From NCBI GenBank assembly GCA_001770655.1, contig MERQ01000053.1, positions 632 through 61,997 on the forward strand: 61,366 nucleotides of DNA, written 5' to 3'. The notes beneath the pieces were generated by a model. That model saw nothing but the letters and a program-made list of their open reading frames with translations. It had not been told where the DNA came from and ran no database searches. Each line of letters begins with the position of its first letter. Position 1 is the first letter of the stretch. Shown in pieces: positions 1 through 61,366 of the stretch. Both the position numbers and the translations under genes were made by a program. This stretch comes from Betaproteobacteria bacterium RIFCSPLOWO2_12_FULL_68_20 (GTDB lineage: Bacteria > Pseudomonadota > Gammaproteobacteria > Burkholderiales > SG8-39).

Positions 1-778
1 CGACGGCGCGCGCGCCTACATCGCGAAATACGCGCGCGGGCGCGACTACCACAAGGTGATCCGCGGGCGGCTGCAATCGTTATGCGAGCGAATCGAGGCG
101 GCGGCGGGACCGTTCGCGCACCGCGTGTTCACCGACACGGCGCCGGTGATGGAAGTCGAGCTGGCGGCGCGGGCGGGCATCGGCTGGCGCGGCAAGCACA
201 CGCTCGCGCTCGCGCGGGAGGCGGGGTCGTGGTTCTTCCTCGGCGAGATCTACACCGCGCTGCCGCTGCCGCCCGATGCCGGCGCGAGCTAGCACTGCGG
301 GACCTGCGAGAAGTGCATCGAGATCTGCCCGACGCAGGCGATCCGCGGGCCGTACCGGCTCGACGCGCGGCGCTGCATCTCGTACCTCACGATCGAGCAC
401 CAGAGCGCGATCCCCGAGGAGCTGCGGCCGCTCATCGGCAACCGCGTGTACGGCTGCGACGATTGCCAGCTGGTGTGCCCGTGGAATTCGTTCGCGCGGC
501 CGAGCGCCGAGCCCGATTTCGCGGTGCGCAACGGGCTGGATGGAGCGACGCTGGTCGAGCTGTTCGCCTGGAGCGAGAGCGACTTCGAGGAGCGGATGCG
601 CGGCTCGGCGATCCGGCGCATCGGCTACGAGCGCTGGCTGCGCAACCTGGCGGTCGGCCTGGGCAACGCGCCGGGCTCGCCCGAGGTGGCGGCGGCGCTG
701 CGCGCGCGCGCCGATCACCCCTCGGCGCTGGTGCGCGAGCACGTGCGCTGGGCCTTGGAGCGGCACGGCACGAAGTAG
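1..778 (+). pseudogene. queG: Epoxyqueuosine reductase QueG, 5' end outside window, interrupted by an in-frame TAG
   Basis: QueG reduces epoxyqueuosine to queuosine in tRNA wobble positions, using cobalamin and two [4Fe-4S] clusters. The reading frame is open from base 2 (ARGRDYHK motif) and continues to the stop at 776-778. The two cluster motifs (HCGTCEKCIEICP, and GCDDCQLVCPWN), the RRCISYLTIE block and the C-terminal SAIRRIGYERWLRN block are all intact. A TAG codon at 290-292 interrupts this single frame just before the first cluster cysteine. No frameshift is present, so the cause is a one-codon nonsense change, a sequencing error or readthrough. Without readthrough the product would lose both clusters. 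The 3' end overlaps the convergent DUF2784 gene by 64 bases. The family assignment is firm; the pseudogene status is an inference. Confidence 0.85.
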
Positions 779-1122
779 AGGGTGACGAGGCTCGCCGCCG
801 CCCAGGCGGCGTACAGCGTCGTGAACGCCCACTCGGGCGCCCGGTAGTAGAGCAGCCGGTAGACCCAGCGTGCGATAAAGGATTCCGGCCGCACACCGCC
901 GCGCAGCAGGTCCTCCCACACGGTGAGCGGGCAGGCGTAGCCGAGCAGCGCCTCGAGGGCGACGAACACGATCGCCGCGAGGTGGCCGTAGCGGAACCAC
1001 GGGTTCCTCACCCAGCGCCAGCCCAAGCCGGCACCCACCCAGGTGAGAATGAGCCCGCCGACGATGAACGAGACGATCGCGAAGTGAAGGACGAGGAGCG
1101 CGTCGGCGGCGAGCGGCTGCAC
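715..1122 (-). CDS. DUF2784 family membrane protein
   Basis: A 135-residue protein of unknown function with the look of the DUF2784 family. Hydrophobic segments lie at about residues 7-30, 44-65 and 97-118. Family-like features are the LHFAIVSFIVGG start, the NPWFRYGHLAAI block and the CPLTVWE motif, which place it in the inner membrane. The start is GTG; I saw no better ATG in frame. The last 20 or so residues are basic and lie inside the antisense 3' end of queG, so the C-terminus may have been extended by loss of an older stop codon. It probably stands alone as a transcription unit. The function is unknown. Confidence 0.7.
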   Translation of the reverse strand: MQPLAADALLVLHFAIVSFIVGGLILTWVGAGLGWRWVRNPWFRYGHLAAIVFVALEALLGYACPLTVWEDLLRGGVRPESFIARWVYRLLYYRAPEWAFTTLYAAWAAASLVTLYFVPCRSKAQRTCSRTSAEG

Positions 1123-1137
1123 GCCGCTATTCTGCGC

Positions 1138-1971
1138 CTAACTTTTTTCGCGCGGCCGGGCGGGATCCGCGATCCACTCGCTCCAGGAGCCGGCGTAGAG
1201 CTTCGCCCCGGGCAGCCCGGCGATCTCCATCGCCAGCAGGTTGTGGCACGCCGAGACTCCGGAGCCGCAGTAGTTCACGACTTCGCTTGGGGCGAGGCCG
1301 CCGAGCACGGTCAGGAACTCTCTTCTTAGCTCATCCGGGCTCTTGAACGTGCCGTCGGCGCTCACGTTCTCCGCGCAGTAGCGGTTCCTCGCCCCGGGGA
1401 TGCGCCCAGCGACCGGGTCGATCGGCTCGGCCTCGCCGCGCCAGCGCTGCGGCGCGCGCGCATCGAGCAGCACCATGTCCTTGCCGTCGAGATGCGACTG
1501 GACGTAGCCCGCATCCACGCACATCGCCCCGCGCGGCCGGCCGCGATATTCGACCGGCGTGTAGCGCGGCTGCTCGGCGGTGACCGGCCTGCCTTCGCTG
1601 CGCCACCTGGCGAATCCGCCGTCGAGCACCGCGGCCGCCTGGTGCCCGATCCAGTACAGCATCCACCACAGGCGCGCGGCGCTCATGCCGTTTGCAGCGT
1701 CGTAGCAGACCACCTGATCGACTGAATCCAGGCCCTGCGCGCCGAGCCAGGCGATGAAGTCCGCGGGTTCCGGCAGAGGATGGCGACCGTTGTTTCCGGT
1801 GGTTGGCGCCGACAGGTCGCGATCGAGATGCGCGAACAGCGCGCCGGGAATGTGCCCCTCGCGATACTGCTGCTCGCCGAGCCCGGGCCGCGCGAGATCG
1901 TGACGGCAATCGAACGCCCGCCACTCCGGATGGCGCGCGAGGTCGGCGCCGGAAACGAGGGTGGTGCGCAT
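1138..1971 (-). CDS. sseA: 3-mercaptopyruvate / thiosulfate sulfurtransferase (tandem rhodanese)
   Basis: A 277-residue protein with two rhodanese domains, an inactive N-terminal one (about 5-125) and a catalytic C-terminal one (about 150-270). It moves sulfur from mercaptopyruvate or thiosulfate to a thiol acceptor. The active-site loop reads CGSGVSA with the persulfide cysteine at residue 235. A CGSGVT-type loop is typical of mercaptopyruvate sulfurtransferases, whereas thiosulfate-specific rhodaneses usually have CRKGVT. Other hallmarks are the CRHDL motif near residue 22 and the interdomain DGGF(A)RW motif at about 117. It starts at an ATG and diverges from xseB across 56 bases. The substrate preference is inferred from the loop only. 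Confidence 0.85.
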   Translation of the reverse strand: MRTTLVSGADLARHPEWRAFDCRHDLARPGLGEQQYREGHIPGALFAHLDRDLSAPTTGNNGRHPLPEPADFIAWLGAQGLDSVDQVVCYDAANGMSAARLWWMLYWIGHQAAAVLDGGFARWRSEGRPVTAEQPRYTPVEYRGRPRGAMCVDAGYVQSHLDGKDMVLLDARAPQRWRGEAEPIDPVAGRIPGARNRYCAENVSADGTFKSPDELRREFLTVLGGLAPSEVVNYCGSGVSACHNLLAMEIAGLPGAKLYAGSWSEWIADPARPREKS

Positions 1972-1991
1972 CGAGCCAGCTTAACCGAGGT

Positions 1992-2021
1992 TTGACCGGG
2001 CGACGCGCGCTCGGCTAAGGT
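1992..2021 (+). promoter_or_regulatory. Likely promoter of xseB-ispA-dxs
   Basis: A TTGACC hexamer (1992-1997) is followed 18 bases later by TAAGGT (2016-2021), which lies only 6 bases before the xseB ATG. This would start transcription at or next to the start codon. The AAGG inside the -10 could instead act as a weak ribosome binding site, so the reading is not unique. Confidence 0.45.
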
Positions 2022-2027
2022 GCGCCC

Positions 2028-2315
2028 ATGAGCAAGTCCCCCCGCCAGGATTCCGCCGCGGCGACCGGGATCGAGCCCGGCCTGAGTTTCGAGAAAGCGC
2101 TCGCCGAGCTGGAGAAGATCGTCGCGCGCATGGAGAGCAGCGAGCTTTCGCTCGAGCAGGCGCTCGCCGCGCACAAGCGCGGCCTGGAGCTGGCGCGCTT
2201 CTGCCAGCGGCGGCTCGAAGCCGCGCAGCAGCAGGTGAAGGTGCTCGAGGGCGACGTGCTCAAGCCCCTCGCGGCCGGCGCACAGCCGGGCGAGCGCGGC
2301 GATGAGGCCGGTTGA
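2028..2315 (+). CDS. xseB: Exodeoxyribonuclease VII small subunit
   Basis: XseB combines with the large subunit XseA to form exonuclease VII, which degrades single-stranded DNA to oligonucleotides. The 95-residue product has the full family core from LSFEKALAELEKIVARME through LSLEQALAAHKRGLELA to the C-terminal helix ending KVLEGDVL. The N-terminal 20 residues and a short C-terminal tail ([14 protein letters not shown]) lie outside the core. The gene overlaps ispA by 14 bases and heads an xseB-ispA-dxs unit that is common in betaproteobacteria and gammaproteobacteria. xseA is not in this window. Confidence 0.93.
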   Translation: MSKSPRQDSAAATGIEPGLSFEKALAELEKIVARMESSELSLEQALAAHKRGLELARFCQRRLEAAQQQVKVLEGDVLKPLAAGAQPGERGDEAG

Positions 2316-3204
2316 GGCCGATTCCCAGGCCTGGATGGGCGGGATCCAGGCGCGCATGGAAGAGGCGCTCGCGCGCCTCATGCCGCGGCCGGCGATCGCC
2401 CCGGAGCGGCTCCACGAGGCGATGCGCTACGCGGCGCTCGAGGGCGGCAAGCGCGTGCGGCCGCTGCTCGTCTTCGCCGCAGGCGAATTGTCGCGGGCTC
2501 CCGCCGCTCGCCTCGAGGTCGCCGCGGCGGCGGTGGAGCTGATCCACGCCTATTCGCTCGCGCACGACGATCTGCCGTGCATGGACGACGACGTGCTCCG
2601 GCGCGGCAAGCCCACGGTGCACGTGGAATACGACCAGGCGACCGCGCTGCTGGTGGGAGACGCGCTGCAATCGCTCGCGTTCCAGCTCCTCGCCGAGCAC
2701 CGGCTCGCCGACGAGCCGAAGACGCAGCTCGAGATGGTGAGGGTGCTCGCGGCGGCGGCGGGCTCGCGCGGCATGGCCGGCGGGCAGCAGCTCGACCTGG
2801 AGGCGACCGGCAAGGCGCTCTCGCTCCCCGAGCTGGAGTTCATGCACATCCACAAGACCGGAGCCCTGGTTCGCGCGGCGGTGCTGCTCGGGGCCATGTG
2901 CGGCGAGCCGCTTGCGCCCGAGGCTCGCGCGGGGCTCGATCGTTACGCCAAGTGCGTCGGGCTCGCGTTCCAGGTGGTGGACGATCTGCTCGATGCCGAG
3001 GCGAGCACCGCGACGCTCGGCAAGACCGCGGGCAAGGACTCGAAGCAGGGCAAGCCCACCTACGTCTCCGCGCTGGGCACGGAGCGCTCGCGCGAGCTCG
3101 CCGAGGAGCTGCGCGGCGACGCCCATGCGGCGCTCGCGGGTTTTGGCGCGGGCGGCCGCAGGCTCGGTGAGCTCGCCGACTTCATCGTGCTGCGAAAGTT
3201 CTAG
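2302..3204 (+). CDS. ispA: Farnesyl diphosphate synthase (short-chain trans-prenyltransferase)
   Basis: A 300-residue polyprenyl synthetase that condenses DMAPP/GPP with IPP to make farnesyl diphosphate, the precursor of quinone side chains and undecaprenyl carriers. The first Asp-rich motif ([15 protein letters not shown]) is at about residue 90 and the second (FQVVDDLLD) at about 225. The GGKRVRPLL basic motif is at about 50, and [10 protein letters not shown] is at about 190. Length and motifs match IspA of E. coli. It starts at an ATG inside the end of xseB and is followed 9 bases later by dxs, whose product supplies the same pathway. Confidence 0.94.
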
Positions 3205-3207
3205 AAT
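3202..3207 (+). promoter_or_regulatory. Possible internal -10 element for leaderless dxs
   Basis: TAGAAT overlaps the ispA stop codon and ends 6 bases before the dxs ATG at 3214. No ribosome binding site is visible in between. It may allow dxs to be transcribed as a leaderless message in addition to readthrough from ispA. I could not find a good -35 hexamer. Confidence 0.4.
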
Positions 3208-3213
3208 GCGCAC

Positions 3214-5148
3214 ATGAGCGCGGCCGGGGGAACCACGGGGCTGCCGGGCGATTTGCCCGCCGGGCGCGAGGGCGCCGCAGGGCAGGCGCGCGACTACGAT
3301 CCTTCCATGTACGAGCTGCTCAAGACCATCGACGACCCGGCGCAGCTGCGCGGGCTCGAGCGCAAGGAGCTGCACCGGCTTGCCGAGGAGCTGCGCGCGT
3401 TCGTGCTCGAATCCGTGTCGAAGACGGGCGGGCACCTGTCCTCGAACCTCGGCACGGTCGAGCTCACCATCGCGCTGCATTACGTGTTCGACACGCCCGA
3501 GGACCGCATCGTGTGGGACGTCGGACACCAGACCTATCCCCACAAGATTCTCACCGGCCGGCGCGAGGCGATGGCGCGGCTGCGCATGATCGGCGGCATC
3601 TCGGGTTTCCCGCGCAGAAGCGAATCCCGCTACGACACCTTCGGCACCGCGCACTCCTCGACCTCGATCTCGGCGGCGTTCGGCATGGCGGTGGCCGCAG
3701 CAGCGAAGGGCGAGAGCCGCCGCTCGATCGCCGTGATCGGCGACGGCGCGATGTCCGCCGGCATGGCCTACGAGGCGATGAACAACGCCGGCGCCTCGGG
3801 CGCCGACCTGCTGGTGATCCTCAACGACAACGAGATGTCCATCTCGCCGCCGGTGGGCGCGCTCACCAACTATCTCGCCAGGCTGCTCTCGGGCCGCATC
3901 TACTCGAGCGCGCGGCGCGCGAGCGAGCACCTGCTCAAGCGCGTCGGCGTGTGGGAGCTGGCGCGCCGCGCCGAGGAGCACGTGAAAGGCATGGTGACGC
4001 CCTCCACGCTGTTCGAGGAGTTCGGCTTCAACTACATCGGCCCGATCGACGGGCACGACCTCGAGGCGCTGATCCCGACGCTGGCCAACATCAGGAAGCT
4101 GAAGGGGCCGCAGTTCCTGCACGTCATCACCCGCAAGGGCCAGGGCTACAAGCTCGCCGAGGAGGACCCGATCGCCTACCACGGGCCGAGCAAATTCGAC
4201 CCGGCCGAGGGAATCCGCAGCGTCGCGGGCGGCAAGCCCACCTACTCGCAGGTGTTCGGCGACTGGCTGTGCGACATGGCCGAGCGCGACGCGCGCCTGC
4301 TCGCGATCACGCCGGCGATGCGCGAGGGCTCGGGCATGGTGAAGTTCTCCGAACGCTTCCCGCAGCGCTACTTCGACGCCGGCATCGCCGAGCAGCACGC
4401 GGTGACCTTCGCCGCGGGACTCGCCTGCGAGGGCATGAAGCCGGTGGTCGCGATCTACTCGACCTTCCTGCAGCGCGGCTACGACCAGCTGATCCACGAC
4501 GTCGCCATCCAGAAGCTGCCGGTCGTGTTCGCGCTCGACCGCGGCGGACTGGTGGGCGGGGACGGCCAGACGCACAACGGCGCGTTCGACTATGCGTACC
4601 TGCGCGCGGTGCCGAACCTCACGGTGATGGCGCCCTCGGACGAGGACGAGTGCCGGCAGATGCTCTACACCGCGTTCACGCTCGATTCCCCGGCGGCGGT
4701 GCGCTACCCGCGCGGCACCGGCCCCGGTGTGCCGGTGAGAAACGAGATGACCGCGATCCCGGTCGGAACGGGCGAGCTGCGCAGGACCGGCAAGCGCATC
4801 GCCATCCTGGCGTTCGGCCCGATGCTGAAACCCGCGCTCGAGGCGGCCGCGCGGCTCGACGCCACGGTCGCGAACATGCGCTTCGTCAAGCCGCTCGACG
4901 TCGAGCTGGTCAGGCGCCTCGCCGAGGCGCACGAGCTGCTCGTCACGGTCGAGGAGCACCAGGTGATGGCGGGCGCGGGGAGCGCGGTGTGCGAGACGCT
5001 CGCGCGGCTCGGCATCGAGAGGAAGGTCCTGCTGCTCGGCCTGCCCGACCGCTTCATCGAGCACGGCGATCCGGCGAAGCTGCTCGCCTCCGTCGGACTC
5101 GATGCCGGAGGAATCTGCGGCTCGATTCGAAAGGTAATGCCCGAGTAA
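3214..5148 (+). CDS. dxs: 1-deoxy-D-xylulose-5-phosphate synthase
   Basis: Dxs condenses pyruvate and glyceraldehyde-3-phosphate, with thiamine diphosphate, in the first step of the methylerythritol phosphate pathway. The protein has 644 residues. [14 protein letters not shown], the [16 protein letters not shown] thiamine-binding motif and the [16 protein letters not shown] catalytic glutamate motif are all present. The family start is usually the MYELL methionine, found here at 3307. The ATG at 3214 adds a 31-residue Gly/Ala-rich extension. I chose 3214 because a -10 element sits just before it and no ribosome binding site precedes 3307. It acts with IspA upstream, and ispH lies elsewhere in the window. 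Confidence 0.95.
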
Positions 5149-5161
5149 TTCGCTCGGGTGA

Positions 5162-5167
5162 TAAAAT
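5162..5167 (+). promoter_or_regulatory. Possible -10 element for folE2
   Basis: TAAAAT sits in a short AT-rich patch between dxs and folE2, about 40 bases before the preferred folE2 start. A 6-bp hairpin (5140-5145 with 5153-5158) lies over the dxs stop codon just upstream. It has no proper T-run, so I do not call it a terminator. No convincing -35 was found. Confidence 0.35.
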
Positions 5168-5207
5168 TCCAGTCGGGAAATCACGCGTTATGGATGAGGT
5201 TTCTTCG

Positions 5208-6011
5208 ATGAAGTCGCGCGACCTGTACAACATTCCCGACGTGCAAAGCTCGCACGATTCTCGCAAGCTCGCGATCGACAAGGTCGGGATCAAGGCGATC
5301 CGCCACCCGGTGCGGATCATGGAGCGCGCCGGGGGAGTGCAGCACACCATCGCCAGCTTCAACATGACCGTGGGCCTGCCGCACCACTTCAAGGGCACGC
5401 ACATGTCGCGCTTCGTCGAGATCCTGGAGGCGCACGAGCGCGAGATCACGGTCGAGAGCTTCCAGGCGATGCTCAGGGAGATGGTCGAGCGCCTCGAGGC
5501 CGAGGCAGGCCACATCGAGATGACCTTCCCGTACTTCATCGAGAAAAAAGCGCCGGTGTCGGGCGTGAAAAGCCTGCTGGACTACGAGATCACCTTCATC
5601 GGCGAGATCCGCAGCGGCAAGCCGGGCTTCGCCATGAAGGTGGTGGTGCCGGTGACGAGCCTGTGCCCGTGCTCGAAGAAGATCTCCGAGCGCGGCGCGC
5701 ACAACCAGCGCTCGCACGTGACGGTGACCGCGCGCACCGGCGAGTTCGTCTGGATCGAGGAGATCGTGGACCTGGTCGAGAAGCAGGGATCAAGCGAGCT
5801 CTACGGCCTGCTCAAGCGCCCCGACGAGAAGTTCGTCACCGAGCGCGCCTACGACAATCCGAAGTTCGTCGAGGACATGGTGCGCGACGTGGCGGCGCTG
5901 CTCAATCTCGACGAGCGCATCGAGGCCTACGTGGTGGAGTCGGAGAATTTCGAGTCGATCCACAATCACAGCGCCTACGCGCTCATCGAGAGGAACAAAC
6001 GGCAACGCTAG
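5208..6011 (+). CDS. folE2: GTP cyclohydrolase FolE2 (type IB)
   Basis: FolE2 converts GTP to 7,8-dihydroneopterin triphosphate, the first step of folate synthesis and of queuosine precursor synthesis. It is the metal-flexible alternative to zinc-dependent FolE. The protein (267 residues from this start) carries the N-terminal IPDVQSS block, HMSRFVEIL, the cysteine motif [19 protein letters not shown] and the C-terminal [10 protein letters not shown] motif. An upstream ATG at 5190 is also in frame, but GGATGAGG lies 8 bases before 5208 and favours that start. It follows dxs, a common betaproteobacterial arrangement. Its presence next to queG may matter, since both genes feed queuosine synthesis. 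Confidence 0.93.
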
Positions 6012-6037
6012 CCCGGCTGCTTCTCGGGCTCCTGGGG

Positions 6038-6718
6038 ATGAGCGCGGCGCAAGCCCAGGATTTCGCCGCGCTGCGCGCGCGCATGGTCGCCGAAGTGGAG
6101 GCGATGTACGCCGAGACCCGCTTCGAGACCGGTGTCGCGGCGATGTCGCCGGCGGTGCGCGCCGCGATCGCCAAGGTCGAGCGCCACCGCCTGGTGCCCC
6201 CCGAGCAGGTGGCGCTCGCGTACCGCAATCATCCGCTGCCGATCGGCAGCGGCCAGACCATCTCCCAGCCCTACATCGTGGCGATTTCAACCGACCTCAT
6301 CGCGCCCGTGGCCGGGCACACGGTGCTCGAGGTCGGAACGGGCTCGGGCTACCAGGCGGCGGTGCTCGCCGAGATCGTCGGGCGGGTCTACACCATCGAG
6401 ATCGTCGAGGCGCTCGGCAAGCGCGCCGCCGCGCGGCTCGCCGAGCTCGGCTACCGCAACGTCGAGGTGCGCATCGGCGACGGCTACGCCGGCTGGCCGG
6501 AGAAAGCGCCGTTCGACGGCATCGTCGTCACCGCGGCGGCCCCGCGCGTGCCCCCGGCGCTCCTCGAGCAGCTGCGCCCGGGCGGCAGGATGGTGATCCC
6601 CCTCGGGGCCGAGGGCGCGATCCAATACCTGGTGGTGATCACGCGGCGCGCCGACGGCGGCTACGACGAGCGGCGGGTGCTGCCGGTGCGGTTCGTCCCT
6701 CTCGTCCCCGGCCGCTAG
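6038..6718 (+). CDS. pcm: Protein-L-isoaspartate O-methyltransferase, possibly exported
   Basis: A SAM-dependent repair enzyme that methylates isoaspartyl residues in damaged proteins. The SAM motif EVGTGSGYQAAVLAEI is at about residue 95 and the IGDGYAGWPEKAPFDGIVVTAA motif region follows. The first ATG in frame (6038) gives MSAAQAQDF, which looks like the end of a signal peptide. The codons just upstream (6005-6037) encode a leucine-rich stretch ending in AQA, as in a secretory signal, but contain only CTG codons as possible starts. The true start may be a non-standard codon, so the protein may be periplasmic. It overlaps the convergent protease gene by 4 bases. Confidence 0.85.
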   Translation: MSAAQAQDFAALRARMVAEVEAMYAETRFETGVAAMSPAVRAAIAKVERHRLVPPEQVALAYRNHPLPIGSGQTISQPYIVAISTDLIAPVAGHTVLEVGTGSGYQAAVLAEIVGRVYTIEIVEALGKRAAARLAELGYRNVEVRIGDGYAGWPEKAPFDGIVVTAAAPRVPPALLEQLRPGGRMVIPLGAEGAIQYLVVITRRADGGYDERRVLPVRFVPLVPGR

Positions 6719-7371
6719 AAGCGGCGGATCAGCGTCATCGTCTGTCCGTCGCGCCTCATCTCGACGCGGCTGAGAAAGCTCATGCCGAGCAGCGCCATCG
6801 GAAGTCCGCTCCTCTCGTGCACCGCGGCGTCGACCCAGTTGAGCTCGATCGCGCCGAGCTTCACCGTGTCGAGCTTCACCAGGTAGGCCGGCGCCACGCC
6901 GTTCGCCGTATTCACGGCGACGAGCCGGCCCTTGCGGTAATCGATGCCGAGGCGCTCCGCGTCGGCCGCCGAAAGGGCGATGACCGTGGCGCCGGTGTCA
7001 ACGAGAAAGCGCACCGGGTTGCCGTTGATCGCTCCCTCCACGAAGAAATGGCCGCTCGCGTCGGCGGCGAGCGTCACGCTCTGGCGGTCGGACGCGACGG
7101 CTGCGCCGCTGCGGTAGTGCTGTCCGCGCGCAAGCACCCGCCGCTTGCCGTCGATCTCCACCGTTGCGCGCTCCTTCTCGACCGAAATCACGGTGATCCC
7201 GCTCCAGCTCTGTCCGACCTTCACCGTCTTGGGATTGCCGCCGTCGACGGCGAGCACCGCCGCCTTGTCGCCGATCACGCCGACCAGCGCGACGTCGGCC
7301 GCAGCCGCCGGCGGCGCCGCGAACGCGCAGGCGGCGAGGAGCACCAGCGCACTAGAATACGGGCGTCTCAT
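6715..7371 (-). CDS. Retroviral-type (clan AA) aspartic protease, exported
   Basis: A 218-residue protein with a signal peptide (about 1-25) and a C-terminal single-lobed aspartic protease domain of the TIGR02281 type. The catalytic motif is FLVDTGAT with Asp125, and the hydrophobic-hydrophobic-Gly element is LLGMSFLSR near residue 197. The region 26-100 is a small beta-rich domain of unknown function. The active enzyme should be a homodimer in the periplasm or membrane; the substrate is unknown. Its ATG is only 14 bases from the divergent amidotransferase start, so each promoter must lie inside the other's coding region. Confidence 0.8.
   Translation of the reverse strand: MRRPYSSALVLLAACAFAAPPAAAADVALVGVIGDKAAVLAVDGGNPKTVKVGQSWSGITVISVEKERATVEIDGKRRVLARGQHYRSGAAVASDRQSVTLAADASGHFFVEGAINGNPVRFLVDTGATVIALSAADAERLGIDYRKGRLVAVNTANGVAPAYLVKLDTVKLGAIELNWVDAAVHERSGLPMALLGMSFLSRVEMRRDGQTMTLIRRF
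7353..7358 (+). promoter_or_regulatory. Possible -10 element for the amidotransferase gene
   Basis: TAGAAT lies within the first codons of the divergent protease gene and 27 bases before the amidotransferase ATG. With only 14 bases between the two genes, a promoter in this place is needed if the gene is transcribed on its own. No clear -35 is visible. Confidence 0.35.
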
Positions 7372-7385
7372 CGGAACCCCCCTGA

Positions 7386-8099
7386 ATGAAGCCCGTCGCG
7401 ATCTTCAGGCACGCCCGGAGCGAAGGGCCGGGCTATTTTGCCACCTACCTCGAGCGCCGCTCAATCCCCTGGCACCTGGTCGCGGTGGACCAGGGCGAGC
7501 GGCTGCCGCGCGATGCGCGCCGCTTCTCGGGGCTCGCGCTGATGGGCGGGCCGATGAGCGTGAACGACGAGGCCCTGCCTTGGATCGCGCCCTTGCTCGA
7601 GCTGGTCCGCGACGCGGTGCGCAAGGACCTGCCGGTGCTCGGGCACTGCCTGGGCGGGCAGCTGATGGCGAAGGCCTTCGGCGGAGCCGTGCGCGCCAGC
7701 CCGGTGAAGGAGATCGGCTGGGGAGAGGTGCGCGTGAGCGACAACGAGCCGGCGCGCGAGTGGCTCGGCGAGCTGCAGTGCTTCGAGTCTTTCCACTGGC
7801 ACGGCGAGACCTTCAGCATCCCGCCCGGGGGAACGCGCGTGCTCGAGAACGCGAATTGCGCCAACCAGGCGTTCGCGCTCGGCAGGCACTTCGGCATGCA
7901 GTGCCACGTCGAGATGACCGGGGAGCTGATCCGCAGCTGGGTGCGCGGCGGTGCCGGCGAGATCGCGGCGGGCCGCGCCAGCCCGGGCGTGCAGCGGCCC
8001 GAGGAGATCGAGCGCGACCTCGAGGCGCGACTCGAGGCGCTGCACCGGGTCGCGGACCGGATCTACGATCGCTGGTGCGAGGGGTTGGCGCGCGGCTAG
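7386..8099 (+). CDS. Class I glutamine amidotransferase (GMP synthase-like)
   Basis: A 237-residue stand-alone class I glutamine amidotransferase domain. The triad reads Cys88 (LGHCLGGQ), His174 and Glu176 (CHVEMT). ALMGGPMSVND and ESFHWHGETF are typical of the small GMP-synthase-like GATase proteins of proteobacteria. These release ammonia from glutamine or hydrolyse gamma-glutamyl compounds. The acceptor is unknown, and no partner synthetase is adjacent. It starts at an ATG and its stop overlaps that of the convergent exported protein by 4 bases. Confidence 0.83.
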   Translation: MKPVAIFRHARSEGPGYFATYLERRSIPWHLVAVDQGERLPRDARRFSGLALMGGPMSVNDEALPWIAPLLELVRDAVRKDLPVLGHCLGGQLMAKAFGGAVRASPVKEIGWGEVRVSDNEPAREWLGELQCFESFHWHGETFSIPPGGTRVLENANCANQAFALGRHFGMQCHVEMTGELIRSWVRGGAGEIAAGRASPGVQRPEEIERDLEARLEALHRVADRIYDRWCEGLARG

Positions 8100-8758
8100 C
8101 GCCCGTTCAGGCGCTGCAGCTCCTCGATCCAGCGCTCGGTGATGAACCGGATCCACTCAAGGTCGGCGGATTCCTCGAAACCCGTGTAAACGGAAATATT
8201 GAGCGCCTTGCCGCGCAGCAGCAGCAGCGTGGTGGTCGACAGCAGGTACTTCGGCGATTCGCCGAAGAGGCGGCTCTCCGAGGGCAGGCGGGTGCCCTGG
8301 AGCACCGACACCACGCTTGGCTCCTTGCGCAGCTCGGCGAGCAGGCTCGGCTTGCCCTCGGGCTGCGCGTCGAGGTACTTGCGGTGATCGCCCGGCGGGG
8401 CCGCAGACCCGAGCTCGCGCAGCGAGTCCTGGACGAACGAGGCGAACACGGCGGTGCTCACGCGCTCGCGCTCCAGCCCTTTCGGCGTGACCGCGATCAT
8501 GTAGCGGCGCAGCTCCATGCGATCGCCGGTCGTGAAGTTGCGCAGATCCGCGTCCGGAATCGCGAACAGCAGGACGCGGTTGGAGGCCGAGGAGAGGGAA
8601 TCCGCGAGCTCGTTGAGCCGCGGCGAGGCGAGCTCGGTGGTGTCGGAGAAGCCGAACGGCGCATCGAGCACCACGCGGTCGGCGCCGAGCCGGACCGCGA
8701 ACGGCGCCGCCGCGGCGGTTCCCGCGGCGAGCAGCAGCGCGGCGGCGAGAGCGCGCAC
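8096..8758 (-). CDS. Exported protein of unknown function
   Basis: I do not recognise this 220-residue protein. It begins at a GTG two bases after the argG stop and opens with a clear signal peptide (VRALAAALLLAAGTAAAA, cleavage near residue 18-20). The mature part is mixed alpha/beta, with DAPFGFSDTTELASPRLNEL and a C-terminal Trp/Arg-containing helix (EWIRFITERWIEELQRLNG). It has no cysteine pairs, lipobox or membrane segment after the signal. It is the last gene after argG on the same strand and may be cotranscribed with the arginine genes, but nothing in the sequence links it to arginine. It is probably periplasmic. Confidence 0.65.
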   Translation of the reverse strand: MRALAAALLLAAGTAAAAPFAVRLGADRVVLDAPFGFSDTTELASPRLNELADSLSSASNRVLLFAIPDADLRNFTTGDRMELRRYMIAVTPKGLERERVSTAVFASFVQDSLRELGSAAPPGDHRKYLDAQPEGKPSLLAELRKEPSVVSVLQGTRLPSESRLFGESPKYLLSTTTLLLLRGKALNISVYTGFEESADLEWIRFITERWIEELQRLNGR

Positions 8759-8760
8759 GC

Positions 8761-9996
8761 TCAGCGCTTTTTCCTTCTCAGCCTGGCGGCGATCCGCATG
8801 CGCAGCGCGTTCAGCCGGATGAAGCCGCCCGCGTCGGCCTGGTCGTAGGCGCCGCGATCGTCCTCGAAAGTGGCGATCGAGGGATCGAACAGCGAGTCGG
8901 TCTGCGAGGCGCGGCCGGTGACCAGCGCGCTCCCCTTGTACAGCCTCACGCGCACCGTGCCGTTCACCGGCTGCTGCGAGGCGTCGATGAGCTTTTGCAG
9001 CAGCTCCCGCTCCGGGCTGAACCAGTAGCCGTTGTAGATCAGGCGCGCGTAGCGCGGCATCAGGTCGTCCTTGAGGGCGAGGACTTCGCGATCGAGCGTG
9101 AGCGACTCGATGGCGCGGTGCGCCTTGAGCATGATCGTGCCGCCGGGCGTCTCGTAGCAGCCGCGGCTCTTCATGCCGACGTAGCGGTTCTCGACGATGT
9201 CGAGCCGTCCCACGCCGTGCCTGCCGCCGAGCCGGTTCAGCGCGGCGAGCGCCCTGGCCGGCGAGAGGCGCCTGCCGTTGACGGCAACGATGTCTCCCTT
9301 GCGGTATTCGAGCTCGACCAGCTCGGGACGCTGCGGCGCCTTCTGTGGCGACACCGTGATGCGCCACATCGACTCCTCGGGCTCGCGCGCCGGGTCCTCG
9401 AGCGCGCCGCCTTCGTACGAGACGTGGAGCAGGTTCGCGTCCATCGAGTAGGGCGCGCCGCCTTTTCTCTTTTTCCCCTCGATCGGGATGCCGTGGCGCT
9501 CCGCGTAGCGCAGCAGCTTGTCGCGCGACAGCAGGTCCCACTCGCGCCACGGCGCGATGATCCTCACGTCCGGCATTAGTGCATACGCGCCCAGCTCGAA
9601 ACGCACCTGGTCGTTGCCCTTGCCGGTCGCGCCGTGCGCGATGGCGTCCGCCCCGGTCTTGCGCGCGATCGCGACCAGGCGCCTGGCGATGAGCGGCCGG
9701 GCGATCGAGGTGCCGAGCAGGTATTCTCCCTCGTACACCGCGTTGGCGCGGAACATCGGGAACACGAAGTCGCGCACGAACTCCTCGCGCAGGTCCTCGA
9801 CGAAGACGTTGGCGGGCTTGACGCCGAGCTTGAACGCTTTGGCGCGCGCAGGCGCGAGCTCCCCGCCCTGGCCGATGTCGGCGGTGAAGGTGACCACCTC
9901 GCAGCGGCAGCGCTCCTGCAGCCACTTGAGGATGACCGAGGTGTCGAGTCCCCCGGAGTAGGCGAGAACGACCTTCCGGACCCGTGGGCGCTTCAT
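8761..9996 (-). CDS. argG: Argininosuccinate synthase
   Basis: ArgG joins citrulline and aspartate, with ATP, to give argininosuccinate. The 411-residue protein has the N-terminal ATP pyrophosphatase motif [10 protein letters not shown] at about residue 12, the [10 protein letters not shown] block near 120 and the [12 protein letters not shown] block near 180. The length is right for the family. Its ATG overlaps the end of argF by 4 bases (ATGA), so translation is probably coupled. It is the third gene of the minus-strand argD-argF-argG unit. Confidence 0.96.
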
Positions 9997-10916
9997 CGCG
10001 CGTCCACTTTGCCCAACAGCAGGAATTCGAGCAATGCCTTCTGCGCATGCAGCCGGTTCTCGGCCTCGTCCCACACCACGGACAGCGGGCCGTCGATCAC
10101 CTCGGCGGCGACCTCCTCGCCGCGGTGCGCGGGCAGGCAGTGCATGAACAGGGCGTCCGGCTTCGCCGCGCGCATCATCTCGGCGTCCACCTGCCAGTCC
10201 TGGAAGGCGCGCCTGCGCTCCTCGTTCTCGGATTCGAAGCCCATCGAGGTCCACACGTCGGTGGTGACGAGGTCGGCGCCGGTCGCCGCGGCGAGCGGGT
10301 CGCGGAACTCCTCGTAGTGGTCGGTGCCGTACAGCCCCGCGCGCTCGGGCTCGACCTCGTAGCCGGGCGGCGTCGAGACGTGCACGTTGAAGTCGAGCAC
10401 CTCCGCGGCCTGCAGCCAGGTGTTGCACACGTTGTTCGAGTCGCCGATCCAGGCCACGGTCCTGCCGCGGATCGAGCCGCGGCGCTCGATGAAGGTGTAC
10501 ACGTCGGCGAGAATCTGGCAGGGATGGTACTCGTTGGTCAGGCCGTTGATCACCGGCACGCGCGAGTTGCGCGCGAAGCGCTCGATGATCTCCTGCTCGA
10601 AGGTGCGGATCATCACGATGTCGCACATGCGCGAGATCACCTGCGCGGCGTCCTCCACCGGCTCGCCGCGCCCGAGCTGCGAGTCGCGCGTGCTGAGGAA
10701 GATCGCCGCGCCGCCGAGCTGCTGCATGCCGGCCTCGAACGAAAGCCGGGTGCGCGTCGACTGCTTCTCGAAGATCATCGCCAGCGTCCTGTCCTCGAGC
10801 GGCCAGTAGCGCTCGTAGCGCTTGAAGCGCTCCTTGATCCAGCGCGTGCGCGCGAACAGGTGCTCGAGCTCCTCGCGCGAAAGGTCCCTGAACTGCAGGA
10901 AATGCCGCACTCCCAT
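9993..10916 (-). CDS. argF: Ornithine carbamoyltransferase
   Basis: ArgF transfers carbamoyl phosphate to ornithine to form citrulline. The carbamoyl-phosphate motif STRTR is at about residue 53, HPCQILAD at about 132, and the catalytic HCLPAHRG motif near residue 260. An in-frame TTG lies 6 bases further upstream, but I chose the ATG at 10916 because GAGGG lies 7-8 bases before it. The product has 307 residues, typical for anabolic OTCase. It lies 10 bases after argD and overlaps argG by 4 bases. Confidence 0.95.
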
Positions 10917-10926
10917 CGGCAAGCCC

Positions 10927-12129
10927 TCAGTGCGCGGCGGCGGCCTGGGCGGCGGCCCCGCGCCCGAGGAACGCCTGGACGAGCGGCGCCAGCCGCTCCA
11001 CCGCCATCCGCCCTTCCGCCTCGCTCATCACCAGCGGCGGCAGCAGCCGGATCACGTTATCGGCCGTGACGTTGATGACGAGCCCGGCGGCGAGCGCCTG
11101 CCCGACGAGCTCTCCGCACGGCCGGTCGAGCTCGATCCCGATCATGAGACCCATGCCGCGGATCTCGGTGACGCCGGCCAGCCGGTCGAGCGCGGCCGCA
11201 AGCCCGCCGCGGATCGCGTCGCCGACGCGCGCCGCGTTGGCGAGCAGGCCTTCCTCCTTGACCGTGTCGATGGTGGTCACGACGGCGGTCATCGCGAGCG
11301 GATTGCCGCCGAAAGTCGAGCCGTGGTTGCCGGGCTTGAGCACTCCCTTCGCGCGCCCGCCCGCCACGCAGGCGCCGACCGGAACGCCCGAGCCGAGGCC
11401 CTTGGCGAGCGGCACCACGTCAGGCAGGAAACCCGCGTGCTGGTAGACGAACCATTTGCCGGTGCGGCCGAGGCCGCACTGCACTTCGTCGGAGATGAAC
11501 AGCCAATCGTTGCGCTCGCAAACCTGTTTCAGCCCGCGCAGGTACTCCAGGCGCGAGAGGTTGATCCCGCCCTCGCCCTGGATCGGCTCGACCATCACCG
11601 CGCAAACGTTGCGGTTGTGCCCGGCGATCCTCTCCACCGCCTCGAGATCGTTGAGCGGCACGCGGACGAAGCCTTGCACCAGCGGCTCGAATCCCGCCTG
11701 CACCTTGCGGCTGCCGGAGGCCGAGAGCGTGGCGAGCGAGCGGCCGTGGAACGCCTTCTCCATGACCACGATCGCCGGCTCGGCGATGCCGCGCTCGTGG
11801 CCGTACTTGCGCGCGATCTTGATCGCCGCCTCGTTTGCCTCGAGCCCGGAATTGCAGAAGAACACCTCGTCCAGCCCGGTGACATCGGCGATGCGATCGG
11901 CGGCGGCCTCCTGCTGCGGGATGCGGAACAGGTTCGAGGTGTGGATCACCCGGGCGATCTGCCCGGTGAGCGCGCGGGTCAGCTTCGGGTGCGCATGGCC
12001 GAGCGTGTTCACCGCGATGCCGGCGAGCGCATCGAGGTACTTCTTCCCGGCCTCGTCCCAGAGCCAGACGCCCTCGCCGCGCACGAAGGCGACCGGCAGC
12101 CGGGCGTAGGTGTTCATGACATGGGACAC
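10927..12129 (-). CDS. argD: Acetylornithine / succinyldiaminopimelate aminotransferase
   Basis: A PLP-dependent class III aminotransferase that makes N-acetylornithine from the semialdehyde in arginine synthesis, and often also acts in lysine synthesis. The 400-residue protein has NTLGHAHPKL, FFCNSGLEANEAAIK (phosphate/PLP region), the ISDEVQCGLGRTG motif, and the PLP lysine in PLAKGLGSGVP. It starts at a GTG preceded by GAGGG at suitable distance; an ATG 12 bases downstream (MNTYAR) is an alternative. A terminator-like hairpin sits just before the gene. It heads argD-argF-argG. Confidence 0.94.
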   Translation of the reverse strand: MSHVMNTYARLPVAFVRGEGVWLWDEAGKKYLDALAGIAVNTLGHAHPKLTRALTGQIARVIHTSNLFRIPQQEAAADRIADVTGLDEVFFCNSGLEANEAAIKIARKYGHERGIAEPAIVVMEKAFHGRSLATLSASGSRKVQAGFEPLVQGFVRVPLNDLEAVERIAGHNRNVCAVMVEPIQGEGGINLSRLEYLRGLKQVCERNDWLFISDEVQCGLGRTGKWFVYQHAGFLPDVVPLAKGLGSGVPVGACVAGGRAKGVLKPGNHGSTFGGNPLAMTAVVTTIDTVKEEGLLANAARVGDAIRGGLAAALDRLAGVTEIRGMGLMIGIELDRPCGELVGQALAAGLVINVTADNVIRLLPPLVMSEAEGRMAVERLAPLVQAFLGRGAAAQAAAAH

Positions 12130-12140
12130 GCTTCACCCTC

Positions 12141-12169
12141 AAAAGCAAACGGCGGCCCTCGCCGCCGTT
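12141..12169 (-). terminator. Terminator-like hairpin just upstream of argD
   Basis: Two perfect 9-base arms (12148-12156 and 12161-12169) with a 4-base loop form a GC-rich stem. On the minus strand it is followed by TTTGCTTTT. The plus strand shows no T-run after the stem, so it works towards argD. It may end the rpsT transcript, which would then run antisense through the DUF3579 gene, or act as a leader attenuator for argD, whose ribosome binding site starts right after the T-run. Confidence 0.6.
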
Positions 12170-12212
12170 CCAGGAATGCTAGCAGAAACTCCGGACGCAT
12201 GGGGACCGCTCC

Positions 12213-12218
12213 TATAAT
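12213..12218 (+). promoter_or_regulatory. Consensus -10 (TATAAT) for the DUF3579 gene
   Basis: A perfect TATAAT ends 9 bases before the ATG at 12228, and no ribosome binding site follows it. Transcription would start about two or three bases before the start codon, so the message should be practically leaderless. The -35 region is poor. Confidence 0.55.
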
Positions 12219-12227
12219 CGATCCCGC

Positions 12228-12557
12228 ATGCCCGCGCCCGGCGTCGTCGAGTTCGTCATCCAGGGAACCACCCTCGACGGCAAGCCGTTCCGGCCGAGCG
12301 ACTGGGCCGAGCGGCTGTGCGGCGTGATGGCCGCGTTCGGGGGCGATCGCCGCATGCAGTATTCGCCGTTCGTGCATCCGGTGACCGCGAACGGCCTGCG
12401 CTGCGTGGTGGTCGACTTGCGCCTCGAGGACGTCGAGCCGATGGCCTACCGATTCCTGGTCAGTTTCGCCAAGGACAACGAGCTGCACGTGCGCGACGGG
12501 CGCATCGCCGAACGCAGCAAGCTCGCCGAGCTGCAGCGCGTAGGGGATACGGCTTAG
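12228..12557 (+). CDS. DUF3579 family protein
   Basis: A 109-residue soluble protein that resembles the DUF3579 family, a short betaproteobacterial family of unknown function that is often found next to argD and rpsT, as here. Visible blocks are FVIQGTTLDGKPFRPSDW, MAAFGGDRRMQYSPFVHP and MAYRFLVSFAKDNELHV. There is no signal peptide or membrane segment. It diverges from argD and overlaps the stop of the convergent rpsT gene by 4 bases. Its own -10 element lies immediately upstream. The family call is from memory of the conserved core and gene context. Confidence 0.75.
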   Translation: MPAPGVVEFVIQGTTLDGKPFRPSDWAERLCGVMAAFGGDRRMQYSPFVHPVTANGLRCVVVDLRLEDVEPMAYRFLVSFAKDNELHVRDGRIAERSKLAELQRVGDTA

Positions 12558-12832
12558 TGGCCCTCGGACGACTGCATCGCCTTCACGGCGCGGGCGAGAT
12601 GGCTCTTGTGGCGGTCGCCGGCGTTGCGGTGAAGCACGCCCTTTGCGACCACGCTGTCGATCACGCGCTGCGCCCGGCGCAGCACCTGCGCAGCGGCGGC
12701 CGTGTCGCCGGCGGCGACCGCCTTCGCCACGTTCTTGATCGCGCTGCGCACCTCGGTGCGCAGGCTCAGGTTGTGCACGCGGCGTTTCTGCGCCTGCCGG
12801 GCGCGCTTGCGCGCCGATTTGATATTGGCCAT
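12554..12832 (-). CDS. rpsT: 30S ribosomal protein S20
   Basis: S20 binds 16S rRNA early in assembly of the small subunit. The 92-residue product starts MANIKSARKRARQAQKRR and continues through SLRTEVRSAIKNV to the C-terminal GVLHRNAGDRHKSHLAR helix, typical of the family. It is a single-gene unit with its own promoter upstream at about 12864, divergent from murJ. It has no terminator at its 3' end, which overlaps the DUF3579 gene by 4 bases. The first good terminator on this strand is the hairpin before argD. Confidence 0.97.
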   Translation of the reverse strand: MANIKSARKRARQAQKRRVHNLSLRTEVRSAIKNVAKAVAAGDTAAAAQVLRRAQRVIDSVVAKGVLHRNAGDRHKSHLARAVKAMQSSEGH

Positions 12833-12863
12833 CGCGCTTGATCGGAAGCGAAAGAGGGCGCGG

Positions 12864-12869
12864 ATTCTA
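12864..12869 (-). promoter_or_regulatory. -10 element for rpsT
   Basis: On the minus strand TAGAAT lies 31 bases before the rpsT ATG, giving a leader of roughly 25 bases. It sits immediately before the divergent murJ start, so the two genes share a 39-base intergenic region. No clear -35 is visible. Confidence 0.45.
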
Positions 12870-12871
12870 GC

Positions 12872-14413
12872 ATGAACCTGCTGCGTGCCGTCGCCACCAT
12901 CAGCAGCCTGACGTTCGTCAGCCGCGTGCTCGGCTACGCGCGCGACTTCTTCATCGCCCGGGCGTTCGGCGCGGGCTTCGCGACCGACGCGTTCTTCGTC
13001 GCGTTCCGCATCCCGAACCTGCTGCGGCGGCTGTTCGCGGAGGGCGCGTTCTCGCAGGCGTTCGTGCCGATCCTCTCCGAATACCGGAGCCGGCAGACGC
13101 TGGAGGACACGCGCGGCCTGATCGATTCGATCAGCACCGTCCTGTTCGTCGCTCTGGTGCTCGCGACGGCGATCGGCATCGTCGCGGCGCCGCTCATCGG
13201 CACCCTGTTCGCCCCGGGGTGGTTCCATTCCGAGCCGGCGAAATTCGACCTGACGGTCGAAATGCTCCGGATCACTTTTCCCTACATCCTGTTCATTTCG
13301 CTGGTGGCGTTCGCCGCGGGCGTGCTCAACACCTGGAGCCGCTTCGCGGTACCCGCGATCACGCCGGCGCTGCTCAACGTCTCCTTCATCGTTGGGGCGG
13401 CGTTCTTCGCGCAGTACTTCGATCCTCCGGTGCTGGTGCTCGCCTGGGCGGTGTTCGCCGGCGGGCTCGCCCAGCTTGCGCTGCAGCTGCCGGCGCTCGC
13501 GCGCCTGGGAATGCTGCCGCGCTGGCGGCTCGATCTCGCGCATCCGGGGGTGCGCCGGATCCTCAAGCTCATGGCCCCCGCGCTGTTCGGGGTATCGGTC
13601 AGCCAGGTGTCGCTGCTCATCAACACCATCTTCGCCTCGTTCCTCGTATCGGGGAGCGTGTCCTGGCTCTACTACGCCGACCGGCTGATGGAGTTTCCGG
13701 CGGGCGTGCTCGGCGTCGCGGTGGGCACGATCCTGCTGCCGAGCCTGTCCAAGTTCCATGCCCGGGAAGCGCCCCAGGAATACAGCCGGCTGCTCGACTG
13801 GGGGTTGCGCCTCACTGTGCTGCTCGCCGTGCCGGCCGCTGCGGCGCTCGCCGTGATCGCGCTTCCGTTGATCGCGACGCTGTTTCAGTACGGCCGCTTC
13901 ACGAGCGAGGACGCTTGGATGACGCGCCAGGCGCTGGTGGCATACAGTATCGGCCTGGTGGGCATGGTCCTGGTGAAAATCCTCGCGCCGGGCTTCTATG
14001 CGCGGCAGAACATCGTCACGCCGGTGAGGATCGGCGTCGTCACGCTCGTCGCCACGCAGGCGATGAACCTCGCGTTCATCGTCCCCCTCAAGCACGCCGG
14101 CCTCGCGCTCGCGATCGGCCTGGGCGCGTGCCTGAACGCCGGGCTCCTGTACCGGCACCTCAGGAAGCAGGCAATCTATGCGCCGCAGCCGGGGTGGTTG
14201 GCGTTCTCGCTGAAGGTCGTCGCGGCGGTGGCGTTCATGGCGGTCGTGCTCTATACGACGATGGGCGACGAGCTCTGGTGGCTCGCCGCCCCCTGGCAGA
14301 GCAAGGTGCCGGCGCTGGCGGGCCTGGTGCTGCTCGGCGCAGCGGCGTACGCGGCGGGCCTCGCCGCCCTCGGCTTCCGGCCGAGCGACTTCTCGCGGCG
14401 CGAGGCGGATTGA
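12872..14413 (+). CDS. murJ: Lipid II flippase MurJ
   Basis: MurJ (MviN) flips the peptidoglycan precursor lipid II across the inner membrane. The 513-residue protein has 14 hydrophobic segments and the family start LLRAVATISSLTFVSRVLGYARD. Family motifs include the ARAFGAG and FRIPNLLRRLFAEGAFSQAFVP blocks of the first helices and the YYADRLMEFPAGVLGVA(V)GTILLP block near residue 270. It is divergent from rpsT, and its TGA overlaps the next ATG by one base, suggesting coupled translation with the SirB1-type gene. Confidence 0.95.
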   Translation: MNLLRAVATISSLTFVSRVLGYARDFFIARAFGAGFATDAFFVAFRIPNLLRRLFAEGAFSQAFVPILSEYRSRQTLEDTRGLIDSISTVLFVALVLATAIGIVAAPLIGTLFAPGWFHSEPAKFDLTVEMLRITFPYILFISLVAFAAGVLNTWSRFAVPAITPALLNVSFIVGAAFFAQYFDPPVLVLAWAVFAGGLAQLALQLPALARLGMLPRWRLDLAHPGVRRILKLMAPALFGVSVSQVSLLINTIFASFLVSGSVSWLYYADRLMEFPAGVLGVAVGTILLPSLSKFHAREAPQEYSRLLDWGLRLTVLLAVPAAAALAVIALPLIATLFQYGRFTSEDAWMTRQALVAYSIGLVGMVLVKILAPGFYARQNIVTPVRIGVVTLVATQAMNLAFIVPLKHAGLALAIGLGACLNAGLLYRHLRKQAIYAPQPGWLAFSLKVVAAVAFMAVVLYTTMGDELWWLAAPWQSKVPALAGLVLLGAAAYAAGLAALGFRPSDFSRREAD

Positions 14414-15267
14414 TGAGCGCGAATCTGCACCCGTTCGCCGCGCTGCTCGCAAGCGGGGAATCGCGCATCGATCTCGCGCGCGCCTGCCTGATGATCGCCG
14501 AGGATACGTATCCGGGGATCAGCATCGAGCGCTACCTCGGCGACCTCGAGCGCCTCGCGCTGCGGCTGCGCGGCCGCATGCCGCAGACGCTCCGAGCCGA
14601 GGAGCGCGTGATCGCGCTCAACCAGTTCCTGTTCGACGATCTGGGCTACTGGGGAAACACCGACGACTATTACGATCCGCGCAACAGCTACCTGAACGAG
14701 GTGATGGACCGCAAGACCGGGATCCCCATCACGCTCGCGATCCTGTACATGGAGGTCGGGCGCCGCGTCGGGCTGCCGCTGGAGGGCGTCTCGTTCCCCG
14801 GTCACTTCCTGGTGCGGCTGCGCGTGCGCGGCGGCACGCTGATCCTCGACCCGTTCTCGGGCGGCATGCCGCAGTCGGAGGACGAGCTGCGCGCGCGGCT
14901 CGAGCGCGTGATCCCGGAAGGAGCCGCCGCCGAGCTGCCGGTGGCCGATCTGCCGCTCGAGCAGTTCCTCGAGCCGGCGACCAACCGGCAGATCCTGGCG
15001 CGCTTGCTGAGGAACCTCAAGGGGATCTACCGCGAGGCCGGCAAGCCCGAGCGCATGCTCGAGGTGCTGAACCGCATGCTGCTGGTGGCACCCGAGGCGA
15101 GCGCCGAGCTGCGCGATCGCGGCTTCCTGTACCAGCGCCTGGAATGCTGGCGCCCGGCGCTGCAGGACCTGAAGGACTACGTCGGGCGCGAGCCGGGGGC
15201 GCCGGACGCCGAGGAAGTGCGGGCCAAGCTCGCCGAGCTCACGACGCTCTGCGCGCGGCTGAATTAG
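14413..15267 (+). CDS. SirB1 family protein (transglutaminase-like fold plus TPR)
   Basis: A 284-residue cytosolic protein. Residues about 35-180 resemble the transglutaminase-like SirB1 domain (ALNQFLFDDLGYWGNTDDYYDPRNSYL, DRKTGIPITLAILYMEVGRRVGLPLEGVSFPGHFLVR). The cysteine of true transglutaminases is replaced, so catalysis is doubtful. The C-terminal part (about 195-280) has TPR-like helices (NLKGIYREAGKPERMLEVLNRML). Its biochemical role is not established. It directly follows murJ. Its last 29 bases overlap the convergent truncated Mpo1-like gene. Confidence 0.85.
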   Translation: MSANLHPFAALLASGESRIDLARACLMIAEDTYPGISIERYLGDLERLALRLRGRMPQTLRAEERVIALNQFLFDDLGYWGNTDDYYDPRNSYLNEVMDRKTGIPITLAILYMEVGRRVGLPLEGVSFPGHFLVRLRVRGGTLILDPFSGGMPQSEDELRARLERVIPEGAAAELPVADLPLEQFLEPATNRQILARLLRNLKGIYREAGKPERMLEVLNRMLLVAPEASAELRDRGFLYQRLECWRPALQDLKDYVGREPGAPDAEEVRAKLAELTTLCARLN

Positions 15268-15490
15268 CTCCGATGCCCGCCTGCGCGCGCATCAAGTAAT
15301 AGGCGAGCACCGCCGCGGCGAGCAGCATCGCCGCCGTCAAGGTGATCGCGCCAAAATCGACGCGCAGCCAGGCGAGCGGAATGACCAGCGAGAGCATGAT
15401 CGCCGGCACGCCGACGAAATGCGTCGCCTTGTTGCGCGCGTCCTGATGGTACGCCGCGTAGAACCCCATCTGGTCTTCGAGAGTCCGCAT
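15239..15490 (-). CDS. Truncated Mpo1-like (DUF962) membrane protein
   Basis: An 83-residue protein whose first 70 residues fit the N-terminal half of the Mpo1-like/DUF962 family: GFYAAYHQDARNKATHFVGVP followed by two hydrophobic segments (about 31-45 and 50-66). Family members continue with further membrane segments and a conserved Gly-His motif. Here the frame ends in ANSAARRAS, which is simply antisense to the end of the SirB1-type gene. The second half is therefore missing, most likely through a deletion that joined the two genes tail to tail. The Mpo1 oxygenase of yeast needs histidines on both halves, so I expect this copy to be inactive. Confidence 0.6.
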   Translation of the reverse strand: MRTLEDQMGFYAAYHQDARNKATHFVGVPAIMLSLVIPLAWLRVDFGAITLTAAMLLAAAVLAYYLMRAQAGIGANSAARRAS

Positions 15491-15515
15491 CGCCGTCGGC
15501 CCGCTTACCAGCCAC

Positions 15516-15521
15516 TATAAT
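15516..15521 (+). promoter_or_regulatory. Consensus -10 (TATAAT) for the ribF-ileS-lspA unit
   Basis: A perfect TATAAT lies 17 bases before the ribF ATG, giving a very short leader of about 10 bases. No good -35 was found. It would drive the long overlapping unit ribF-ileS-lspA-HD gene. Confidence 0.5.
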
Positions 15522-15538
15522 CCATCATTTTAGCGTCC

Positions 15539-16468
15539 ATGCTCGTCACGCACGGTCCCTTGCGAACCAGCCGGCACGTGGTGACGGTCGGAAACTTCGA
15601 CGGCGTGCACCGCGGCCACCGCGCGCTGCTCGAGCGTCTGCGGACGCGCGGGCGCGAATCGGGGCTGTCCTCCTGCGTGCTCACGTTCGAACCGCATCCG
15701 CGCGAGTTCTTCGCCCCCGGCGCGGCGCCGGCGCGCCTCACGCGCCTGCGCGACAAGCTCGAATTGATGGCCGAGGCAGGCATCGACCGGGTGCACGTGG
15801 CGCGCTTCGACGCGCCGTTCGCCGCCATGGCGGCCGACGATTTCGTCGAGCGTGTGCTGGTGCGCGCTCTGGGCACGCGATGCCTTCTGGTCGGGCGGGA
15901 TTTCCGCTTCGGCGCGCGGCGCGCGGGCGACTACGGCGCGCTGGAGCGCCTCGCGGCACGCCACGGGTTCGCGCTCGAGGCGATGCCCGACGTGGCGTTC
16001 GAGGGCGAGCGCGTGGCGAGCTCGGCGGTGCGGGCGGCGCTCGCCGCAGGAGACCTTGCGCGCGCCGAGCGCCTGCTCGGTCGCCGCTACGCGATCAGCG
16101 GCCGCGTGGCGCACGGGACGAAGCTGGGGCGCCGCCTCGGGTACCCGACCGCGAACATCGTGCTGCGACAGCGCCCGCCGCTCGCGGGCATCTTCGTCGT
16201 CGAAGCCGACGACGTCGAGGCGGGGCGCACGCTGCGCGGGGTCGCGAGCGTCGGAAGACGCCCGACCGTCAACGAGACGCGAATGCCGCTGCTCGAAGTG
16301 CACCTGTTCGAGCTGGACGAGGATCTCTACGGACGCCACCTGCGCGTGCGCTTTCTCGCCAAGCTGCGCGACGAAGAAAAATTCGAGGGGCTGGAGGCGC
16401 TGCGCGCCGCGATCGCGCGCGACGCCGCCGCCGCGCGCGGATATTTCGCCGCCACCAGCGATGCCTGA
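15539..16468 (+). CDS. ribF: Bifunctional riboflavin kinase / FAD synthetase
   Basis: RibF phosphorylates riboflavin to FMN and adenylylates FMN to FAD. The N-terminal nucleotidyltransferase domain has [17 protein letters not shown] at about residue 15, the [13 protein letters not shown] motif at about 118 and the SSAVRAAL motif near 160. The C-terminal kinase domain has [15 protein letters not shown] near 195 and the [13 protein letters not shown] motif near 235. At 309 residues it has the usual length. It overlaps ileS by 8 bases. FAD and FMN are needed by many enzymes, so linkage to ileS probably reflects a housekeeping operon. Confidence 0.95.
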
Positions 16469-19259
16469 CTACAAGCACACGCTGAACCTTCCCGATACGC
16501 CGTTCCCGATGCGCGGCGATCTGGCGCGGCGCGAGCCGCAATGGGTCAAGGAGTGGCAGGAGCGAGGCGTCTACCGGCGCCTGCGCGAGCTGGCCAAGGG
16601 CCGGCCGAGGTTCGTGCTGCACGACGGCCCGCCGTACGCCAACGGCGACATCCACATCGGCACCGCGGTCAACAAGATCCTGAAGGACATGGTGGTCAAG
16701 TCGAAGACGCTCGCCGGCTACGACGCGCCGTACGTGCCGGGCTGGGACTGCCACGGCATGCCGATCGAGGTGCAGATCGAGAAGAAATACGGCAAGCACC
16801 TCTCGGCCGAGGAGACCCAGCGCCTGTGCCGCGCCTACGCCGCCGGGCAGATCGAGCGCCAGAAGAGGGACTTCCAGCGGCTCGGCGTGCTCGGCGACTG
16901 GGACAACGCCTATCTCACGATGGCCTGGCGCAACGAAGCGGACGAGATCCGCGCCCTCGGCGTGCTGCTCGCGAAGGGCTACGTGTACCGGGGTCTGAAG
17001 CCCGTCAACTGGTGCTTCGACTGCGGCTCGGCGCTCGCCGAGGCCGAGGTCGAGTACGAGGACCGCAAGGACCCCGCGATCGACGTCGCGTTCCGGCTGT
17101 TCGAGGGCGATGCCGAGAAATTCCGGCAAGCGTTCTCGCTCGACGAGCTGCCCGACGACCCGGTCCTCGCGGTGACCTGGACCACCACGCCGTGGACGCT
17201 GCCGGCCAACCAGGCGCTCAACGTCCATCCCGCATTCACCTATGAGCTGGTGGCCACCGAAAAAGGCGTCCTCGTGCTCGCGGCCGAGCTGAAGGAGGCC
17301 TGCCTCGCGCGCTACGGACTGGAGGGAGCGACCCTCGGCTCGTGCCGGGGGGCGGCGCTCGAGCACGTGCGCTGGCGTCATCCGTTCTACGACCGTCTGG
17401 CGCCGACCTATCTCGGCGAGTACGTGACGCTCGATGCCGGAACCGGCATCGTGCACTCGGCGCCCGCCTACGGCGTCGAGGACTTCGAGTCATGCCGCCG
17501 CTACGGCATGAAGGACGAGGAGATCCTTGCTCCGGTGCAGGGCGACGGTCATTTCGCAAGATCGCTGCCGCTGTTCGGCGGCACGATGATCTGGGACTCC
17601 AACCTGGAGATCGTGGCCGAGATCGGGCGCTGCGGCGCGCTGCTCGCGAAATCGGATTACGTTCACAGCTACATGCATTGCTGGCGGCACAAGACGCCGG
17701 TGATACTGCGCGCGACCGTGCAGTGGTTCGCGGGAATGGACGATGTGCCGGGCCGGGCGGGCGCGCGGCCCGCCGAGACGCTGCGCGCCACCGCGCTGCG
17801 CGGCATCGAGAACACGCAGTTCTTCCCTTCCTGGGGCCAGGCGCGGCTGCACGGCATGATCGCCAAGCGGCCCGACTGGACACTGTCGCGCCAGCGCCAG
17901 TGGGGCGTGCCGATGCCGTTCTTCATCCACCGCGAGACGGGCGAGCCGCATCCCGAGACGCTCGATCTGCTCGAGGCGGTGGCGAAGCGCGTGGAAGAAG
18001 GCGGCATCGAGGCCTGGCAGAAGCTCGATTCCCGGGAGCTGCTCGGCTCGGAGGCGGCGCACTACGACAAGATGAAGGACACGCTTGACGTGTGGTTCGA
18101 CTCCGGCTCCACGCATTACACGGTGCTGCGCGGCTCGCACCGGGACGACACCGGTTTCCCGGCCGACCTGTACCTGGAAGGCTCTGACCAGCACCGCGGC
18201 TGGTTCCACTCGTCGCTCCTCGTCTCCTGCATGATGGACGGCGTGCCGCCGTACAAGGGGCTGCTCACGCACGGCTTCGTCGTCGACGGCGAGGGCCGCA
18301 AGATGTCCAAGTCGAAGGGCAACGTGATCGTGCCGCAGGAGGTCTCGAGCACGCTCGGCGCGGAGATCCTGCGCCTGTGGGTGGCGGCGACCGACTACAG
18401 CGGCGAGCTGTCGATCTCGAAGGAGATCCTGAAGCGCGTGGTGGAAAGCTACCGGCGCATCCGCAACACGCTGCGCTTCCTGCTCGCCAACACCTCGGAT
18501 TTCGACGCGGCGAGGCGCGCCGTGCCGGTCGGGGAGATGATGGAGCTCGACCGCTACGCAGTGGCGCTCGCGGCGCGGCTGCAGCAGGAGCTGGCGGGAG
18601 ACTACGAGCGCTATTCTTTTCACCTCGTCGCGCAGAAGCTGCAGGCGTTCTGCTCCGAGGACCTGGGTGCGTTCTACCTCGACATCCTGAAGGACCGGCT
18701 CTACACCTGCGCCGCGGATTCCAGGGCGCGCCGCTCGGCCCAGAGCGCGCTCTGGCACATCACGCAGGGGCTGGTGCGGCTGATGGCGCCGATCCTCAGC
18801 TTTACCGCCGAGGAACTATGGCAGGTGCTCGCGCGAAACCGCGACGACAGCGTCTTCTTTCAGACCTGGTACCGGTTTCCCGAGGTGCCCGGCGCCGGGC
18901 GGCTGCTCGAGCGCTGGGCGCGGCTGCGCGAGCTGCGCGATCCGGTGCGCAAGGAGATCGAGGAGCTGCGCAACGCCGGGAAGGTCGGCTCGTCGCTCCA
19001 GGCCGAGGTGGATTTCCACGCCAACGGCGAGGACTACGAGCTGCTCGCGAGCCTCGGCGAGGAGCTGAAGTTCGTGATGCTGACTTCCGCGGCGCGCGCG
19101 CACCGCGCCGCGGGCGGGGAGCGCATCGAGGTGTCGCCGAGCGCGCACCCGAAGTGCGACCGCTGCTGGCATTACCGCGAGGACGTGGGCGAGAGGGGCC
19201 TTTGCGCGCGCTGCGAAGCGAACCTGAACGGAGCGGGCGAGACCCGGGTATATGCCTAG
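16461..19259 (+). CDS. ileS: Isoleucyl-tRNA synthetase
   Basis: IleS charges tRNA-Ile. The 932-residue class I synthetase shows the [12 protein letters not shown] (HIGH) signature near residue 60, [10 protein letters not shown] at about 98, the editing domain between about 200 and 390, and the [10 protein letters not shown] (KMSKS) motif near 615. The C-terminus has the four-cysteine zinc site ([20 protein letters not shown]) typical of the bacterial type. It starts at an ATG inside the end of ribF and overlaps lspA by 8 bases. This ribF-ileS-lspA order is widely conserved in proteobacteria. Confidence 0.97.
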
Positions 19260-19725
19260 GGCGTGGCCCTGGTTCGCGCTGGCGGCCGGGATTGTCGTCG
19301 CGGACCAGGTCGCCAAATGGCTCATCCAGGCCTGGTTCGTGCCGGGGGAGCGCCTCGAGCTGACGGGGTTCCTCAACCTGGTGCTGGTGTTCAACAGGGG
19401 GGCGGCGTTCAGTTTTCTCGCGAGCGCGCCCGGCTGGCAGACCCCGCTCCTCGCCGGCATCGCGCTCCTCGCCGCGGCGGTCGTCTCGGTGCTTCTGCTG
19501 CGCAATCCTTCGCGAAATCTCATGAACGGCGGGCTCGCGCTCATCCTCGGCGGCGCGCTCGGAAACCTGATCGACCGCCTGCGCTACGGCCACGTGGTGG
19601 ACTTTCTCGACTTTCACGCCGCCGGCTGGCACTGGCCCGCGTTCAACGTCGCCGACGCGGCGATCACGGTCGGGGCGGGGCTGCTCATCCTCGAGAGCTT
19701 CCTGCGCAAGGAGCCGCGCGCTTGA
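19252..19725 (+). CDS. lspA: Lipoprotein signal peptidase (signal peptidase II)
   Basis: LspA cleaves signal peptides from lipidated prolipoproteins in the inner membrane. The 157-residue protein has four membrane segments and both catalytic aspartates, Asp108 in [10 protein letters not shown] and Asp135 in FNVADAAI. The conserved DQVAKWL and [11 protein letters not shown] blocks are also present. It starts at an ATG inside ileS, and its stop overlaps the following TTG start (TTGA). Confidence 0.96.
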
Positions 19726-20267
19726 GGCTCGCGAGCGAGCGCGGCGAGCTGGCGCTGCTCCTCAAGGCGCTCGCCTTCGCCGCGCACAAGCACCGCGACC
19801 AGCGGCGCAAGGACCCCGAGGCGTCTCCCTACATCAATCACCCGATCGCGCTCGCGGACGTGCTCGTCAACGAGGGCGGCGTGACCGACGTGGAAGTGCT
19901 CGCCGCGGCGCTGCTGCACGACACCGTCGAGGACACCGCGACCACGCACCAGGAGCTGGCGGATGCGTTCGGCTCGCGCGTCGCGCGCATCGTCGCCGAG
20001 GTGACCGACGACAAGTCGCTGCCCAGGGCCGAGCGCAAGCGCGCGCAGATCGAGCACGCTGGCGCGCTCAGCCCCGAGGCGAAGCTGGTCAAGCTCGCCG
20101 ACAAGATCTGCAACCTTCGCGACGTCGCCGAGCGCCCGCCCGCCAGCTGGAGCCTGGAGCGCCGGCGCGAGTATTTCGATTGGGCGAAGCAGGTGGTGGA
20201 CCGGCTGCGCGGGGCGCAGGCGCGGCTCGAGGCGGCGTTCGACGTCGCCCACCAGGCGCGCCCCTGA
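19722..20267 (+). CDS. HD-domain hydrolase resembling MESH1 (single-domain (p)ppGpp hydrolase type)
   Basis: A 181-residue HD-superfamily protein made of the hydrolase domain only. Metal-binding residues are His40, His66-Asp67 (LLHDTVEDT) and Asp127 ([11 protein letters not shown]). Their spacing equals that of human MESH1 (His35, His61-Asp62, Asp122) with a constant shift of five. MESH1-type enzymes remove the 3'-pyrophosphate of ppGpp, and some act on NADPH. The start is a TTG overlapping the lspA stop, with AAGGAG 8 bases before it. It occupies the place where fkpB often lies between lspA and ispH. The substrate here is not proven. Confidence 0.82.
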
Positions 20268-20273
20268 TGGCGC

Positions 20274-20279
20274 GATAAT
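20274..20279 (+). promoter_or_regulatory. Possible -10 element at ispH
   Basis: GATAAT overlaps the ATG usually chosen for ispH (20278). If used, transcription would start about 7 bases downstream, right at the in-frame GTG at 20287. Starting there gives a protein beginning (M)[10 protein letters not shown], which aligns end to end with E. coli IspH. Confidence 0.35.
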
Positions 20280-21231
20280 GAGCGCTGTGGAAGTCCTGCT
20301 CGCCAATCCGCGCGGGTTCTGCGCCGGCGTCGAGCGCGCGATCGAGATCGTCGAGCGCGCGCTCAAGCTCCACGGCGCGCCGATCTACGTGCGCCACGAG
20401 ATCGTGCACAACAGGTACGTGGTCGAGGACCTGCGCTCGAAAGGGGCGGTATTCGTCGAGGAGCTGGACCAGGTGCCCGAGGGCGCGACGGTGATCTTCA
20501 GCGCGCACGGCGTGTCGAAGGCGGTGCGCCGCGACGCCGAGCGACGCGGCCTCAAGGTGTTCGACGCCACCTGCCCGCTCGTCACCAAGGTGCACGTCGA
20601 GGTGGCGAAGATGCTCGCCGCAGGCTACGAGATCGTGATGATCGGCCATCGCGGGCACCCCGAGGCGGAAGGGACGATGGGCCAGGCCGGCAGCGGGATC
20701 TACCTCGTCGAGTCGGTCGGCGACGTGGCGCGTTTCGAGGTGAAGAATCCCGGGCGGCTCGCCTACGTCACGCAGACCACGCTTTCGGTGGACGACGCGG
20801 CGCAGATCGTCGCCGCGCTCAAGGAGCGCTTTCCCGGAATCCGCGGGCCCAAGCGCGACGACATCTGCTACGCGACGCAGAACCGCCAGGACGCGGTGAA
20901 GCTCATGGCGCCCCAGTGCGACGTGGTGATCGTGGTCGGCTCGCCCAACAGCTCGAACTCGAACCGCTTGCGCGAGGTCGCCGCGCACATGGGCGCCGTG
21001 GCCTACATGGTGGACAACGCCGGCGAGCTGAGACCCGAGTGGATCTCGGGCAAGCGGCGCGTCGGCGTCACGGCGGGCGCCTCGGCGCCCGAGGTGCTGG
21101 TCAACGACGTCCTGGCGCGGCTCTCGGAGCTGGGGGCCGAGCGGGTCACCCAGCTGCCCGGCGTGCTCGAGTCGGTGGTGTTCACGCTGCCGCGCGAGCT
21201 TGCGAGCGGCAAGAGGCGGCGGGCGGGCTAG
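20278..21231 (+). CDS. ispH: 4-hydroxy-3-methylbut-2-enyl diphosphate reductase
   Basis: IspH (LytB) uses a [4Fe-4S] cluster to reduce HMBPP to IPP and DMAPP, the last step of the methylerythritol phosphate pathway begun by Dxs. The three cluster cysteines lie in [20 protein letters not shown] and [12 protein letters not shown]. The His motifs ([23 protein letters not shown]) and [10 protein letters not shown] are intact. The ATG at 20278 gives 317 residues, while a GTG at 20287 would fit the family start better. It follows the HD gene after 10 bases and precedes the Sel1 gene by 5 bases. Confidence 0.96.
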
Positions 21232-21236
21232 CCGGC

Positions 21237-22262
21237 GTGCGCGCAGTCGCGCGGTCGCTGTTCGCCGTCGCGCTCTGGCTGTGCGGCGAGGCGCTGGGCG
21301 CTCAGGACGAAGCGCGCATCGCGGAGCTCGCAAAGCAGGCTGCCGCAGGCCAGCCGCTCGCGAAGGAGGAGCTGCAGAAGCTTGCCGACGAAGGCAACGC
21401 GGCCGCCGAGCATTTTGTCGGGAACCTCCATCTGTCCGGGAAGACCGTGCCGCGCAGCGAGGCGCGCGCGATCGAATGGTTCCGGCGCGCCGCGGACAAG
21501 GGCTACCTTCCCTCGGCGCATGCGCTGGGGGTGATCCACGAACGCGCGAGCGGCGAGTTACGCGATCTGCCCGAGGCGCTGCGCCGCTACCGCTACGCGG
21601 CCGAGCGGGGCTACGCGCGCTCGCAGGCGAATCTCGGCCACATGCTCGCCGAGGGCATCGGAGTCAAGCAGGACCTGGACGCCGCGCGCGATTGGCTCGA
21701 GAAGTCCGTGGCGCAGAACCAGCCCTGGGGCCAGTACCTGCTCGGCATGATCTACCTGGAGGGCCGCGGCGTCGCGCGCGACGAGCCCAGGGGAGCGAGC
21801 CTGGTGCGCGCGGCCGCCGAGAACGGCGAGCGCGAAGCGCAGTACCATTTCGCGTTGCTGTCCGGTACGGGCATCGGTGTGGAGAAGGACGAGCGCCAGG
21901 CGCTGGAATGGCTGCGCAAGGCGGCCGTGCAGCGCCATGCCTCGGCGCAGTTCCTGCTCGGTGTCGCGTATTCGCGCGGCCTTTACGGCGTCGCACCCAA
22001 CCACGCGGAAGCCGCGCAGTGGCTGCGGCGCAGCGCGCGCCAGGGAAACGCCGAGGCCCAGTATGCTCTGGGCATCGCCTACTATCAGGGTCGCGGCGTT
22101 GCCAAGGACGCCTCGGAAGCGCTCGGCTGGATTTCGGAAGCCGCGAAGAACGGACACCCGGAGGCCATGCAGATGATGAACGAGTTGCGCCGGCGGCGCG
22201 CCATGCCACCGGCGCTCGAGGCGCCACCCGCGCGGGACCAGGAACCCAGGGCCGCTGAATAG
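21237..22262 (+). CDS. Exported Sel1-like repeat protein
   Basis: A 341-residue protein with an N-terminal signal peptide (cleavage near residue 23, after GEALGAQ) and about seven Sel1-type (TPR-like) repeats from residue 45 to 320. Repeats show the usual A-x-x-x-L-G-x-x-Y/H-x-x-G-x-G-V pattern, for example AQYALGIAYYQGRGVAKD. Such proteins act as periplasmic scaffolds; the partner is not known. It starts at a GTG five bases after ispH and ends one base before the convergent TonB-domain gene of the pilus operon. A role with the pilus operon is possible but unsupported. Confidence 0.83.
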   Translation: MRAVARSLFAVALWLCGEALGAQDEARIAELAKQAAAGQPLAKEELQKLADEGNAAAEHFVGNLHLSGKTVPRSEARAIEWFRRAADKGYLPSAHALGVIHERASGELRDLPEALRRYRYAAERGYARSQANLGHMLAEGIGVKQDLDAARDWLEKSVAQNQPWGQYLLGMIYLEGRGVARDEPRGASLVRAAAENGEREAQYHFALLSGTGIGVEKDERQALEWLRKAAVQRHASAQFLLGVAYSRGLYGVAPNHAEAAQWLRRSARQGNAEAQYALGIAYYQGRGVAKDASEALGWISEAAKNGHPEAMQMMNELRRRRAMPPALEAPPARDQEPRAAE

Positions 22263-22263
22263 G

Positions 22264-22869
22264 CTAGCGTCCGCTCTCCGCAGGCGGGCTCGACTCGTCC
22301 CCCGGGGCGGTCGGCTGCGGGGAGTCGTACCGGACCTCCAGCACCAGCTGCACCTTGACCGGGCGGCCCGCCTTCATGCCTGGCGTGAAGCGTGCGGCGA
22401 GGAAGGCCTGCTCGACGGCCTCCTCGAAATATCCGGGAGGCTCCGCCGCCAGGGTGACCGCCTTTTCGACCGCGCCGGTTTCGCTCAGGTACAGCCGCAC
22501 CACCACCCGGCCCGCGATTTCGCGCAGGTAAGCGTCGTTCGGATAGGGGGGGTCGACCCGCCCGATGACCGTCGGCCGCACGTCGAGGTCGCGCGAGGCG
22601 AAGTAAGGCGCCGGGGCGCCCGGCCGCTCGCGCGGGGCTTCGGAGGTGCTCGCCTGCCTCGCCTGCGCGGGCGTCTGCGCGGCAGGGGGCGGCGCGTAGC
22701 GGATCGCCGCCTGCAGCCGCGCCGCGCCGCGCTCCGGCACGCCGCGCGCCGCCCCGGGCGCGGCCCAAGGCAGCGCCTCGAGCGCCAGCGCGGCCGAGAG
22801 GTGCAGCCCTAGCGAAACCGCGAACGCCCCGCCGAGCCGGGCGAGCGCCTCATTCCACGAAGAGCTCAC
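22264..22869 (-). CDS. TonB C-terminal domain protein at the end of the pilus operon
   Basis: A 201-residue TonB-type protein: one N-terminal membrane anchor (about 12-32), a Pro/Ala-rich linker (about 50-90) and a C-terminal TonB domain (about 105-185) with PPYPNDAYLREIAGRVVVRLYLSETG and AARFTPGMKAG. TonB proteins pass proton-motive energy to outer-membrane receptors. No exbB, exbD or TonB-dependent receptor is nearby. The GTG start overlaps the end of pilY1 by 20 bases, which implies coupled translation, so a role in pilus assembly or in outer-membrane passage of the tip protein is conceivable. This is inference from position only. Confidence 0.8.
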   Translation of the reverse strand: MSSSWNEALARLGGAFAVSLGLHLSAALALEALPWAAPGAARGVPERGAARLQAAIRYAPPPAAQTPAQARQASTSEAPRERPGAPAPYFASRDLDVRPTVIGRVDPPYPNDAYLREIAGRVVVRLYLSETGAVEKAVTLAAEPPGYFEEAVEQAFLAARFTPGMKAGRPVKVQLVLEVRYDSPQPTAPGDESSPPAESGR

Positions 22870-25800
22870 GCCAGGTCACGCGGCGGCCCTCGACGCCGCC
22901 CGGCGTCGTCGGGGTCTCCTGCGTCAGCTGCTGGTTGTCGGCGGTGGTGACGATGGTCTTGATCTGGTCCCCGATCTTGACCACGTTGATGCCGACGATC
23001 AGCGACGCGGCGATCTTCACGCTCGCCGGAGTATTGCTCACGCCGGTGGGCACCGTGCCGCCCGTCTTGACGTCGAGGAAGTTCACCCAGCCGAAGCCGC
23101 CCGCGACGCAGGTCTCGCTGCTCGGAACGTTCGAGGCGATGATCAGCGTGCCGAGCTGGATGACCGGATCGACGTTCACGCGCTCGGCCGCTTCCGTCCC
23201 CGCGCCGCCGTCGGGCAGGTCGATGAACCAGCCGCTGTTGGTGTCGAAATTGACCGCGTTGATGGTCGAAACCGTGCGCTGGTCCGTCCCCACCGGCGAA
23301 AGGGCCTGCCGCACGAAACCCGCGATGGTCGTCGGCGACGTGCGCGTCATGTCGGTCTGCGGAACGTCGTTCTGGGGCGTTGCGTCGCCCGCGCCCGCCA
23401 TGGCGTCCTTGATCGCGTAGATGCTCTGCCGCTGGTTGTCGGTCTTGTCGCTCGAGCCGAGGAATTGGCCGGTGCCGAAGAAGATCGCGCGGTGCGATAC
23501 GCTCGCGCCCTTTATTTCCGCGAGCTCCGGCTTCACGGTGATCGGCTGCGGATTGCCGCTCGGATCGTAGACCGTGGCGAGCTTGGTCACCGAATAGCGC
23601 GGGATCGAGGGCGTGGTGCTCTGGTCGAGCTGGAAGCGCCACAGGTTGCCCTCGAGATCGCCGCCGTAGACCGCGAGCGCGGTGTTGTCGGTGAGCGCGT
23701 TTCCCACCCAGGCGTTGATGCGCGCGAGGCCGCTGGGGGTGGCGCCGTTGCCCGTCCCGGTCGACATGCGCCGCAGGATCTTTCCGGTCTGCGCGTCCAC
23801 CACGTACAGGTAGCCCTTGCCGTCTCCCGGGCTCGCGTTGTTGTAGCCCGAGGCGACGATCACCACCCATTTCCCGTCCTCCGGCCGCTTGGCGATGATC
23901 GGGTTGCCGAAGGTGGAGCCGATGTTGCAGTCCCCGCTTTGCGTGCCGTCGACGTCGCTGTCGTTGACGATGCAAGCCGCGCCGCTCCCGCCCTTCAGCT
24001 CCCACAGACCCTTCGGATTGTCCGGGTTGGTGATGTCGAGCGCATAGTAGCCGCGCCCGCCCTGGTTCAGGCCCCCGACCAGGATGGTCTTCCAATTGCC
24101 GGCAGACGAGCACGGCGTGGAAAGCGTGTGGCCGAAGCACGCGTCGCCGATCTGCGGCGAGCCGTCCACGTAGAAGCGGTGATTGGTCGAGTAATTCGCC
24201 TCGGCGAGCCGCTTGAGCGTCGGGAACACCAGCGTCGGGATGTACGCCCAGCGTTCCGCGCCTTCTCCCGTGATCGGGTCTTCGTCCTTCGTCCCCTGGA
24301 AATCGTCGTTCGCCGCGTTGGTGTCCGGGTTTTCGATCCCCGCGGTCTGGTAGTAGGGGCTGTTGTCGGGGTCGGTCTCGAAGGCGTGCAGCATGCCGTC
24401 GTTCGCCGCCACGTACACCGTTCCCTTGCGCGTTCCGGCCGAGCCGTCGGTGGTGTGCTTGAAGTCGAGGTAGAACGGGTCGGTCGCCGCGCCGTAATTG
24501 AACGGCGAGGCCTTCACGTACGAAGGCTGCGCGTTCACGATATCGCCGAGCAGGTGCACGCGGTTGCGGTAGAGGTCGCTCGCGCCCGTGCCGCCGAGCG
24601 CCATCTCGTTGGACGTCTCGCCGCGCAGGAACCGGATGAGCGAGCCCCTGGTCGCGGCGGTGCGCCGTGGATCGCCGCCCGGCCAGCCGGCCGTATGGCT
24701 GAGCGCGCCGCTCGCGCCGCCGAGCGGATCGAAATAATCGTCCGACTCCGTGTCGGTCAGCAGGCCGCCGTCGTCGCAGGTCGGATCCAGGACGTTGAAT
24801 TGCCGGCAGAAGCTGCGCAGCCTGTTCGCGTTCTGAGTCCGGGTCTCGCCGTTGACGGTAATCACCACCGTGGCATCGGTATCCGCCGGATCGAGGGTAT
24901 AGATCTTCCGGTCGGTATGCCCGCGCTGGTCGAGCTGAGTCGATGCCGACCACAGCTCGCGGCCGGCGATCAGGCCGTCGGTGAGCCGGATGGTGCGCGC
25001 CTTGAGGTCGCCCGACCACTCCACCGTCGAGTACTGGGCGGTGAAGGCGAAGTTGTCCCCGGCGATCGGCTGCAGGTTCGAGGTTGCCGCCGCCGCGCCC
25101 GCGCCCACCCGCTGCGCGATCGCGTTAAGCACCTCGTTGATGCCCAGGGCGAGCGCCACCGGGTTCTGGGCGCTGAAGAAGCGGCCCTTGCCGTTCACCG
25201 CGGCGTGCCACATGTCGTCCACGGTGGTCTCGGCGCCGGAGCTCGGCGCCGGCCACTGGTTGGGCGTGGTGGCCGAGTCGCCGTCGGTGATCGAGTCGTA
25301 GTCGATGCTGTTGCCGGGCTCCAGATAGTTGGGATGGAACAGCAGCGTGCCGCTGATCCCCATGCCGATCGTGAACGTGGTCATGTGCTGGTGCGGCGCG
25401 GTGTCGATGCCCGATGACGGCACCTGGTTGGCGTATCCCGCGCCGGGGCCGGTGCCGCCGGTGCCGGCGTCGGTCGAGAGGTCGTTGTTGTAGTAGTAGT
25501 GCGCCACGTCGGCGAGCGTATTGGAGCTGCCGTCGCTGTCCGCGTCGCCGAGCGCGGAGCCGCTTATACCTGCGGCCGGCGTGCCGCTCTCGGTGAAGGT
25601 ATTCCAGTAGCCGTCGGAAGTCAGGAGCGCGAAGTTCGGCTGGCAGGCCGAGTTGATGGGCGTGGATCCCATGTTGCCGCCCGGATTCTGATTGGCGAAA
25701 TACCGGCCGGCGCGGGAAAGCGCCCCGCGCAACGGGGTACCGCCAACATCGCCGGGGGCGTCGTACAGCTTTTGGTACCACTGGTCGCGTTGGGCGCCTG

Positions 25801-27772
25801 CTCCGGTTGTGAAGGGCGCCACGGGCAGATACTTGCTGGTTCCGAAGTTGATGGTCATGAAGCCGAGGCGCCAGTTATCGGGCAGCGCGGCGAGCGCGAT
25901 CGAGCGCCCGATCGCGCTCTTCGCCATCTGCATGCGCGTGCGGTAGTACGCGAACCAGTTGGCGAAGTTGGTCATTTCCTCGTCGTAGGCGCACACGCCC
26001 TCGGTCGCGATGCAGTCCGTTCGGTCGGCATACTTGTTGTAGGTCTGGCCAGGGACGATATTGGTGCGCACGAAGGTGCCGACGTTCTCGCGCGTCGCGC
26101 CGGCCGGCGGCACGACGTCGGTGCCGCCCGAGAAGTTCTGAGTGGTGTAGATGACGTCGCCGGTCGTGACCCCGCTGCCGAGCCTGGAGCCGTTCGATCC
26201 GCTCGCCGTGGTGTTCGCCGTGCCGATCGCCGCCGGCGTGTTGTTCTTCTCCGACCCGGTCGCGGGCGGCGTGGAGCCGGCCGGCGCGGTGATGCGCACC
26301 ACGTTGTTGCTGCCGCTCACCGTCCAGCCGGCGGGCGGAGTGAGAGCACCGCGCACCAGCGACGCCATGCGGTTGTTGCGGGTCGTCGAGCTCGAGCTGT
26401 TGCAATCCGTGTGCGTGCAGTAGATGGTGCCGGAGACGAATTGATTGCCCTCGATCACGAGGCTGTTCACCTCGCCGACGCCCGGAATCGTGTTGTCCCT
26501 GAACGTGCCGCTGAACGTGAAATCGATGTACGCCGGCGTCTTCCCGGTCACGTTGGTGGTGATGGTGATGGTGGCACCGTTGAAATCGGCGCCCGCGGTG
26601 TTCGCGAAGACGGTGGTCGTGGGACCGGTGCTGTGGCTCGCCGTGAACGCGGGCGACAGGCCGTTGGGGTTGCCGTCGATCTCGTTCTCGATCAGCTCGG
26701 CCCAGGTGCTGGTGCTGGAGCCCGCCGTCAATGTGCGGCCGTTGCTCAGGCTGAAGGTGGTGCCGTCCAGCTTGGTCACGACGATGTCGACGATGTTGCC
26801 CTGCGCCGAATCGGGCTGGGTGGCGATGGTGATCGAGCCCTCGGCCTTGGTCGCCCCGGAGCCGTTGGCGGTCACGTTGCCGAGGAACCTCGGGTACCTG
26901 CGGTCGGGGGAGCTGACCGAGCGCTTGGAGTGGCAGGTGCCGAGGGTGTCGTCGGTGCAGAAGCGCACCGACGCTGGCACCGAGTAGCTCTTGCCGCCCA
27001 CCACGGTGGCTTCGGTCGACACGACGCAATCGTCCATCCGCGCGTCGGTGCAGAACTCGGTCGGCAGGATGCGGTAGTAGTAGGGCGCGCCGAACTTGTA
27101 TTTCTCGTTGTTCGAGCCGTCCCTCCCGTAGCCGAAGAAGAAGTTGGGGTAGGTATACGCGCTGTTGGTCTTGCAGACCGCGGGGTCGCTCGCGCTGTCC
27201 GTCGGCAGGGCGCACCACACGCGATCCGGCCATTGGTTCACGAGGTCGTAGTTCTCGATGACGGGACTGTTGCCGGAGTCCCAATTGCTGCCCGAATGCA
27301 GGTCCTTGCGCGCCTCGTCTTTCGCCGCCGAGCTGACGTTGTCGGTCGGCACCGCGGTCCAGTTGCTGGTGTTGGCCGCGGTCATGTTCGTGCGTTGAGC
27401 GCCGTTGTAATCGACCGCCGGCAGATAGCGGACCTCGGGGTTGTAGTACTGCGTGTTGAACTCGGGGGACATCGCGGGCGGGTCGCCCGGTCCGCAGGTC
27501 TGCGGGCTCGAGGTGAGGTCGTTGTTGGTGTCGTAGGAATCGAAGCAATTCTGGGCGCTGAGGGAGACGTAGTCCGGGCTGAACTGGCGCGCCATCGAGC
27601 CCGAGTCGTCGAGGATGAGCAGCAGGTTGGGATTCAGGCTCGTGCTCGCCGGCTGGGTGATCGGGTAGTCGGCGATGTCCGTGAGCGCGGCCTGCAGCGG
27701 GCCCGTGTACGCCATCGAGGCGCTCACCGCGTAGGCGAGCACTCGTTTTCCGAGAGTCGAAAGGCGGCTCAT
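22850..27772 (-). CDS. pilY1: Type IV pilus tip adhesin / assembly protein PilY1
   Basis: A very large (1640 residues) exported protein. The signal peptide covers about residues 1-29. A von Willebrand A-like region begins at LLLILDDSGSMARQF (MIDAS-type, about residue 50), and has long insertions rich in Ser, Thr, Asn and Gly. It includes a DADSDGSSN calcium-type loop. The C-terminal third is the PilY1 beta-propeller (GTVYVAANDGMLHAF, LVGGLNQGGRGYYALDI, GYLYVVDAQTGKILRRM) with a second Asp-rich loop (NDSDVDGTQSGD). PilY1 sits at the pilus tip and controls adhesion, extension and surface sensing. It lies 27 bases after pilX and overlaps the TonB-domain gene. The central region varies between species. 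Confidence 0.93.
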   Translation of the reverse strand: MSRLSTLGKRVLAYAVSASMAYTGPLQAALTDIADYPITQPASTSLNPNLLLILDDSGSMARQFSPDYVSLSAQNCFDSYDTNNDLTSSPQTCGPGDPPAMSPEFNTQYYNPEVRYLPAVDYNGAQRTNMTAANTSNWTAVPTDNVSSAAKDEARKDLHSGSNWDSGNSPVIENYDLVNQWPDRVWCALPTDSASDPAVCKTNSAYTYPNFFFGYGRDGSNNEKYKFGAPYYYRILPTEFCTDARMDDCVVSTEATVVGGKSYSVPASVRFCTDDTLGTCHSKRSVSSPDRRYPRFLGNVTANGSGATKAEGSITIATQPDSAQGNIVDIVVTKLDGTTFSLSNGRTLTAGSSTSTWAELIENEIDGNPNGLSPAFTASHSTGPTTTVFANTAGADFNGATITITTNVTGKTPAYIDFTFSGTFRDNTIPGVGEVNSLVIEGNQFVSGTIYCTHTDCNSSSSTTRNNRMASLVRGALTPPAGWTVSGSNNVVRITAPAGSTPPATGSEKNNTPAAIGTANTTASGSNGSRLGSGVTTGDVIYTTQNFSGGTDVVPPAGATRENVGTFVRTNIVPGQTYNKYADRTDCIATEGVCAYDEEMTNFANWFAYYRTRMQMAKSAIGRSIALAALPDNWRLGFMTINFGTSKYLPVAPFTTGAGAQRDQWYQKLYDAPGDVGGTPLRGALSRAGRYFANQNPGGNMGSTPINSACQPNFALLTSDGYWNTFTESGTPAAGISGSALGDADSDGSSNTLADVAHYYYNNDLSTDAGTGGTGPGAGYANQVPSSGIDTAPHQHMTTFTIGMGISGTLLFHPNYLEPGNSIDYDSITDGDSATTPNQWPAPSSGAETTVDDMWHAAVNGKGRFFSAQNPVALALGINEVLNAIAQRVGAGAAAATSNLQPIAGDNFAFTAQYSTVEWSGDLKARTIRLTDGLIAGRELWSASTQLDQRGHTDRKIYTLDPADTDATVVITVNGETRTQNANRLRSFCRQFNVLDPTCDDGGLLTDTESDDYFDPLGGASGALSHTAGWPGGDPRRTAATRGSLIRFLRGETSNEMALGGTGASDLYRNRVHLLGDIVNAQPSYVKASPFNYGAATDPFYLDFKHTTDGSAGTRKGTVYVAANDGMLHAFETDPDNSPYYQTAGIENPDTNAANDDFQGTKDEDPITGEGAERWAYIPTLVFPTLKRLAEANYSTNHRFYVDGSPQIGDACFGHTLSTPCSSAGNWKTILVGGLNQGGRGYYALDITNPDNPKGLWELKGGSGAACIVNDSDVDGTQSGDCNIGSTFGNPIIAKRPEDGKWVVIVASGYNNASPGDGKGYLYVVDAQTGKILRRMSTGTGNGATPSGLARINAWVGNALTDNTALAVYGGDLEGNLWRFQLDQSTTPSIPRYSVTKLATVYDPSGNPQPITVKPELAEIKGASVSHRAIFFGTGQFLGSSDKTDNQRQSIYAIKDAMAGAGDATPQNDVPQTDMTRTSPTTIAGFVRQALSPVGTDQRTVSTINAVNFDTNSGWFIDLPDGGAGTEAAERVNVDPVIQLGTLIIASNVPSSETCVAGGFGWVNFLDVKTGGTVPTGVSNTPASVKIAASLIVGINVVKIGDQIKTIVTTADNQQLTQETPTTPGGVEGRRVTWRELFVE

Positions 27773-27799
27773 GTCGTCACTCCCTGATTCGGTCCGGCT

Positions 27800-28384
27800 T
27801 CAGAACACCACGGACTGGACGTAGCTGCGCGCATTGCGCGGACCCGTGACCTGCACGGTGACGCGGTAGACCGCGGCGACCGGCGAGGAGAGGGCGTAGG
27901 TGCCGTAGGCCGCGGCGCCCTTGGTGCCGCCGGTCGTTGCGGTCGCCGTCCCGACCGACTTGACGCAACTGTTGTTGGGATCGTCGGGGGGCAGCGCCTG
28001 CGTGCACAGGCGGTGGATCACGTATTTCACCGTGTAACCGCTGGGCGGCGTGTACGGAGCTGCGGTCACGTCCTTGCTCGTCCCGGCGCAGCTGCCGTCG
28101 AAATTGGCGAGCAGGTTGAACCCCTCGTTCCACGAGGCGCAGTACGAATCCGCGGTCGAGGTGGCGTTCAGGTTGGCCGCGGTCCGCAGCCACGCGCGCG
28201 CGGCCTCCACGCCGATGTCGCCGACGAAGGTCGTGCTCTGCCGGAACGCGAGGTTCCCGGCGATGACCGTGCCGGTGTCCACGCCGCGCATGAGCGCGAT
28301 GCCCGCGAGCGACATCGCGACCAGGATGATCAGCGCGATGAACAGTACGACGCCCCGCTGGGCGCGGGCCGGACGCGAGCTCAT
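27800..28384 (-). CDS. pilX: Type IV pilus minor pilin PilX
   Basis: A 194-residue minor pilin of the PilX type. After a short basic leader ending QRG comes the hydrophobic N-terminal helix VVLFIALIILVAMSLAGIAL. It lacks the Glu at position 5 of the mature protein, as many PilX proteins do. The conserved PilX N-terminal features continue with the NLAFRQ and AARAWL positions. The C-terminal part has four cysteines. PilX joins PilV, PilW, FimT/U and PilE to prime pilus assembly with PilY1. Its ATG overlaps the pilW stop by 4 bases. Confidence 0.87.
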   Translation of the reverse strand: MSSRPARAQRGVVLFIALIILVAMSLAGIALMRGVDTGTVIAGNLAFRQSTTFVGDIGVEAARAWLRTAANLNATSTADSYCASWNEGFNLLANFDGSCAGTSKDVTAAPYTPPSGYTVKYVIHRLCTQALPPDDPNNSCVKSVGTATATTGGTKGAAAYGTYALSSPVAAVYRVTVQVTGPRNARSYVQSVVF

Positions 28385-29484
28385 GTCGCCCTCCAGATCA
28401 TGTTGCGAAGCGGGATGGTGGTTTCGAACACGCGGTAGCGGTAGCAGCGGTCTTCGCTTCCCGAGGCGACGCTTACCGCGGTGAACGTGCCGCCTGCCCA
28501 GGTCGGCGCCACCGTCGTGGTCGTGCAGTTACCGCTGGAGTCCGGTTTCTCGTAGGTGCCGATGCGCGCGAGCACGCCGATGCGCACCGAAACCACCTGC
28601 TGCCACTCGGCGCTGTTCGCGGGCGCCGCGCTGCTGAACTGGTCCACCTGCCCGTCGTTGGAAACGAAGGTGGCGGAGGCCACTGTGCCGTTGTTGATGC
28701 CGTTGTCCTTGCCGTACTGCCCGCGCAGATCGACGATGCCGTCCATCAATTCGACGGCCGAGCCGCCCGCCGCCACCGCGATGGCGTCGGCGACGCGCAG
28801 CTTTCCGTTCGAGACCGAATAGGTCCGCAGGGTCGGCGCGCTGCCGAGGTTGAAGATCGGCTCGCCGATCGCGTAGTTGCTGACCGGGAACGCGCCCCAC
28901 GCGGCCGGGTTGAATGTTCCCGGGTTCGCCTCGATCTTCTGGCTCGGGGGAAGCTGCACGTTGGTGATCTGCACCATCGTGCAACCGGTGCCGTTCGCCA
29001 GCACGACCAGGTCGCCGATGGCGAAGCCGGCGCTCGTTTCGAGGTCTATCAGATTGGTGGCGGAGGTGAACGTTTTGATCGAGCCGGGCACCATCCGCTC
29101 GGGGTCGCCGCCGGCCATGATCGAGATCTGGTCGGGATCGGTGAGCGGCAGCGTCGCGTCGACGGTGATGTAGACCGGGGCGACGCGCACCGGGGGCAGA
29201 GTGCCGCCGGCGTTCGGCGAGTAGGTCCCGTCGTAGTACCAGGCCATCTCGCCGCAGCCGAGCGCGACCGAGTCGGCGATGCCGTAACCCCCGTTGCGCA
29301 CGTCGCGCTCGATCGTGTAGAGCGCGATCAGGCCGTTGGTCTGCGCGCCGCCCTCGCCGAGCGTCGAGCGGTTGAAGTTCTCGCTGGTGAGATAGGCCTG
29401 CGTGATGATCAGGATGCCGATCAGGCCGATCGCCACCGCGACCATGATCTCGATGAGGCTCATGCCGAGCTGCCGGGTTCTCAT
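28381..29484 (-). CDS. pilW: Type IV pilus minor pilin PilW
   Basis: A 367-residue prepilin with a type III signal cleaved by PilD before MSLIEIMVAVAIGLIGILII (Gly-Met junction, Glu at mature position 5). The body contains NGLIALYTIERDVRNGGYGI, typical of PilW, and ends in a cysteine pair region with RCYRYRVFETTIPLRN. It is a minor pilin of the initiation complex. It lies 7 bases after pilV and overlaps pilX by 4 bases. Confidence 0.9.
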   Translation of the reverse strand: MRTRQLGMSLIEIMVAVAIGLIGILIITQAYLTSENFNRSTLGEGGAQTNGLIALYTIERDVRNGGYGIADSVALGCGEMAWYYDGTYSPNAGGTLPPVRVAPVYITVDATLPLTDPDQISIMAGGDPERMVPGSIKTFTSATNLIDLETSAGFAIGDLVVLANGTGCTMVQITNVQLPPSQKIEANPGTFNPAAWGAFPVSNYAIGEPIFNLGSAPTLRTYSVSNGKLRVADAIAVAAGGSAVELMDGIVDLRGQYGKDNGINNGTVASATFVSNDGQVDQFSSAAPANSAEWQQVVSVRIGVLARIGTYEKPDSSGNCTTTTVAPTWAGGTFTAVSVASGSEDRCYRYRVFETTIPLRNMIWRAT

Positions 29485-29491
29485 GGCGGAC

Positions 29492-29941
29492 TCAATCGTT
29501 CGAACGGTAGATTTGCGCGACCGCTTCGTGCCTGCTGACCGGCGTATCGGCGCCGGGGGGCTGCCAGCGCACCGTGACCGTCACCTGGCGGTTGTTCACC
29601 CCGCCGATAGCGATCGTCGGAGCGTTCCCGCCGGTCGCGTTCGGCAGGCGGCTCTGCACGCGCGTCAGCCAGGCGTTGCAGCGCAAAGTGGCGGCGCAGG
29701 ACGCGGTGGCGTAGCCGCCCAGATTGGCCGGGTCGCTCCACATGACGCCGATGATCTCGTTGGCGAGGAAGCCGGCCTCGGAGCGGTATTTGGCGTCGAT
29801 CGTCGCGCGCATGGCGACCGCCTGCATGCCGAGCATCGCGAGGATGCCGATCGAGAAGATCAGGATCCCGAGCAGCGCCTCGATCAGCATGACGCCCTTC
29901 TGGTGCGCCCCGGCGGCGGGCCTGGCTGCGTTCGTCTTCAT
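29492..29941 (-). CDS. pilV: Type IV pilus minor pilin PilV
   Basis: A 149-residue minor pilin. The leader of about 17 residues ends in HQKG, followed by VMLIEALLGILIFSIGILAML, with Glu at mature position 5. The region ATIDAKYRSEAGFLANEIIGVMW is characteristic of PilV. Two cysteines near residue 90 may form a disulfide. The ATG at 29941 overlaps the fimT stop (ATGA); an ATG two codons upstream is also possible. It belongs to the pilE-to-pilY1 operon. Confidence 0.88.
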   Translation of the reverse strand: MKTNAARPAAGAHQKGVMLIEALLGILIFSIGILAMLGMQAVAMRATIDAKYRSEAGFLANEIIGVMWSDPANLGGYATASCAATLRCNAWLTRVQSRLPNATGGNAPTIAIGGVNNRQVTVTVRWQPPGADTPVSRHEAVAQIYRSND

Positions 29942-30612
29942 GGGCATTTGCGCGGGTCGGCCGCGTCCGAGACCTTCGGGTCGCACATGCGGATCTGGCC
30001 GGCGTTGGTGACGACGATGCGCATGCAGCGCAGAGTCACCCCCCCTGTGCCTGCGCCATGCTCGCACCGGATGAGGTCGGAGAGTTGAAATACGTCGACG
30101 TCGATCCGACCCGTGTTGGCATTGATGCCGGCGGCCACAAATGCAGGCGAGACTCTTCCGAGTCCGTTGAAAGTGATCGAATCGCCTCCTCCCGTCGCAG
30201 CGGTCCCTATGTACATGAACCATGGCAACCCTGATGCGCTTTCGCCCGCGTCCCATTTTTGGACGATCCGCGGGGCCACTGTTTCGGAAGGGGCGATATC
30301 GCACTTGTCCGCGGGGTCGTCCCGGCTCACCACCCAGCCGGGCGCCGTTGTATTGCCGATGGCGACATTCAGGACCGCACAGGTGCTGCTCATATTGGTC
30401 ACGAGGGAGAAACGCACGCTCTCGTTGCGCCGCAGCGCCTCGGCGCGCGCGAGCTGCAGGCCGGCCTCGTAGCTCTGCGCGACATTCTTGATCTTTGCGT
30501 TCTTGATGAACGTGTTGTACTCCGGCAGCGCGAGCATCATGAGGACGGCGACGACCACCAGCGCGATCATCATCTCGATCAGGCTCAGGCCGCGCTGCGA
30601 GCGACTCAACAT
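29938..30612 (-). CDS. fimT: Minor pilin of the GspH/FimT family
   Basis: A GspH/FimT-type prepilin of 224 residues from the ATG at 30612. The class III leader MLSRSQRG is followed by LSLIEMMIALVVVAVLMMLA with Glu5. The FimT core continues with NAQSYEAGLQLARAEA-like sequence and RRNESVRFSLV. Four cysteines occur in the C-terminal half. An in-frame start further upstream (30648) lies inside pilE and lacks a ribosome binding site, while GGAAGG precedes 30612. The gene corresponds to fimT or fimU of Pseudomonas; sequence alone does not separate the two. Its start lies inside the pilE 3' end. Confidence 0.88.
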   Translation of the reverse strand: MLSRSQRGLSLIEMMIALVVVAVLMMLALPEYNTFIKNAKIKNVAQSYEAGLQLARAEALRRNESVRFSLVTNMSSTCAVLNVAIGNTTAPGWVVSRDDPADKCDIAPSETVAPRIVQKWDAGESASGLPWFMYIGTAATGGGDSITFNGLGRVSPAFVAAGINANTGRIDVDVFQLSDLIRCEHGAGTGGVTLRCMRIVVTNAGQIRMCDPKVSDAADPRKCP

Positions 30613-31022
30613 GCTTCGCCCTTCCTCGTCACCCAGCGCGTCCCGCAATTGTTCCAGCCCGCAAGCCCGGTGAAGGTCGAGGCCTTGGTGTTCGATTCGT
30701 TGATGGTGTACTGAAACCCGGTCATTCCGGCGGCCCCGGTCGCGGTGCAGGTGAACGCGGACGCGGTCTTGGCGGGGTTGTTGCAGGTGTAGGTGAAGTA
30801 GCGGGTGCCCGTCACTGCGTCCGGAAAACCTACATAGGTGCGGTTGTCGGCGTAGAACTTCTCGGCGCGCAGGCGCAGGTCGGACAGCGTCGAGGTCGCC
30901 TCGGTGATCTTGCCGCGCTGCGCGTAGTCCAGATACGACGGTACCGCGAACGCGCTGATGATCGCGACCACGGTGACCACGATCATCAGCTCAATCAGCG
31001 TGAATCCGCGTGCACGAGGCAT
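30606..31022 (-). CDS. pilE: Type IV pilin-like protein PilE
   Basis: A 138-residue type IV pilin. The short leader MPRARG is cleaved before FTLIELMIVVTVVAIISAFA, with Glu5 present. SYLDYAQRGKITEATSTLSDLRLRAEKFYADNRTY is typical of PilE minor pilins. Three cysteines lie in the C-terminal half, two of which could form the D-loop disulfide. As the first gene of the minus-strand operon it is preceded by a ribosome binding site (GGGAGGG) and a possible promoter near 31130. A major pilin gene may lie elsewhere; this one fits the minor PilE that clusters with pilY1. Confidence 0.88.
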   Translation of the reverse strand: MPRARGFTLIELMIVVTVVAIISAFAVPSYLDYAQRGKITEATSTLSDLRLRAEKFYADNRTYVGFPDAVTGTRYFTYTCNNPAKTASAFTCTATGAAGMTGFQYTINESNTKASTFTGLAGWNNCGTRWVTRKGEAC

Positions 31023-31126
31023 GAAACCCTCCCGATCGAAAGTGGATGCTAAAGAGCGGCCGCCCGGAGCGGCAACGACCGGCGACTAGCGGCCGGAAAC
31101 CCGGACCGAGCGGCGCGGCGCGGGCG

Positions 31127-31145
31127 AGTATAGCGGAACTAGTTC
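31127..31145 (-). promoter_or_regulatory. Possible pilE promoter with an adjoining palindrome
   Basis: On the minus strand TATACT (31132 down to 31127) could be the -10 of the pilus operon, giving a leader of about 100 bases. A perfect 10-base palindrome GAACTAGTTC (31136-31145) lies 3 bases upstream of it, inside the spacer, where a regulator could block or aid RNA polymerase. No clear -35 or sigma-54 site was seen. Confidence 0.35.
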
Positions 31146-31175
31146 ACGCCCCGGCCGTGCTGCGGCACTGCAGCG

Positions 31176-31181
31176 TATAAT
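31176..31181 (+). promoter_or_regulatory. Consensus -10 (TATAAT) for tRNA-Thr
   Basis: A perfect TATAAT lies 28 bases before the first base of the tRNA. Transcription would begin around 31188, leaving a short 5' leader for RNase P to remove. Confidence 0.55.
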
Positions 31182-31209
31182 CGCCCTGCCTCACTTTGCG
31201 TCGTCGAAA

Positions 31210-31285
<76 letters not shown>

Positions 31286-31310
31286 ATAACGATTCCCGAG
31301 CCCCGGAGCC

Positions 31311-31691
31311 ATGGCGGCCAGCATTCTCGTAGTGGACGATGACGAAGGCATCCGCGAGCTGCTGCGGCTGCATCTGAGTGCCGCCGGCTACGAGGTGCGC
31401 GTCGCCGAGGACGCGATCGTGGCGGGCTACCTGGTGCTGAAAAGCCCGCCCGACCTGATCATCACCGACGTCAGCATGCCGCACATGGACGGTTTCGAAT
31501 TCATCGCGGCGCTGAAAGCCGACAAGACGCTGCCGTACATCCCGGTGATCTTCCTCACTTCGGTAGAGGAGGGAGACCATCGCGGCAAGGAGCTGGGCGC
31601 GGTCGGCTATCTCACCAAGCCGGTGCGTGCCGACCACCTGCTTGCGCTCGTGGCGCAGCACGTGCCCGGCGGCGCGCACCCGATCGGCTAG
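31311..31691 (+). CDS. Single-domain response regulator (CheY/PilG type)
   Basis: A 126-residue stand-alone receiver domain. The acidic pocket is Asp9-Asp10, the phosphorylation site is Asp53 (ITDVSMPHMDG), and Thr83 and Lys103 (LTKPV) complete the site. There is no output domain, so it must signal by binding a partner, as CheY and PilG do. It lies 25 bases after tRNA-Thr and about 300 bases from the pilus operon, but on the opposite strand. A link to twitching motility is possible but not shown; no histidine kinase is nearby. Confidence 0.88.
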   Translation: MAASILVVDDDEGIRELLRLHLSAAGYEVRVAEDAIVAGYLVLKSPPDLIITDVSMPHMDGFEFIAALKADKTLPYIPVIFLTSVEEGDHRGKELGAVGYLTKPVRADHLLALVAQHVPGGAHPIG

Positions 31692-31717
31692 GACGGGGCA
31701 GGGCCCGCGGCGCGCGC

Positions 31718-32116
31718 TTACCTGGCGGCCGACCGGCACGCGCCGGGGTCCGGCGCGTCGAGGAAGCGATTGCCGTACCAGCCTTCGATCGCGAAGCGCC
31801 AGCGCGCGAGCAGCTCCATGGTGCGCCGGCAGCTCGCGAGCACCGCGGGACTGGGCTCGTCGAGGCGGCCGGACATGCGCCGCCACAATTCCAGCGCCTG
31901 CTTCCACTGCATCAGCGTGCGGATGCGCTCGCTGCAGTCGGCATCGAGCTTGGCCGAGGGAACGGCGAGAAAGCGGGCGCCTCTCCACCCCTCCAGGCTA
32001 CGATGCCATTGCTGCAGCAGGGGATTCAGCCCGTTCACGCGCTCGCAGTCCTGCGCGAATGCGCCGTAAGAGGCCGAGACAACGAGCAGCGCAACCACTC
32101 CGCGGAGGATCTTCAT
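31718..32116 (-). CDS. Exported Trp-rich protein with three Cys-terminated repeats
   Basis: I do not recognise this 132-residue protein. A signal peptide covers about residues 1-21 (cut after AFA). The mature part consists of three related segments of about 30 residues: 31-61, 65-96 and 100-127. Each has a Leu-rich helix, a Trp followed by hydrophobic residues and a second Trp (for example QQWHRSLEGWRGARFL and ARWRFAIEGWYGNRFL), and ends in a cysteine. Cysteines are at 24, 61, 96 and 127, so two disulfides are possible. It is likely periplasmic. It is on the same strand as, and 36 bases after, the SPOR gene. Confidence 0.65.
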   Translation of the reverse strand: MKILRGVVALLVVSASYGAFAQDCERVNGLNPLLQQWHRSLEGWRGARFLAVPSAKLDADCSERIRTLMQWKQALELWRRMSGRLDEPSPAVLASCRRTMELLARWRFAIEGWYGNRFLDAPDPGACRSAAR

Positions 32117-32152
32117 GGCGTCAATATATTCCGAATCCCGTTTCCCGCGAAA

Positions 32153-32824
32153 TCAGCCGCCCGTCGGACACTCGCGCAGCTCGCTTCCCTCGACCGTGCG
32201 CGCGATGTCCTTCAGCAGCGAGTGCTGGGCGGCGTCGGCGCCCCGCACCTGCAGCCACACCTTGGGCACCTGCAATTCGCGCGGGCCGGCCTGCGCCGTG
32301 CGCACGCCCAGGTCGCGCAGAGCCGTGAGTCGCGCCTGGGCCGCTTCCCCGGTGCGGAATACCCCGAGGGAGAGCGCCCAGCGCAGCGTCCCTTCCTCCT
32401 GCACGATGAAATGATCGTCCACGCCGAGCGCCTTCAGCTCGGCGGACTTCTTCTGCGCGCCGGCGCGGCTGCCCTGCGGCGGAATGAACACCCACCAGCC
32501 CGCGGTCTCCTCGGTGCGGCGCTGCGCGAGCCGCGCGCCGAGGGCGAGCGGCTCGAGCGCCTTTTCCATGCGCGGCGCGTCGGCGAGCGTGAAGCTGCCC
32601 CATTCGACGCACGCCGAGGCTGCGCCGGCCGCGACGGGCGCGGGCTTCGGCGCCGCCTGCGACGGCGCGCGCAGCTCGCGCGGATCGAGCAGCTTGAGCT
32701 TCTGCGGATCGATCTGGCGCTCCAGCGGCCGCGGGTCGGAGGCCGGCTCGGACTGGGCGACGAAGCGCGACCAGGCGAAAAACGCGCTGTTGGCGAGGAC
32801 CAGAAGCAGGAACAACACGCGCAT
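32153..32824 (-). CDS. SPOR domain protein
   Basis: A 223-residue bitopic inner-membrane protein. One membrane segment is at about residues 3-18 (VLFLLLVLANSAFFAW), followed by a Pro/Ala linker and a periplasmic SPOR-like region (about 85-165, CVEWGSFTLADAPRMEKAL and the LSLGVFRTGEAAQARL block). SPOR domains bind peptidoglycan lacking stem peptides, often at the division site. The start is the ATG at 32824, three bases after coaX. The birA-coaX-SPOR order is conserved in betaproteobacteria, which supports the assignment. Confidence 0.82.
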   Translation of the reverse strand: MRVLFLLLVLANSAFFAWSRFVAQSEPASDPRPLERQIDPQKLKLLDPRELRAPSQAAPKPAPVAAGAASACVEWGSFTLADAPRMEKALEPLALGARLAQRRTEETAGWWVFIPPQGSRAGAQKKSAELKALGVDDHFIVQEEGTLRWALSLGVFRTGEAAQARLTALRDLGVRTAQAGPRELQVPKVWLQVRGADAAQHSLLKDIARTVEGSELRECPTGG

Positions 32825-32826
32825 GG

Positions 32827-33588
32827 TCAGCCGGAACGCAGGGCGCGCGACGATTCGCGCGCGCGCTCGTCGAGCGCGATCAGGCCCAGTCCGTCGAGCA
32901 CCAGGTTCTCGACGTAACGGCAGGCAAGCGTGAGGAGCTCGATCAGCTGGCGCCCGTTGCCGCCGGAGACGATGCACAACGGATTTCCACCCATCGCGCG
33001 GAACATGCGCTCGACTGTCCCGGCCTGGGCGTGACGGCAGCCGGTCTCGATCGCGTCGGCGGTATTGCGCGGCGCCTCGCGCAGCCTGCCTTCCTGGATC
33101 GGCAGGCGCCCGGTGTGCTCGTGCAGCACGAAGCGCATCAGCTCCACCCCGGGAAGGATCACGCCGCCGGTGAACTCGCCGTCCGCGGAAAGCCTGTCCA
33201 CCGTGGTCGCGGTGCCGGCGTTCACCACCAGGCAGGCGCCCGTGTGCAGCGCGCGCGCCGCGACCAGCGCCGCCCAGCGGTCCGGCCCGAGCTGCTCCGG
33301 GCGCTCGTAGCGGCTGCGCACGCCGCAGCGCGCGGCCTCGCCCGTCAGCCACAGCGGCACGGCCTCGAAGATGCTGGTCCAGTTGACGAGCAGCTGGTGC
33401 GCGCCTTCGCCGGCGACGTTCGAGATCACGATGCGCTCGGGATCCTCGTGCGTGGCGGCGAACGGATTGACGTCGTGGCTCGCCGCCGCGAACTCGACCA
33501 GCGATACGGTGGCGAGCGCGGTCCAGCGAGCGCCGTCGTGCCAGCCCCACTTCACGCGCGAGTTGCCCGCGTCGATGGCGAGATTCAT
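32827..33588 (-). CDS. coaX: Type III pantothenate kinase
   Basis: CoaX phosphorylates pantothenate in the first step of coenzyme A synthesis and belongs to the ASKHA superfamily. The 253-residue protein has the N-terminal phosphate motif AIDAGNSRVKWG, the LGPDRWAALVAAR motif near residue 95, the NAGTATTVD motif near 120 (catalytic Asp) and the GGVILPGVELM block. The C-terminal SGGNGRQL motif near 212 is also present. Its ATG overlaps the birA stop by 4 bases. It is unrelated to CoaA and not feedback inhibited by CoA in characterised cases. Confidence 0.92.
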   Translation of the reverse strand: MNLAIDAGNSRVKWGWHDGARWTALATVSLVEFAAASHDVNPFAATHEDPERIVISNVAGEGAHQLLVNWTSIFEAVPLWLTGEAARCGVRSRYERPEQLGPDRWAALVAARALHTGACLVVNAGTATTVDRLSADGEFTGGVILPGVELMRFVLHEHTGRLPIQEGRLREAPRNTADAIETGCRHAQAGTVERMFRAMGGNPLCIVSGGNGRQLIELLTLACRYVENLVLDGLGLIALDERARESSRALRSG

Positions 33589-34376
33589 GCGGCCCTCAAC
33601 GAGACGACGCTCGCGCCCGCGATCGCGCGCACGCCGTGGCGCGTGCGCAGCCGCAAAGCCCCGTCCTCGGCGAGGCCTTCGGCGATGCCCGCCACCTCGC
33701 TGCCGTCGGCGAGCCTGAGGCGCATGCGACGGCCGGCGTGCGCATGCAGCGACTCCCAGTCGCCGCGCACCGAGGCGAGGCCGCGCGCTTCGAAGTCCTC
33801 GAGCGCGTCGAGGAGGAAAGCGGCGAGGCGCCCTGCGCCGTCGTTGCGCGACGGGCACGGCGAGAGCAGCTCGTCGAGCGACGCGAGCCTGCGCCGCAGC
33901 CGCGCCGCGAGCCCCGGCGCGCGGCGCCAGTTGATGCCGATGCCGATGACCGCCGCGAGGTCGGGCCCGCGGCTGCGCGTCTCGATCAGGATGCCGCCGA
34001 GCTTGCCGCCGCGCGCGATCAGATCGTTCGGCCACTTGAGGGAGACGCCGGAGATGCCGAGGGCGCGAAGCGCGCGCGCCGCCGCCACGCCCGCAACGAG
34101 CGGCAGCGCCGGCAGCTCGCGCGCCGGGCGGCGGATCCCGCGCGCGAGCGAGAAGGTGAGCCCGGCACCGCGCGGGCTCGTCCAGCGCCGGCCGCGTCTG
34201 CCGCGTCCCGCCGTCTGCTCCTCTGCTGCCAGCAGCACGCAGCGCGCGCTGCCCGCTTCGTCGAGCAGGACGCTGTTCGTCGAGGCGCAGCGATCCAGCA
34301 CGCGCACCTCGACTTGCTGCGCGCGCGCACCGAGGGCCGCGCGTATCGCGGCCGCGTCGAGCGGGTCTGCGTCCAT
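33585..34376 (-). CDS. birA: Biotin--[acetyl-CoA-carboxylase] ligase
   Basis: BirA activates biotin with ATP and attaches it to the acetyl-CoA carboxylase carrier protein. The 263-residue protein has the biotinyl-5'-AMP loop motif GRGRRGRRW near residue 57, the KWPNDL motif near 115 and the GGILIE motif near 128. An N-terminal winged-helix repressor domain is absent, so it is a monofunctional ligase, not a regulator. It is divergent from ugpB across only 29 bases, with overlapping AT-rich -10 elements. Confidence 0.92.
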   Translation of the reverse strand: MDADPLDAAAIRAALGARAQQVEVRVLDRCASTNSVLLDEAGSARCVLLAAEEQTAGRGRRGRRWTSPRGAGLTFSLARGIRRPARELPALPLVAGVAAARALRALGISGVSLKWPNDLIARGGKLGGILIETRSRGPDLAAVIGIGINWRRAPGLAARLRRRLASLDELLSPCPSRNDGAGRLAAFLLDALEDFEARGLASVRGDWESLHAHAGRRMRLRLADGSEVAGIAEGLAEDGALRLRTRHGVRAIAGASVVSLRAA

Positions 34377-34384
34377 GCGCCTAG

Positions 34385-34396
34385 TTTATATATACT
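34385..34396. promoter_or_regulatory. Back-to-back -10 elements of birA and ugpB
   Basis: In the 29 bases between birA and ugpB a run of A and T provides TATAAA for birA (minus, 34390 to 34385, 8 bases before its ATG) and TATACT for ugpB (plus, 34391-34396, 9 bases before its ATG). The two adjoin directly, so both promoters would compete for the same DNA, and both transcripts would be almost leaderless. Their -35 regions must lie inside the opposite genes. Confidence 0.5.
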
Positions 34397-34405
34397 GGGT
34401 CCCGC

Positions 34406-35752
34406 ATGCTGCGCCGCGCTTTCGCTGCGATCGTGATCGGCTTTGCGGCCTCGGGCGCGCCGGCCGCGGGCGAGATCCAGTTCTGGCACGCGATGAACGG
34501 AAATTCCGGGGCCGAGCTCGAGCGCCTCGCGGCACGCTTCAACGCTTCGCAGCGGGAGTTCCGCGTCGTTGCGGTCTACAAGGGCACGTACGAGGAGACG
34601 CTCGCCGCGGCGATTGCGGCGCGCAAGACGGGGCTCGCGCCGCACATCGTGCAGGTGGCCGAGGCCGGCACGGCCGACGTGATTGCGCAGCGGGACGCAG
34701 TGCGGCCGCTATGGCAGGTGATGGCGGAATCCGGGCTGCCGCTCGACGCCAAGTCAACCCTGCCCGCGCTGGGCGCCTATTTCTCCGACGCGAACGGAAG
34801 GCTGCTCGCGCTGCCGTTCAACAGCACGACGCCGGTCCTCTATTACAACCGCGACGCGTTCCGCAAGGCCGGCCTCGACCCGGACCGGCCGCCCAGGACC
34901 TGGTACGAGATGCCCGCCACGCTCGGCGCGCTCGTCGACTCGGGCGCGCCCTGCGCATTCACCACCGCCTGGCCGTCCTGGGTGCTGCTGGAGAACATGA
35001 GCGCCTGGCACAACCAGGAGTTCGCCACGCACGCGAACGGGATGGGCGGCCCGCAGGCGCGGCTCGCCTTCAACACCCAGCTCATGGTGCGCTGGATCGC
35101 GATGCTCTCTTCGTGGCGCAAATCGGGCTACTTCACGTATTCAGGCCGCCGCGACGAGGCCGAGGCCCGCTTCGCCTCCGGCGAATGCGCGCTGCTCACG
35201 TCGTCCTCGGCGAGCGACGCCGGGCTGCGCGAGCGCGCCAAGTTCGATTTCGCGGTGGCGCAGCTGCCGTACTACGACGATTTCGCCCAGGCGCCGCAGA
35301 ACACGCTCGCCGGCGGCGCGGGACTGTGGGTGATGGGCGGCAAGCCGAAGGGCGAGAATCGCGGCGCGGCGCGTTTCCTTGCGTTCCTCGCGCAGCCCGA
35401 GGTGCAGGCCGAGTGGCACCAGAGGACCGGCTACGTGCCGCTCAGCACCGCGGCCTACGAGCTTGCTCGGAAGCAGGGCTTCTACGCCGGTCGTCCCGGC
35501 CAGGAGATCGCGATCCGCCAGCTGCTGCGCAAGAACCCGACGCAGGAGTCGAAAGGCATCCGGCTCGCCCATTTCCACCATATCCGCGGCATCATCGAGG
35601 AGGAGCTGGAAGCGGTGTGGTCGGAGGCGAAGACCCCGCTCGACGCGCTCGACGCCGCGGTGGCGCGCGGCAACGCGCTGCTCGAGCGCTCTGCGGCCGC
35701 GAAAGGCGCCACGCGCCCCGGCGCGAGCGCCGCGCCGCGCGGGCGGCGCTAG
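34406..35752 (+). CDS. ugpB: Periplasmic sn-glycerol-3-phosphate binding protein (UgpB-like)
   Basis: A 448-residue periplasmic solute-binding protein with a signal peptide (about 1-21) and the family start GEIQFWHAMNGNSGAELERLAARFN. LPFNSTTPVLYYNRDAF and the C-terminal TGYVPLSTAAYELA block match UgpB, which feeds glycerol-3-phosphate or glycerophosphodiesters to the UgpAEC transporter. No ugpA, ugpE or ugpC is adjacent. The next gene is ugpQ. The C-terminal 25 residues are Ala/Arg rich and probably disordered. The -10 element TATACT lies just before the ATG. Confidence 0.88.
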   Translation: MLRRAFAAIVIGFAASGAPAAGEIQFWHAMNGNSGAELERLAARFNASQREFRVVAVYKGTYEETLAAAIAARKTGLAPHIVQVAEAGTADVIAQRDAVRPLWQVMAESGLPLDAKSTLPALGAYFSDANGRLLALPFNSTTPVLYYNRDAFRKAGLDPDRPPRTWYEMPATLGALVDSGAPCAFTTAWPSWVLLENMSAWHNQEFATHANGMGGPQARLAFNTQLMVRWIAMLSSWRKSGYFTYSGRRDEAEARFASGECALLTSSSASDAGLRERAKFDFAVAQLPYYDDFAQAPQNTLAGGAGLWVMGGKPKGENRGAARFLAFLAQPEVQAEWHQRTGYVPLSTAAYELARKQGFYAGRPGQEIAIRQLLRKNPTQESKGIRLAHFHHIRGIIEEELEAVWSEAKTPLDALDAAVARGNALLERSAAAKGATRPGASAAPRGRR

Positions 35753-35767
35753 CGGCGGACCGGCAGC

Positions 35768-36508
35768 GTGCGCTGGCCCTACCCGCGGATCGTCGCGCAC
35801 CGCGGCGGCGGGGGCCTTGCCCCCGAGAACACGCTCGCCGCGATCCGCCTCGGCGCCTCGCTGGGCTTTCGCGGCGTGGAATTCGACCTCATGCTCTCGG
35901 GCGACGGCACCCCGGTTCTGATTCACGACGAGACGCTCGAGCGCACGACCGGCGCCAAGGGCGAGGTCGCGCGCACGCCCTACGCGGAGCTGGCGAAGCT
36001 CGATGCCGGCGCCTGGCGCGGCGAGCGCTGGCGCGGCGAGCGCATCCCGACTTTCCGGGACGCGGGCAAGCTGTGCCGCACGCTCGGCGTCTGGGCGAAT
36101 GTCGAGATCAAGCCCGCCAAGGGACACGAACGCGCGACCGGCGCCTCGGCCGGGCGAATGGCGCGCGAGCTGTGGAAGGGCGCCGCGCTCGCGCCGGTGC
36201 TCTCGTCTTTTTCCGTCGCAGCGCTCGAGGCGGCGCGCGCCGCCGCGCCCGAGCTGCCGCGGGGATTTCTCGTCGACGAGATCCCGGCGGATTGGAAGCG
36301 GCCGCTGGAAAGCCTCGAATGCGTGTCGCTGCACTGCAACGGCGGAAAAGCCGAGGAGAATGTCATTCGAGAGGTGCGCGCCGCCGGCTACGCGGTCGTG
36401 TGCTGGACGGTGAACGAGCCGGCCGAGGCGCGAATGCTCCTCGGCTGGGGCGTCGACTGCCTGGCGACCGACGCCCTGGACGTGATCGGGCCGGATTTCG
36501 CGAAGTAG
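35768..36508 (+). CDS. ugpQ: Glycerophosphodiester phosphodiesterase
   Basis: UgpQ hydrolyses glycerophosphodiesters to glycerol-3-phosphate and an alcohol. The 246-residue protein has the catalytic HRGGGGLAPENTLAA motif (His10, Arg11), the metal-binding EFDLMLSGDGTPVLIHDETLERTT block and the NVEIKPAKG motif. There is no signal peptide, so it is cytoplasmic like E. coli UgpQ. It starts at a GTG 15 bases after ugpB. It fits with glpK and gpsA later in the window in glycerophospholipid turnover. Its stop lies next to that of the convergent phosphomannomutase gene. Confidence 0.92.
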   Translation: MRWPYPRIVAHRGGGGLAPENTLAAIRLGASLGFRGVEFDLMLSGDGTPVLIHDETLERTTGAKGEVARTPYAELAKLDAGAWRGERWRGERIPTFRDAGKLCRTLGVWANVEIKPAKGHERATGASAGRMARELWKGAALAPVLSSFSVAALEAARAAAPELPRGFLVDEIPADWKRPLESLECVSLHCNGGKAEENVIREVRAAGYAVVCWTVNEPAEARMLLGWGVDCLATDALDVIGPDFAK

Positions 36509-36509
36509 G

Positions 36510-37883
36510 CTAGAAAGGCAGCGGCGTGCCGGGCTTCAGGGGCTGGAGCGCGGCGCGGAACTCTCCCTGGATCCGCTTCAGGGCGGCCTCGCTGTCGGCC
36601 TCGAAGCGCAGCACCACCACCGGCGTGGTGTTCGAGGCGCGCGCGAGGCCGAAGCCGTCGGCGTACTCGGCGCGCACGCCGTCGATGGTGAGCACGCGCG
36701 CCGCGCCGGGAAACGGCTTAGCGGCCTGCAGCCTCGCCACGAGGGCGTGCGGCTCGCCCTCCGCGAGGGCCCAGTGCAGCTCGGGCGTCGATGGGGCGTT
36801 CGGAAGCCGCTTCAACGCCGCATTGGCATCCGGCTCCTTCGACAGGATCTCGAGCATCCGCGCCCCGGCGTAGAGCGCGTCGTCGAAGCCGTACCAGCGC
36901 TCCTTGAAGAAGGTGTGGCCCGACATCTCGCCGGCGAGCGGCGCGCCGGTCTCCTTCAGCTTCGCCTTGATGAGCGAATGGCCGGTCTTCCAGATGAGCG
37001 GCCGGCCGCCGTGGCGCTCGATCCAGGGCGCGAGCAGCCGCGTGCACTTCACGTCGTAGATGATCTGCGCGCCGGGGTTGCGCGAGAGCACGTCGGCGGC
37101 GAACAGCATCAGCTGGCGGTCGGCGTAGATGATCTCGCCGTCCTTCGTCACCAGGCCGAGCCGGTCGCCGTCGCCGTCGAACGCGAATCCCAGCTCGCAG
37201 GGCGAGGCGCGCAGGGTCGCGATCAGGTCGGCGAGGTTCTCGGGCTGCGTGGGATCGGGATGGTGGTTCGGGAAGGTCCCGTCGACTTCGCAGTACAGCT
37301 CGGTCACCTCGCAGCCGAGGCGCCGGTACAGGCGCGGCGCGAGCAGGCCGGCGACGCCGTTGCCGCAATCCACCGCGATCCTGAAGGGGCGCGCGAGCTT
37401 CACGTCCGAGGCGATGCGATCGAGGTACGCGTCGAGCACGTCTGCGTGCGAGCGCCGCCCCGTCCCGGCCGGGAAGCGCCCGGCCTCGATCCTGCGGCGC
37501 AGCTCCTGGATTTCCTCGCCATAGAGCGTGTCGCCCGCCACCACCAGCTTCAGCCCGTTGTACTCGGGCGGGTTGTGGCTGCCGCTCACCGCCACGCAGC
37601 TGCCGCATCCGAGATGGTGCGCGGCGAAGTACACCGCGGGCGTGGTCGCCATGCCGACGTCGATCGCGTCGGCGCCGACCGAGACCAGGCCCTCGGCGAG
37701 GGCGTCGAGCAGCTCCGGTCCCGAGAGCCGCCCGTCGCGCCCCACCGCGAATGCCGGCGCGCCCCGCTCGCGCCCGAGCGCGCCGAGCGCGCGCCCGATC
37801 TCGCGCACGATCGCCGGCGTGAGCGTGCTTCCGACCACGCCGCGGATGTCGTAGGTGCGAAAGATTTCTGCCGGGACGTTCAT
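36510..37883 (-). CDS. algC: Phosphomannomutase / phosphoglucomutase
   Basis: A 457-residue alpha-D-phosphohexomutase. The N-terminal EIFRTYDIRG motif, the active-site serine loop VAVSGSHNPPEYNGLKLV near residue 95, the metal loop FAFDGDGDRLGLV near 230 and the GEMSGHTFFKERWYGFDDALYAG sugar-binding loop near 310 are all intact. It interconverts mannose or glucose 1- and 6-phosphates, feeding LPS core and exopolysaccharide. The heptosyltransferase gene nearby supports a role in LPS. The start is the ATG at 37883, overlapping the stop of the YheT-type gene by 4 bases. Naming as algC rather than manB is a choice. Confidence 0.9.
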   Translation of the reverse strand: MNVPAEIFRTYDIRGVVGSTLTPAIVREIGRALGALGRERGAPAFAVGRDGRLSGPELLDALAEGLVSVGADAIDVGMATTPAVYFAAHHLGCGSCVAVSGSHNPPEYNGLKLVVAGDTLYGEEIQELRRRIEAGRFPAGTGRRSHADVLDAYLDRIASDVKLARPFRIAVDCGNGVAGLLAPRLYRRLGCEVTELYCEVDGTFPNHHPDPTQPENLADLIATLRASPCELGFAFDGDGDRLGLVTKDGEIIYADRQLMLFAADVLSRNPGAQIIYDVKCTRLLAPWIERHGGRPLIWKTGHSLIKAKLKETGAPLAGEMSGHTFFKERWYGFDDALYAGARMLEILSKEPDANAALKRLPNAPSTPELHWALAEGEPHALVARLQAAKPFPGAARVLTIDGVRAEYADGFGLARASNTTPVVVLRFEADSEAALKRIQGEFRAALQPLKPGTPLPF

Positions 37884-38827
37884 GCGCCCAGGAATTGTAC
37901 GAGGTGGCGCGGCAGCCAGGTGTGCCGCCCGGGAAACGGGCCTTCGAGAAAGCCGGCGTGTCCCCCGGTACGCGGGAACTCCAGCAGGAGCGACGACGAT
38001 GCCTGCCGCGCGGCCGCTTCGAGCGCGGCCTCGGGAAGGAACGGGTCGTTGCGCGCGTTGAGCACCAGGGTCGGCACGCGCACCGCGGAGAGCCACGGGG
38101 AGCTCGAAGCGCGCGCCCAGTAGTCGTCGGCGTCGCGAAAGCCGTGCAGCGGCGCGGTGACCGCGTCGTCGAACTCGTGCATGGTGCGGGCCCGGCGAAC
38201 GAGCGCGGTGTCGTACAGTCCGGGAAAGCGCTCCAGCTTCTCGAGCGATTTCGGGCGCAAGGTGGAAAGGAAGTGGCGGGTGTAGAGAATTCGGTTCAAG
38301 CCCCGGTCGAGCGCCCGTCCGGCTGCGCCGAGATCGAGCGGCGCCGACACGGCCGCCGCGCGCCGCACGATCCGGCGCGCCTCCTCGGCGCGCTCGCCCA
38401 GCCACTTGAGCAGCGCGTTGCCGCCGAGCGAGACGCCCGCCGCGAACAGTTCGACCGTGCGCGCGGCGAATCGTTGCAGGATCCAGTCCACCTCGTCGCT
38501 GTCGCCCGAGTGGTAGGCGCGCGGCTTCCGGTTGGGCTCGCCCGAGCAGCCGCGCCATTGCGGGAGCGCGAGGCGCCAGCCCGCGGCGCAGGCGTGCGCG
38601 GCGAAGGCGCGCGCGTAATGGCTCTGCGAGCCGCCCTCGAGTCCGTGGAACAGCACCAGCAGCCGCCGGGCGCGCGCCTCGCCCGCGTAGTCGACGTCGA
38701 TGAAGTCGCCGTCGGGCGTCTCCCAGCGCTCGCGCTCGAGCGGCACGCGCGGCGGCGGGCGCAGCGATGCGTAGACCGTCTGCAAGTGGCCGCCCGGCAG
38801 CCACCACGGGGCGGTGTAGTCGCTCAA
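37880..38827 (-). CDS. YheT-type alpha/beta hydrolase
   Basis: A 315-residue alpha/beta hydrolase of the YheT family. The start WWLPGGHLQTVYASL and the block LFHGLEGGSQSHYAR are typical. The nucleophile elbow is GVSLGGNALLKWLGE (Ser near residue 137), the acid lies in LNARNDPFLP, and the His in TGGHAGFLEG. The natural substrate is unknown; esterase activity is likely. The start is a TTG that overlaps the stop of the NTF2-like gene (TTGA), with no clear ribosome binding site, so coupled translation is likely. Confidence 0.85.
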   Translation of the reverse strand: MSDYTAPWWLPGGHLQTVYASLRPPPRVPLERERWETPDGDFIDVDYAGEARARRLLVLFHGLEGGSQSHYARAFAAHACAAGWRLALPQWRGCSGEPNRKPRAYHSGDSDEVDWILQRFAARTVELFAAGVSLGGNALLKWLGERAEEARRIVRRAAAVSAPLDLGAAGRALDRGLNRILYTRHFLSTLRPKSLEKLERFPGLYDTALVRRARTMHEFDDAVTAPLHGFRDADDYWARASSSPWLSAVRVPTLVLNARNDPFLPEAALEAAARQASSSLLLEFPRTGGHAGFLEGPFPGRHTWLPRHLVQFLGA

Positions 38828-39258
38828 TGCAGGGTCTTGGGACGCGCTTCGCGCGGCGCCGCCTCGGCCTGCCCCGGGGCGGGCGAGGCGTGGTGCACGA
38901 TCATGCGCCAGCCGGCCGCGGTGCGGATGTAGATGTTGGTGGCGACGATCGGCGCGCGCGGCCGCGGATCGCCCTCCACCGAGAAGTTCTCGTGCACGCT
39001 GTGCACCGCGATCATCATCGCCGAGATCGCCACCTGCTGCGTGACGTTGACGCGCACGCGCTGCGCGCCCGAGAACATTTTCGCCCAGCTCGAGCGCACC
39101 TGGTCGGGGCCGGTGAGGCGCGGGCCAGTCGGATGCACACAAAGGATTTCCTCGTCCTCGGCCCACACCGCCATCATCGCCTCCAGGTCGGCGCGCTCGA
39201 GCGCCTCGTAGAAGGCGGCTTCGGCGTCCTGCGCGGTGGGGAAGATCTTGCCGGTCAC
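38824..39258 (-). CDS. NTF2-like (SnoaL-type) protein
   Basis: A 144-residue single-domain protein of the NTF2-like superfamily. The N-terminal helices (AQDAEAAFYEALERADLEAMMAVWAEDEEILCVHPTGPRLTG) and the curved sheet ending NIYIRTAAGWRMIVHHASP are characteristic of small ketosteroid-isomerase-like proteins used as ligand-binding or isomerase scaffolds. The function is unknown. The GTG at 39258 overlaps the heptosyltransferase stop (GTGA). It is cotranscribed with waaF and the YheT-type gene. Confidence 0.8.
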   Translation of the reverse strand: MTGKIFPTAQDAEAAFYEALERADLEAMMAVWAEDEEILCVHPTGPRLTGPDQVRSSWAKMFSGAQRVRVNVTQQVAISAMMIAVHSVHENFSVEGDPRPRAPIVATNIYIRTAAGWRMIVHHASPAPGQAEAAPREARPKTLH

Positions 39259-40238
39259 GCGGCCGGCGATGTTACGCCGAGCGCCTCGATTTCCGCCAGC
39301 ACGCGCTCGACGCCGAGCTCGTTCATGCAGCGGAAATGCCCGAGCGGGCAGACGCGCTCGAAGCAGGGGCTGCATTCCACTTTCAGCCACAGCACGCGCG
39401 CCGCCGTCGAGCGGGGCGGGGTGTGCTCCGGGCTCGAAGAGCCGAACAGGGCCACCTGCGGGCGATCGAGCGCCGCCGCGACGTGCATCAGGCCCGAGTC
39501 GTTGGTGACGACGAGCGCCGCGCCGGCGACGAGCTCGATCGCTTCGTCCAGCGTCGTCTTGCCCGCGAGGTTCTTGCCCGGGATCCGGCTGCAGGCGTCC
39601 CGGTCGTTCTCGCCGCCCAGCAGCACCACCGGAATCCCGATGCGGCCGGCGAGCTGCGCGAAGTAGGGCCAGCGCTTCGCCGGACCGTACTCGGCGCCCG
39701 GGCAGAGTGCCGCGTAGCGGCCCACGAGCCCGAGACGGCGCGCAGTGCTGGCGACCGCCTCCGCATCCACTCGCAGCCGCGGCTCGGGCAATGGCTGCTT
39801 CGGTTCCTTGCCCGGCGGCTCGGCGAGCCGCGCGTAGTGCAGCGCCATCGGCACGCGCTTTTCGCGGTTCCGGTACACAAGGTTGATCAGCCCGAAGCGC
39901 GACTCGCCGACGTAGCCGCTGCGGATCGGGATGTCGGCGAAGAACGGCGCGAGCGCCGACTTCCAGGTGTTGGGCAGCACGATCGCCTGCTCGTAGCGGT
40001 GCGCGCGCAGCGCGCGCCCCAGCCGCCAGCGCTCGCGCAGCTCCAGCGCGCCGTGGCGGAAAGGCGCCTCGATCACCTCGTCCACCTCGGGCATGCGCCG
40101 CGCCACGGGCGCCACGCGATCGGTCGCGAGCACGTCGAGCCTGAGGCCGGGCAGCTTCTCGCGCAGCCGCGCGAGCAGCGGCTGCGCCATCAGCGCGTCG
40201 CCGATCCAGTTGGGCGCGACGACGAGGATGCGGGGCAA
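39255..40238 (-). CDS. waaF: ADP-heptose--LPS heptosyltransferase II
   Basis: A 327-residue GT9 family glycosyltransferase that adds the second heptose to the LPS inner core on the cytoplasmic side. The start LPRILVVAPNWIGDALMAQPLL, the LPNTWKSALAPFFADIPIRSGY acceptor region, the CPGAEYGPAKRWP motif and the NDSGLMHVAAAL ADP-heptose motif match WaaF. The start is a TTG with AAGGGG 7 bases upstream. It lies one base after the zinc-finger gene. It indicates a Gram-negative with a heptose-containing core. Confidence 0.92.
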   Translation of the reverse strand: MPRILVVAPNWIGDALMAQPLLARLREKLPGLRLDVLATDRVAPVARRMPEVDEVIEAPFRHGALELRERWRLGRALRAHRYEQAIVLPNTWKSALAPFFADIPIRSGYVGESRFGLINLVYRNREKRVPMALHYARLAEPPGKEPKQPLPEPRLRVDAEAVASTARRLGLVGRYAALCPGAEYGPAKRWPYFAQLAGRIGIPVVLLGGENDRDACSRIPGKNLAGKTTLDEAIELVAGAALVVTNDSGLMHVAAALDRPQVALFGSSSPEHTPPRSTAARVLWLKVECSPCFERVCPLGHFRCMNELGVERVLAEIEALGVTSPAA

Positions 40239-40239
40239 G

Positions 40240-40440
40240 CTAATGCCCCTTGGGGGCGGCTCCCTTGTAGACGTACTTCGTGCCGCAGTACGGGCACAGC
40301 ATCTCGCCCGCGCTGGCGACATCGAGAAACACGCGCGGGTGGCGCGCCCACAGCGGCGCGCCCGGCGGCGGGCAATGCAGCGGCAGGTCTTTTTCAGTCA
40401 CCTCGACGAGCAGCGAGCGGTCGGCACCTTGCAGGCTCAT
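40240..40440 (-). CDS. Small CHCC-type zinc-finger protein
   Basis: A 66-residue protein of the zf-CHCC type, related to the zinc-binding domain of the mitochondrial complex I subunit NDUFS6. Likely zinc ligands are in LHCPP, the WARHPRVFLD histidine and the LCPYCGTKYVY cysteine pair. These small proteins are common next to ilvE and waaF in betaproteobacteria; the role is unknown. The ATG at 40440 overlaps the ilvE stop by 4 bases, so it is part of the ilvE unit. Confidence 0.85.
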   Translation of the reverse strand: MSLQGADRSLLVEVTEKDLPLHCPPPGAPLWARHPRVFLDVASAGEMLCPYCGTKYVYKGAAPKGH

Positions 40441-41411
40441 CGCTCGCCCTTCTTCGCGGCGACCGGCGTCAGCCAGTGGCGATGCTTGCGGTCCTTGCCG
40501 GTGACCACGTCGAAGAACGCCTTCTGGATGGCCTTGGTGACCGGCCCGGCCCGGCCCTCGCCGATCCTGCGCCCGTCGAGCTCGCGGATCGGCGTCACCT
40601 CGGCGGCGGTGCCGGTGAAGAAGCATTCGTCGGCGATGTAGACGTCGTCGCGGGTCAGGCGCTTGGAGATCACCTGGGTGCCGAGGCCCTCGGCGAGCTC
40701 GATCACCGAGGCACGCGTGATGCCGGAGAGCGCCGAAGTAAGCTCGGGCTCGTAGAGCTTGCCGTTCTTGACGATGAACAGGTTCTCGCCCGCGCCTTCG
40801 GCGACGAAGCCGTCCACGTCGAGCAGCAGGCCCTCGTCGTAGCCGTGCTGCGTCGCCTCGAGCGTGGCGAGCACCGAGTTCGGATAGGTGCCCGACATCT
40901 TGGCGCGCGCCATGGTCACGTTGATATGATGGCGCGCGTAGGAGGAAGTTTTCACGCGGATGCCCTTTTCGAGGGCTTCCGGGCCGAGATAGGCGCCCCA
41001 GGGCCAGGCGGCGATCGCCACGTGCACCCTGGCGCCCACGGGGGAGACGCCCATCTTCTCCGAGCCGTAGAACGCGATCGGCCGGATGTAGCAGGCCTCG
41101 TGGCCGTTCGCGCGCACCACCTCGCGCTGCGCCTCCATCAGCCGCTCGCGCGTGTACGGGATCTTCATCAGGTAGATGTGCGCGGAGTTGAACAGCCGCT
41201 CGGTGTGCTCCTTGAGGCGATAGATCGCGGTGCCGATCTGCGTCTTGTAGGCGCGCACGCCCTCGAACACGGCGAGCCCGTAGTGCAGCGAGTGCGTGAG
41301 CACGTGCGTGGTCGCCGAGCGCCACGGCACCAGCTTGCCGTCGTACCAGATCCAGCCGTCGCGGTCGGCCATCGACGGCGGCACGCGCGGCCCCTTCTTT
41401 CCCTGCGCCAT
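40437..41411 (-). CDS. ilvE: Branched-chain amino acid aminotransferase
   Basis: A PLP-dependent class IV aminotransferase that makes leucine, isoleucine and valine from their keto acids. The 324-residue protein has the THVLTHSLHYGLAVFEGVRAY start, the catalytic lysine in MARAKMSGTYPNS, the EGAGENLFIV motif and FFTGTAAEVTPIRELDGR near the C-terminus. The ATG at 41411 is preceded by GGGAG. The in-frame MADRDG methionine, 13 codons later, is a possible alternative. It heads the unit ilvE, zinc finger, waaF, NTF2-like, YheT-type, phosphomannomutase. Confidence 0.94.
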   Translation of the reverse strand: MAQGKKGPRVPPSMADRDGWIWYDGKLVPWRSATTHVLTHSLHYGLAVFEGVRAYKTQIGTAIYRLKEHTERLFNSAHIYLMKIPYTRERLMEAQREVVRANGHEACYIRPIAFYGSEKMGVSPVGARVHVAIAAWPWGAYLGPEALEKGIRVKTSSYARHHINVTMARAKMSGTYPNSVLATLEATQHGYDEGLLLDVDGFVAEGAGENLFIVKNGKLYEPELTSALSGITRASVIELAEGLGTQVISKRLTRDDVYIADECFFTGTAAEVTPIRELDGRRIGEGRAGPVTKAIQKAFFDVVTGKDRKHRHWLTPVAAKKGER

Positions 41412-41441
41412 GTCGACGCGCTCCCTGAACGAGGACGGCCG

Positions 41442-41447
41442 ATTCTA
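41442..41447 (-). promoter_or_regulatory. -10 element of the ilvE unit
   Basis: On the minus strand TAGAAT lies 30 bases before the ilvE ATG. Seventeen bases upstream, the -35 position falls on a perfect palindrome CTGGCGCCAG (41461-41470), which lies between ilvE and the divergent ArsR gene and could bind a regulator of either. Confidence 0.4.
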
Positions 41448-41487
41448 ACCAAACGGCACGCTGGCGCCAGTTATTTCGAGATTAAGG

Positions 41488-41501
41488 AATCTGTTAAGAT
41501 T
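41488..41501 (+). promoter_or_regulatory. Putative ArsR operator overlapping its own -10
   Basis: An inverted repeat AATCT-N4-AGATT (41488-41501) covers the likely -10 hexamer TAAGAT (41495-41500), which ends 6 bases before the regulator's ATG. ArsR-type repressors bind such palindromes and block their own promoter. There is no ribosome binding site, so the message is probably leaderless. Confidence 0.45.
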
Positions 41502-41506
41502 AGTTC

Positions 41507-41803
41507 ATGGAGCTCGACCGCATCTTCGACGCGCTGGCCTCGGGGCCGCGCCGCGGCATGCTGGCCTCGCTGGCGCAGACGGAGCTCACCACCACCGAGC
41601 TTGCCGGGCGCTTCGCGATGAGCCCGCCCGCGGTCTCGCGCCATCTCTCCGTGCTCGAGAACGCCGGGCTCGTCGCCAGCCGCCGCGACGGCCAGCGCGT
41701 CCTCTACAGCCTGGTTCGCGACACGCTGGTGGACGCGCTCGGCGAGTTCACCGCCCAGCTCTCGCCGGCCGCCCCGCCGCGCAAGGCGCGCGAGGCGATC
41801 TAG
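41507..41803 (+). CDS. ArsR family winged-helix regulator
   Basis: A 98-residue winged-helix protein. The recognition region reads LTTTELAGRFAMSPPAVSRHLSVLENAGLV, followed by the wing ASRRDGQRVLYSL. No cysteine is present, so it lacks the metal sites of ArsR/SmtB and is likely one of the metal-independent ArsR proteins. Its target is not evident. It is divergent from ilvE, and its stop lies 13 bases from that of the convergent cyclase gene. The inverted repeat over its promoter suggests autoregulation. Confidence 0.85.
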   Translation: MELDRIFDALASGPRRGMLASLAQTELTTTELAGRFAMSPPAVSRHLSVLENAGLVASRRDGQRVLYSLVRDTLVDALGEFTAQLSPAAPPRKAREAI

Positions 41804-41816
41804 CGCGGGCGCCGTG

Positions 41817-43121
41817 CTACCTGCGCAAGAGCGTCAGCGTGCACCGGCGCGCGCCGAGTCGGCCGCTGCCCAAGAAGCGCTCGCCCTCGAGTTTGGTGTC
41901 GAAGTTGGCCGTGTAAGGGCGTCCGTAGCTTTCCTTCCATGAGGAGAAGCCCGAGCCGAACAGCTGCAGCCTGCCGTCCGGCTGCGGAGCGCCGCGCAAG
42001 CTGAACGAGCCCGGCTGCCCGCGCTCGCGGAACTGCAGCTCGAACAGATCGCCGGTGACCGAGAACGGAACGGGGAAATTCGCCGCCGGCCGGTCCTGGA
42101 CCGGCTGGCAGTCGAATACCGCCGTCCAGGACCCCACGTAGCGCCCGGCGGGGGCCGGGGCCGGCGCGGTCGCCGCGACTTGTGCTTCGCGTTTTGCCTT
42201 TTCGGCCGCCGCGAGCTGCTCTTCGAGCTTGCGCCTGGCCGCCTCCGTTTCAGCGCGCGCGCGCGCGAGCTCCGCCTGCGCCCGCGCGCGTGTCTCCGCG
42301 GCGCGCTGCTCCTCCAGCGCGCGTTTCGACTCCGCCGCTGCGGCGCCCTCGGCCTCGGCGCGCCGTTTCGCCTCTTCGGCCTCGACACGCGCCCTGGCGA
42401 GCTGGGCCTCGGCCTTCGCGCGCTCGTCAACGACCGGCGCGGGAGCGACCGCGGGCGCGGCGGGCCGCTGCGCCGGGATCAGGCCCAGGTACCAGGAAGC
42501 CGCGGCGGCGAGCGCGATCGCGCCCAGCAGCATGCCGACCCACATGGTCGCCGGAACGCCTTTGCGGCCGGGGCGCGCCGGCGCGACACGCCGCCCCTCG
42601 CGCTCGATGCGATACGCGTGGATCGGCCGGTCGATGTTCTTCAGCGACTGGTTCCCGAGATCGGCGAAGCCGAGATCGAGCTTGCCCGCGATCTGGTCGT
42701 AGACGCTCGAGGAGAGGTAGATGTTGCCGGGCTCGGCGATGCTCTGCAGGCGCGCCGCGACGTTCACGCCGTCGCCGAGCAGGTCCTCGCCCTTGATCAT
42801 GACGTCGCCGAGGTTGACGCCGATGCGGAACTGCATGCGCCGGGCCTCGGGCAGGCTGTCGTTGCGCGTCTTCAGCGCGTCCTGGATCTCGACCGCGCAG
42901 CGCACCGCCTGCGTCGGGCTGGCGAACTCGGCGAGCACGCTGTCGCCGGCCGTGTTGACGATGCGCCCCTCGTGGAACTCGATGATGCCGTCGATCACCG
43001 CGCGGTGCGCCGACAGGATCTTCATCGTGCCTTCCTCGTCGGCGGCCATCATGCGGCTGTAGCCGACCGCGTCGGCGGCGAGTATTGCGGCGAGCTTGCG
43101 TTTGACGGGGGCGGGTGTCAC
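41817..43121 (-). CDS. Class III adenylate/guanylate cyclase with membrane anchor and coiled coil
   Basis: A 434-residue protein. Residues 9-170 form a class III cyclase domain with metal aspartates Asp17 and Asp60 and the transition-state pair Asn120-Arg124 (GVNVAARL). Where adenylate cyclases often have a lysine, in G-R-I-V-K-T, this one has Asn56, so the purine specificity is uncertain. A membrane segment follows (about 192-215). An Ala/Glu/Arg-rich coiled coil (about 230-320) leads to a C-terminal beta-rich domain of about 100 residues ending in a short cysteine motif (GARRCTLTL). The start is GTG. The order places the cyclase in the cytoplasm and the coiled coil in the periplasm. Confidence 0.82.
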   Translation of the reverse strand: MTPAPVKRKLAAILAADAVGYSRMMAADEEGTMKILSAHRAVIDGIIEFHEGRIVNTAGDSVLAEFASPTQAVRCAVEIQDALKTRNDSLPEARRMQFRIGVNLGDVMIKGEDLLGDGVNVAARLQSIAEPGNIYLSSSVYDQIAGKLDLGFADLGNQSLKNIDRPIHAYRIEREGRRVAPARPGRKGVPATMWVGMLLGAIALAAAASWYLGLIPAQRPAAPAVAPAPVVDERAKAEAQLARARVEAEEAKRRAEAEGAAAAESKRALEEQRAAETRARAQAELARARAETEAARRKLEEQLAAAEKAKREAQVAATAPAPAPAGRYVGSWTAVFDCQPVQDRPAANFPVPFSVTGDLFELQFRERGQPGSFSLRGAPQPDGRLQLFGSGFSSWKESYGRPYTANFDTKLEGERFLGSGRLGARRCTLTLLRR

Positions 43122-43167
43122 GGCGCGTCAAGTATGCATGAGCGCGCGCGGCGGCCCTTGAGCCACG

Positions 43168-45711
43168 TCAAGGCCGATCCGGGGGCTTCAAGACCGCGCC
43201 CCACAACTCCCTCACCGCCTGCGCGGGCGCTGACACTTTCTCCGGCGGCACCCGCGCGTACTGCGCCCCGTTCAGCCGCAGCGCATGCTGCAGCCGCCTG
43301 AACTCGCGGTACGCATCCGCGCACCGCCCGGCCAGCTCCACCGGAATCAGCCCGAGCTCCCCCGCCATCTTCAGCAGCGCGATGTTCCCCAGATTCCCCG
43401 TCAGCGTCGGATGCCGGTGCGCGTACGCGAGCACCAGGAACTGCACCGCGAACTCGACGTCCACCATCCCGCCCGGGTCGTGCTTCAGGTCGAACAGCCC
43501 CGAGCGGTTCGGATGCGCGGCGTGCAGCTTCTCGCGCATCGCGAGCACGTCCTTTTTCAGCGCCGCCGCATCGCGCGGACGGCGCAGGATGCGCTCGCGG
43601 ATGGCCTCGAACGCCGCCCCGATCGCGCGATCGCCCGCGCAAAAGCGCGCGCGCGTCAGCGCCTGGTGCTCCCAGGTCCAGGCGTCCTTTTCCTGGTAGC
43701 GCTCGAACGCCTCGAGCGCGGAGACGAGCAGGCCCGAAGCGCCGCTCGGGCGCAGCTGCAGGTCGGTCTCGAACAGCACCCCCGACTCGGTGCGCGTGGT
43801 GAGCCAGTTGTTGAAGCGCTGCGCGAGCCGCGCGTAGGTCTCCGGCGCGCGCTGGTCCGGGTCGTCGTAGAGAAAGATGACGTCGAGGTCCGAAGCGTAG
43901 CCGAGCTCCTTGCCCCCGAGCTTTCCGTATGCGACGACCGCGAAACGGGCCGGACCCTCGCGGTGCCTGCCGCGCAGCCCCGCCCAGGCGAGCTCGAGCG
44001 CCGCGTCGAGCGTGAGATCGGCAAGCAGCGAGAGGTGATCGGCAAGCCGCTCGACGCTGAGCAGGCCGGCCAGGTCCTGCGCCAGCAGCCGGAACTGCTG
44101 CGCCTGGTGCATCTCGCGCAGCACGTTCATCTGCCGCTCTGCGTCGCCTGCCTGCGCGGCGAGGCTCGCGCGCAGCGAGCGCGCGAACGCGTCCCAGTCT
44201 GGCGGCGCGTAGAGCATGCGGTCATCCAGCAGCTCGTCGAGGAGCAGCGGATGGCGCGTGACGAACGCGGCCGCCCAGCTCGAGGCCGCGATCATCGTCA
44301 CCACGCGCTCGAGCGCCTGCGGATACTCGGTGAGGAGCGCGAGGTAAGCGGCGCGGCTCGCGATCGCCTCGACCAGGTCGAGCCCGCGCGCCAGCGTGGT
44401 CTCGAAATCGCCGCTGGCGCGCGCCGCGCGGGCCAGCGCCGGCACCAGCGCATCCAGTCGCGTGCGCGAGTCGTCGGACAGCGCCGCGTAGCGCTGGCTC
44501 GCGCGCAGCGCCGCGAGCCGCGGATGCTCGGGCCAGGGCTCGAAGCGCTGCTTCGGCTCGGGCCCGGCGAACGTGTCCTGGAAATGGCGCGTGACCGCGC
44601 GGCGGTGCCGCTCGAGCTGCGCGTGAAAGGCGTCCCAGGACGCGAATCCCGCCATGCGCGCGAGGCGCGCGCGGTCCTCGGCGTCTTCGGGCAGATCGTG
44701 GCGCTGCGCGTCGTCGAGGTACTGCAGCCGGTGCTCGACGTTCCTGAGGAACACGTAGGCGTCCGACAGCTCTCGCGCGGCGTCGGCAGGCAGCATGCGG
44801 CGCGCGGCGAGCTTGTCGAGCGCCTCGAGCGTCGGGCGCACCGCCAGCTCGGGCTCGCGCCCGCCGCGGACCAGCTGCAGCGCCTGCGCGACGAACTCGA
44901 TCTCGCGGATGCCGCCCGGTCCGAGCTTGACGTTGTGCGCCAGCTCGCGCCGCGCCACGTCGCGGCGCACCTCGGCGTGCAGCCTGCGCATCGCCGCGAG
45001 CGTGGCGAAATCGAGATACTTGCGGAACACGAACGGGCGCACCAGGCGCATCAACTCGTCGTGGTCCGCGCCCGTCAGCGGACGCGCCTTCAGCCAGGCG
45101 TAGCGCTCCCACTCGCGCCCCTGCGCGACGAAGTAGTGCTCGAGCGAATCGAAGCTCGAAACGAGCGGCCCCGATTCCCCGTAGGGCCGCAGCCGCATGT
45201 CGACGCGAAAGGCGAGGCCCTCCTCGGTGACTTCGGAGAGGAGCTGGATGAGCTTTCTCCCGACGCGCTCGATCCGCTCGTGGTCCTCGATGCCGGCGGC
45301 GACGAACACCAGGTCCACGTCGGACGAGACGTTCAGCTCGCGCCCGCCGAGCTTGCCCATGCCGACGACGATGAATCCGTGCGCCGGCGCGCCGAGCCGC
45401 TGCACGGCCCAGCCGAGCGCCACGGAAATTTCCAGCTCGGCGAGGTCGCTCATCGTGGCGCACACCTCGGCGAGGTCGGCGCGGCCCGACAGGTCGCGCG
45501 CCATCACGCGCAGCAGGACCCGTTGCCTCAGCCGGCGCAAGCGGCGCTTGAGCGCCTGTTCGTCGTCGCCCGGGGCGCCTTCGAGCGCGGCGGCGATCGC
45601 CGCGCGCGCGAACGGCGCCGGATCGGCGAGCTCCGCGACGAGCTCGGGACGCGCCGCGAGCACCTGCCCGGCGTAGCGCGAAGGGGCGATTTTCCGAGTC
45701 GGATCGGGCAT
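43168..45711 (-). CDS. glnE: Glutamine synthetase adenylyltransferase / adenylyl-removing enzyme
   Basis: GlnE adds AMP to glutamine synthetase or removes it, under PII control. The 847-residue protein has two nucleotidyltransferase domains: an N-terminal adenylyl-removing one (GMGKLGGRELNVSSDVDLVFV, about 118-138) and a C-terminal adenylylating one (GKLGGKELGYASDLDVIFLYDD, near 600). Between and after them lie helical GlnD-like linkers. It is about 100 residues shorter than E. coli GlnE, as in many betaproteobacteria. It is divergent from yhdP across about 130 bases. Confidence 0.94.
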   Translation of the reverse strand: MPDPTRKIAPSRYAGQVLAARPELVAELADPAPFARAAIAAALEGAPGDDEQALKRRLRRLRQRVLLRVMARDLSGRADLAEVCATMSDLAELEISVALGWAVQRLGAPAHGFIVVGMGKLGGRELNVSSDVDLVFVAAGIEDHERIERVGRKLIQLLSEVTEEGLAFRVDMRLRPYGESGPLVSSFDSLEHYFVAQGREWERYAWLKARPLTGADHDELMRLVRPFVFRKYLDFATLAAMRRLHAEVRRDVARRELAHNVKLGPGGIREIEFVAQALQLVRGGREPELAVRPTLEALDKLAARRMLPADAARELSDAYVFLRNVEHRLQYLDDAQRHDLPEDAEDRARLARMAGFASWDAFHAQLERHRRAVTRHFQDTFAGPEPKQRFEPWPEHPRLAALRASQRYAALSDDSRTRLDALVPALARAARASGDFETTLARGLDLVEAIASRAAYLALLTEYPQALERVVTMIAASSWAAAFVTRHPLLLDELLDDRMLYAPPDWDAFARSLRASLAAQAGDAERQMNVLREMHQAQQFRLLAQDLAGLLSVERLADHLSLLADLTLDAALELAWAGLRGRHREGPARFAVVAYGKLGGKELGYASDLDVIFLYDDPDQRAPETYARLAQRFNNWLTTRTESGVLFETDLQLRPSGASGLLVSALEAFERYQEKDAWTWEHQALTRARFCAGDRAIGAAFEAIRERILRRPRDAAALKKDVLAMREKLHAAHPNRSGLFDLKHDPGGMVDVEFAVQFLVLAYAHRHPTLTGNLGNIALLKMAGELGLIPVELAGRCADAYREFRRLQHALRLNGAQYARVPPEKVSAPAQAVRELWGAVLKPPDRP

Positions 45712-45718
45712 TTACGGT

Positions 45719-45724
45719 TAGAAT
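45719..45724 (+). promoter_or_regulatory. -10 element for the yhdP-nitrilase-tldD unit
   Basis: TAGAAT (45719-45724) lies 8 bases from the divergent glnE start. With the yhdP start at 45842 the leader would be about 110 bases; with the GTG at 45782 it would be about 50. No further feature was recognised in the 45712-45841 gap. Confidence 0.4.
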
Positions 45725-45841
45725 GATGCTTGGCGCTGCGCACGCGCAAAGGATTCGCGCGCCGTCGTAACCAAAAACCGCGTGCCGAGCGTTGCTCCCA
45801 TCGAGAACAGTTCACAGCATACCGGGTCAACGCATAGGCCG

Positions 45842-48800
45842 ATGCCGACCCACTTCGTCTCCGCAGACCTCGAGCGCCGCCTGGGGCGCCTCGCCGCGCG
45901 CGCTGCGCCGTGGCTGCGCGCGCTCGAGGTCGCCGCATGGGCCGGGTTCTTCGTCTTCGCGGCGCTGGTGCTCGCGCTGCGTTTCTGGCTGCTGCCGAAC
46001 GTCGAGCGCTACCGCGAGGACATCGTGGCGGCGATCTCGCGCTCGATCGGCCAGCCGGTGAGAATCGGCGCCATCGAGGCCGGCTGGCTCGGCCTGCGGC
46101 CGAAGCTCAGCCTCTCGGACGTGCGCGTCTACGACGCCGAGGGGCGCGAGGCGCTCGCGCTGCCCTCGGTCGAGAACGTGATCGCCTGGCGCTCGCTGCT
46201 CACCCTCGACCTGCGCCTGCACTCGCTCGCGATCGATGGCCCGAAGCTCGCCGTGCGCCGCGACAGCTCGGGCGGATTGCATGTCGCGGGCATGAAGCTC
46301 TCCGACGAGGCGGGCGAGGCCCGGTTCACCGACTGGGTCCTCGGCCAGACCGAGATCGTGATCCGGGGCGCCGAGATCGAATGGCGCGACGAGAAGCGCG
46401 GCGCGCCGCCGCTCGCGCTCTCGGGGCTCGAGTTCAGGCTGCGCAATGACGGCGACCGGCACTCGTTCGGGCTGACGGCGCGCCCGCCCGCGGCGCTCGG
46501 CTCGACGCTCGAGCTGCGCGCCGTGCTCGACGGCCGCAGCGTCACCGACATCGCGAAATGGAACGGCCGCGTCTTCGCGGAGCTCGGCTATACCGATCTC
46601 GCCGGCTGGCGCCAGTGGATCGACTATCCGGTGGACGTGCGGCGCGGCCAGGGCGCGCTGCGCGCCTGGGCGACGCTCGGCGACGGCATGCTCACGCAGG
46701 CCACCGCCGACGTCGAGCTGGCGCGGGTGAGCGCGCGCCTCGGCAAGGACCTCCCGGTGCTCGAGCTCGCGTCGGTGCGCGGGCGCATCCAGGAGCGGCT
46801 GACGCGCTCCGGCTACGAGCTCGCCGGTCGCGGCTTCGCGCTCGCCGCCGAAGGCGCGCCGCCCATGGATCCTGCGAACTTCCGCGTCAGCTGGCAGCCG
46901 GGCGCCCCGGAGCGCGGATCGGTGATCGCAAACGTGATCGAGCTCGAGCCGCTCGCCCGGCTGAGCGAATTCCTGCCGCTGCCGCCCGAGCTGAGGAAGC
47001 TGCTCGCCGAGCTCCAGCCGCGCGGCAGCCTCCTCGACGCGAGGCTGGACTGGAGCGGGCCGCTCGCCGAACCGGCGCGCTACACGGCGCGCGCGCGCTT
47101 TTCCGAGCTGGCGATGAACGCCTGGCGCAATGTGCCGGGGTTCGCCGGCCTCTCGGGAAGCGTCGAGGCGAGCGCCGACAGGGGTACCGTCTATCTCGCC
47201 GCGCGCGACGCCGAAGTGGACCTGCCGAAGGTCTTCCCCGAGCCGCGCATCAGGCTCGAGTCGCTGAGCGGCCAGGTCGACTGGGAGCGCTCCGGCAAGG
47301 CGCTGAGCGTGCGCCTCGCCTCGATCGGCTTCGCCAACGAGCACCTCGCCGGCAGCGCGTACGGCACCTATGCCTACGCGGAGAACGGGCCGGGCGCGAT
47401 CGACCTCTCGGCGCAGCTCTCGCGTGCCGACGGCAGGCACGTCGCCAAATACCTGCCGTCTTCGTCCATCTTGGGACCGGAAACGCGCGCCTGGCTGGCG
47501 AGCTCGGTTCTCGCCGGGCAGGCGAGCGACGCGCGCCTGCGGCTGCGCGGCGACCTGCGCGACTTCCCCTTCGTCGACCCGGCGAAGGGTCAGTTCACCG
47601 TGTCGGCACGGGTGACAGGCGGCGTGCTCGATTACGCGAACGGCTGGCCGCGCATCGACGACATCGACGCGGAGCTTCTGTTCGACCGCAATCGGATGGA
47701 GATCGCCGGCCGCAGCGGGGCGATCCTCGGCGCGAAGCTCGCCAGCGTGCGGGCGAGCATTCCCGACCTGCTTGCGCCGGTCACCATCCTCACGATCACG
47801 GGCCAGGCGGAGGGGCCGAGCGGCGATTTCCTGAAGTACATCCGGGAGAGCCCGGTGCGCCAGGCGACCGCGGGAATCACCGACGCCATGAGCGCCGAGG
47901 GCCGCGGCAGGCTGCGCCTCAGGCTCGACCTGCCGCTGGAGGAGCTGCACAAGACCAGGGCGGCGGGCGATTTCCAGTTCTCCAACAACACCGTCACCGT
48001 GAATCCGCAACTGCCGCCGGTGGAGCGCGCCTCGGGAAAGCTCAGCTTCACCGAAGGGTCGTTTTCGCTGCAGGAGGCGCGCGGGCGCATGTTCGGCGGC
48101 CCGGTGACGATCAGCGGCGGATCGAAGGCGGGCTCGGCGATCGAAGTCGTCGCGAGCGGCGAGGCCACGGCGGCGGGCGTGCAGCAAGTGCTCGAGCATC
48201 CCTGGCAGCGGCAGATCTCCGGCTCGGCGCCTTACGTCGCCACTCTCGGCGTGCGCGGCGGCCGCGCGCAGATCACGGTCGAGTCGTCGCTGCGGGGGCT
48301 GGCGAGCACGTTGCCGCCTCCGCTCGCCAAGGCGGCGAGCGACGCGCTGCCGCTCAGGATCGACGTGCTGCCGGCCGAGAGCGGAAAGCGCGATCGGGTC
48401 TCGGTGACGCTGGGCAGGATCGCCGCCGCCGAATTCCTGCGCCAGCTCGACGGCGAGGCGATGGTCACGCAGCGCGCCGCGCTCTGGCTTTCGCCGCAGC
48501 CCGGGGAATCGGTGCGCGTTCCCGAGCGCCCCGGCACGCTCGTGTACGGCGCGCTCGCCTCGCTCGACCTCGATCGCTGGCTGCCGCTCGTTTCGGGCGA
48601 GGGCGGCGCGCCCGGCGCGGCCTCGTTCGATCTCAGGGTCGGCACGCTCGACGCGTTCGGCAAGCGCATGCACGACGTGGCGCTGCGCGCCGGCACCGAC
48701 GGCGCGGGCTGGTCGGCGAGCGTCAAGGCCGAGGAGCTGGCGGGGGAGATCTCCTACCGCGGCGAGAAGGGCGGGCAGCTGATCGCGCGGCTGGAGCATT

Positions 48801-49714
48801 TCCGCATCCCGGATCCCTATCCGGGCGCGAAGGGCGCGGAAAGCGGCGAGGCGCGCGAATTTCCCTCGGTGGACCTGATCGCCGAGCGCTTCACCTTCCG
48901 CGGCAAGCCGCTCGGCCGCGTCGAGATCGTGGCGCAGCGTGCCGGTGCCGACTGGCGGATCGACCGGCTGGCGATGGTCAATCCGGACGCCGCGCTCCGC
49001 GGCAAGGGGCTGTGGCGCACCGGCGGCGCCTCGCTCACTTCGCTCGAGTTCGAGCTCGAGGCGGCCGACGCCGGCAAGTTCCTCGACCGCGTCGGCTACG
49101 CGGAGCTGGTGAAAGGCGGCAAGGCGAAGCTCTCGGGATCGCTCGCCTGGGCCGGCGACCCGGCGACGCTCGATATTGCGAGCCTGTCGGGCGACCTGCA
49201 GCTGCAGGCCGAGGACGGCCAGTTCGTGGAGATCGAGCCGGGGGTCGGGAAGCTGGTGTCGCTGATGAGCATGCAGATGCTGCCGCGGCGCATCACGCTC
49301 GACTTCCGCGACGTGTTCTCCAAGGGCTTCCAGTTCGACCGCGTCACCAGCTCGCTGCACGTGAAGCAGGGCGTCGCGAGCACCTCCGACTTCCGCATGC
49401 GCGGTCCCGCCGCGGAGGTGGAGATGTCGGGCGAGGCCGATCTCGCGCGCGAGACGCAGAAGCTGCGCGTGCGCGTCGTGCCGAGCATCGGCGACAGCGC
49501 GGCGACAGTGGTGGGGCTGGTGAATCCCATCGCAGGCTTCGCCACCATGCTCGCGCAGCGCGTGCTGAAGAACCCGCTCGGGCAGATCTTCGCGTTCGAG
49601 TATTCCGTGACGGGCACCTGGGCCGATCCCAAGGTGAAGAAGCTCGCCGGCCCGCCGCCGGTCCCCGAAGCGCCGGCGGACGGCAAGGCGCCGGCCGAGA
49701 AGCCCGCGCAATGA
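45842..49714 (+). CDS. yhdP: YhdP family AsmA-like envelope protein
   Basis: A very long (1290 residues) protein with one N-terminal membrane segment (about 25-50, FFVFAALVLALRFWLLP) and a large periplasmic part. YhdP belongs to the AsmA-like/TamB superfamily thought to form hydrophobic-groove bridges that carry phospholipids to the outer membrane. The DUF3971 region and the C-terminal AsmA-like part (FDRVTSSLHVKQGVASTSDFRMRGPAAEVEMSGEADL) are clear. The ATG at 45842 fits the family start; an in-frame GTG at 45782 would add 20 residues without a ribosome binding site. It overlaps the nitrilase gene by 4 bases. The glnE / yhdP-nit-tldD order is typical of betaproteobacteria. Confidence 0.9.
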   Translation: MPTHFVSADLERRLGRLAARAAPWLRALEVAAWAGFFVFAALVLALRFWLLPNVERYREDIVAAISRSIGQPVRIGAIEAGWLGLRPKLSLSDVRVYDAEGREALALPSVENVIAWRSLLTLDLRLHSLAIDGPKLAVRRDSSGGLHVAGMKLSDEAGEARFTDWVLGQTEIVIRGAEIEWRDEKRGAPPLALSGLEFRLRNDGDRHSFGLTARPPAALGSTLELRAVLDGRSVTDIAKWNGRVFAELGYTDLAGWRQWIDYPVDVRRGQGALRAWATLGDGMLTQATADVELARVSARLGKDLPVLELASVRGRIQERLTRSGYELAGRGFALAAEGAPPMDPANFRVSWQPGAPERGSVIANVIELEPLARLSEFLPLPPELRKLLAELQPRGSLLDARLDWSGPLAEPARYTARARFSELAMNAWRNVPGFAGLSGSVEASADRGTVYLAARDAEVDLPKVFPEPRIRLESLSGQVDWERSGKALSVRLASIGFANEHLAGSAYGTYAYAENGPGAIDLSAQLSRADGRHVAKYLPSSSILGPETRAWLASSVLAGQASDARLRLRGDLRDFPFVDPAKGQFTVSARVTGGVLDYANGWPRIDDIDAELLFDRNRMEIAGRSGAILGAKLASVRASIPDLLAPVTILTITGQAEGPSGDFLKYIRESPVRQATAGITDAMSAEGRGRLRLRLDLPLEELHKTRAAGDFQFSNNTVTVNPQLPPVERASGKLSFTEGSFSLQEARGRMFGGPVTISGGSKAGSAIEVVASGEATAAGVQQVLEHPWQRQISGSAPYVATLGVRGGRAQITVESSLRGLASTLPPPLAKAASDALPLRIDVLPAESGKRDRVSVTLGRIAAAEFLRQLDGEAMVTQRAALWLSPQPGESVRVPERPGTLVYGALASLDLDRWLPLVSGEGGAPGAASFDLRVGTLDAFGKRMHDVALRAGTDGAGWSASVKAEELAGEISYRGEKGGQLIARLEHFRIPDPYPGAKGAESGEAREFPSVDLIAERFTFRGKPLGRVEIVAQRAGADWRIDRLAMVNPDAALRGKGLWRTGGASLTSLEFELEAADAGKFLDRVGYAELVKGGKAKLSGSLAWAGDPATLDIASLSGDLQLQAEDGQFVEIEPGVGKLVSLMSMQMLPRRITLDFRDVFSKGFQFDRVTSSLHVKQGVASTSDFRMRGPAAEVEMSGEADLARETQKLRVRVVPSIGDSAATVVGLVNPIAGFATMLAQRVLKNPLGQIFAFEYSVTGTWADPKVKKLAGPPPVPEAPADGKAPAEKPAQ

Positions 49715-50520
49715 GCGCGGTACGCGTCGCGGCGCTGCAGATGGTTTCGGCGCCCGAGCTCGCGCCGAACCTGGAGACGGCCGCACGCCTGGTCGCGGCC
49801 GCTGCGGCAGCGGGCGCGCGCCTGGTCGCGCTGCCGGAGAACTTCTACCTCATCGGGCGCGCCGAAGGCGACAAGCTGCGCCTGCGCGAGCCCGACGGCG
49901 GCGCGGGGCCGATCCAGGGCTTTCTCGCTGAGTGCGCGCGGCGCCACCGCGTGTGGATCGTCGGCGGCACCGCGCCGATCGCCTGCGCCGATGCGTCGCG
50001 CATGCGCAGCGCCTGCCTGGTGTTCGACGACTCCGGCCGGCGCGTGGCGCGCTACGACAAGATGCACTTGTTCAGATTCAAGAGCGAAGCGGAAAGCTAT
50101 GACGAATCGCGCACGCTCGAGCCCGGCGAGCGCCCGGTCGCGCTGGAGAGCCCGTTCGGCCGCATGGCGCTCTCGATTTGCTACGATGTGCGCTTCCCCG
50201 AGCTGTACCGCGGCCTCGGCGATTTCGACCTCATGTTCGTCCCCTCGGCATTCACCGCCCCGACCGGCGCCGCGCACTGGGAAACGCTGCTGCGCGCCCG
50301 CGCGATCGAGAACCAGGCCTACGTGGTCGCGCCCGCGCAGGGCGGGCTGCACGCGAGCGGGCGGCGCACCTGGGGGCACAGCATGATCGTCGACCCCTGG
50401 GGCGCAGTGATCGCCAGCCGCGACGAGGGCGAGGGCGTGGTGCTCGCCGAGGTGGACCCCGCGCGGGTGCGCGAGGTGCGCGCCGAGCTGCCCGCGCTCG
50501 CCAACCGGAGGGCTCTCTAG
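49711..50520 (+). CDS. Nit1-type carbon-nitrogen hydrolase
   Basis: A 269-residue nitrilase-superfamily amidase. The catalytic triad is Glu43 (LPENFYLIG), Lys117 (RYDKMHLFRF) and Cys157 (SICYDVRFPELYR). The sequence is close to the Nit1/NitFhit branch, which hydrolyses deaminated glutathione formed by transaminases. It is therefore likely a metabolite-repair enzyme. The ATG overlaps the yhdP stop (ATGA), and tldD follows directly. Confidence 0.88.
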   Translation: MSAVRVAALQMVSAPELAPNLETAARLVAAAAAAGARLVALPENFYLIGRAEGDKLRLREPDGGAGPIQGFLAECARRHRVWIVGGTAPIACADASRMRSACLVFDDSGRRVARYDKMHLFRFKSEAESYDESRTLEPGERPVALESPFGRMALSICYDVRFPELYRGLGDFDLMFVPSAFTAPTGAAHWETLLRARAIENQAYVVAPAQGGLHASGRRTWGHSMIVDPWGAVIASRDEGEGVVLAEVDPARVREVRAELPALANRRAL

Positions 50521-51975
50521 ATGCTCGCCGCAGCCGCCCCGGAGCTCCTCGGCACGGCCGAACGGACGCTGCTCGCGCCATTCGACCTCGAGACGGGCAA
50601 GCTCGAGCGCGTATTCGGCGCGCTCGGCGCGCGGCGCATCGACTACGCCGACCTGTATTTCCAGTACACGCGCTCCGAGGGCTGGAGCCTGGAGGAGGGC
50701 ATCGTCAAGTCGGGGAGCTTCAACATCGAGCAGGGCGTGGGCGTGCGCGCGGTCTCGGGCGAGAAGACCGCCTTCGCCTATTCCGACGAGATCAGCTTCG
50801 CGGCGCTGGAGGATGCGGCGAGAGCGACTCGCGCCATCGCCGCCGCCGGCCAGTCGCGGCGCGCGAAGGCGCCCGCCAGAACGAAACTCCCCGTTCCGCT
50901 GTACCGCGCCCTGGACCCGCTCGGCTCGCTCGAATCGAGCGCGAAGGTGGCTCTGCTCGAGAAGCTCGACCGCGCCTGCCGCGCGCTCGATCCGCGCGTC
51001 AGCGAAGTCATGGGAAGCCTCGCCGGCGAGTACGAGGTGGTGCTCATCGTGCGCGCGGACGGGCTGGTCGCCGCGGACGTGCGGCCGCTGGTGCGGCTGT
51101 CGGTTCAGGTGATCGCCGAGCACCAGGGCCGGCGCGAGACCGGCGCCTCGGGCGGCGGCGGGCGCACCGACTACTCGCACTTCACCGACGCGGTGGTCGA
51201 GGAATACGCCCGCCAGGCGGTCTCGCAGGCGCTGCTCAATCTCGAGGCGCGGCCGGCGCCCGCCGGAACCATGACCGTGGTGCTCGGGCCCGGCTGGCCG
51301 GGGGTGCTGCTGCACGAGGCCATCGGACACGGGCTGGAGGGCGACTTCAACCGCAAGGGCAGCTCGGCGTTCGCCGGGCGGCTCGGGCAGCGAGTCGCCG
51401 TGCCCGGCGTCACGGTGGTGGACGACGGCACGCTCCCGGGGCGGCGCGGCTCGCTCACGGTGGACGACGAGGGCAATCCGACCCGCCGCACGGTGCTGAT
51501 CGAGGACGGCGTGCTGCGCGGCTACATGCAGGACAGCCTCAACGCGCGCCTGCTGAAGATGCCGCTCACGGGAAACGCCCGGCGCGAGTCGTTCGCGCAC
51601 GTGACGATGCCGAGGATGACCAACACCTACATGCTCGCCGGCGCGCACGACCCGAAGGAGATCATCGCGAGCGTGAAAAAGGGCCTGTACGCGGTCAACT
51701 TCGGCGGCGGGCAGGTGGACATCACCAACGGCAAGTTCGTGTTCTCGGCGGCGGAGGCATACCTGATCGAGAACGGCAAGGTCACGCACCCGGTGAAGGG
51801 CGCGATGCTCACGGGGAACGGACCCGACGCGCTTACGCGCGTGGCCATGATCGGCAACGACCTCGCACTCGATCCCGGCATCGGCACTTGCGGCAAGGAG
51901 GGACAGAGCGTACCGGTGGGAGTGGGGCAGCCGACGCTCAGGATCGACGGGCTCACCGTCGGGGGGACCGGTTGA
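50521..51975 (+). CDS. tldD: Metalloprotease TldD
   Basis: TldD with TldE forms a zinc protease that degrades unfolded peptides, processes microcin B17 and acts on CcdA. The 484-residue protein has the metal motif HEAIGHGLEGDF (HEXXXH) near residue 263 and the GCVDITNGKF-type block (GGGQVDITNGKFVFSAAEAY) near 405. The C-terminus has the GTCGKEGQSVPVGVGQPTLRI motif. It starts right after the nitrilase stop and its own stop overlaps the next TTG start. The partner gene pmbA/tldE is not in the window. Confidence 0.93.
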   Translation: MLAAAAPELLGTAERTLLAPFDLETGKLERVFGALGARRIDYADLYFQYTRSEGWSLEEGIVKSGSFNIEQGVGVRAVSGEKTAFAYSDEISFAALEDAARATRAIAAAGQSRRAKAPARTKLPVPLYRALDPLGSLESSAKVALLEKLDRACRALDPRVSEVMGSLAGEYEVVLIVRADGLVAADVRPLVRLSVQVIAEHQGRRETGASGGGGRTDYSHFTDAVVEEYARQAVSQALLNLEARPAPAGTMTVVLGPGWPGVLLHEAIGHGLEGDFNRKGSSAFAGRLGQRVAVPGVTVVDDGTLPGRRGSLTVDDEGNPTRRTVLIEDGVLRGYMQDSLNARLLKMPLTGNARRESFAHVTMPRMTNTYMLAGAHDPKEIIASVKKGLYAVNFGGGQVDITNGKFVFSAAEAYLIENGKVTHPVKGAMLTGNGPDALTRVAMIGNDLALDPGIGTCGKEGQSVPVGVGQPTLRIDGLTVGGTG

Positions 51976-52814
51976 GCGATCTTCCCGCCAACGAGACGCG
52001 CTTTCTCGCCGACGCCGAGGCGATCGCGCGCGAAATCCCCGACGCCGCGCTGCTCGCGCTGCCGCCGGACTACTCGCTGCCGGCGACGGAGGTCGTGCGC
52101 GCGCTGATTCGACGCGGGGCGAGGAACTTGCGACTGCTCGGGGTTCCGGTGCTCGGCTTCGGCGCGGATTTGCTGATCGGCGCGGGGTGCGTCTCGGAGG
52201 TCGAGACGAGCGCGCTTTCGCTCGGCGAGGCGGGGCTCGCGCCGCGCTTCACCGAGGCGGCGGAACAGGGAAAGATCAAGGTGAAGGACGCCACCTGCCC
52301 GGTGATCCACACGGCGCTGCAGGCGACCGAGAAGGGCGTGCCGTTCATGCCGCTGCGCGGGGTGCTGGGGTCCGACCTGGTTCCGAATCGACCGGATTGG
52401 AAAGTGTCGCAGAATCCGTTCTCCGCCGAAGAGGATCCGATCCTCTACGTTCCCGCGATCGCGCCGGACGTGGCGCTCTTCCACGCGCGCTGGGCCGACG
52501 AGGCGGGAAACGTCTGGGTCGGGCGAAGGAGGGAGCTCGCGACCATCGCGCACGCTTCGCGAAATACGTACGTCACCTACGAAGAGCGCAGGAACGGCGA
52601 CATGCTCGAGGACGAGTTGCTCGCCCCGGGAGTGATTTCTTCGGTGTACGTGAGCGCGGTCGCGTCCGCGCCGCGCGGGGCCTGGCCGCTCGGCGTCGCC
52701 GAGCTCTACGGCATCGACGACGCGCACCTCGCGCGCTACGCCAAGGCGGCGAAGACGAAAGAGGGCTTCGGCCGCTACCTGGACGAGTTCGTCCTCAAGC
52801 CCGTCGCGGCGTGA
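51972..52814 (+). CDS. CoA-transferase family I, subunit A-like protein
   Basis: A 280-residue protein resembling the A subunit of glutaconate CoA-transferase and IpdA-type CoA hydrolases. Family blocks are DYSLPATEVVRALIRRGARNL, GLAPRFTEAAEQGKIKV and GVPFMPLRGVLGSDLV. After KIKV, where the glutaconate enzymes have an acidic E-x-S-E-like stretch, it reads KDATCPVIH, so catalysis may differ. The TTG start overlaps the tldD stop (TTGA), with a G-rich ribosome binding site. It is followed by the B subunit with a GTGA overlap, so both are made together. The substrate is unknown. Confidence 0.75.
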   Translation: MSDLPANETRFLADAEAIAREIPDAALLALPPDYSLPATEVVRALIRRGARNLRLLGVPVLGFGADLLIGAGCVSEVETSALSLGEAGLAPRFTEAAEQGKIKVKDATCPVIHTALQATEKGVPFMPLRGVLGSDLVPNRPDWKVSQNPFSAEEDPILYVPAIAPDVALFHARWADEAGNVWVGRRRELATIAHASRNTYVTYEERRNGDMLEDELLAPGVISSVYVSAVASAPRGAWPLGVAELYGIDDAHLARYAKAAKTKEGFGRYLDEFVLKPVAA

Positions 52815-53524
52815 AGGTCGCGCAGGAAGAGCTCCTCGCCTGCGTCGTCGCGCGGCTGATCGGGGAGGCGCGCCATGTGGCAGTGGGCGCCGCCTCGCCG
52901 ATTCCCGCCACCGCCTGCGCGCTGCTGCGCGCACAGGGGATTCCGCTCCGCGTGTCTCTCCTTCACCGACGGCGCGGCAACGCGTTTACCGAGGGCTCCA
53001 GAGAGCTCTTCGACCTCGCCGGGCAGGGCAGGATCGACGTCTTCTTCCTCGGCGGCGCGCAGATCGACGGCGAGGCGAACATCAATCTCGTGCAGGCCGA
53101 AGGTCGTCGCTTTCCCGGCTCGTTCGGCTCGGCGTTCATGTATTTCGCCGCGAAGCGCACGATCCTCTTCCGCGAAGAGCATTCGCGGCGCGTGCTGGTG
53201 CCGAAGGTGGAATTCGTCTCGGCGCCGGGCTGGAGCCCGCCTAATGTGGAGCGTCGCGGCGGGCCGGCCGAGCTGCTGACGGGGAAGGCGCTTTTTTCGT
53301 GGCAGAAGGAAAAGCGGCGCTTTCGTCTCGAAAGCGTGCATCCGGGGCACACGGCGGACGAGGTTCGCGAGCACACGGGGTTCGACTTTGACGCGGAGGG
53401 CGTCGGGGTTACACCCGATCCAACCGCGGCGGAGCTCGCGTCGCTGCGCGGAGCGGCGATGAAAGAAGTCGCGGCGGATTACCCGGACTTCGCGCGGCGG
53501 GTGTGGGGCTTCACGCCCACGTGA
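52811..53524 (+). CDS. CoA-transferase family I, subunit B-like protein
   Basis: A 237-residue protein with the B-subunit signature GAASPIPATACALLRAQG and the conserved FFLGGAQIDGEANINL block. The C-terminal part (VHPGHTADEVREHTGFDFD) is typical of the family. In glutaconate CoA-transferase the catalytic Glu lies in an I-V-E-S-G stretch. Here the matching stretch reads LRVSLLHRR and has no Glu. The IpdAB hydrolases of steroid catabolism also lack it, so this pair may be a hydrolase or ring-cleaving enzyme rather than a transferase. The alignment was made by eye. It starts at a GTG overlapping the A subunit. Confidence 0.75.
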   Translation: MKVAQEELLACVVARLIGEARHVAVGAASPIPATACALLRAQGIPLRVSLLHRRRGNAFTEGSRELFDLAGQGRIDVFFLGGAQIDGEANINLVQAEGRRFPGSFGSAFMYFAAKRTILFREEHSRRVLVPKVEFVSAPGWSPPNVERRGGPAELLTGKALFSWQKEKRRFRLESVHPGHTADEVREHTGFDFDAEGVGVTPDPTAAELASLRGAAMKEVAADYPDFARRVWGFTPT

Positions 53525-53563
53525 AGATTTGCACCTTGCGCATGCTCCGCTTGCCGGTCGGCG

Positions 53564-53574
53564 TATAGTATAGT
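53564..53574 (+). promoter_or_regulatory. AT-rich repeat promoter of the HTH-MNT / HEPN pair
   Basis: The 58-base gap before the HTH-MNT gene turns AT-rich and contains TATAG twice in direct repeat (53564-53574). TATAGT at 53569-53574 ends 7 bases before the ATG and may be the -10 of a leaderless message. The direct repeat is a plausible binding site for the Xre-type domain of the encoded antitoxin. Confidence 0.4.
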
Positions 53575-53581
53575 AATCACC

Positions 53582-54190
53582 ATGATGGATAACATACCTT
53601 ACGACCCGATCGCCACGCTCGGCCGCGCGATCGGCGCGGCGCGCCGGCGCGCGGGGCTGACCAAGACCGCGCTCGCGCGCGCGAGCGGGCTGTCGCGCCT
53701 CACCGTCGCGCAGCTCGAGGCGGGGACCGTTTCCGACCTGGGTGTGCGCAAGGTCGAGCGCGTGTTGCGCGCGCTGGGCCTCGCGCTGCGCGTGGAGCCG
53801 GCGGGCGCCGAGCCTCCCACGGGCGTAGCGCGCGTGCGCGGCGCCGCCGAGCGCTCGCCGCTGGGCCGGCTGATGATCGCCAGGGCGAGCGAGCGCCGCG
53901 CGCGCGCGCTGGAATTGGTCCGCGCGACGCTCGGTCGGTTGCGCAGGCAAGGCGTATCGGCGCGCGTCGTGGGGTCGCTGGCGAAAGGCGGCTTTCACGT
54001 GGGCTCGGACGTCGACTACCTGATCGAGAACCGGGCGGGACTGTCCGAATCGCGCATCGTGACGATCATCGAGGCTGCGATGCGTGGCTTTCCGTTCGAC
54101 GCGATCTTCGCCGAGCGCGCCGACCCGAGGCTGCTGGAGCTGATCCGAGAGGAGGCCGAGCGTGGCGCATCCGCTGTTCGCGCGGCTTGA
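53582..54190 (+). CDS. Xre-type HTH fused to a minimal nucleotidyltransferase (MntA-like antitoxin)
   Basis: A 202-residue two-domain protein. Residues about 10-70 are an Xre-type helix-turn-helix (AIGAARRRAGLTKTALARASGL and SRLTVAQLEAG). A helical linker leads to a minimal nucleotidyltransferase domain (about 105-190) with Gly131-Ser132, Asp143 and Asp145 (VVGSLAKGGFHVGSDVDYLI) and Asp173 (FPFDAIF). In the MntA-HepT system of Shewanella the nucleotidyltransferase AMPylates and silences its HEPN toxin. Free-standing MntA has no DNA-binding domain. The fusion suggests one protein both inactivates the toxin and represses the operon. It overlaps the HEPN gene by 29 bases. Confidence 0.82.
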   Translation: MMDNIPYDPIATLGRAIGAARRRAGLTKTALARASGLSRLTVAQLEAGTVSDLGVRKVERVLRALGLALRVEPAGAEPPTGVARVRGAAERSPLGRLMIARASERRARALELVRATLGRLRRQGVSARVVGSLAKGGFHVGSDVDYLIENRAGLSESRIVTIIEAAMRGFPFDAIFAERADPRLLELIREEAERGASAVRAA

Positions 54191-54688
54191 CCGGCAGCTC
54201 GAGCTCGTGCGCGTCGAGCTCGCGAACGTCAGGGAGGCGGAGCGCCGCTTCCAGGCGCTGCGCCGGCTCGATGCCGCGGGCAGACGGGGCAAGGGCCTCT
54301 ACCACGAGTGGTCGCACAATGCCAGCCTCGCCGACGGCGTCTCGGCCGTCTACACCGGGATCGAATCGGTGCTGGAGGCAATCGCCAAGGAGCTGGACGA
54401 GTACGTGCCTCGCGGCGACGCGTCGCACGCCGACCTGGTCGACGGCATGGCGGTCGCGGTAGAAGGCGTCCGACCGGCGCTGCTCGGCCCCTCGACGGCG
54501 GAGCTGGCGCACGAAGTGCGGAAATTCCGGCACGTGGTGCGCCACAAGTACGCGCTCAACCTCAGGCGCGCCGACGTGGCGAAGAACCTGAGGCTCGCAG
54601 CCAGGCTCGTGCCGGCGTTCGAGAGGGACTACCGGAGCTTCGTGAAGCGCATGCTGGAAGCCGCGCCGAGCGAACGCAGGCGGCGGCG

Positions 54689-54692
<4 letters not shown>
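54162..54692 (+). CDS. HEPN-family RNase toxin (HepT-like)
   Basis: A 176-residue all-helical HEPN protein. The nuclease motif RX4HXY reads RHVVRHKY, with Arg123, His128 and Tyr130. In HepT of Shewanella the tyrosine of this motif is the residue AMPylated by Mnt[16 protein letters not shown] (about 61-75) is the usual second-helix motif of HepT proteins. It would cleave RNA (for HepT, tRNA has been reported) unless modified by the nucleotidyltransferase. The GTG start lies inside the antitoxin gene with GAGAGGAGG 6 bases before it, a very strong ribosome binding site. It ends with a run of arginines and overlaps glpK by 4 bases. Identity of the RNA target is unknown. Confidence 0.82.
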
Positions 54693-56206
<1,514 letters not shown>

Positions 56207-56212
56207 GAAAAA

Positions 56213-56239
56213 ATTCTAGCAGGGGTTGATGTGCGTCAA
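56213..56239 (-). promoter_or_regulatory. glpK promoter
   Basis: On the minus strand TTGACG (56239 to 56234) and TAGAAT (56218 to 56213) are separated by 15 bases. The -10 ends 6 bases before the GTG start. The -35 is part of the palindrome at 56224-56241, so a regulator bound there would compete with RNA polymerase for glpK. Confidence 0.55.
56226..56239 (+). promoter_or_regulatory. FNR/CRP-type palindrome between glpK and gpsA (site 1)
   Basis: TTGAT-GTGC-GTCAA matches the FNR/ANR box TTGAT-N4-ATCAA at nine of ten positions and lies in the longer inverted repeat GGTTGA-N6-TCAACC (56224-56241). Its centre lies 41.5 bases before the gpsA ATG at 56274, where a class II activator site would be if gpsA is leaderless. 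For glpK it overlaps the -35. A second copy lies at 57262-57275. Confidence 0.55.
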
Positions 56240-56273
56240 CCGATTCCGTGTCCCGGTTTGTAGCGTTGCGCCC

Positions 56274-57290
56274 ATGGCGAGAATCGGAGTGATCGGCGCG
56301 GGCGCGTTCGGCACGGCGATGGCCTGCGTCCTGCGCCGCTCGGGGCACGAGGTCGCGATCTGGGCGCGCGAGCCCGAGGTCGCCGCCTGGATCAACGAGG
56401 ACGGGCTGAACCCGCTCTACCTGCGCGGCGTGCGGCTGGTGCCGGGGATCCGGGCGGCGAGCGATATCGGCGAGGCGGCAAGGGGCGCGGATTTCCTGCT
56501 GCTCGCCCCTCCCGCGCAACACATGCGGGAAGTGACCGCGCGACTGCGCCCGTTCGTGAAGGCCGGCACGCCGCTGGTCAGCTGCTCGAAGGGAATCGAG
56601 CGCGGCACCTGCAAGCTGATGTCGCAGGTGATCGCCGAGACTCTCCCCGGCTCTCCGGTCGCGGTGCAATCCGGGCCTTCGTTCGCCAACGAGGTCGCCT
56701 CCGATCTGCCGGCCGCGGTCACGCTCGCCTGCGCCGATGCCGCGCTCGGGGAGCGGCTCGCGCAGGCGATCCAGAACCCGCGCTTTCTGCTTTACCTGTC
56801 GGACGACGTGATCGGCGCGCACCTCGGCGGCGTGCTGAAGAACGTGCTCGCCATCGCCTGCGGCATCGCGACCGGCATGAAGCTCGGCGCGAACGCGCGC
56901 GCCATGCTGGTCGCTCGCGGCCTGGCCGAGACGGCGCGCCTGGGCATCGCCATGGGCGCGCGGCTCGAGACCTTCCTCGGCCTCTCGGGGATCGGCGACA
57001 TCGACTTGAGCTGCAACAGCGCCAATTCGCGTAACATGTCGCTCGGAATCGCGCTCGGGGAAGGGAGGAAGCTCGCCGAGGTCCTCGGCGAGCGCGTGAC
57101 GGTCCAGGAAGGCGTGCATTCGGCGGAAGGCGTGGCCGCGCTCGCGCGGCGCCACGGCGTCGAGATGCCGATCGCCGAGGCGGTGGACCGCATGCTCAAC
57201 CACGGCGCGGCGCTGGAGGAGACCATCGCCCGGCTGCTCGCCCACCCCTACCCGAGCGAAGTTGATATTTGTCAACTGGCTGCAAGATAG
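56274..57290 (+). CDS. gpsA: Glycerol-3-phosphate dehydrogenase [NAD(P)+]
   Basis: GpsA reduces dihydroxyacetone phosphate to sn-glycerol-3-phosphate for phospholipid synthesis. The 338-residue protein has the Rossmann motif GAGAFGTAMA, the SCSKGIE motif, GPSFANEVA and the catalytic lysine in LKNVLAIACGIATG, plus the SCNSANSRNMSLG C-terminal block. The ATG at 56274 begins MARIGVIGAG as usual; the upstream in-frame start is unlikely. It is divergent from glpK and is followed 39 bases later by an ABC importer. The 3' end carries the second palindrome. Confidence 0.95.
   Translation: MARIGVIGAGAFGTAMACVLRRSGHEVAIWAREPEVAAWINEDGLNPLYLRGVRLVPGIRAASDIGEAARGADFLLLAPPAQHMREVTARLRPFVKAGTPLVSCSKGIERGTCKLMSQVIAETLPGSPVAVQSGPSFANEVASDLPAAVTLACADAALGERLAQAIQNPRFLLYLSDDVIGAHLGGVLKNVLAIACGIATGMKLGANARAMLVARGLAETARLGIAMGARLETFLGLSGIGDIDLSCNSANSRNMSLGIALGEGRKLAEVLGERVTVQEGVHSAEGVAALARRHGVEMPIAEAVDRMLNHGAALEETIARLLAHPYPSEVDICQLAAR
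57262..57275 (+). promoter_or_regulatory. FNR/CRP-type palindrome before the ABC importer (site 2)
   Basis: TTGAT-ATTT-GTCAA lies within the last codons of gpsA, inside the inverted repeat AGTTGA-N6-TCAACT (57260-57277). Both half-sites are identical to those of site 1. With the centre at 57268.5, a class II arrangement would place the transcription start near 57310, just before the strong ribosome binding site of the next gene (AAGGAGGG at 57318-57325). Confidence 0.5.
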
Positions 57291-57329
57291 GCCCGGCACG
57301 ATGGCGGGGTCTCACACAAGGAGGGTTCG

Positions 57330-58454
57330 ATGATTGCGAACTGGAAACGCGCAGCCGCGGCGCTCGCCGCGGGTCTCGCGATCGCGGCTCCGGCCGCGGC
57401 GCAGCAGATCGAGAACGAGCTGGTGCTCATCACGCCGGTCGCGAAGACGCTCACCGACCCGTCGCTCGCGGAGTTCGCAAAGTACGCGAAGGAGAAGTGG
57501 AACGTCACGGTCAAGACGAGCGCGCTCGCGGCCGGGACGCCGGTCGCCTACGGCCGCATCGTCGAGTGGAAGGGCCGGCCGCAGGCCGATATCTTCTGGG
57601 GGGGCGAGAGCGCGCTGTTCGACAAGCTGACCGAGCAGAATCTGCTCGCGAAGCTCGATTTGCCGAAAAGCGTGGTCGACTCGATCCCGGCGGCGATCGG
57701 CAAGCCGAAGGCGATCCCGCTCAAGGACCCGAAAGGTTTCTGGATCGGCACGGTGCTCGAGCCCTACGGCCTGGTCTACAACCCGAAGCTCTACCAGCGC
57801 CTCGGGCTGCAGCCGCCCAAGGACTGGGACGACCTGCTCGATCCGAAGCTGAAAGGCAACGTCGCGCAGTGCGCGCCGACGCGCTCCTCGAGCAGCCATG
57901 CGACCTACGAAGTGATCCTGCAGCGCGACGGCGACCCCAAGGGCTGGGAGTTCCTCAAGCGCCTGGCCGGCAACACCGGGATCTTCACCGCGCGCAGCCG
58001 TGACGTGCCGTCGGTGGTCGCCAAGGGCGAGTTCGCCGCGGGGTTCGCGGTGCCGAGCTACATGGCGTTCGAGGACCGGCTCGCCGGCTTCGACATCAAG
58101 TTCGTCGCGCCGAAGACGGCGTGGATCACCCCCGAGCCGATCGCCGTCCTGGCGGGTGCCCCCCATCCCAAGGCGGCGCTCGCGTTCATCGAGTTCATGC
58201 TTTCCGAGCGCGGGCAGCGCGTGGCGATGGAGCGCGGCGTGTTCCCGATCTTCCCGAAGTTCAAGGTGCAGGGCGCGCCCGGCTCGAAGGCGGAGATGGC
58301 GGTCGAGTTCACCGGCGGGCTGCGCTCGTACTTCGACGTGGAAGTGACCAACATCTACGACGACGGCATCGCGCAGAAGCGCTACGCCGAGGTCAACTCG
58401 CAATACCGCAAGGACATCGAGTCGGCCTGGGAAGAGCTGAAGAAGAAATACTGA
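57330..58454 (+). CDS. ABC transporter periplasmic solute-binding protein
   Basis: A 374-residue extracellular solute-binding protein with a signal peptide (about 1-25, cut after AAAQ). The two-lobed fold is suggested by ADIFWGGESALFDKL, GTVLEPYGLVYNPKLYQRLG and AVPSYMAFEDRLAGFDIKFVAPKTAWITPEPIAVLAG. It belongs to the broad AfuA/FbpA-like family 1 group, but the tandem tyrosines of ferric-binding FbpA are not visible, so the ligand is uncertain. AAGGAGGG precedes the ATG. It is the first gene of a binding protein-ATPase-permease unit that lies after gpsA and a shared palindrome. Confidence 0.87.
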   Translation: MIANWKRAAAALAAGLAIAAPAAAQQIENELVLITPVAKTLTDPSLAEFAKYAKEKWNVTVKTSALAAGTPVAYGRIVEWKGRPQADIFWGGESALFDKLTEQNLLAKLDLPKSVVDSIPAAIGKPKAIPLKDPKGFWIGTVLEPYGLVYNPKLYQRLGLQPPKDWDDLLDPKLKGNVAQCAPTRSSSSHATYEVILQRDGDPKGWEFLKRLAGNTGIFTARSRDVPSVVAKGEFAAGFAVPSYMAFEDRLAGFDIKFVAPKTAWITPEPIAVLAGAPHPKAALAFIEFMLSERGQRVAMERGVFPIFPKFKVQGAPGSKAEMAVEFTGGLRSYFDVEVTNIYDDGIAQKRYAEVNSQYRKDIESAWEELKKKY

Positions 58455-58485
58455 CCCGACCGGCCGACGGCCCGCCCCGCCAGCC

Positions 58486-59562
58486 TTGCGCATCTCGGTT
58501 CACAGCCTCAGCAAGAGCTTCGGCCCGCTGGTCGTCGTCAACCGGGCGAGCTTTTCCATCGAGGAGGGTGAGCTGTTCACCCTGCTCGGCCCCTCGGGCT
58601 GCGGCAAGACCACGCTGCTGCGCCTGATCGCCGGCTTCAACGCCCCGGACGAAGGCGAGATCCGCTTCGACGGCGCGCGCGTCAACGAGATGCCGCCCGA
58701 CGAGCGCGGCATCGGCATGGTGTTCCAGAACTACGCGCTGTGGCCGCACATGACGGTGTTCGAGAACGTCTCCTACGGCCTGAAGCTGCGCAAGATCGGC
58801 CGCGCCGAGATCGACGAGCGGGTGAAGGGCGTCCTGGAGAAGGTCAAGCTCGGCGGGCTGGGCGGGCGCTATCCCGGGCAGCTCTCGGGCGGGCAGCAGC
58901 AGCGCGTGGCGCTCGCGCGCGCGCTGGTGCTCAATCCCAGGATCCTGCTGCTCGACGAGCCGCTCTCCAACCTCGACGCGAAAGTCCGCATCCAGGTGCG
59001 CGCCGAGATCAGGAAACTGCAGAAGGAGCTCGGCATCACCACCATCTACGTGACGCACGACCAGGAGGAGGCGCTCACGCTGTCGGACCGCATCGCGGTG
59101 TTCAACCAGGGGATCGTGCAGCAGGTCGGTCCGCCCAAGGAGCTCTACGAGCGCCCCGCCAACCGCTTCGTCGCCGACTTCATCGGCATCAACAACATGA
59201 TCGAGGGATCGGTCGAGGCGATCGACGCGGGCGAGCGCAGGCTGCGCGTGAAGACGGTGCTGGGCGAGCTCGCGGCGCTCTACGACGAGCGCTTCAAGGC
59301 GGGCGACCGGTGCGTCCTGTGCGTGCGCCCGGAGAATGCCTCGGTCGACGGCGAGGCTGCGGCCGGGCGCAACGCGCTCAAGGGCCGGATCGCGTTCGCC
59401 GCCTACATGGGCAACACGCTGCGCTACGACGTGGACCTGGGGCAGGGCGTCACTTTCAAGGCAGACGTGCGCGACCCCTGGCACCATGAGGAGCTGCCGA
59501 TGGGCAGCGCCGCCACGGTGAGCTTCCCAGCGACCAGCACCGTCGCCATTCCGGCGTCGTGA
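58486..59562 (+). CDS. ABC transporter ATP-binding protein
   Basis: A 358-residue ATPase of the MalK/PotA/FbpC group. Walker A is GPSGCGKTT, the signature is LSGGQQQRVALARAL, Walker B is ILLLDEPLSN, and the switch histidine is in YVTHDQEEAL. The C-terminal 110 residues form a TOBE domain with RPENASV. The start is a TTG, 31 bases after the binding protein, with no clear ribosome binding site. It energises the two-fold permease that follows. Confidence 0.93.
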   Translation: MRISVHSLSKSFGPLVVVNRASFSIEEGELFTLLGPSGCGKTTLLRLIAGFNAPDEGEIRFDGARVNEMPPDERGIGMVFQNYALWPHMTVFENVSYGLKLRKIGRAEIDERVKGVLEKVKLGGLGGRYPGQLSGGQQQRVALARALVLNPRILLLDEPLSNLDAKVRIQVRAEIRKLQKELGITTIYVTHDQEEALTLSDRIAVFNQGIVQQVGPPKELYERPANRFVADFIGINNMIEGSVEAIDAGERRLRVKTVLGELAALYDERFKAGDRCVLCVRPENASVDGEAAAGRNALKGRIAFAAYMGNTLRYDVDLGQGVTFKADVRDPWHHEELPMGSAATVSFPATSTVAIPAS

Positions 59563-61235
59563 TGAAGTTGCCGCGCGCCACCCCGGCGGCCCTCGGCTTC
59601 GTCCTCATCTGGACGTTCCTCGCCGTCTTCGTCCTCTACCCGCTCACGCGCATCTTCTACGACGCCTTCACCAACGAGGCGGGTGCGTTCACCCTGGCAA
59701 ACTTCCACGAGTTCTTCACCGACCGCTTCTACCTGCGCTCGTTCTGGAACTCGATGGTGCTGGGCGTGGCGGCGGTCGTCACCACCTCGGTGGTCGGCGT
59801 CACGGTCGCGTTCCTGCTGGTGCGCTACGAGTTTCCGTACCGCAACCTGTTCTCCTACCTCACGATGCTGCCGATGATCCTGCCGCCGCTGGTCGGAGTG
59901 CTCGGCTTCGTGTTCATCCTCGGGCGCGCGGGCACGGTGAACGTGCTGCTCATGGACTGGTTCGACCTCACGCACCCGATCAACTTCATGTACGGCATGC
60001 AAGGCGTGCTGCTGGTCGAGACGGTGCACCTCTTCCCCATGATCACGCTGAGCGTGCTCGACGCGCTTTCCAAGGTGGACCCGGCGCTGGAGGAGGCGGC
60101 GCAGGGCATGGGCGCGAAGGGCTGGCGCAGGTTCCGCGACATCACGATGCCGCTGATGACGCCGGGCTACGTGTCCGGGGCGCTGCTCGTTTTCATCTGG
60201 ACCTTCGCCGACTTCATCACGCCGCTGGTGGTCGGGGTGCAGGACCTGCTCGCCGTGCAGGCCTACCTCAACATCGTGCAGTTCGTCGACCGGCGCATCT
60301 TCCGCATGGGCATCGTGATCTCGGCGCTGCTGGTGGTGCTCGCGATCGTGTTCGTGCTGCTGGCGCGCCAGTACGTGTCGATCAAGGACTACAGCTCGCT
60401 CGCCTACTCGAAGATCGAGCGCCGGCGCCTGGGGCCCGCCAAGCGCCGGCTCGCGGTCGGGTTCCTCTCGCTCCTCATGTTCGTATCGATCATGCCCCAG
60501 GTCGGCGTGGCGCTCGCCGCGGTCGGCCGCGGCTGGGCGCTGACCCCTTTGCCGCTCGAGTACACGCTCGAATTCTTCGAGCAGGTGAGCATCGAGACGC
60601 CCAAGTTCATCGTCAATTCGATCCTGTACTCCGGGCTCGCGGTGCTCGTCTGCCTCGCGGTCGGCGTGCCGATGGCCTGGATCATGAGCCGCACGCGCGC
60701 GCCCGGGCGCGCCTCGATGGACGCGCTCACCACGTTGATGCTCGCCATCCCGGGCACCGCGATCGGCATCGCCTACATCCGCGCCTTCAATTTCCCGCTG
60801 CCGGTCTTCGACGTGGCGCTCACCAGCGTGTGGATCATCCTGCCGCTGGTGCTCGCGGTGCGGCGCCTGCCGTACACCGTGCGGGGAAGCTTCTCGTCGC
60901 TGCTCCTGGTGCACCCGTCGATGGAGGAGGCGGCGAGGAACGTCGGCGCGGGCGGCCTGCGCACCTTCTGGGACATCACGGTGCCTCTGGTATGGAAGGG
61001 CATCCTGGTGGGAGCTTTGTTCTCGTTCCTCACCTCGATCCAGGAGGCCTCCGCCACGCTCTTTCTCACGCTGGGCGGCTGGGAGATGATCCCGTTCGGC
61101 ATCTTCACCTTCTACATCGCCGGCTCGCAGAGCCAGGCGGCCGCGCTCGGCGTGATCCTGATCGCGGTGTGCGCGTTGAGCCTGTACGTGGTGAACCGGG
61201 TCGCCGGGACGCGCGTCGGCGGGCTGTTCGGCTGA
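59562..61235 (+). CDS. ABC transporter permease (fused, 12 membrane segments)
   Basis: A 557-residue integral membrane protein with two homologous halves, each with six membrane segments and one EAA loop. The loops read EEAAQGMGAKGWRRFRDITMP (near residue 185) and EEAARNVGAGGLRTFWDITVP (near residue 455), which dock on the ATPase. Such fused permeases are typical of FbpB-type importers for iron, thiamine, phosphonates or related ligands. The ATG overlaps the ATPase stop by one base (TGATG); a GTG three bases upstream is also possible. The ligand is not known. Confidence 0.92.
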   Translation: MKLPRATPAALGFVLIWTFLAVFVLYPLTRIFYDAFTNEAGAFTLANFHEFFTDRFYLRSFWNSMVLGVAAVVTTSVVGVTVAFLLVRYEFPYRNLFSYLTMLPMILPPLVGVLGFVFILGRAGTVNVLLMDWFDLTHPINFMYGMQGVLLVETVHLFPMITLSVLDALSKVDPALEEAAQGMGAKGWRRFRDITMPLMTPGYVSGALLVFIWTFADFITPLVVGVQDLLAVQAYLNIVQFVDRRIFRMGIVISALLVVLAIVFVLLARQYVSIKDYSSLAYSKIERRRLGPAKRRLAVGFLSLLMFVSIMPQVGVALAAVGRGWALTPLPLEYTLEFFEQVSIETPKFIVNSILYSGLAVLVCLAVGVPMAWIMSRTRAPGRASMDALTTLMLAIPGTAIGIAYIRAFNFPLPVFDVALTSVWIILPLVLAVRRLPYTVRGSFSSLLLVHPSMEEAARNVGAGGLRTFWDITVPLVWKGILVGALFSFLTSIQEASATLFLTLGGWEMIPFGIFTFYIAGSQSQAAALGVILIAVCALSLYVVNRVAGTRVGGLFG

Positions 61236-61241
61236 GGGAGG

Positions 61242-61366
61242 ATGAGCAAGGCCATCCGCATCCACTCCCATGGCGGACCGGAGGTGATGCGCTGGGAAGA
61301 CATCGAGCTCGCTCCGCCGGCGGCCGGCGAAGCGCGCGTGCGGCACACCGCGATTGCGCTCAACTT
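61242..61366 (+). CDS. Quinone oxidoreductase (MDR family), 3' end outside window
   Basis: The first 41 codons of a medium-chain dehydrogenase/reductase-type protein. MSKAIRIHSHGGPEVMRWED and the following GEARVRHTAIALN block match NADPH:quinone oxidoreductases (QorA type), without the zinc-ligand region being visible yet. GGGAGG precedes the ATG. The gene is 6 bases after the permease and may belong to the same unit. The rest of the gene lies beyond the window. Confidence 0.75.
   Translation, partial: MSKAIRIHSHGGPEVMRWEDIELAPPAAGEARVRHTAIALN

Follow-up and report, generated by a model that had tools for sequence, protein, structure and literature searches.

Two matching palindromes flank a gene for glycerol-3-phosphate dehydrogenase in this betaproteobacterial genome, and the question they raise is which regulator would bind them and which of the surrounding genes it would control. 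In an initial annotation of the window, by which we mean the whole stretch of 61,366 nucleotides that was analysed, they were read as FNR/ANR boxes through which a regulator could repress the glycerol kinase gene while activating the dehydrogenase gene and an ABC importer. On comparative grounds we think it likely that the palindromes are class II sites of FNR, an ANR-type Crp/Fnr protein, which would activate the dehydrogenase gene, here called gpsA2, together with the importer; that the first site would in addition block glpK is plausible from its position. The following elements are concerned.

54689..56206, minus strand: glpK, glycerol kinase, GTG at 56206 (NCBIfam GlpK 748 bits, cut-off 498)
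56226-56239, no strand assigned: site 1, FNR-type box TTGATGTGCGTCAA (pattern match; orthologue conservation)
56274..57290, plus strand: gpsA2, second NAD(P)-dependent glycerol-3-phosphate dehydrogenase (NCBIfam 401 bits, cut-off 257)
57262-57275, no strand assigned: site 2, FNR-type box TTGATATTTGTCAA (pattern match; box before related importers)

Both palindromes are present as the initial annotation had reported them and are the only exact matches to TTGAT-N4-GTCAA in the window, where up to one mismatch yields four matches against 0.73 expected. Each agrees with nine of the ten positions of TTGAT-N4-ATCAA, the ANR/FNR consensus as printed in PMC6110920, so that the earlier count of nine is right. 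Site 1 is part of the 67 bases that separate the GTG of glpK (56206, minus strand) from the ATG of gpsA2 (56274), its centre 41.5 nt upstream of the latter and 26.5 nt upstream of the former. Site 2 does precede the binding-protein gene of the importer, as had been noted, with its centre 61.5 nt upstream of the ATG at 57330, but it had been overlooked that it is not intergenic and falls within the last codons of gpsA2 (stop codon 57288-57290). Equally overlooked were the probable leaderless state of the gpsA mRNA, discussed below, and the fact that this gene is a second paralogue; the other copy in the same genome, at G000:C3:6326-7279, is 44% identical.

The box across the genome and its relatives

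The exact word TTGAT-N4-GTCAA occurs 23 times in the 3.48-Mb genome, against a single occurrence of the reversed word, and the wider pattern TTGAY-N4-RTCAA is found at 50 sites against 3 for its reversed counterpart. Four of these 50 boxes lie inside called genes, where about 45 would be expected at 89% coding, a figure that is the called-gene cover of the loci looked at, with genes called by a home-made, simple codon-usage caller. The frequency in coding DNA is thus not that of chance; site 2 itself is one of the four, and another is the box of hemN, where the called gene is on the opposite strand. Across 98 family genomes, 3394 boxes stand against 255 reversed controls.

Boxes in the window genome adjoin hemN (588 bits, cut-off 325) and ccoN (795 bits, cut-off 583; both NCBIfam), which are classic FNR/ANR targets. 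Further genes behind boxes encode two universal stress proteins, a CBS protein and an MtrC-like multihaem cytochrome. As an observation of its own, three of the 98 genomes have box totals far above the rest, namely G095 (138), G041 (117) and G042 (105), the next having 82; Fnr-like matches at E <= 1e-40 number four in G095, one in G041 and two in G042.

Candidate regulators

Five genes of the window genome carry a Pfam Crp helix-turn-helix, and only one of them, L024, scores above the NCBIfam Fnr cut-off (232 bits, cut-off 228). Its cysteines are found at positions 17, 20, 26 and 119, with no others, and its recognition helix reads ETVSR, in agreement with the TTGAT-binding motif ETxSR described in PMC7349173. 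With its four cysteines and ETVSR, this protein is the FNR/ANR homologue that the reading of the palindromes calls for, and we infer that FNR binds sites 1 and 2. Box density in the family also follows the presence of Fnr: the median is 11.3 boxes per Mb in the 68 of 98 genomes with an Fnr match at E <= 1e-40 and 4.5 in the 30 without (Mann-Whitney p = 4e-9, a statistic that ignores the relatedness of the genomes; reversed control p = 0.28). Few boxes are found alongside Fnr in G006 (5, with 5 controls) and G007 (9, with 8 controls), and G015 and G019 carry many boxes, 50 and 39, without an Fnr match.

Such box-rich genomes would fit a different view, in which another Crp/Fnr protein, FixK- or DNR-like, is the main regulator and the signal is nitric oxide or another cue. 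A protein to consider in this respect is the Crp-like regulator at L164:2368-2979, which has ETLSR near its C-terminus and whose gene has an FNR-type box 28.5 nt upstream of its own ATG; by these features it is possibly an autoregulated second reader of the FNR-type box. Its standing as main regulator is weakened by the search results, since no NCBIfam model matched it at E <= 1e-12 and cNMP_binding was the only Pfam match at E <= 1e-5. The dependence of box density on Fnr presence in the 98 genomes and the position of boxes beside hemN and ccoN also argue for FNR, and we hold it improbable that a different member of the family is in charge.

Conservation of site 1 upstream of gpsA2

Thirteen distinct gpsA2 orthologues at >= 59% identity, the window included, were compared: nine in the 98 family genomes and four on further contigs (L064-L067), L068 being the G002 locus. 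In nine of the 13, again counting the window, the ATG lies 40.5 or 41.5 nt downstream of the centre of a box that deviates from the pattern at no more than one position, so that site 1 is conserved together with its distance from the start codon; when the 13 upstream regions were resampled 2000 times under a first-order Markov model, no such arrangement arose. Pairwise likeness among the nine boxed loci is 88% in the half-sites, 39% in the 4-base spacer and 36% in the flanks; as these loci were picked for having a box, the spacer and flank figures are informative and the half-site figure less so. The genes adjoining gpsA2 vary among the orthologue genomes, and the box is retained without an adjacent glpK in G019, G072 and G073.

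The four orthologues without a box are L066, L067, L068 (G002) and L147 (G069). In L067, gpsA2 lies 28 nt after a gene of the HAD family, in L066 it follows a repeat-rich stretch, and in L068 and L147 a glpK-like gene is 17 bases from gpsA2. Two genomes with a boxed gpsA2, G019 and G094, gave no Fnr match at E <= 1e-12 with the query that matched 68 of the 98 genomes; they are 89% and 63% complete. Among more distant gpsA relatives, a search within 150 nt that allowed up to one mismatch found no box at any of 30 loci, namely L069-L095 and L126-L128 out of the 75 beyond L068, with crude picking of the start codons.

It could be argued that the palindromes are chance matches or neutral relics, as the window holds just two exact sites and four of the 13 orthologues do without site 1. 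Set against this are the enrichment of the box, the half-sites that are kept while the spacers diverge, and the fixed spacing. A chance origin is rejected on the enrichment and the conserved spacing; it is extremely improbable, and the palindromes at sites 1 and 2 are almost certainly real.

Promoter geometry

The position of site 1 relative to gpsA2 gains meaning from a putative promoter element downstream of it.

56261..56266, plus strand: predicted gpsA2 -10 element, TAGCGT, starting exactly 21 nt after the box

The same offset recurs at other boxes. A TAnnnT begins at offset 21 on 12 of 57 gene-facing sides in the window genome and on 18 of 72 in relatives, where gene-facing means that a called start lies within 150 nt and where the set of relatives includes the gpsA2 and importer loci; every other offset accounts for 0-3 cases on these sides. 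On sides with no called start in 150 nt, TAnnnT at 21 was seen in 1 of 43 cases in the window genome and 7 of 75 in relatives. With TAnnnT at this offset, the transcription start would fall about 41.5 nt downstream of the box, which is the class II position; of the E. coli promoters activated by FNR whose start is known, 19 of 23 have their site at -41.5 +/- 4 according to PMC3688515. For gpsA2, the distance of 21 nt between site 1 and TAGCGT puts the predicted transcription start on the A of its ATG (56274). Neither offset 21 nor offset 22 shows a TAnnnT in four of the nine boxed gpsA2 orthologues (L144, L146, L148 and L149).

A GntR-family protein, which the initial annotation had named as the main alternative, could in principle use the palindromes as operators, and a 5+4+5 inverted repeat taken by itself is compatible with that. 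The genome-wide pattern of boxes speaks against it, however: 50 sites, hemN and ccoN among their neighbours and a fixed distance of 21 nt to the -10 element are what a global class II activator would leave behind, and not a local repressor. We therefore reject GntR operators, to which we assign hardly any probability.

Predicted leaderless transcripts

The predicted start at the ATG goes together with two features of gpsA2 in the window, which has no Shine-Dalgarno sequence and has its -10 element right before the start codon; judged from this arrangement, the gpsA2 mRNA is probably leaderless and begins at the ATG. In the window genome, a Shine-Dalgarno sequence precedes none of the 12 starts that lie 38-46 nt from a box and 14 of the 23 that lie at 50-80 nt (Fisher p = 6e-4), and a TAnnnT close upstream of the start codon occurs in 5 of the 12 and in none of the 23. 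Relatives, in a count based on 60 boxes of which 5 are inside called genes, gave 0 of 8 at 38-46 nt (four of the eight being gpsA2) and 20 of 23 at 50-80 nt for the Shine-Dalgarno sequence. The start codons in these counts come from a caller that rewards Shine-Dalgarno sequences, and some of them are wrong.

Leaderless mRNAs as such are already known in betaproteobacteria from the mapped transcription starts of Burkholderia cenocepacia, where according to PMC4603805 the start coincides with the annotated start codon in 72 genes and lies at most 10 nt from it in 42 more; 24 of these genes are tRNAs. Tentatively, and with more doubt than confidence, we suggest that the FNR regulon of this betaproteobacterial family consists of two sorts of promoter, those whose transcripts have a leader with a Shine-Dalgarno sequence and those with the box about 41.5 nt upstream of the start codon, at which FNR would set up leaderless transcripts. 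No report that joins FNR to leaderless mRNAs was apparent from the titles and the beginnings of the abstracts among the open-licence matches listed.

A separate observation concerns the gene at L171:2421-2975, presumably a hibernation-factor-like gene, for which no NCBIfam match was found at E <= 1e-12. Its box lies 32.5 nt before the called GTG; counted from an ATG that follows in frame 9 nt further on, the distance would be 41.5, and by this spacing it is possibly another leaderless FNR target.

Site 2 and the importer

Downstream of gpsA2, the importer genes follow site 2 in this order.

57297..57302, plus strand: predicted importer -10 element, CACGAT, weak, 21 nt after the box
57318..57324, plus strand: Shine-Dalgarno sequence AAGGAGG of the binding-protein gene (sequence)
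57330..58454, plus strand: solute-binding protein, AfuA/P5PA-like (nearest solved chains; genomic context)
58486..59562, plus strand: importer ATPase (best match PhnT2, 383 bits)
59559..61235, plus strand: importer permease, a fusion of two domains (two BPD_transp_1 stretches)

For the ATPase, the general potA model is alone above its cut-off among the best 25 of 188 families. The predicted transcription start of the importer is at about 57310. The weak -10 element of the window has better counterparts in four relatives, which show TAGATT, TAGACT, TAAGCT and TACGCT at the same offset; the importer box of G002 has no -10 element at offset 21.

Matches to the binding protein at E <= 1e-60 are found in eight of the 98 family genomes (nine matches), and the nine importer loci examined are these matches minus L192, whose start was not located, plus L065. 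A box precedes the importer in five of the nine, namely in the window, in G095, where it is shared with gpsA2, and in G048, G014 and G050. The importers without a box of their own are those of G073, L065, G111 and G112. In G073 and L065 the importer lies downstream of a boxed gpsA2, and G111 and G112 (77% and 83% complete), which have the importer without box or gpsA2, gave no Fnr match; the same holds at E <= 1e-40 for the four other genomes of their genus.

A class I arrangement, with site 2 at -61.5 of a leaderless binding-protein mRNA, was considered and rejected in view of the strong Shine-Dalgarno sequence, and because the distance from box to importer ATG varies over the five boxed loci (61.5, 66.5, 73.5, 75.5 and 66.5 nt) and TAnnnT is present at offset 21 in four of the five. 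The proposal that one regulator activates both gpsA and the importer fits the predicted class II geometry at both sites.

Glycerol kinase on the other side of site 1

A promoter can also be predicted on the opposite strand.

56213..56218, minus strand: predicted glpK -10 element, TAGAAT, with TGC at 56219-56221 (extended -10; sequence)

This element ends 6 nt upstream of the GTG, and from its position the glpK mRNA, too, is probably leaderless. A TAnnnT ending 4-10 nt upstream of the start is found at 25 of 30 family glpK loci, window included, these being the best 30 examined, with a glpK match in 80 of the 98 genomes. FNR bound at site 1 would block glpK because the site overlaps the spacer and the -35 region of the predicted promoter. 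The repression proposed in the initial annotation thus agrees with the overlap between box and predicted promoter, but it is not borne out by comparison: none of the 29 other family loci examined has a box upstream of glpK, so that the window stands alone among the 30. By its geometry, repression through site 1 is plausible.

It is therefore a serious possibility, to which we still give somewhat less than even weight, that site 1 serves gpsA2 alone and that the overlap with glpK is an accident of back-to-back leaderless promoters. This would rival the glpK step only and is compatible with FNR activating gpsA2 and the importer. In its favour, the 29 other glpK loci lack a box while TAnnnT before the start is kept in 25 of 30, and gpsA2 is boxed with no glpK adjacent in the three genomes named above. 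Against it stands the place of the box, which lies between -35 and -10 with its centre 26.5 nt upstream of the predicted glpK start, a position at which a bound protein should exclude RNA polymerase; the same argument has been made for cld in PMC7349173.

On the far side of glpK, an overlapping gene pair in the window at 53582-54692 encodes first a protein that joins an XRE-type helix-turn-helix to a putative nucleotidyltransferase and then a 176-aa protein. We take the GSLAKG...SDVD motif found there to be that of a nucleotidyltransferase; the XRE-type protein has a match to the Y4mF antitoxin below the cut-off and a weaker one besides, and the 176-aa protein has no NCBIfam match. From these features the pair resembles an MNT-HEPN toxin-antitoxin system.

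Substrate of the importer and gene context

The importer is found near gpsA2 in the window, G073, L065 and G095, and near glpK in the window and, divergently, in G111 and G112. In G014, G048 and G050, glpA, glpB and two electron-transfer-type genes come first and the boxed importer follows. GlpA scores 481 bits in G014 and 482 in G050 (cut-off 425) and 395, below the cut-off, in G048, where the protein as called is without its N-terminus and the genome match is full length and 86% identical to that of G014; GlpB is above its cut-off of 345 in all three (537, 531 and 521 bits in G014, G048 and G050). In G002, gpsA2 is the last gene of a cluster that also contains genes whose best matches, below the cut-offs, are UgpC and UgpB; a box lies 77.5 nt upstream of the UgpB-like gene. 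Since the importer clusters with gpsA2, glpK or glpAB across genomes, its solute is probably glycerol-3-phosphate-like, and the binding protein is predicted to take up a phosphate ester of this kind.

The closest solved binding proteins are 6wce (P5PA) and 4r72-4r75 (AfuA), from the P5PAB and AfuABC importers of Actinobacillus (PMC8427247, PMC4546632); P5PA binds pyridoxal phosphate and AfuA sugar phosphates. With the AfuA contact residues taken from PMC4546632, the window protein has Thr and Ser at the phosphate contacts S37 and T150, which are in this sense kept, whereas it has Ser, Tyr and Thr at the sugar contacts H205, D206 and E229, in an alignment read by eye with the chain numbering shifted by 2. 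As the sugar contacts are replaced, a hexose phosphate is an unlikely solute.

The window genome encodes an aerobic-type GlpD (L276, 705 bits, cut-off 360), and this GlpD, 29% identical, is the sole match to GlpA there at E <= 1e-8. The same importer follows glpA and glpB in G048, G014 and G050, whereas the window genome has GlpD instead, and from this distribution GpsA2 seems to stand in place of GlpABC.

Two further observations concern this gene context. The glpA-glpB clusters at L268:1119-6337, L269:6318-11709 and L271:2958-8389 continue with a protein whose C-terminal iron-sulphur part resembles HdrC/GlpC, an HdrB-like protein and the importer, an unusual electron-acceptor arm that replaces the standard GlpC; the last two proteins before the importer were examined in L269 only. 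A family of HAD hydrolases also accompanies the glycerol-3-phosphate genes. Besides the copy of the window genome itself (L276:410-1183), seven copies 56-74% identical to it occur, at L281:360-1193, L270:10112-10888 and L268:12197-13006 and, upstream of gpsA2, at L064:9094-9903, L065:9044-9889, L066:1122-1934 and L067:9169-9972. In G000 and G019 the gene neighbours glpD, in G112 it follows the importer, and in G048 it lies two genes beyond the importer. Our guess is that it encodes a glycerol-3-phosphate phosphatase.

Proposed regulation and relation to known systems

The regulation that we propose would operate as follows. With oxygen, GlpK and GlpD would handle glycerol. When oxygen is low, FNR would occupy site 1, its centre 41.5 bases before the start, contact RNA polymerase and turn on gpsA2, and FNR on site 2 would turn on the importer genes from a second promoter that starts about 20 bases before the binding-protein ATG. 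On site 1 it would at the same time cover the spacer and the -35 region of the divergent glpK promoter and may so block glpK. Glycerol-3-phosphate brought in by the importer may then be oxidised by GpsA2, with NAD(P), to dihydroxyacetone phosphate, GpsA2 thus taking the place that GlpABC has elsewhere.

Class II sites of FNR are well established, and ANR-driven uptake of glycerol-3-phosphate is known already in Pseudomonas aeruginosa. The FNR sites of E. coli narG, dmsA and nirB are tabulated in PMC3688515, and the box of Ideonella cld, TTGACTTAAATCAA, agrees in 9 of 10 positions and has proved responsive to FNR in a reporter (PMC7349173). The sites described here share with these promoters a box TTGAT/C-N4-RTCAA, a predicted start at 41.5 and a -10 element in the matching place, as well as an Fnr with four cysteines and ETxSR; they differ in that the start of gpsA2 is predicted at the ATG itself and that the target is a second gpsA. 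In P. aeruginosa, ANR activates glpT (PMC6110920), likewise a case in which an oxygen-sensing Crp/Fnr protein raises glycerol-3-phosphate uptake under anoxia. GlpT, however, is a symporter and its box, TTCAT-ttac-GAAAA, is poor, whereas here an ABC importer and a dehydrogenase are found with near-consensus boxes.

Judged by titles and the beginnings of abstracts among the open-licence papers listed, no report presents gpsA as an FNR/ANR target, and the passages on gpsA in PMC7567609, PMC6922529 and PMC6643234 do not give it as one. E. coli gpsA is said in PMC7567609 to be CRP-activated, FNR being unnamed in that passage. Both the target, a second gpsA with an importer, and the recurrent leaderless register look new.

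For the family, the finding suggests that PhnS2/AfuA-type importers should be re-annotated as importers of glycerol-3-phosphate-like solutes, and it points to a recurrent glycerol-3-phosphate module, made up of the importer, GpsA2 or GlpAB, GlpK and the putative HAD phosphatase, that would be tied to oxygen through one type of box. The second, catabolic-looking GpsA thereby gains a regulatory context. If the two sorts of FNR promoter are real, loss of oxygen would, in a fixed set of genes that includes gpsA2, switch transcription and also the way in which translation is initiated, and a class of FNR promoters with a spacing from which leaderless mRNAs can be predicted would make transcription starts readable from sequence in uncultured genomes.
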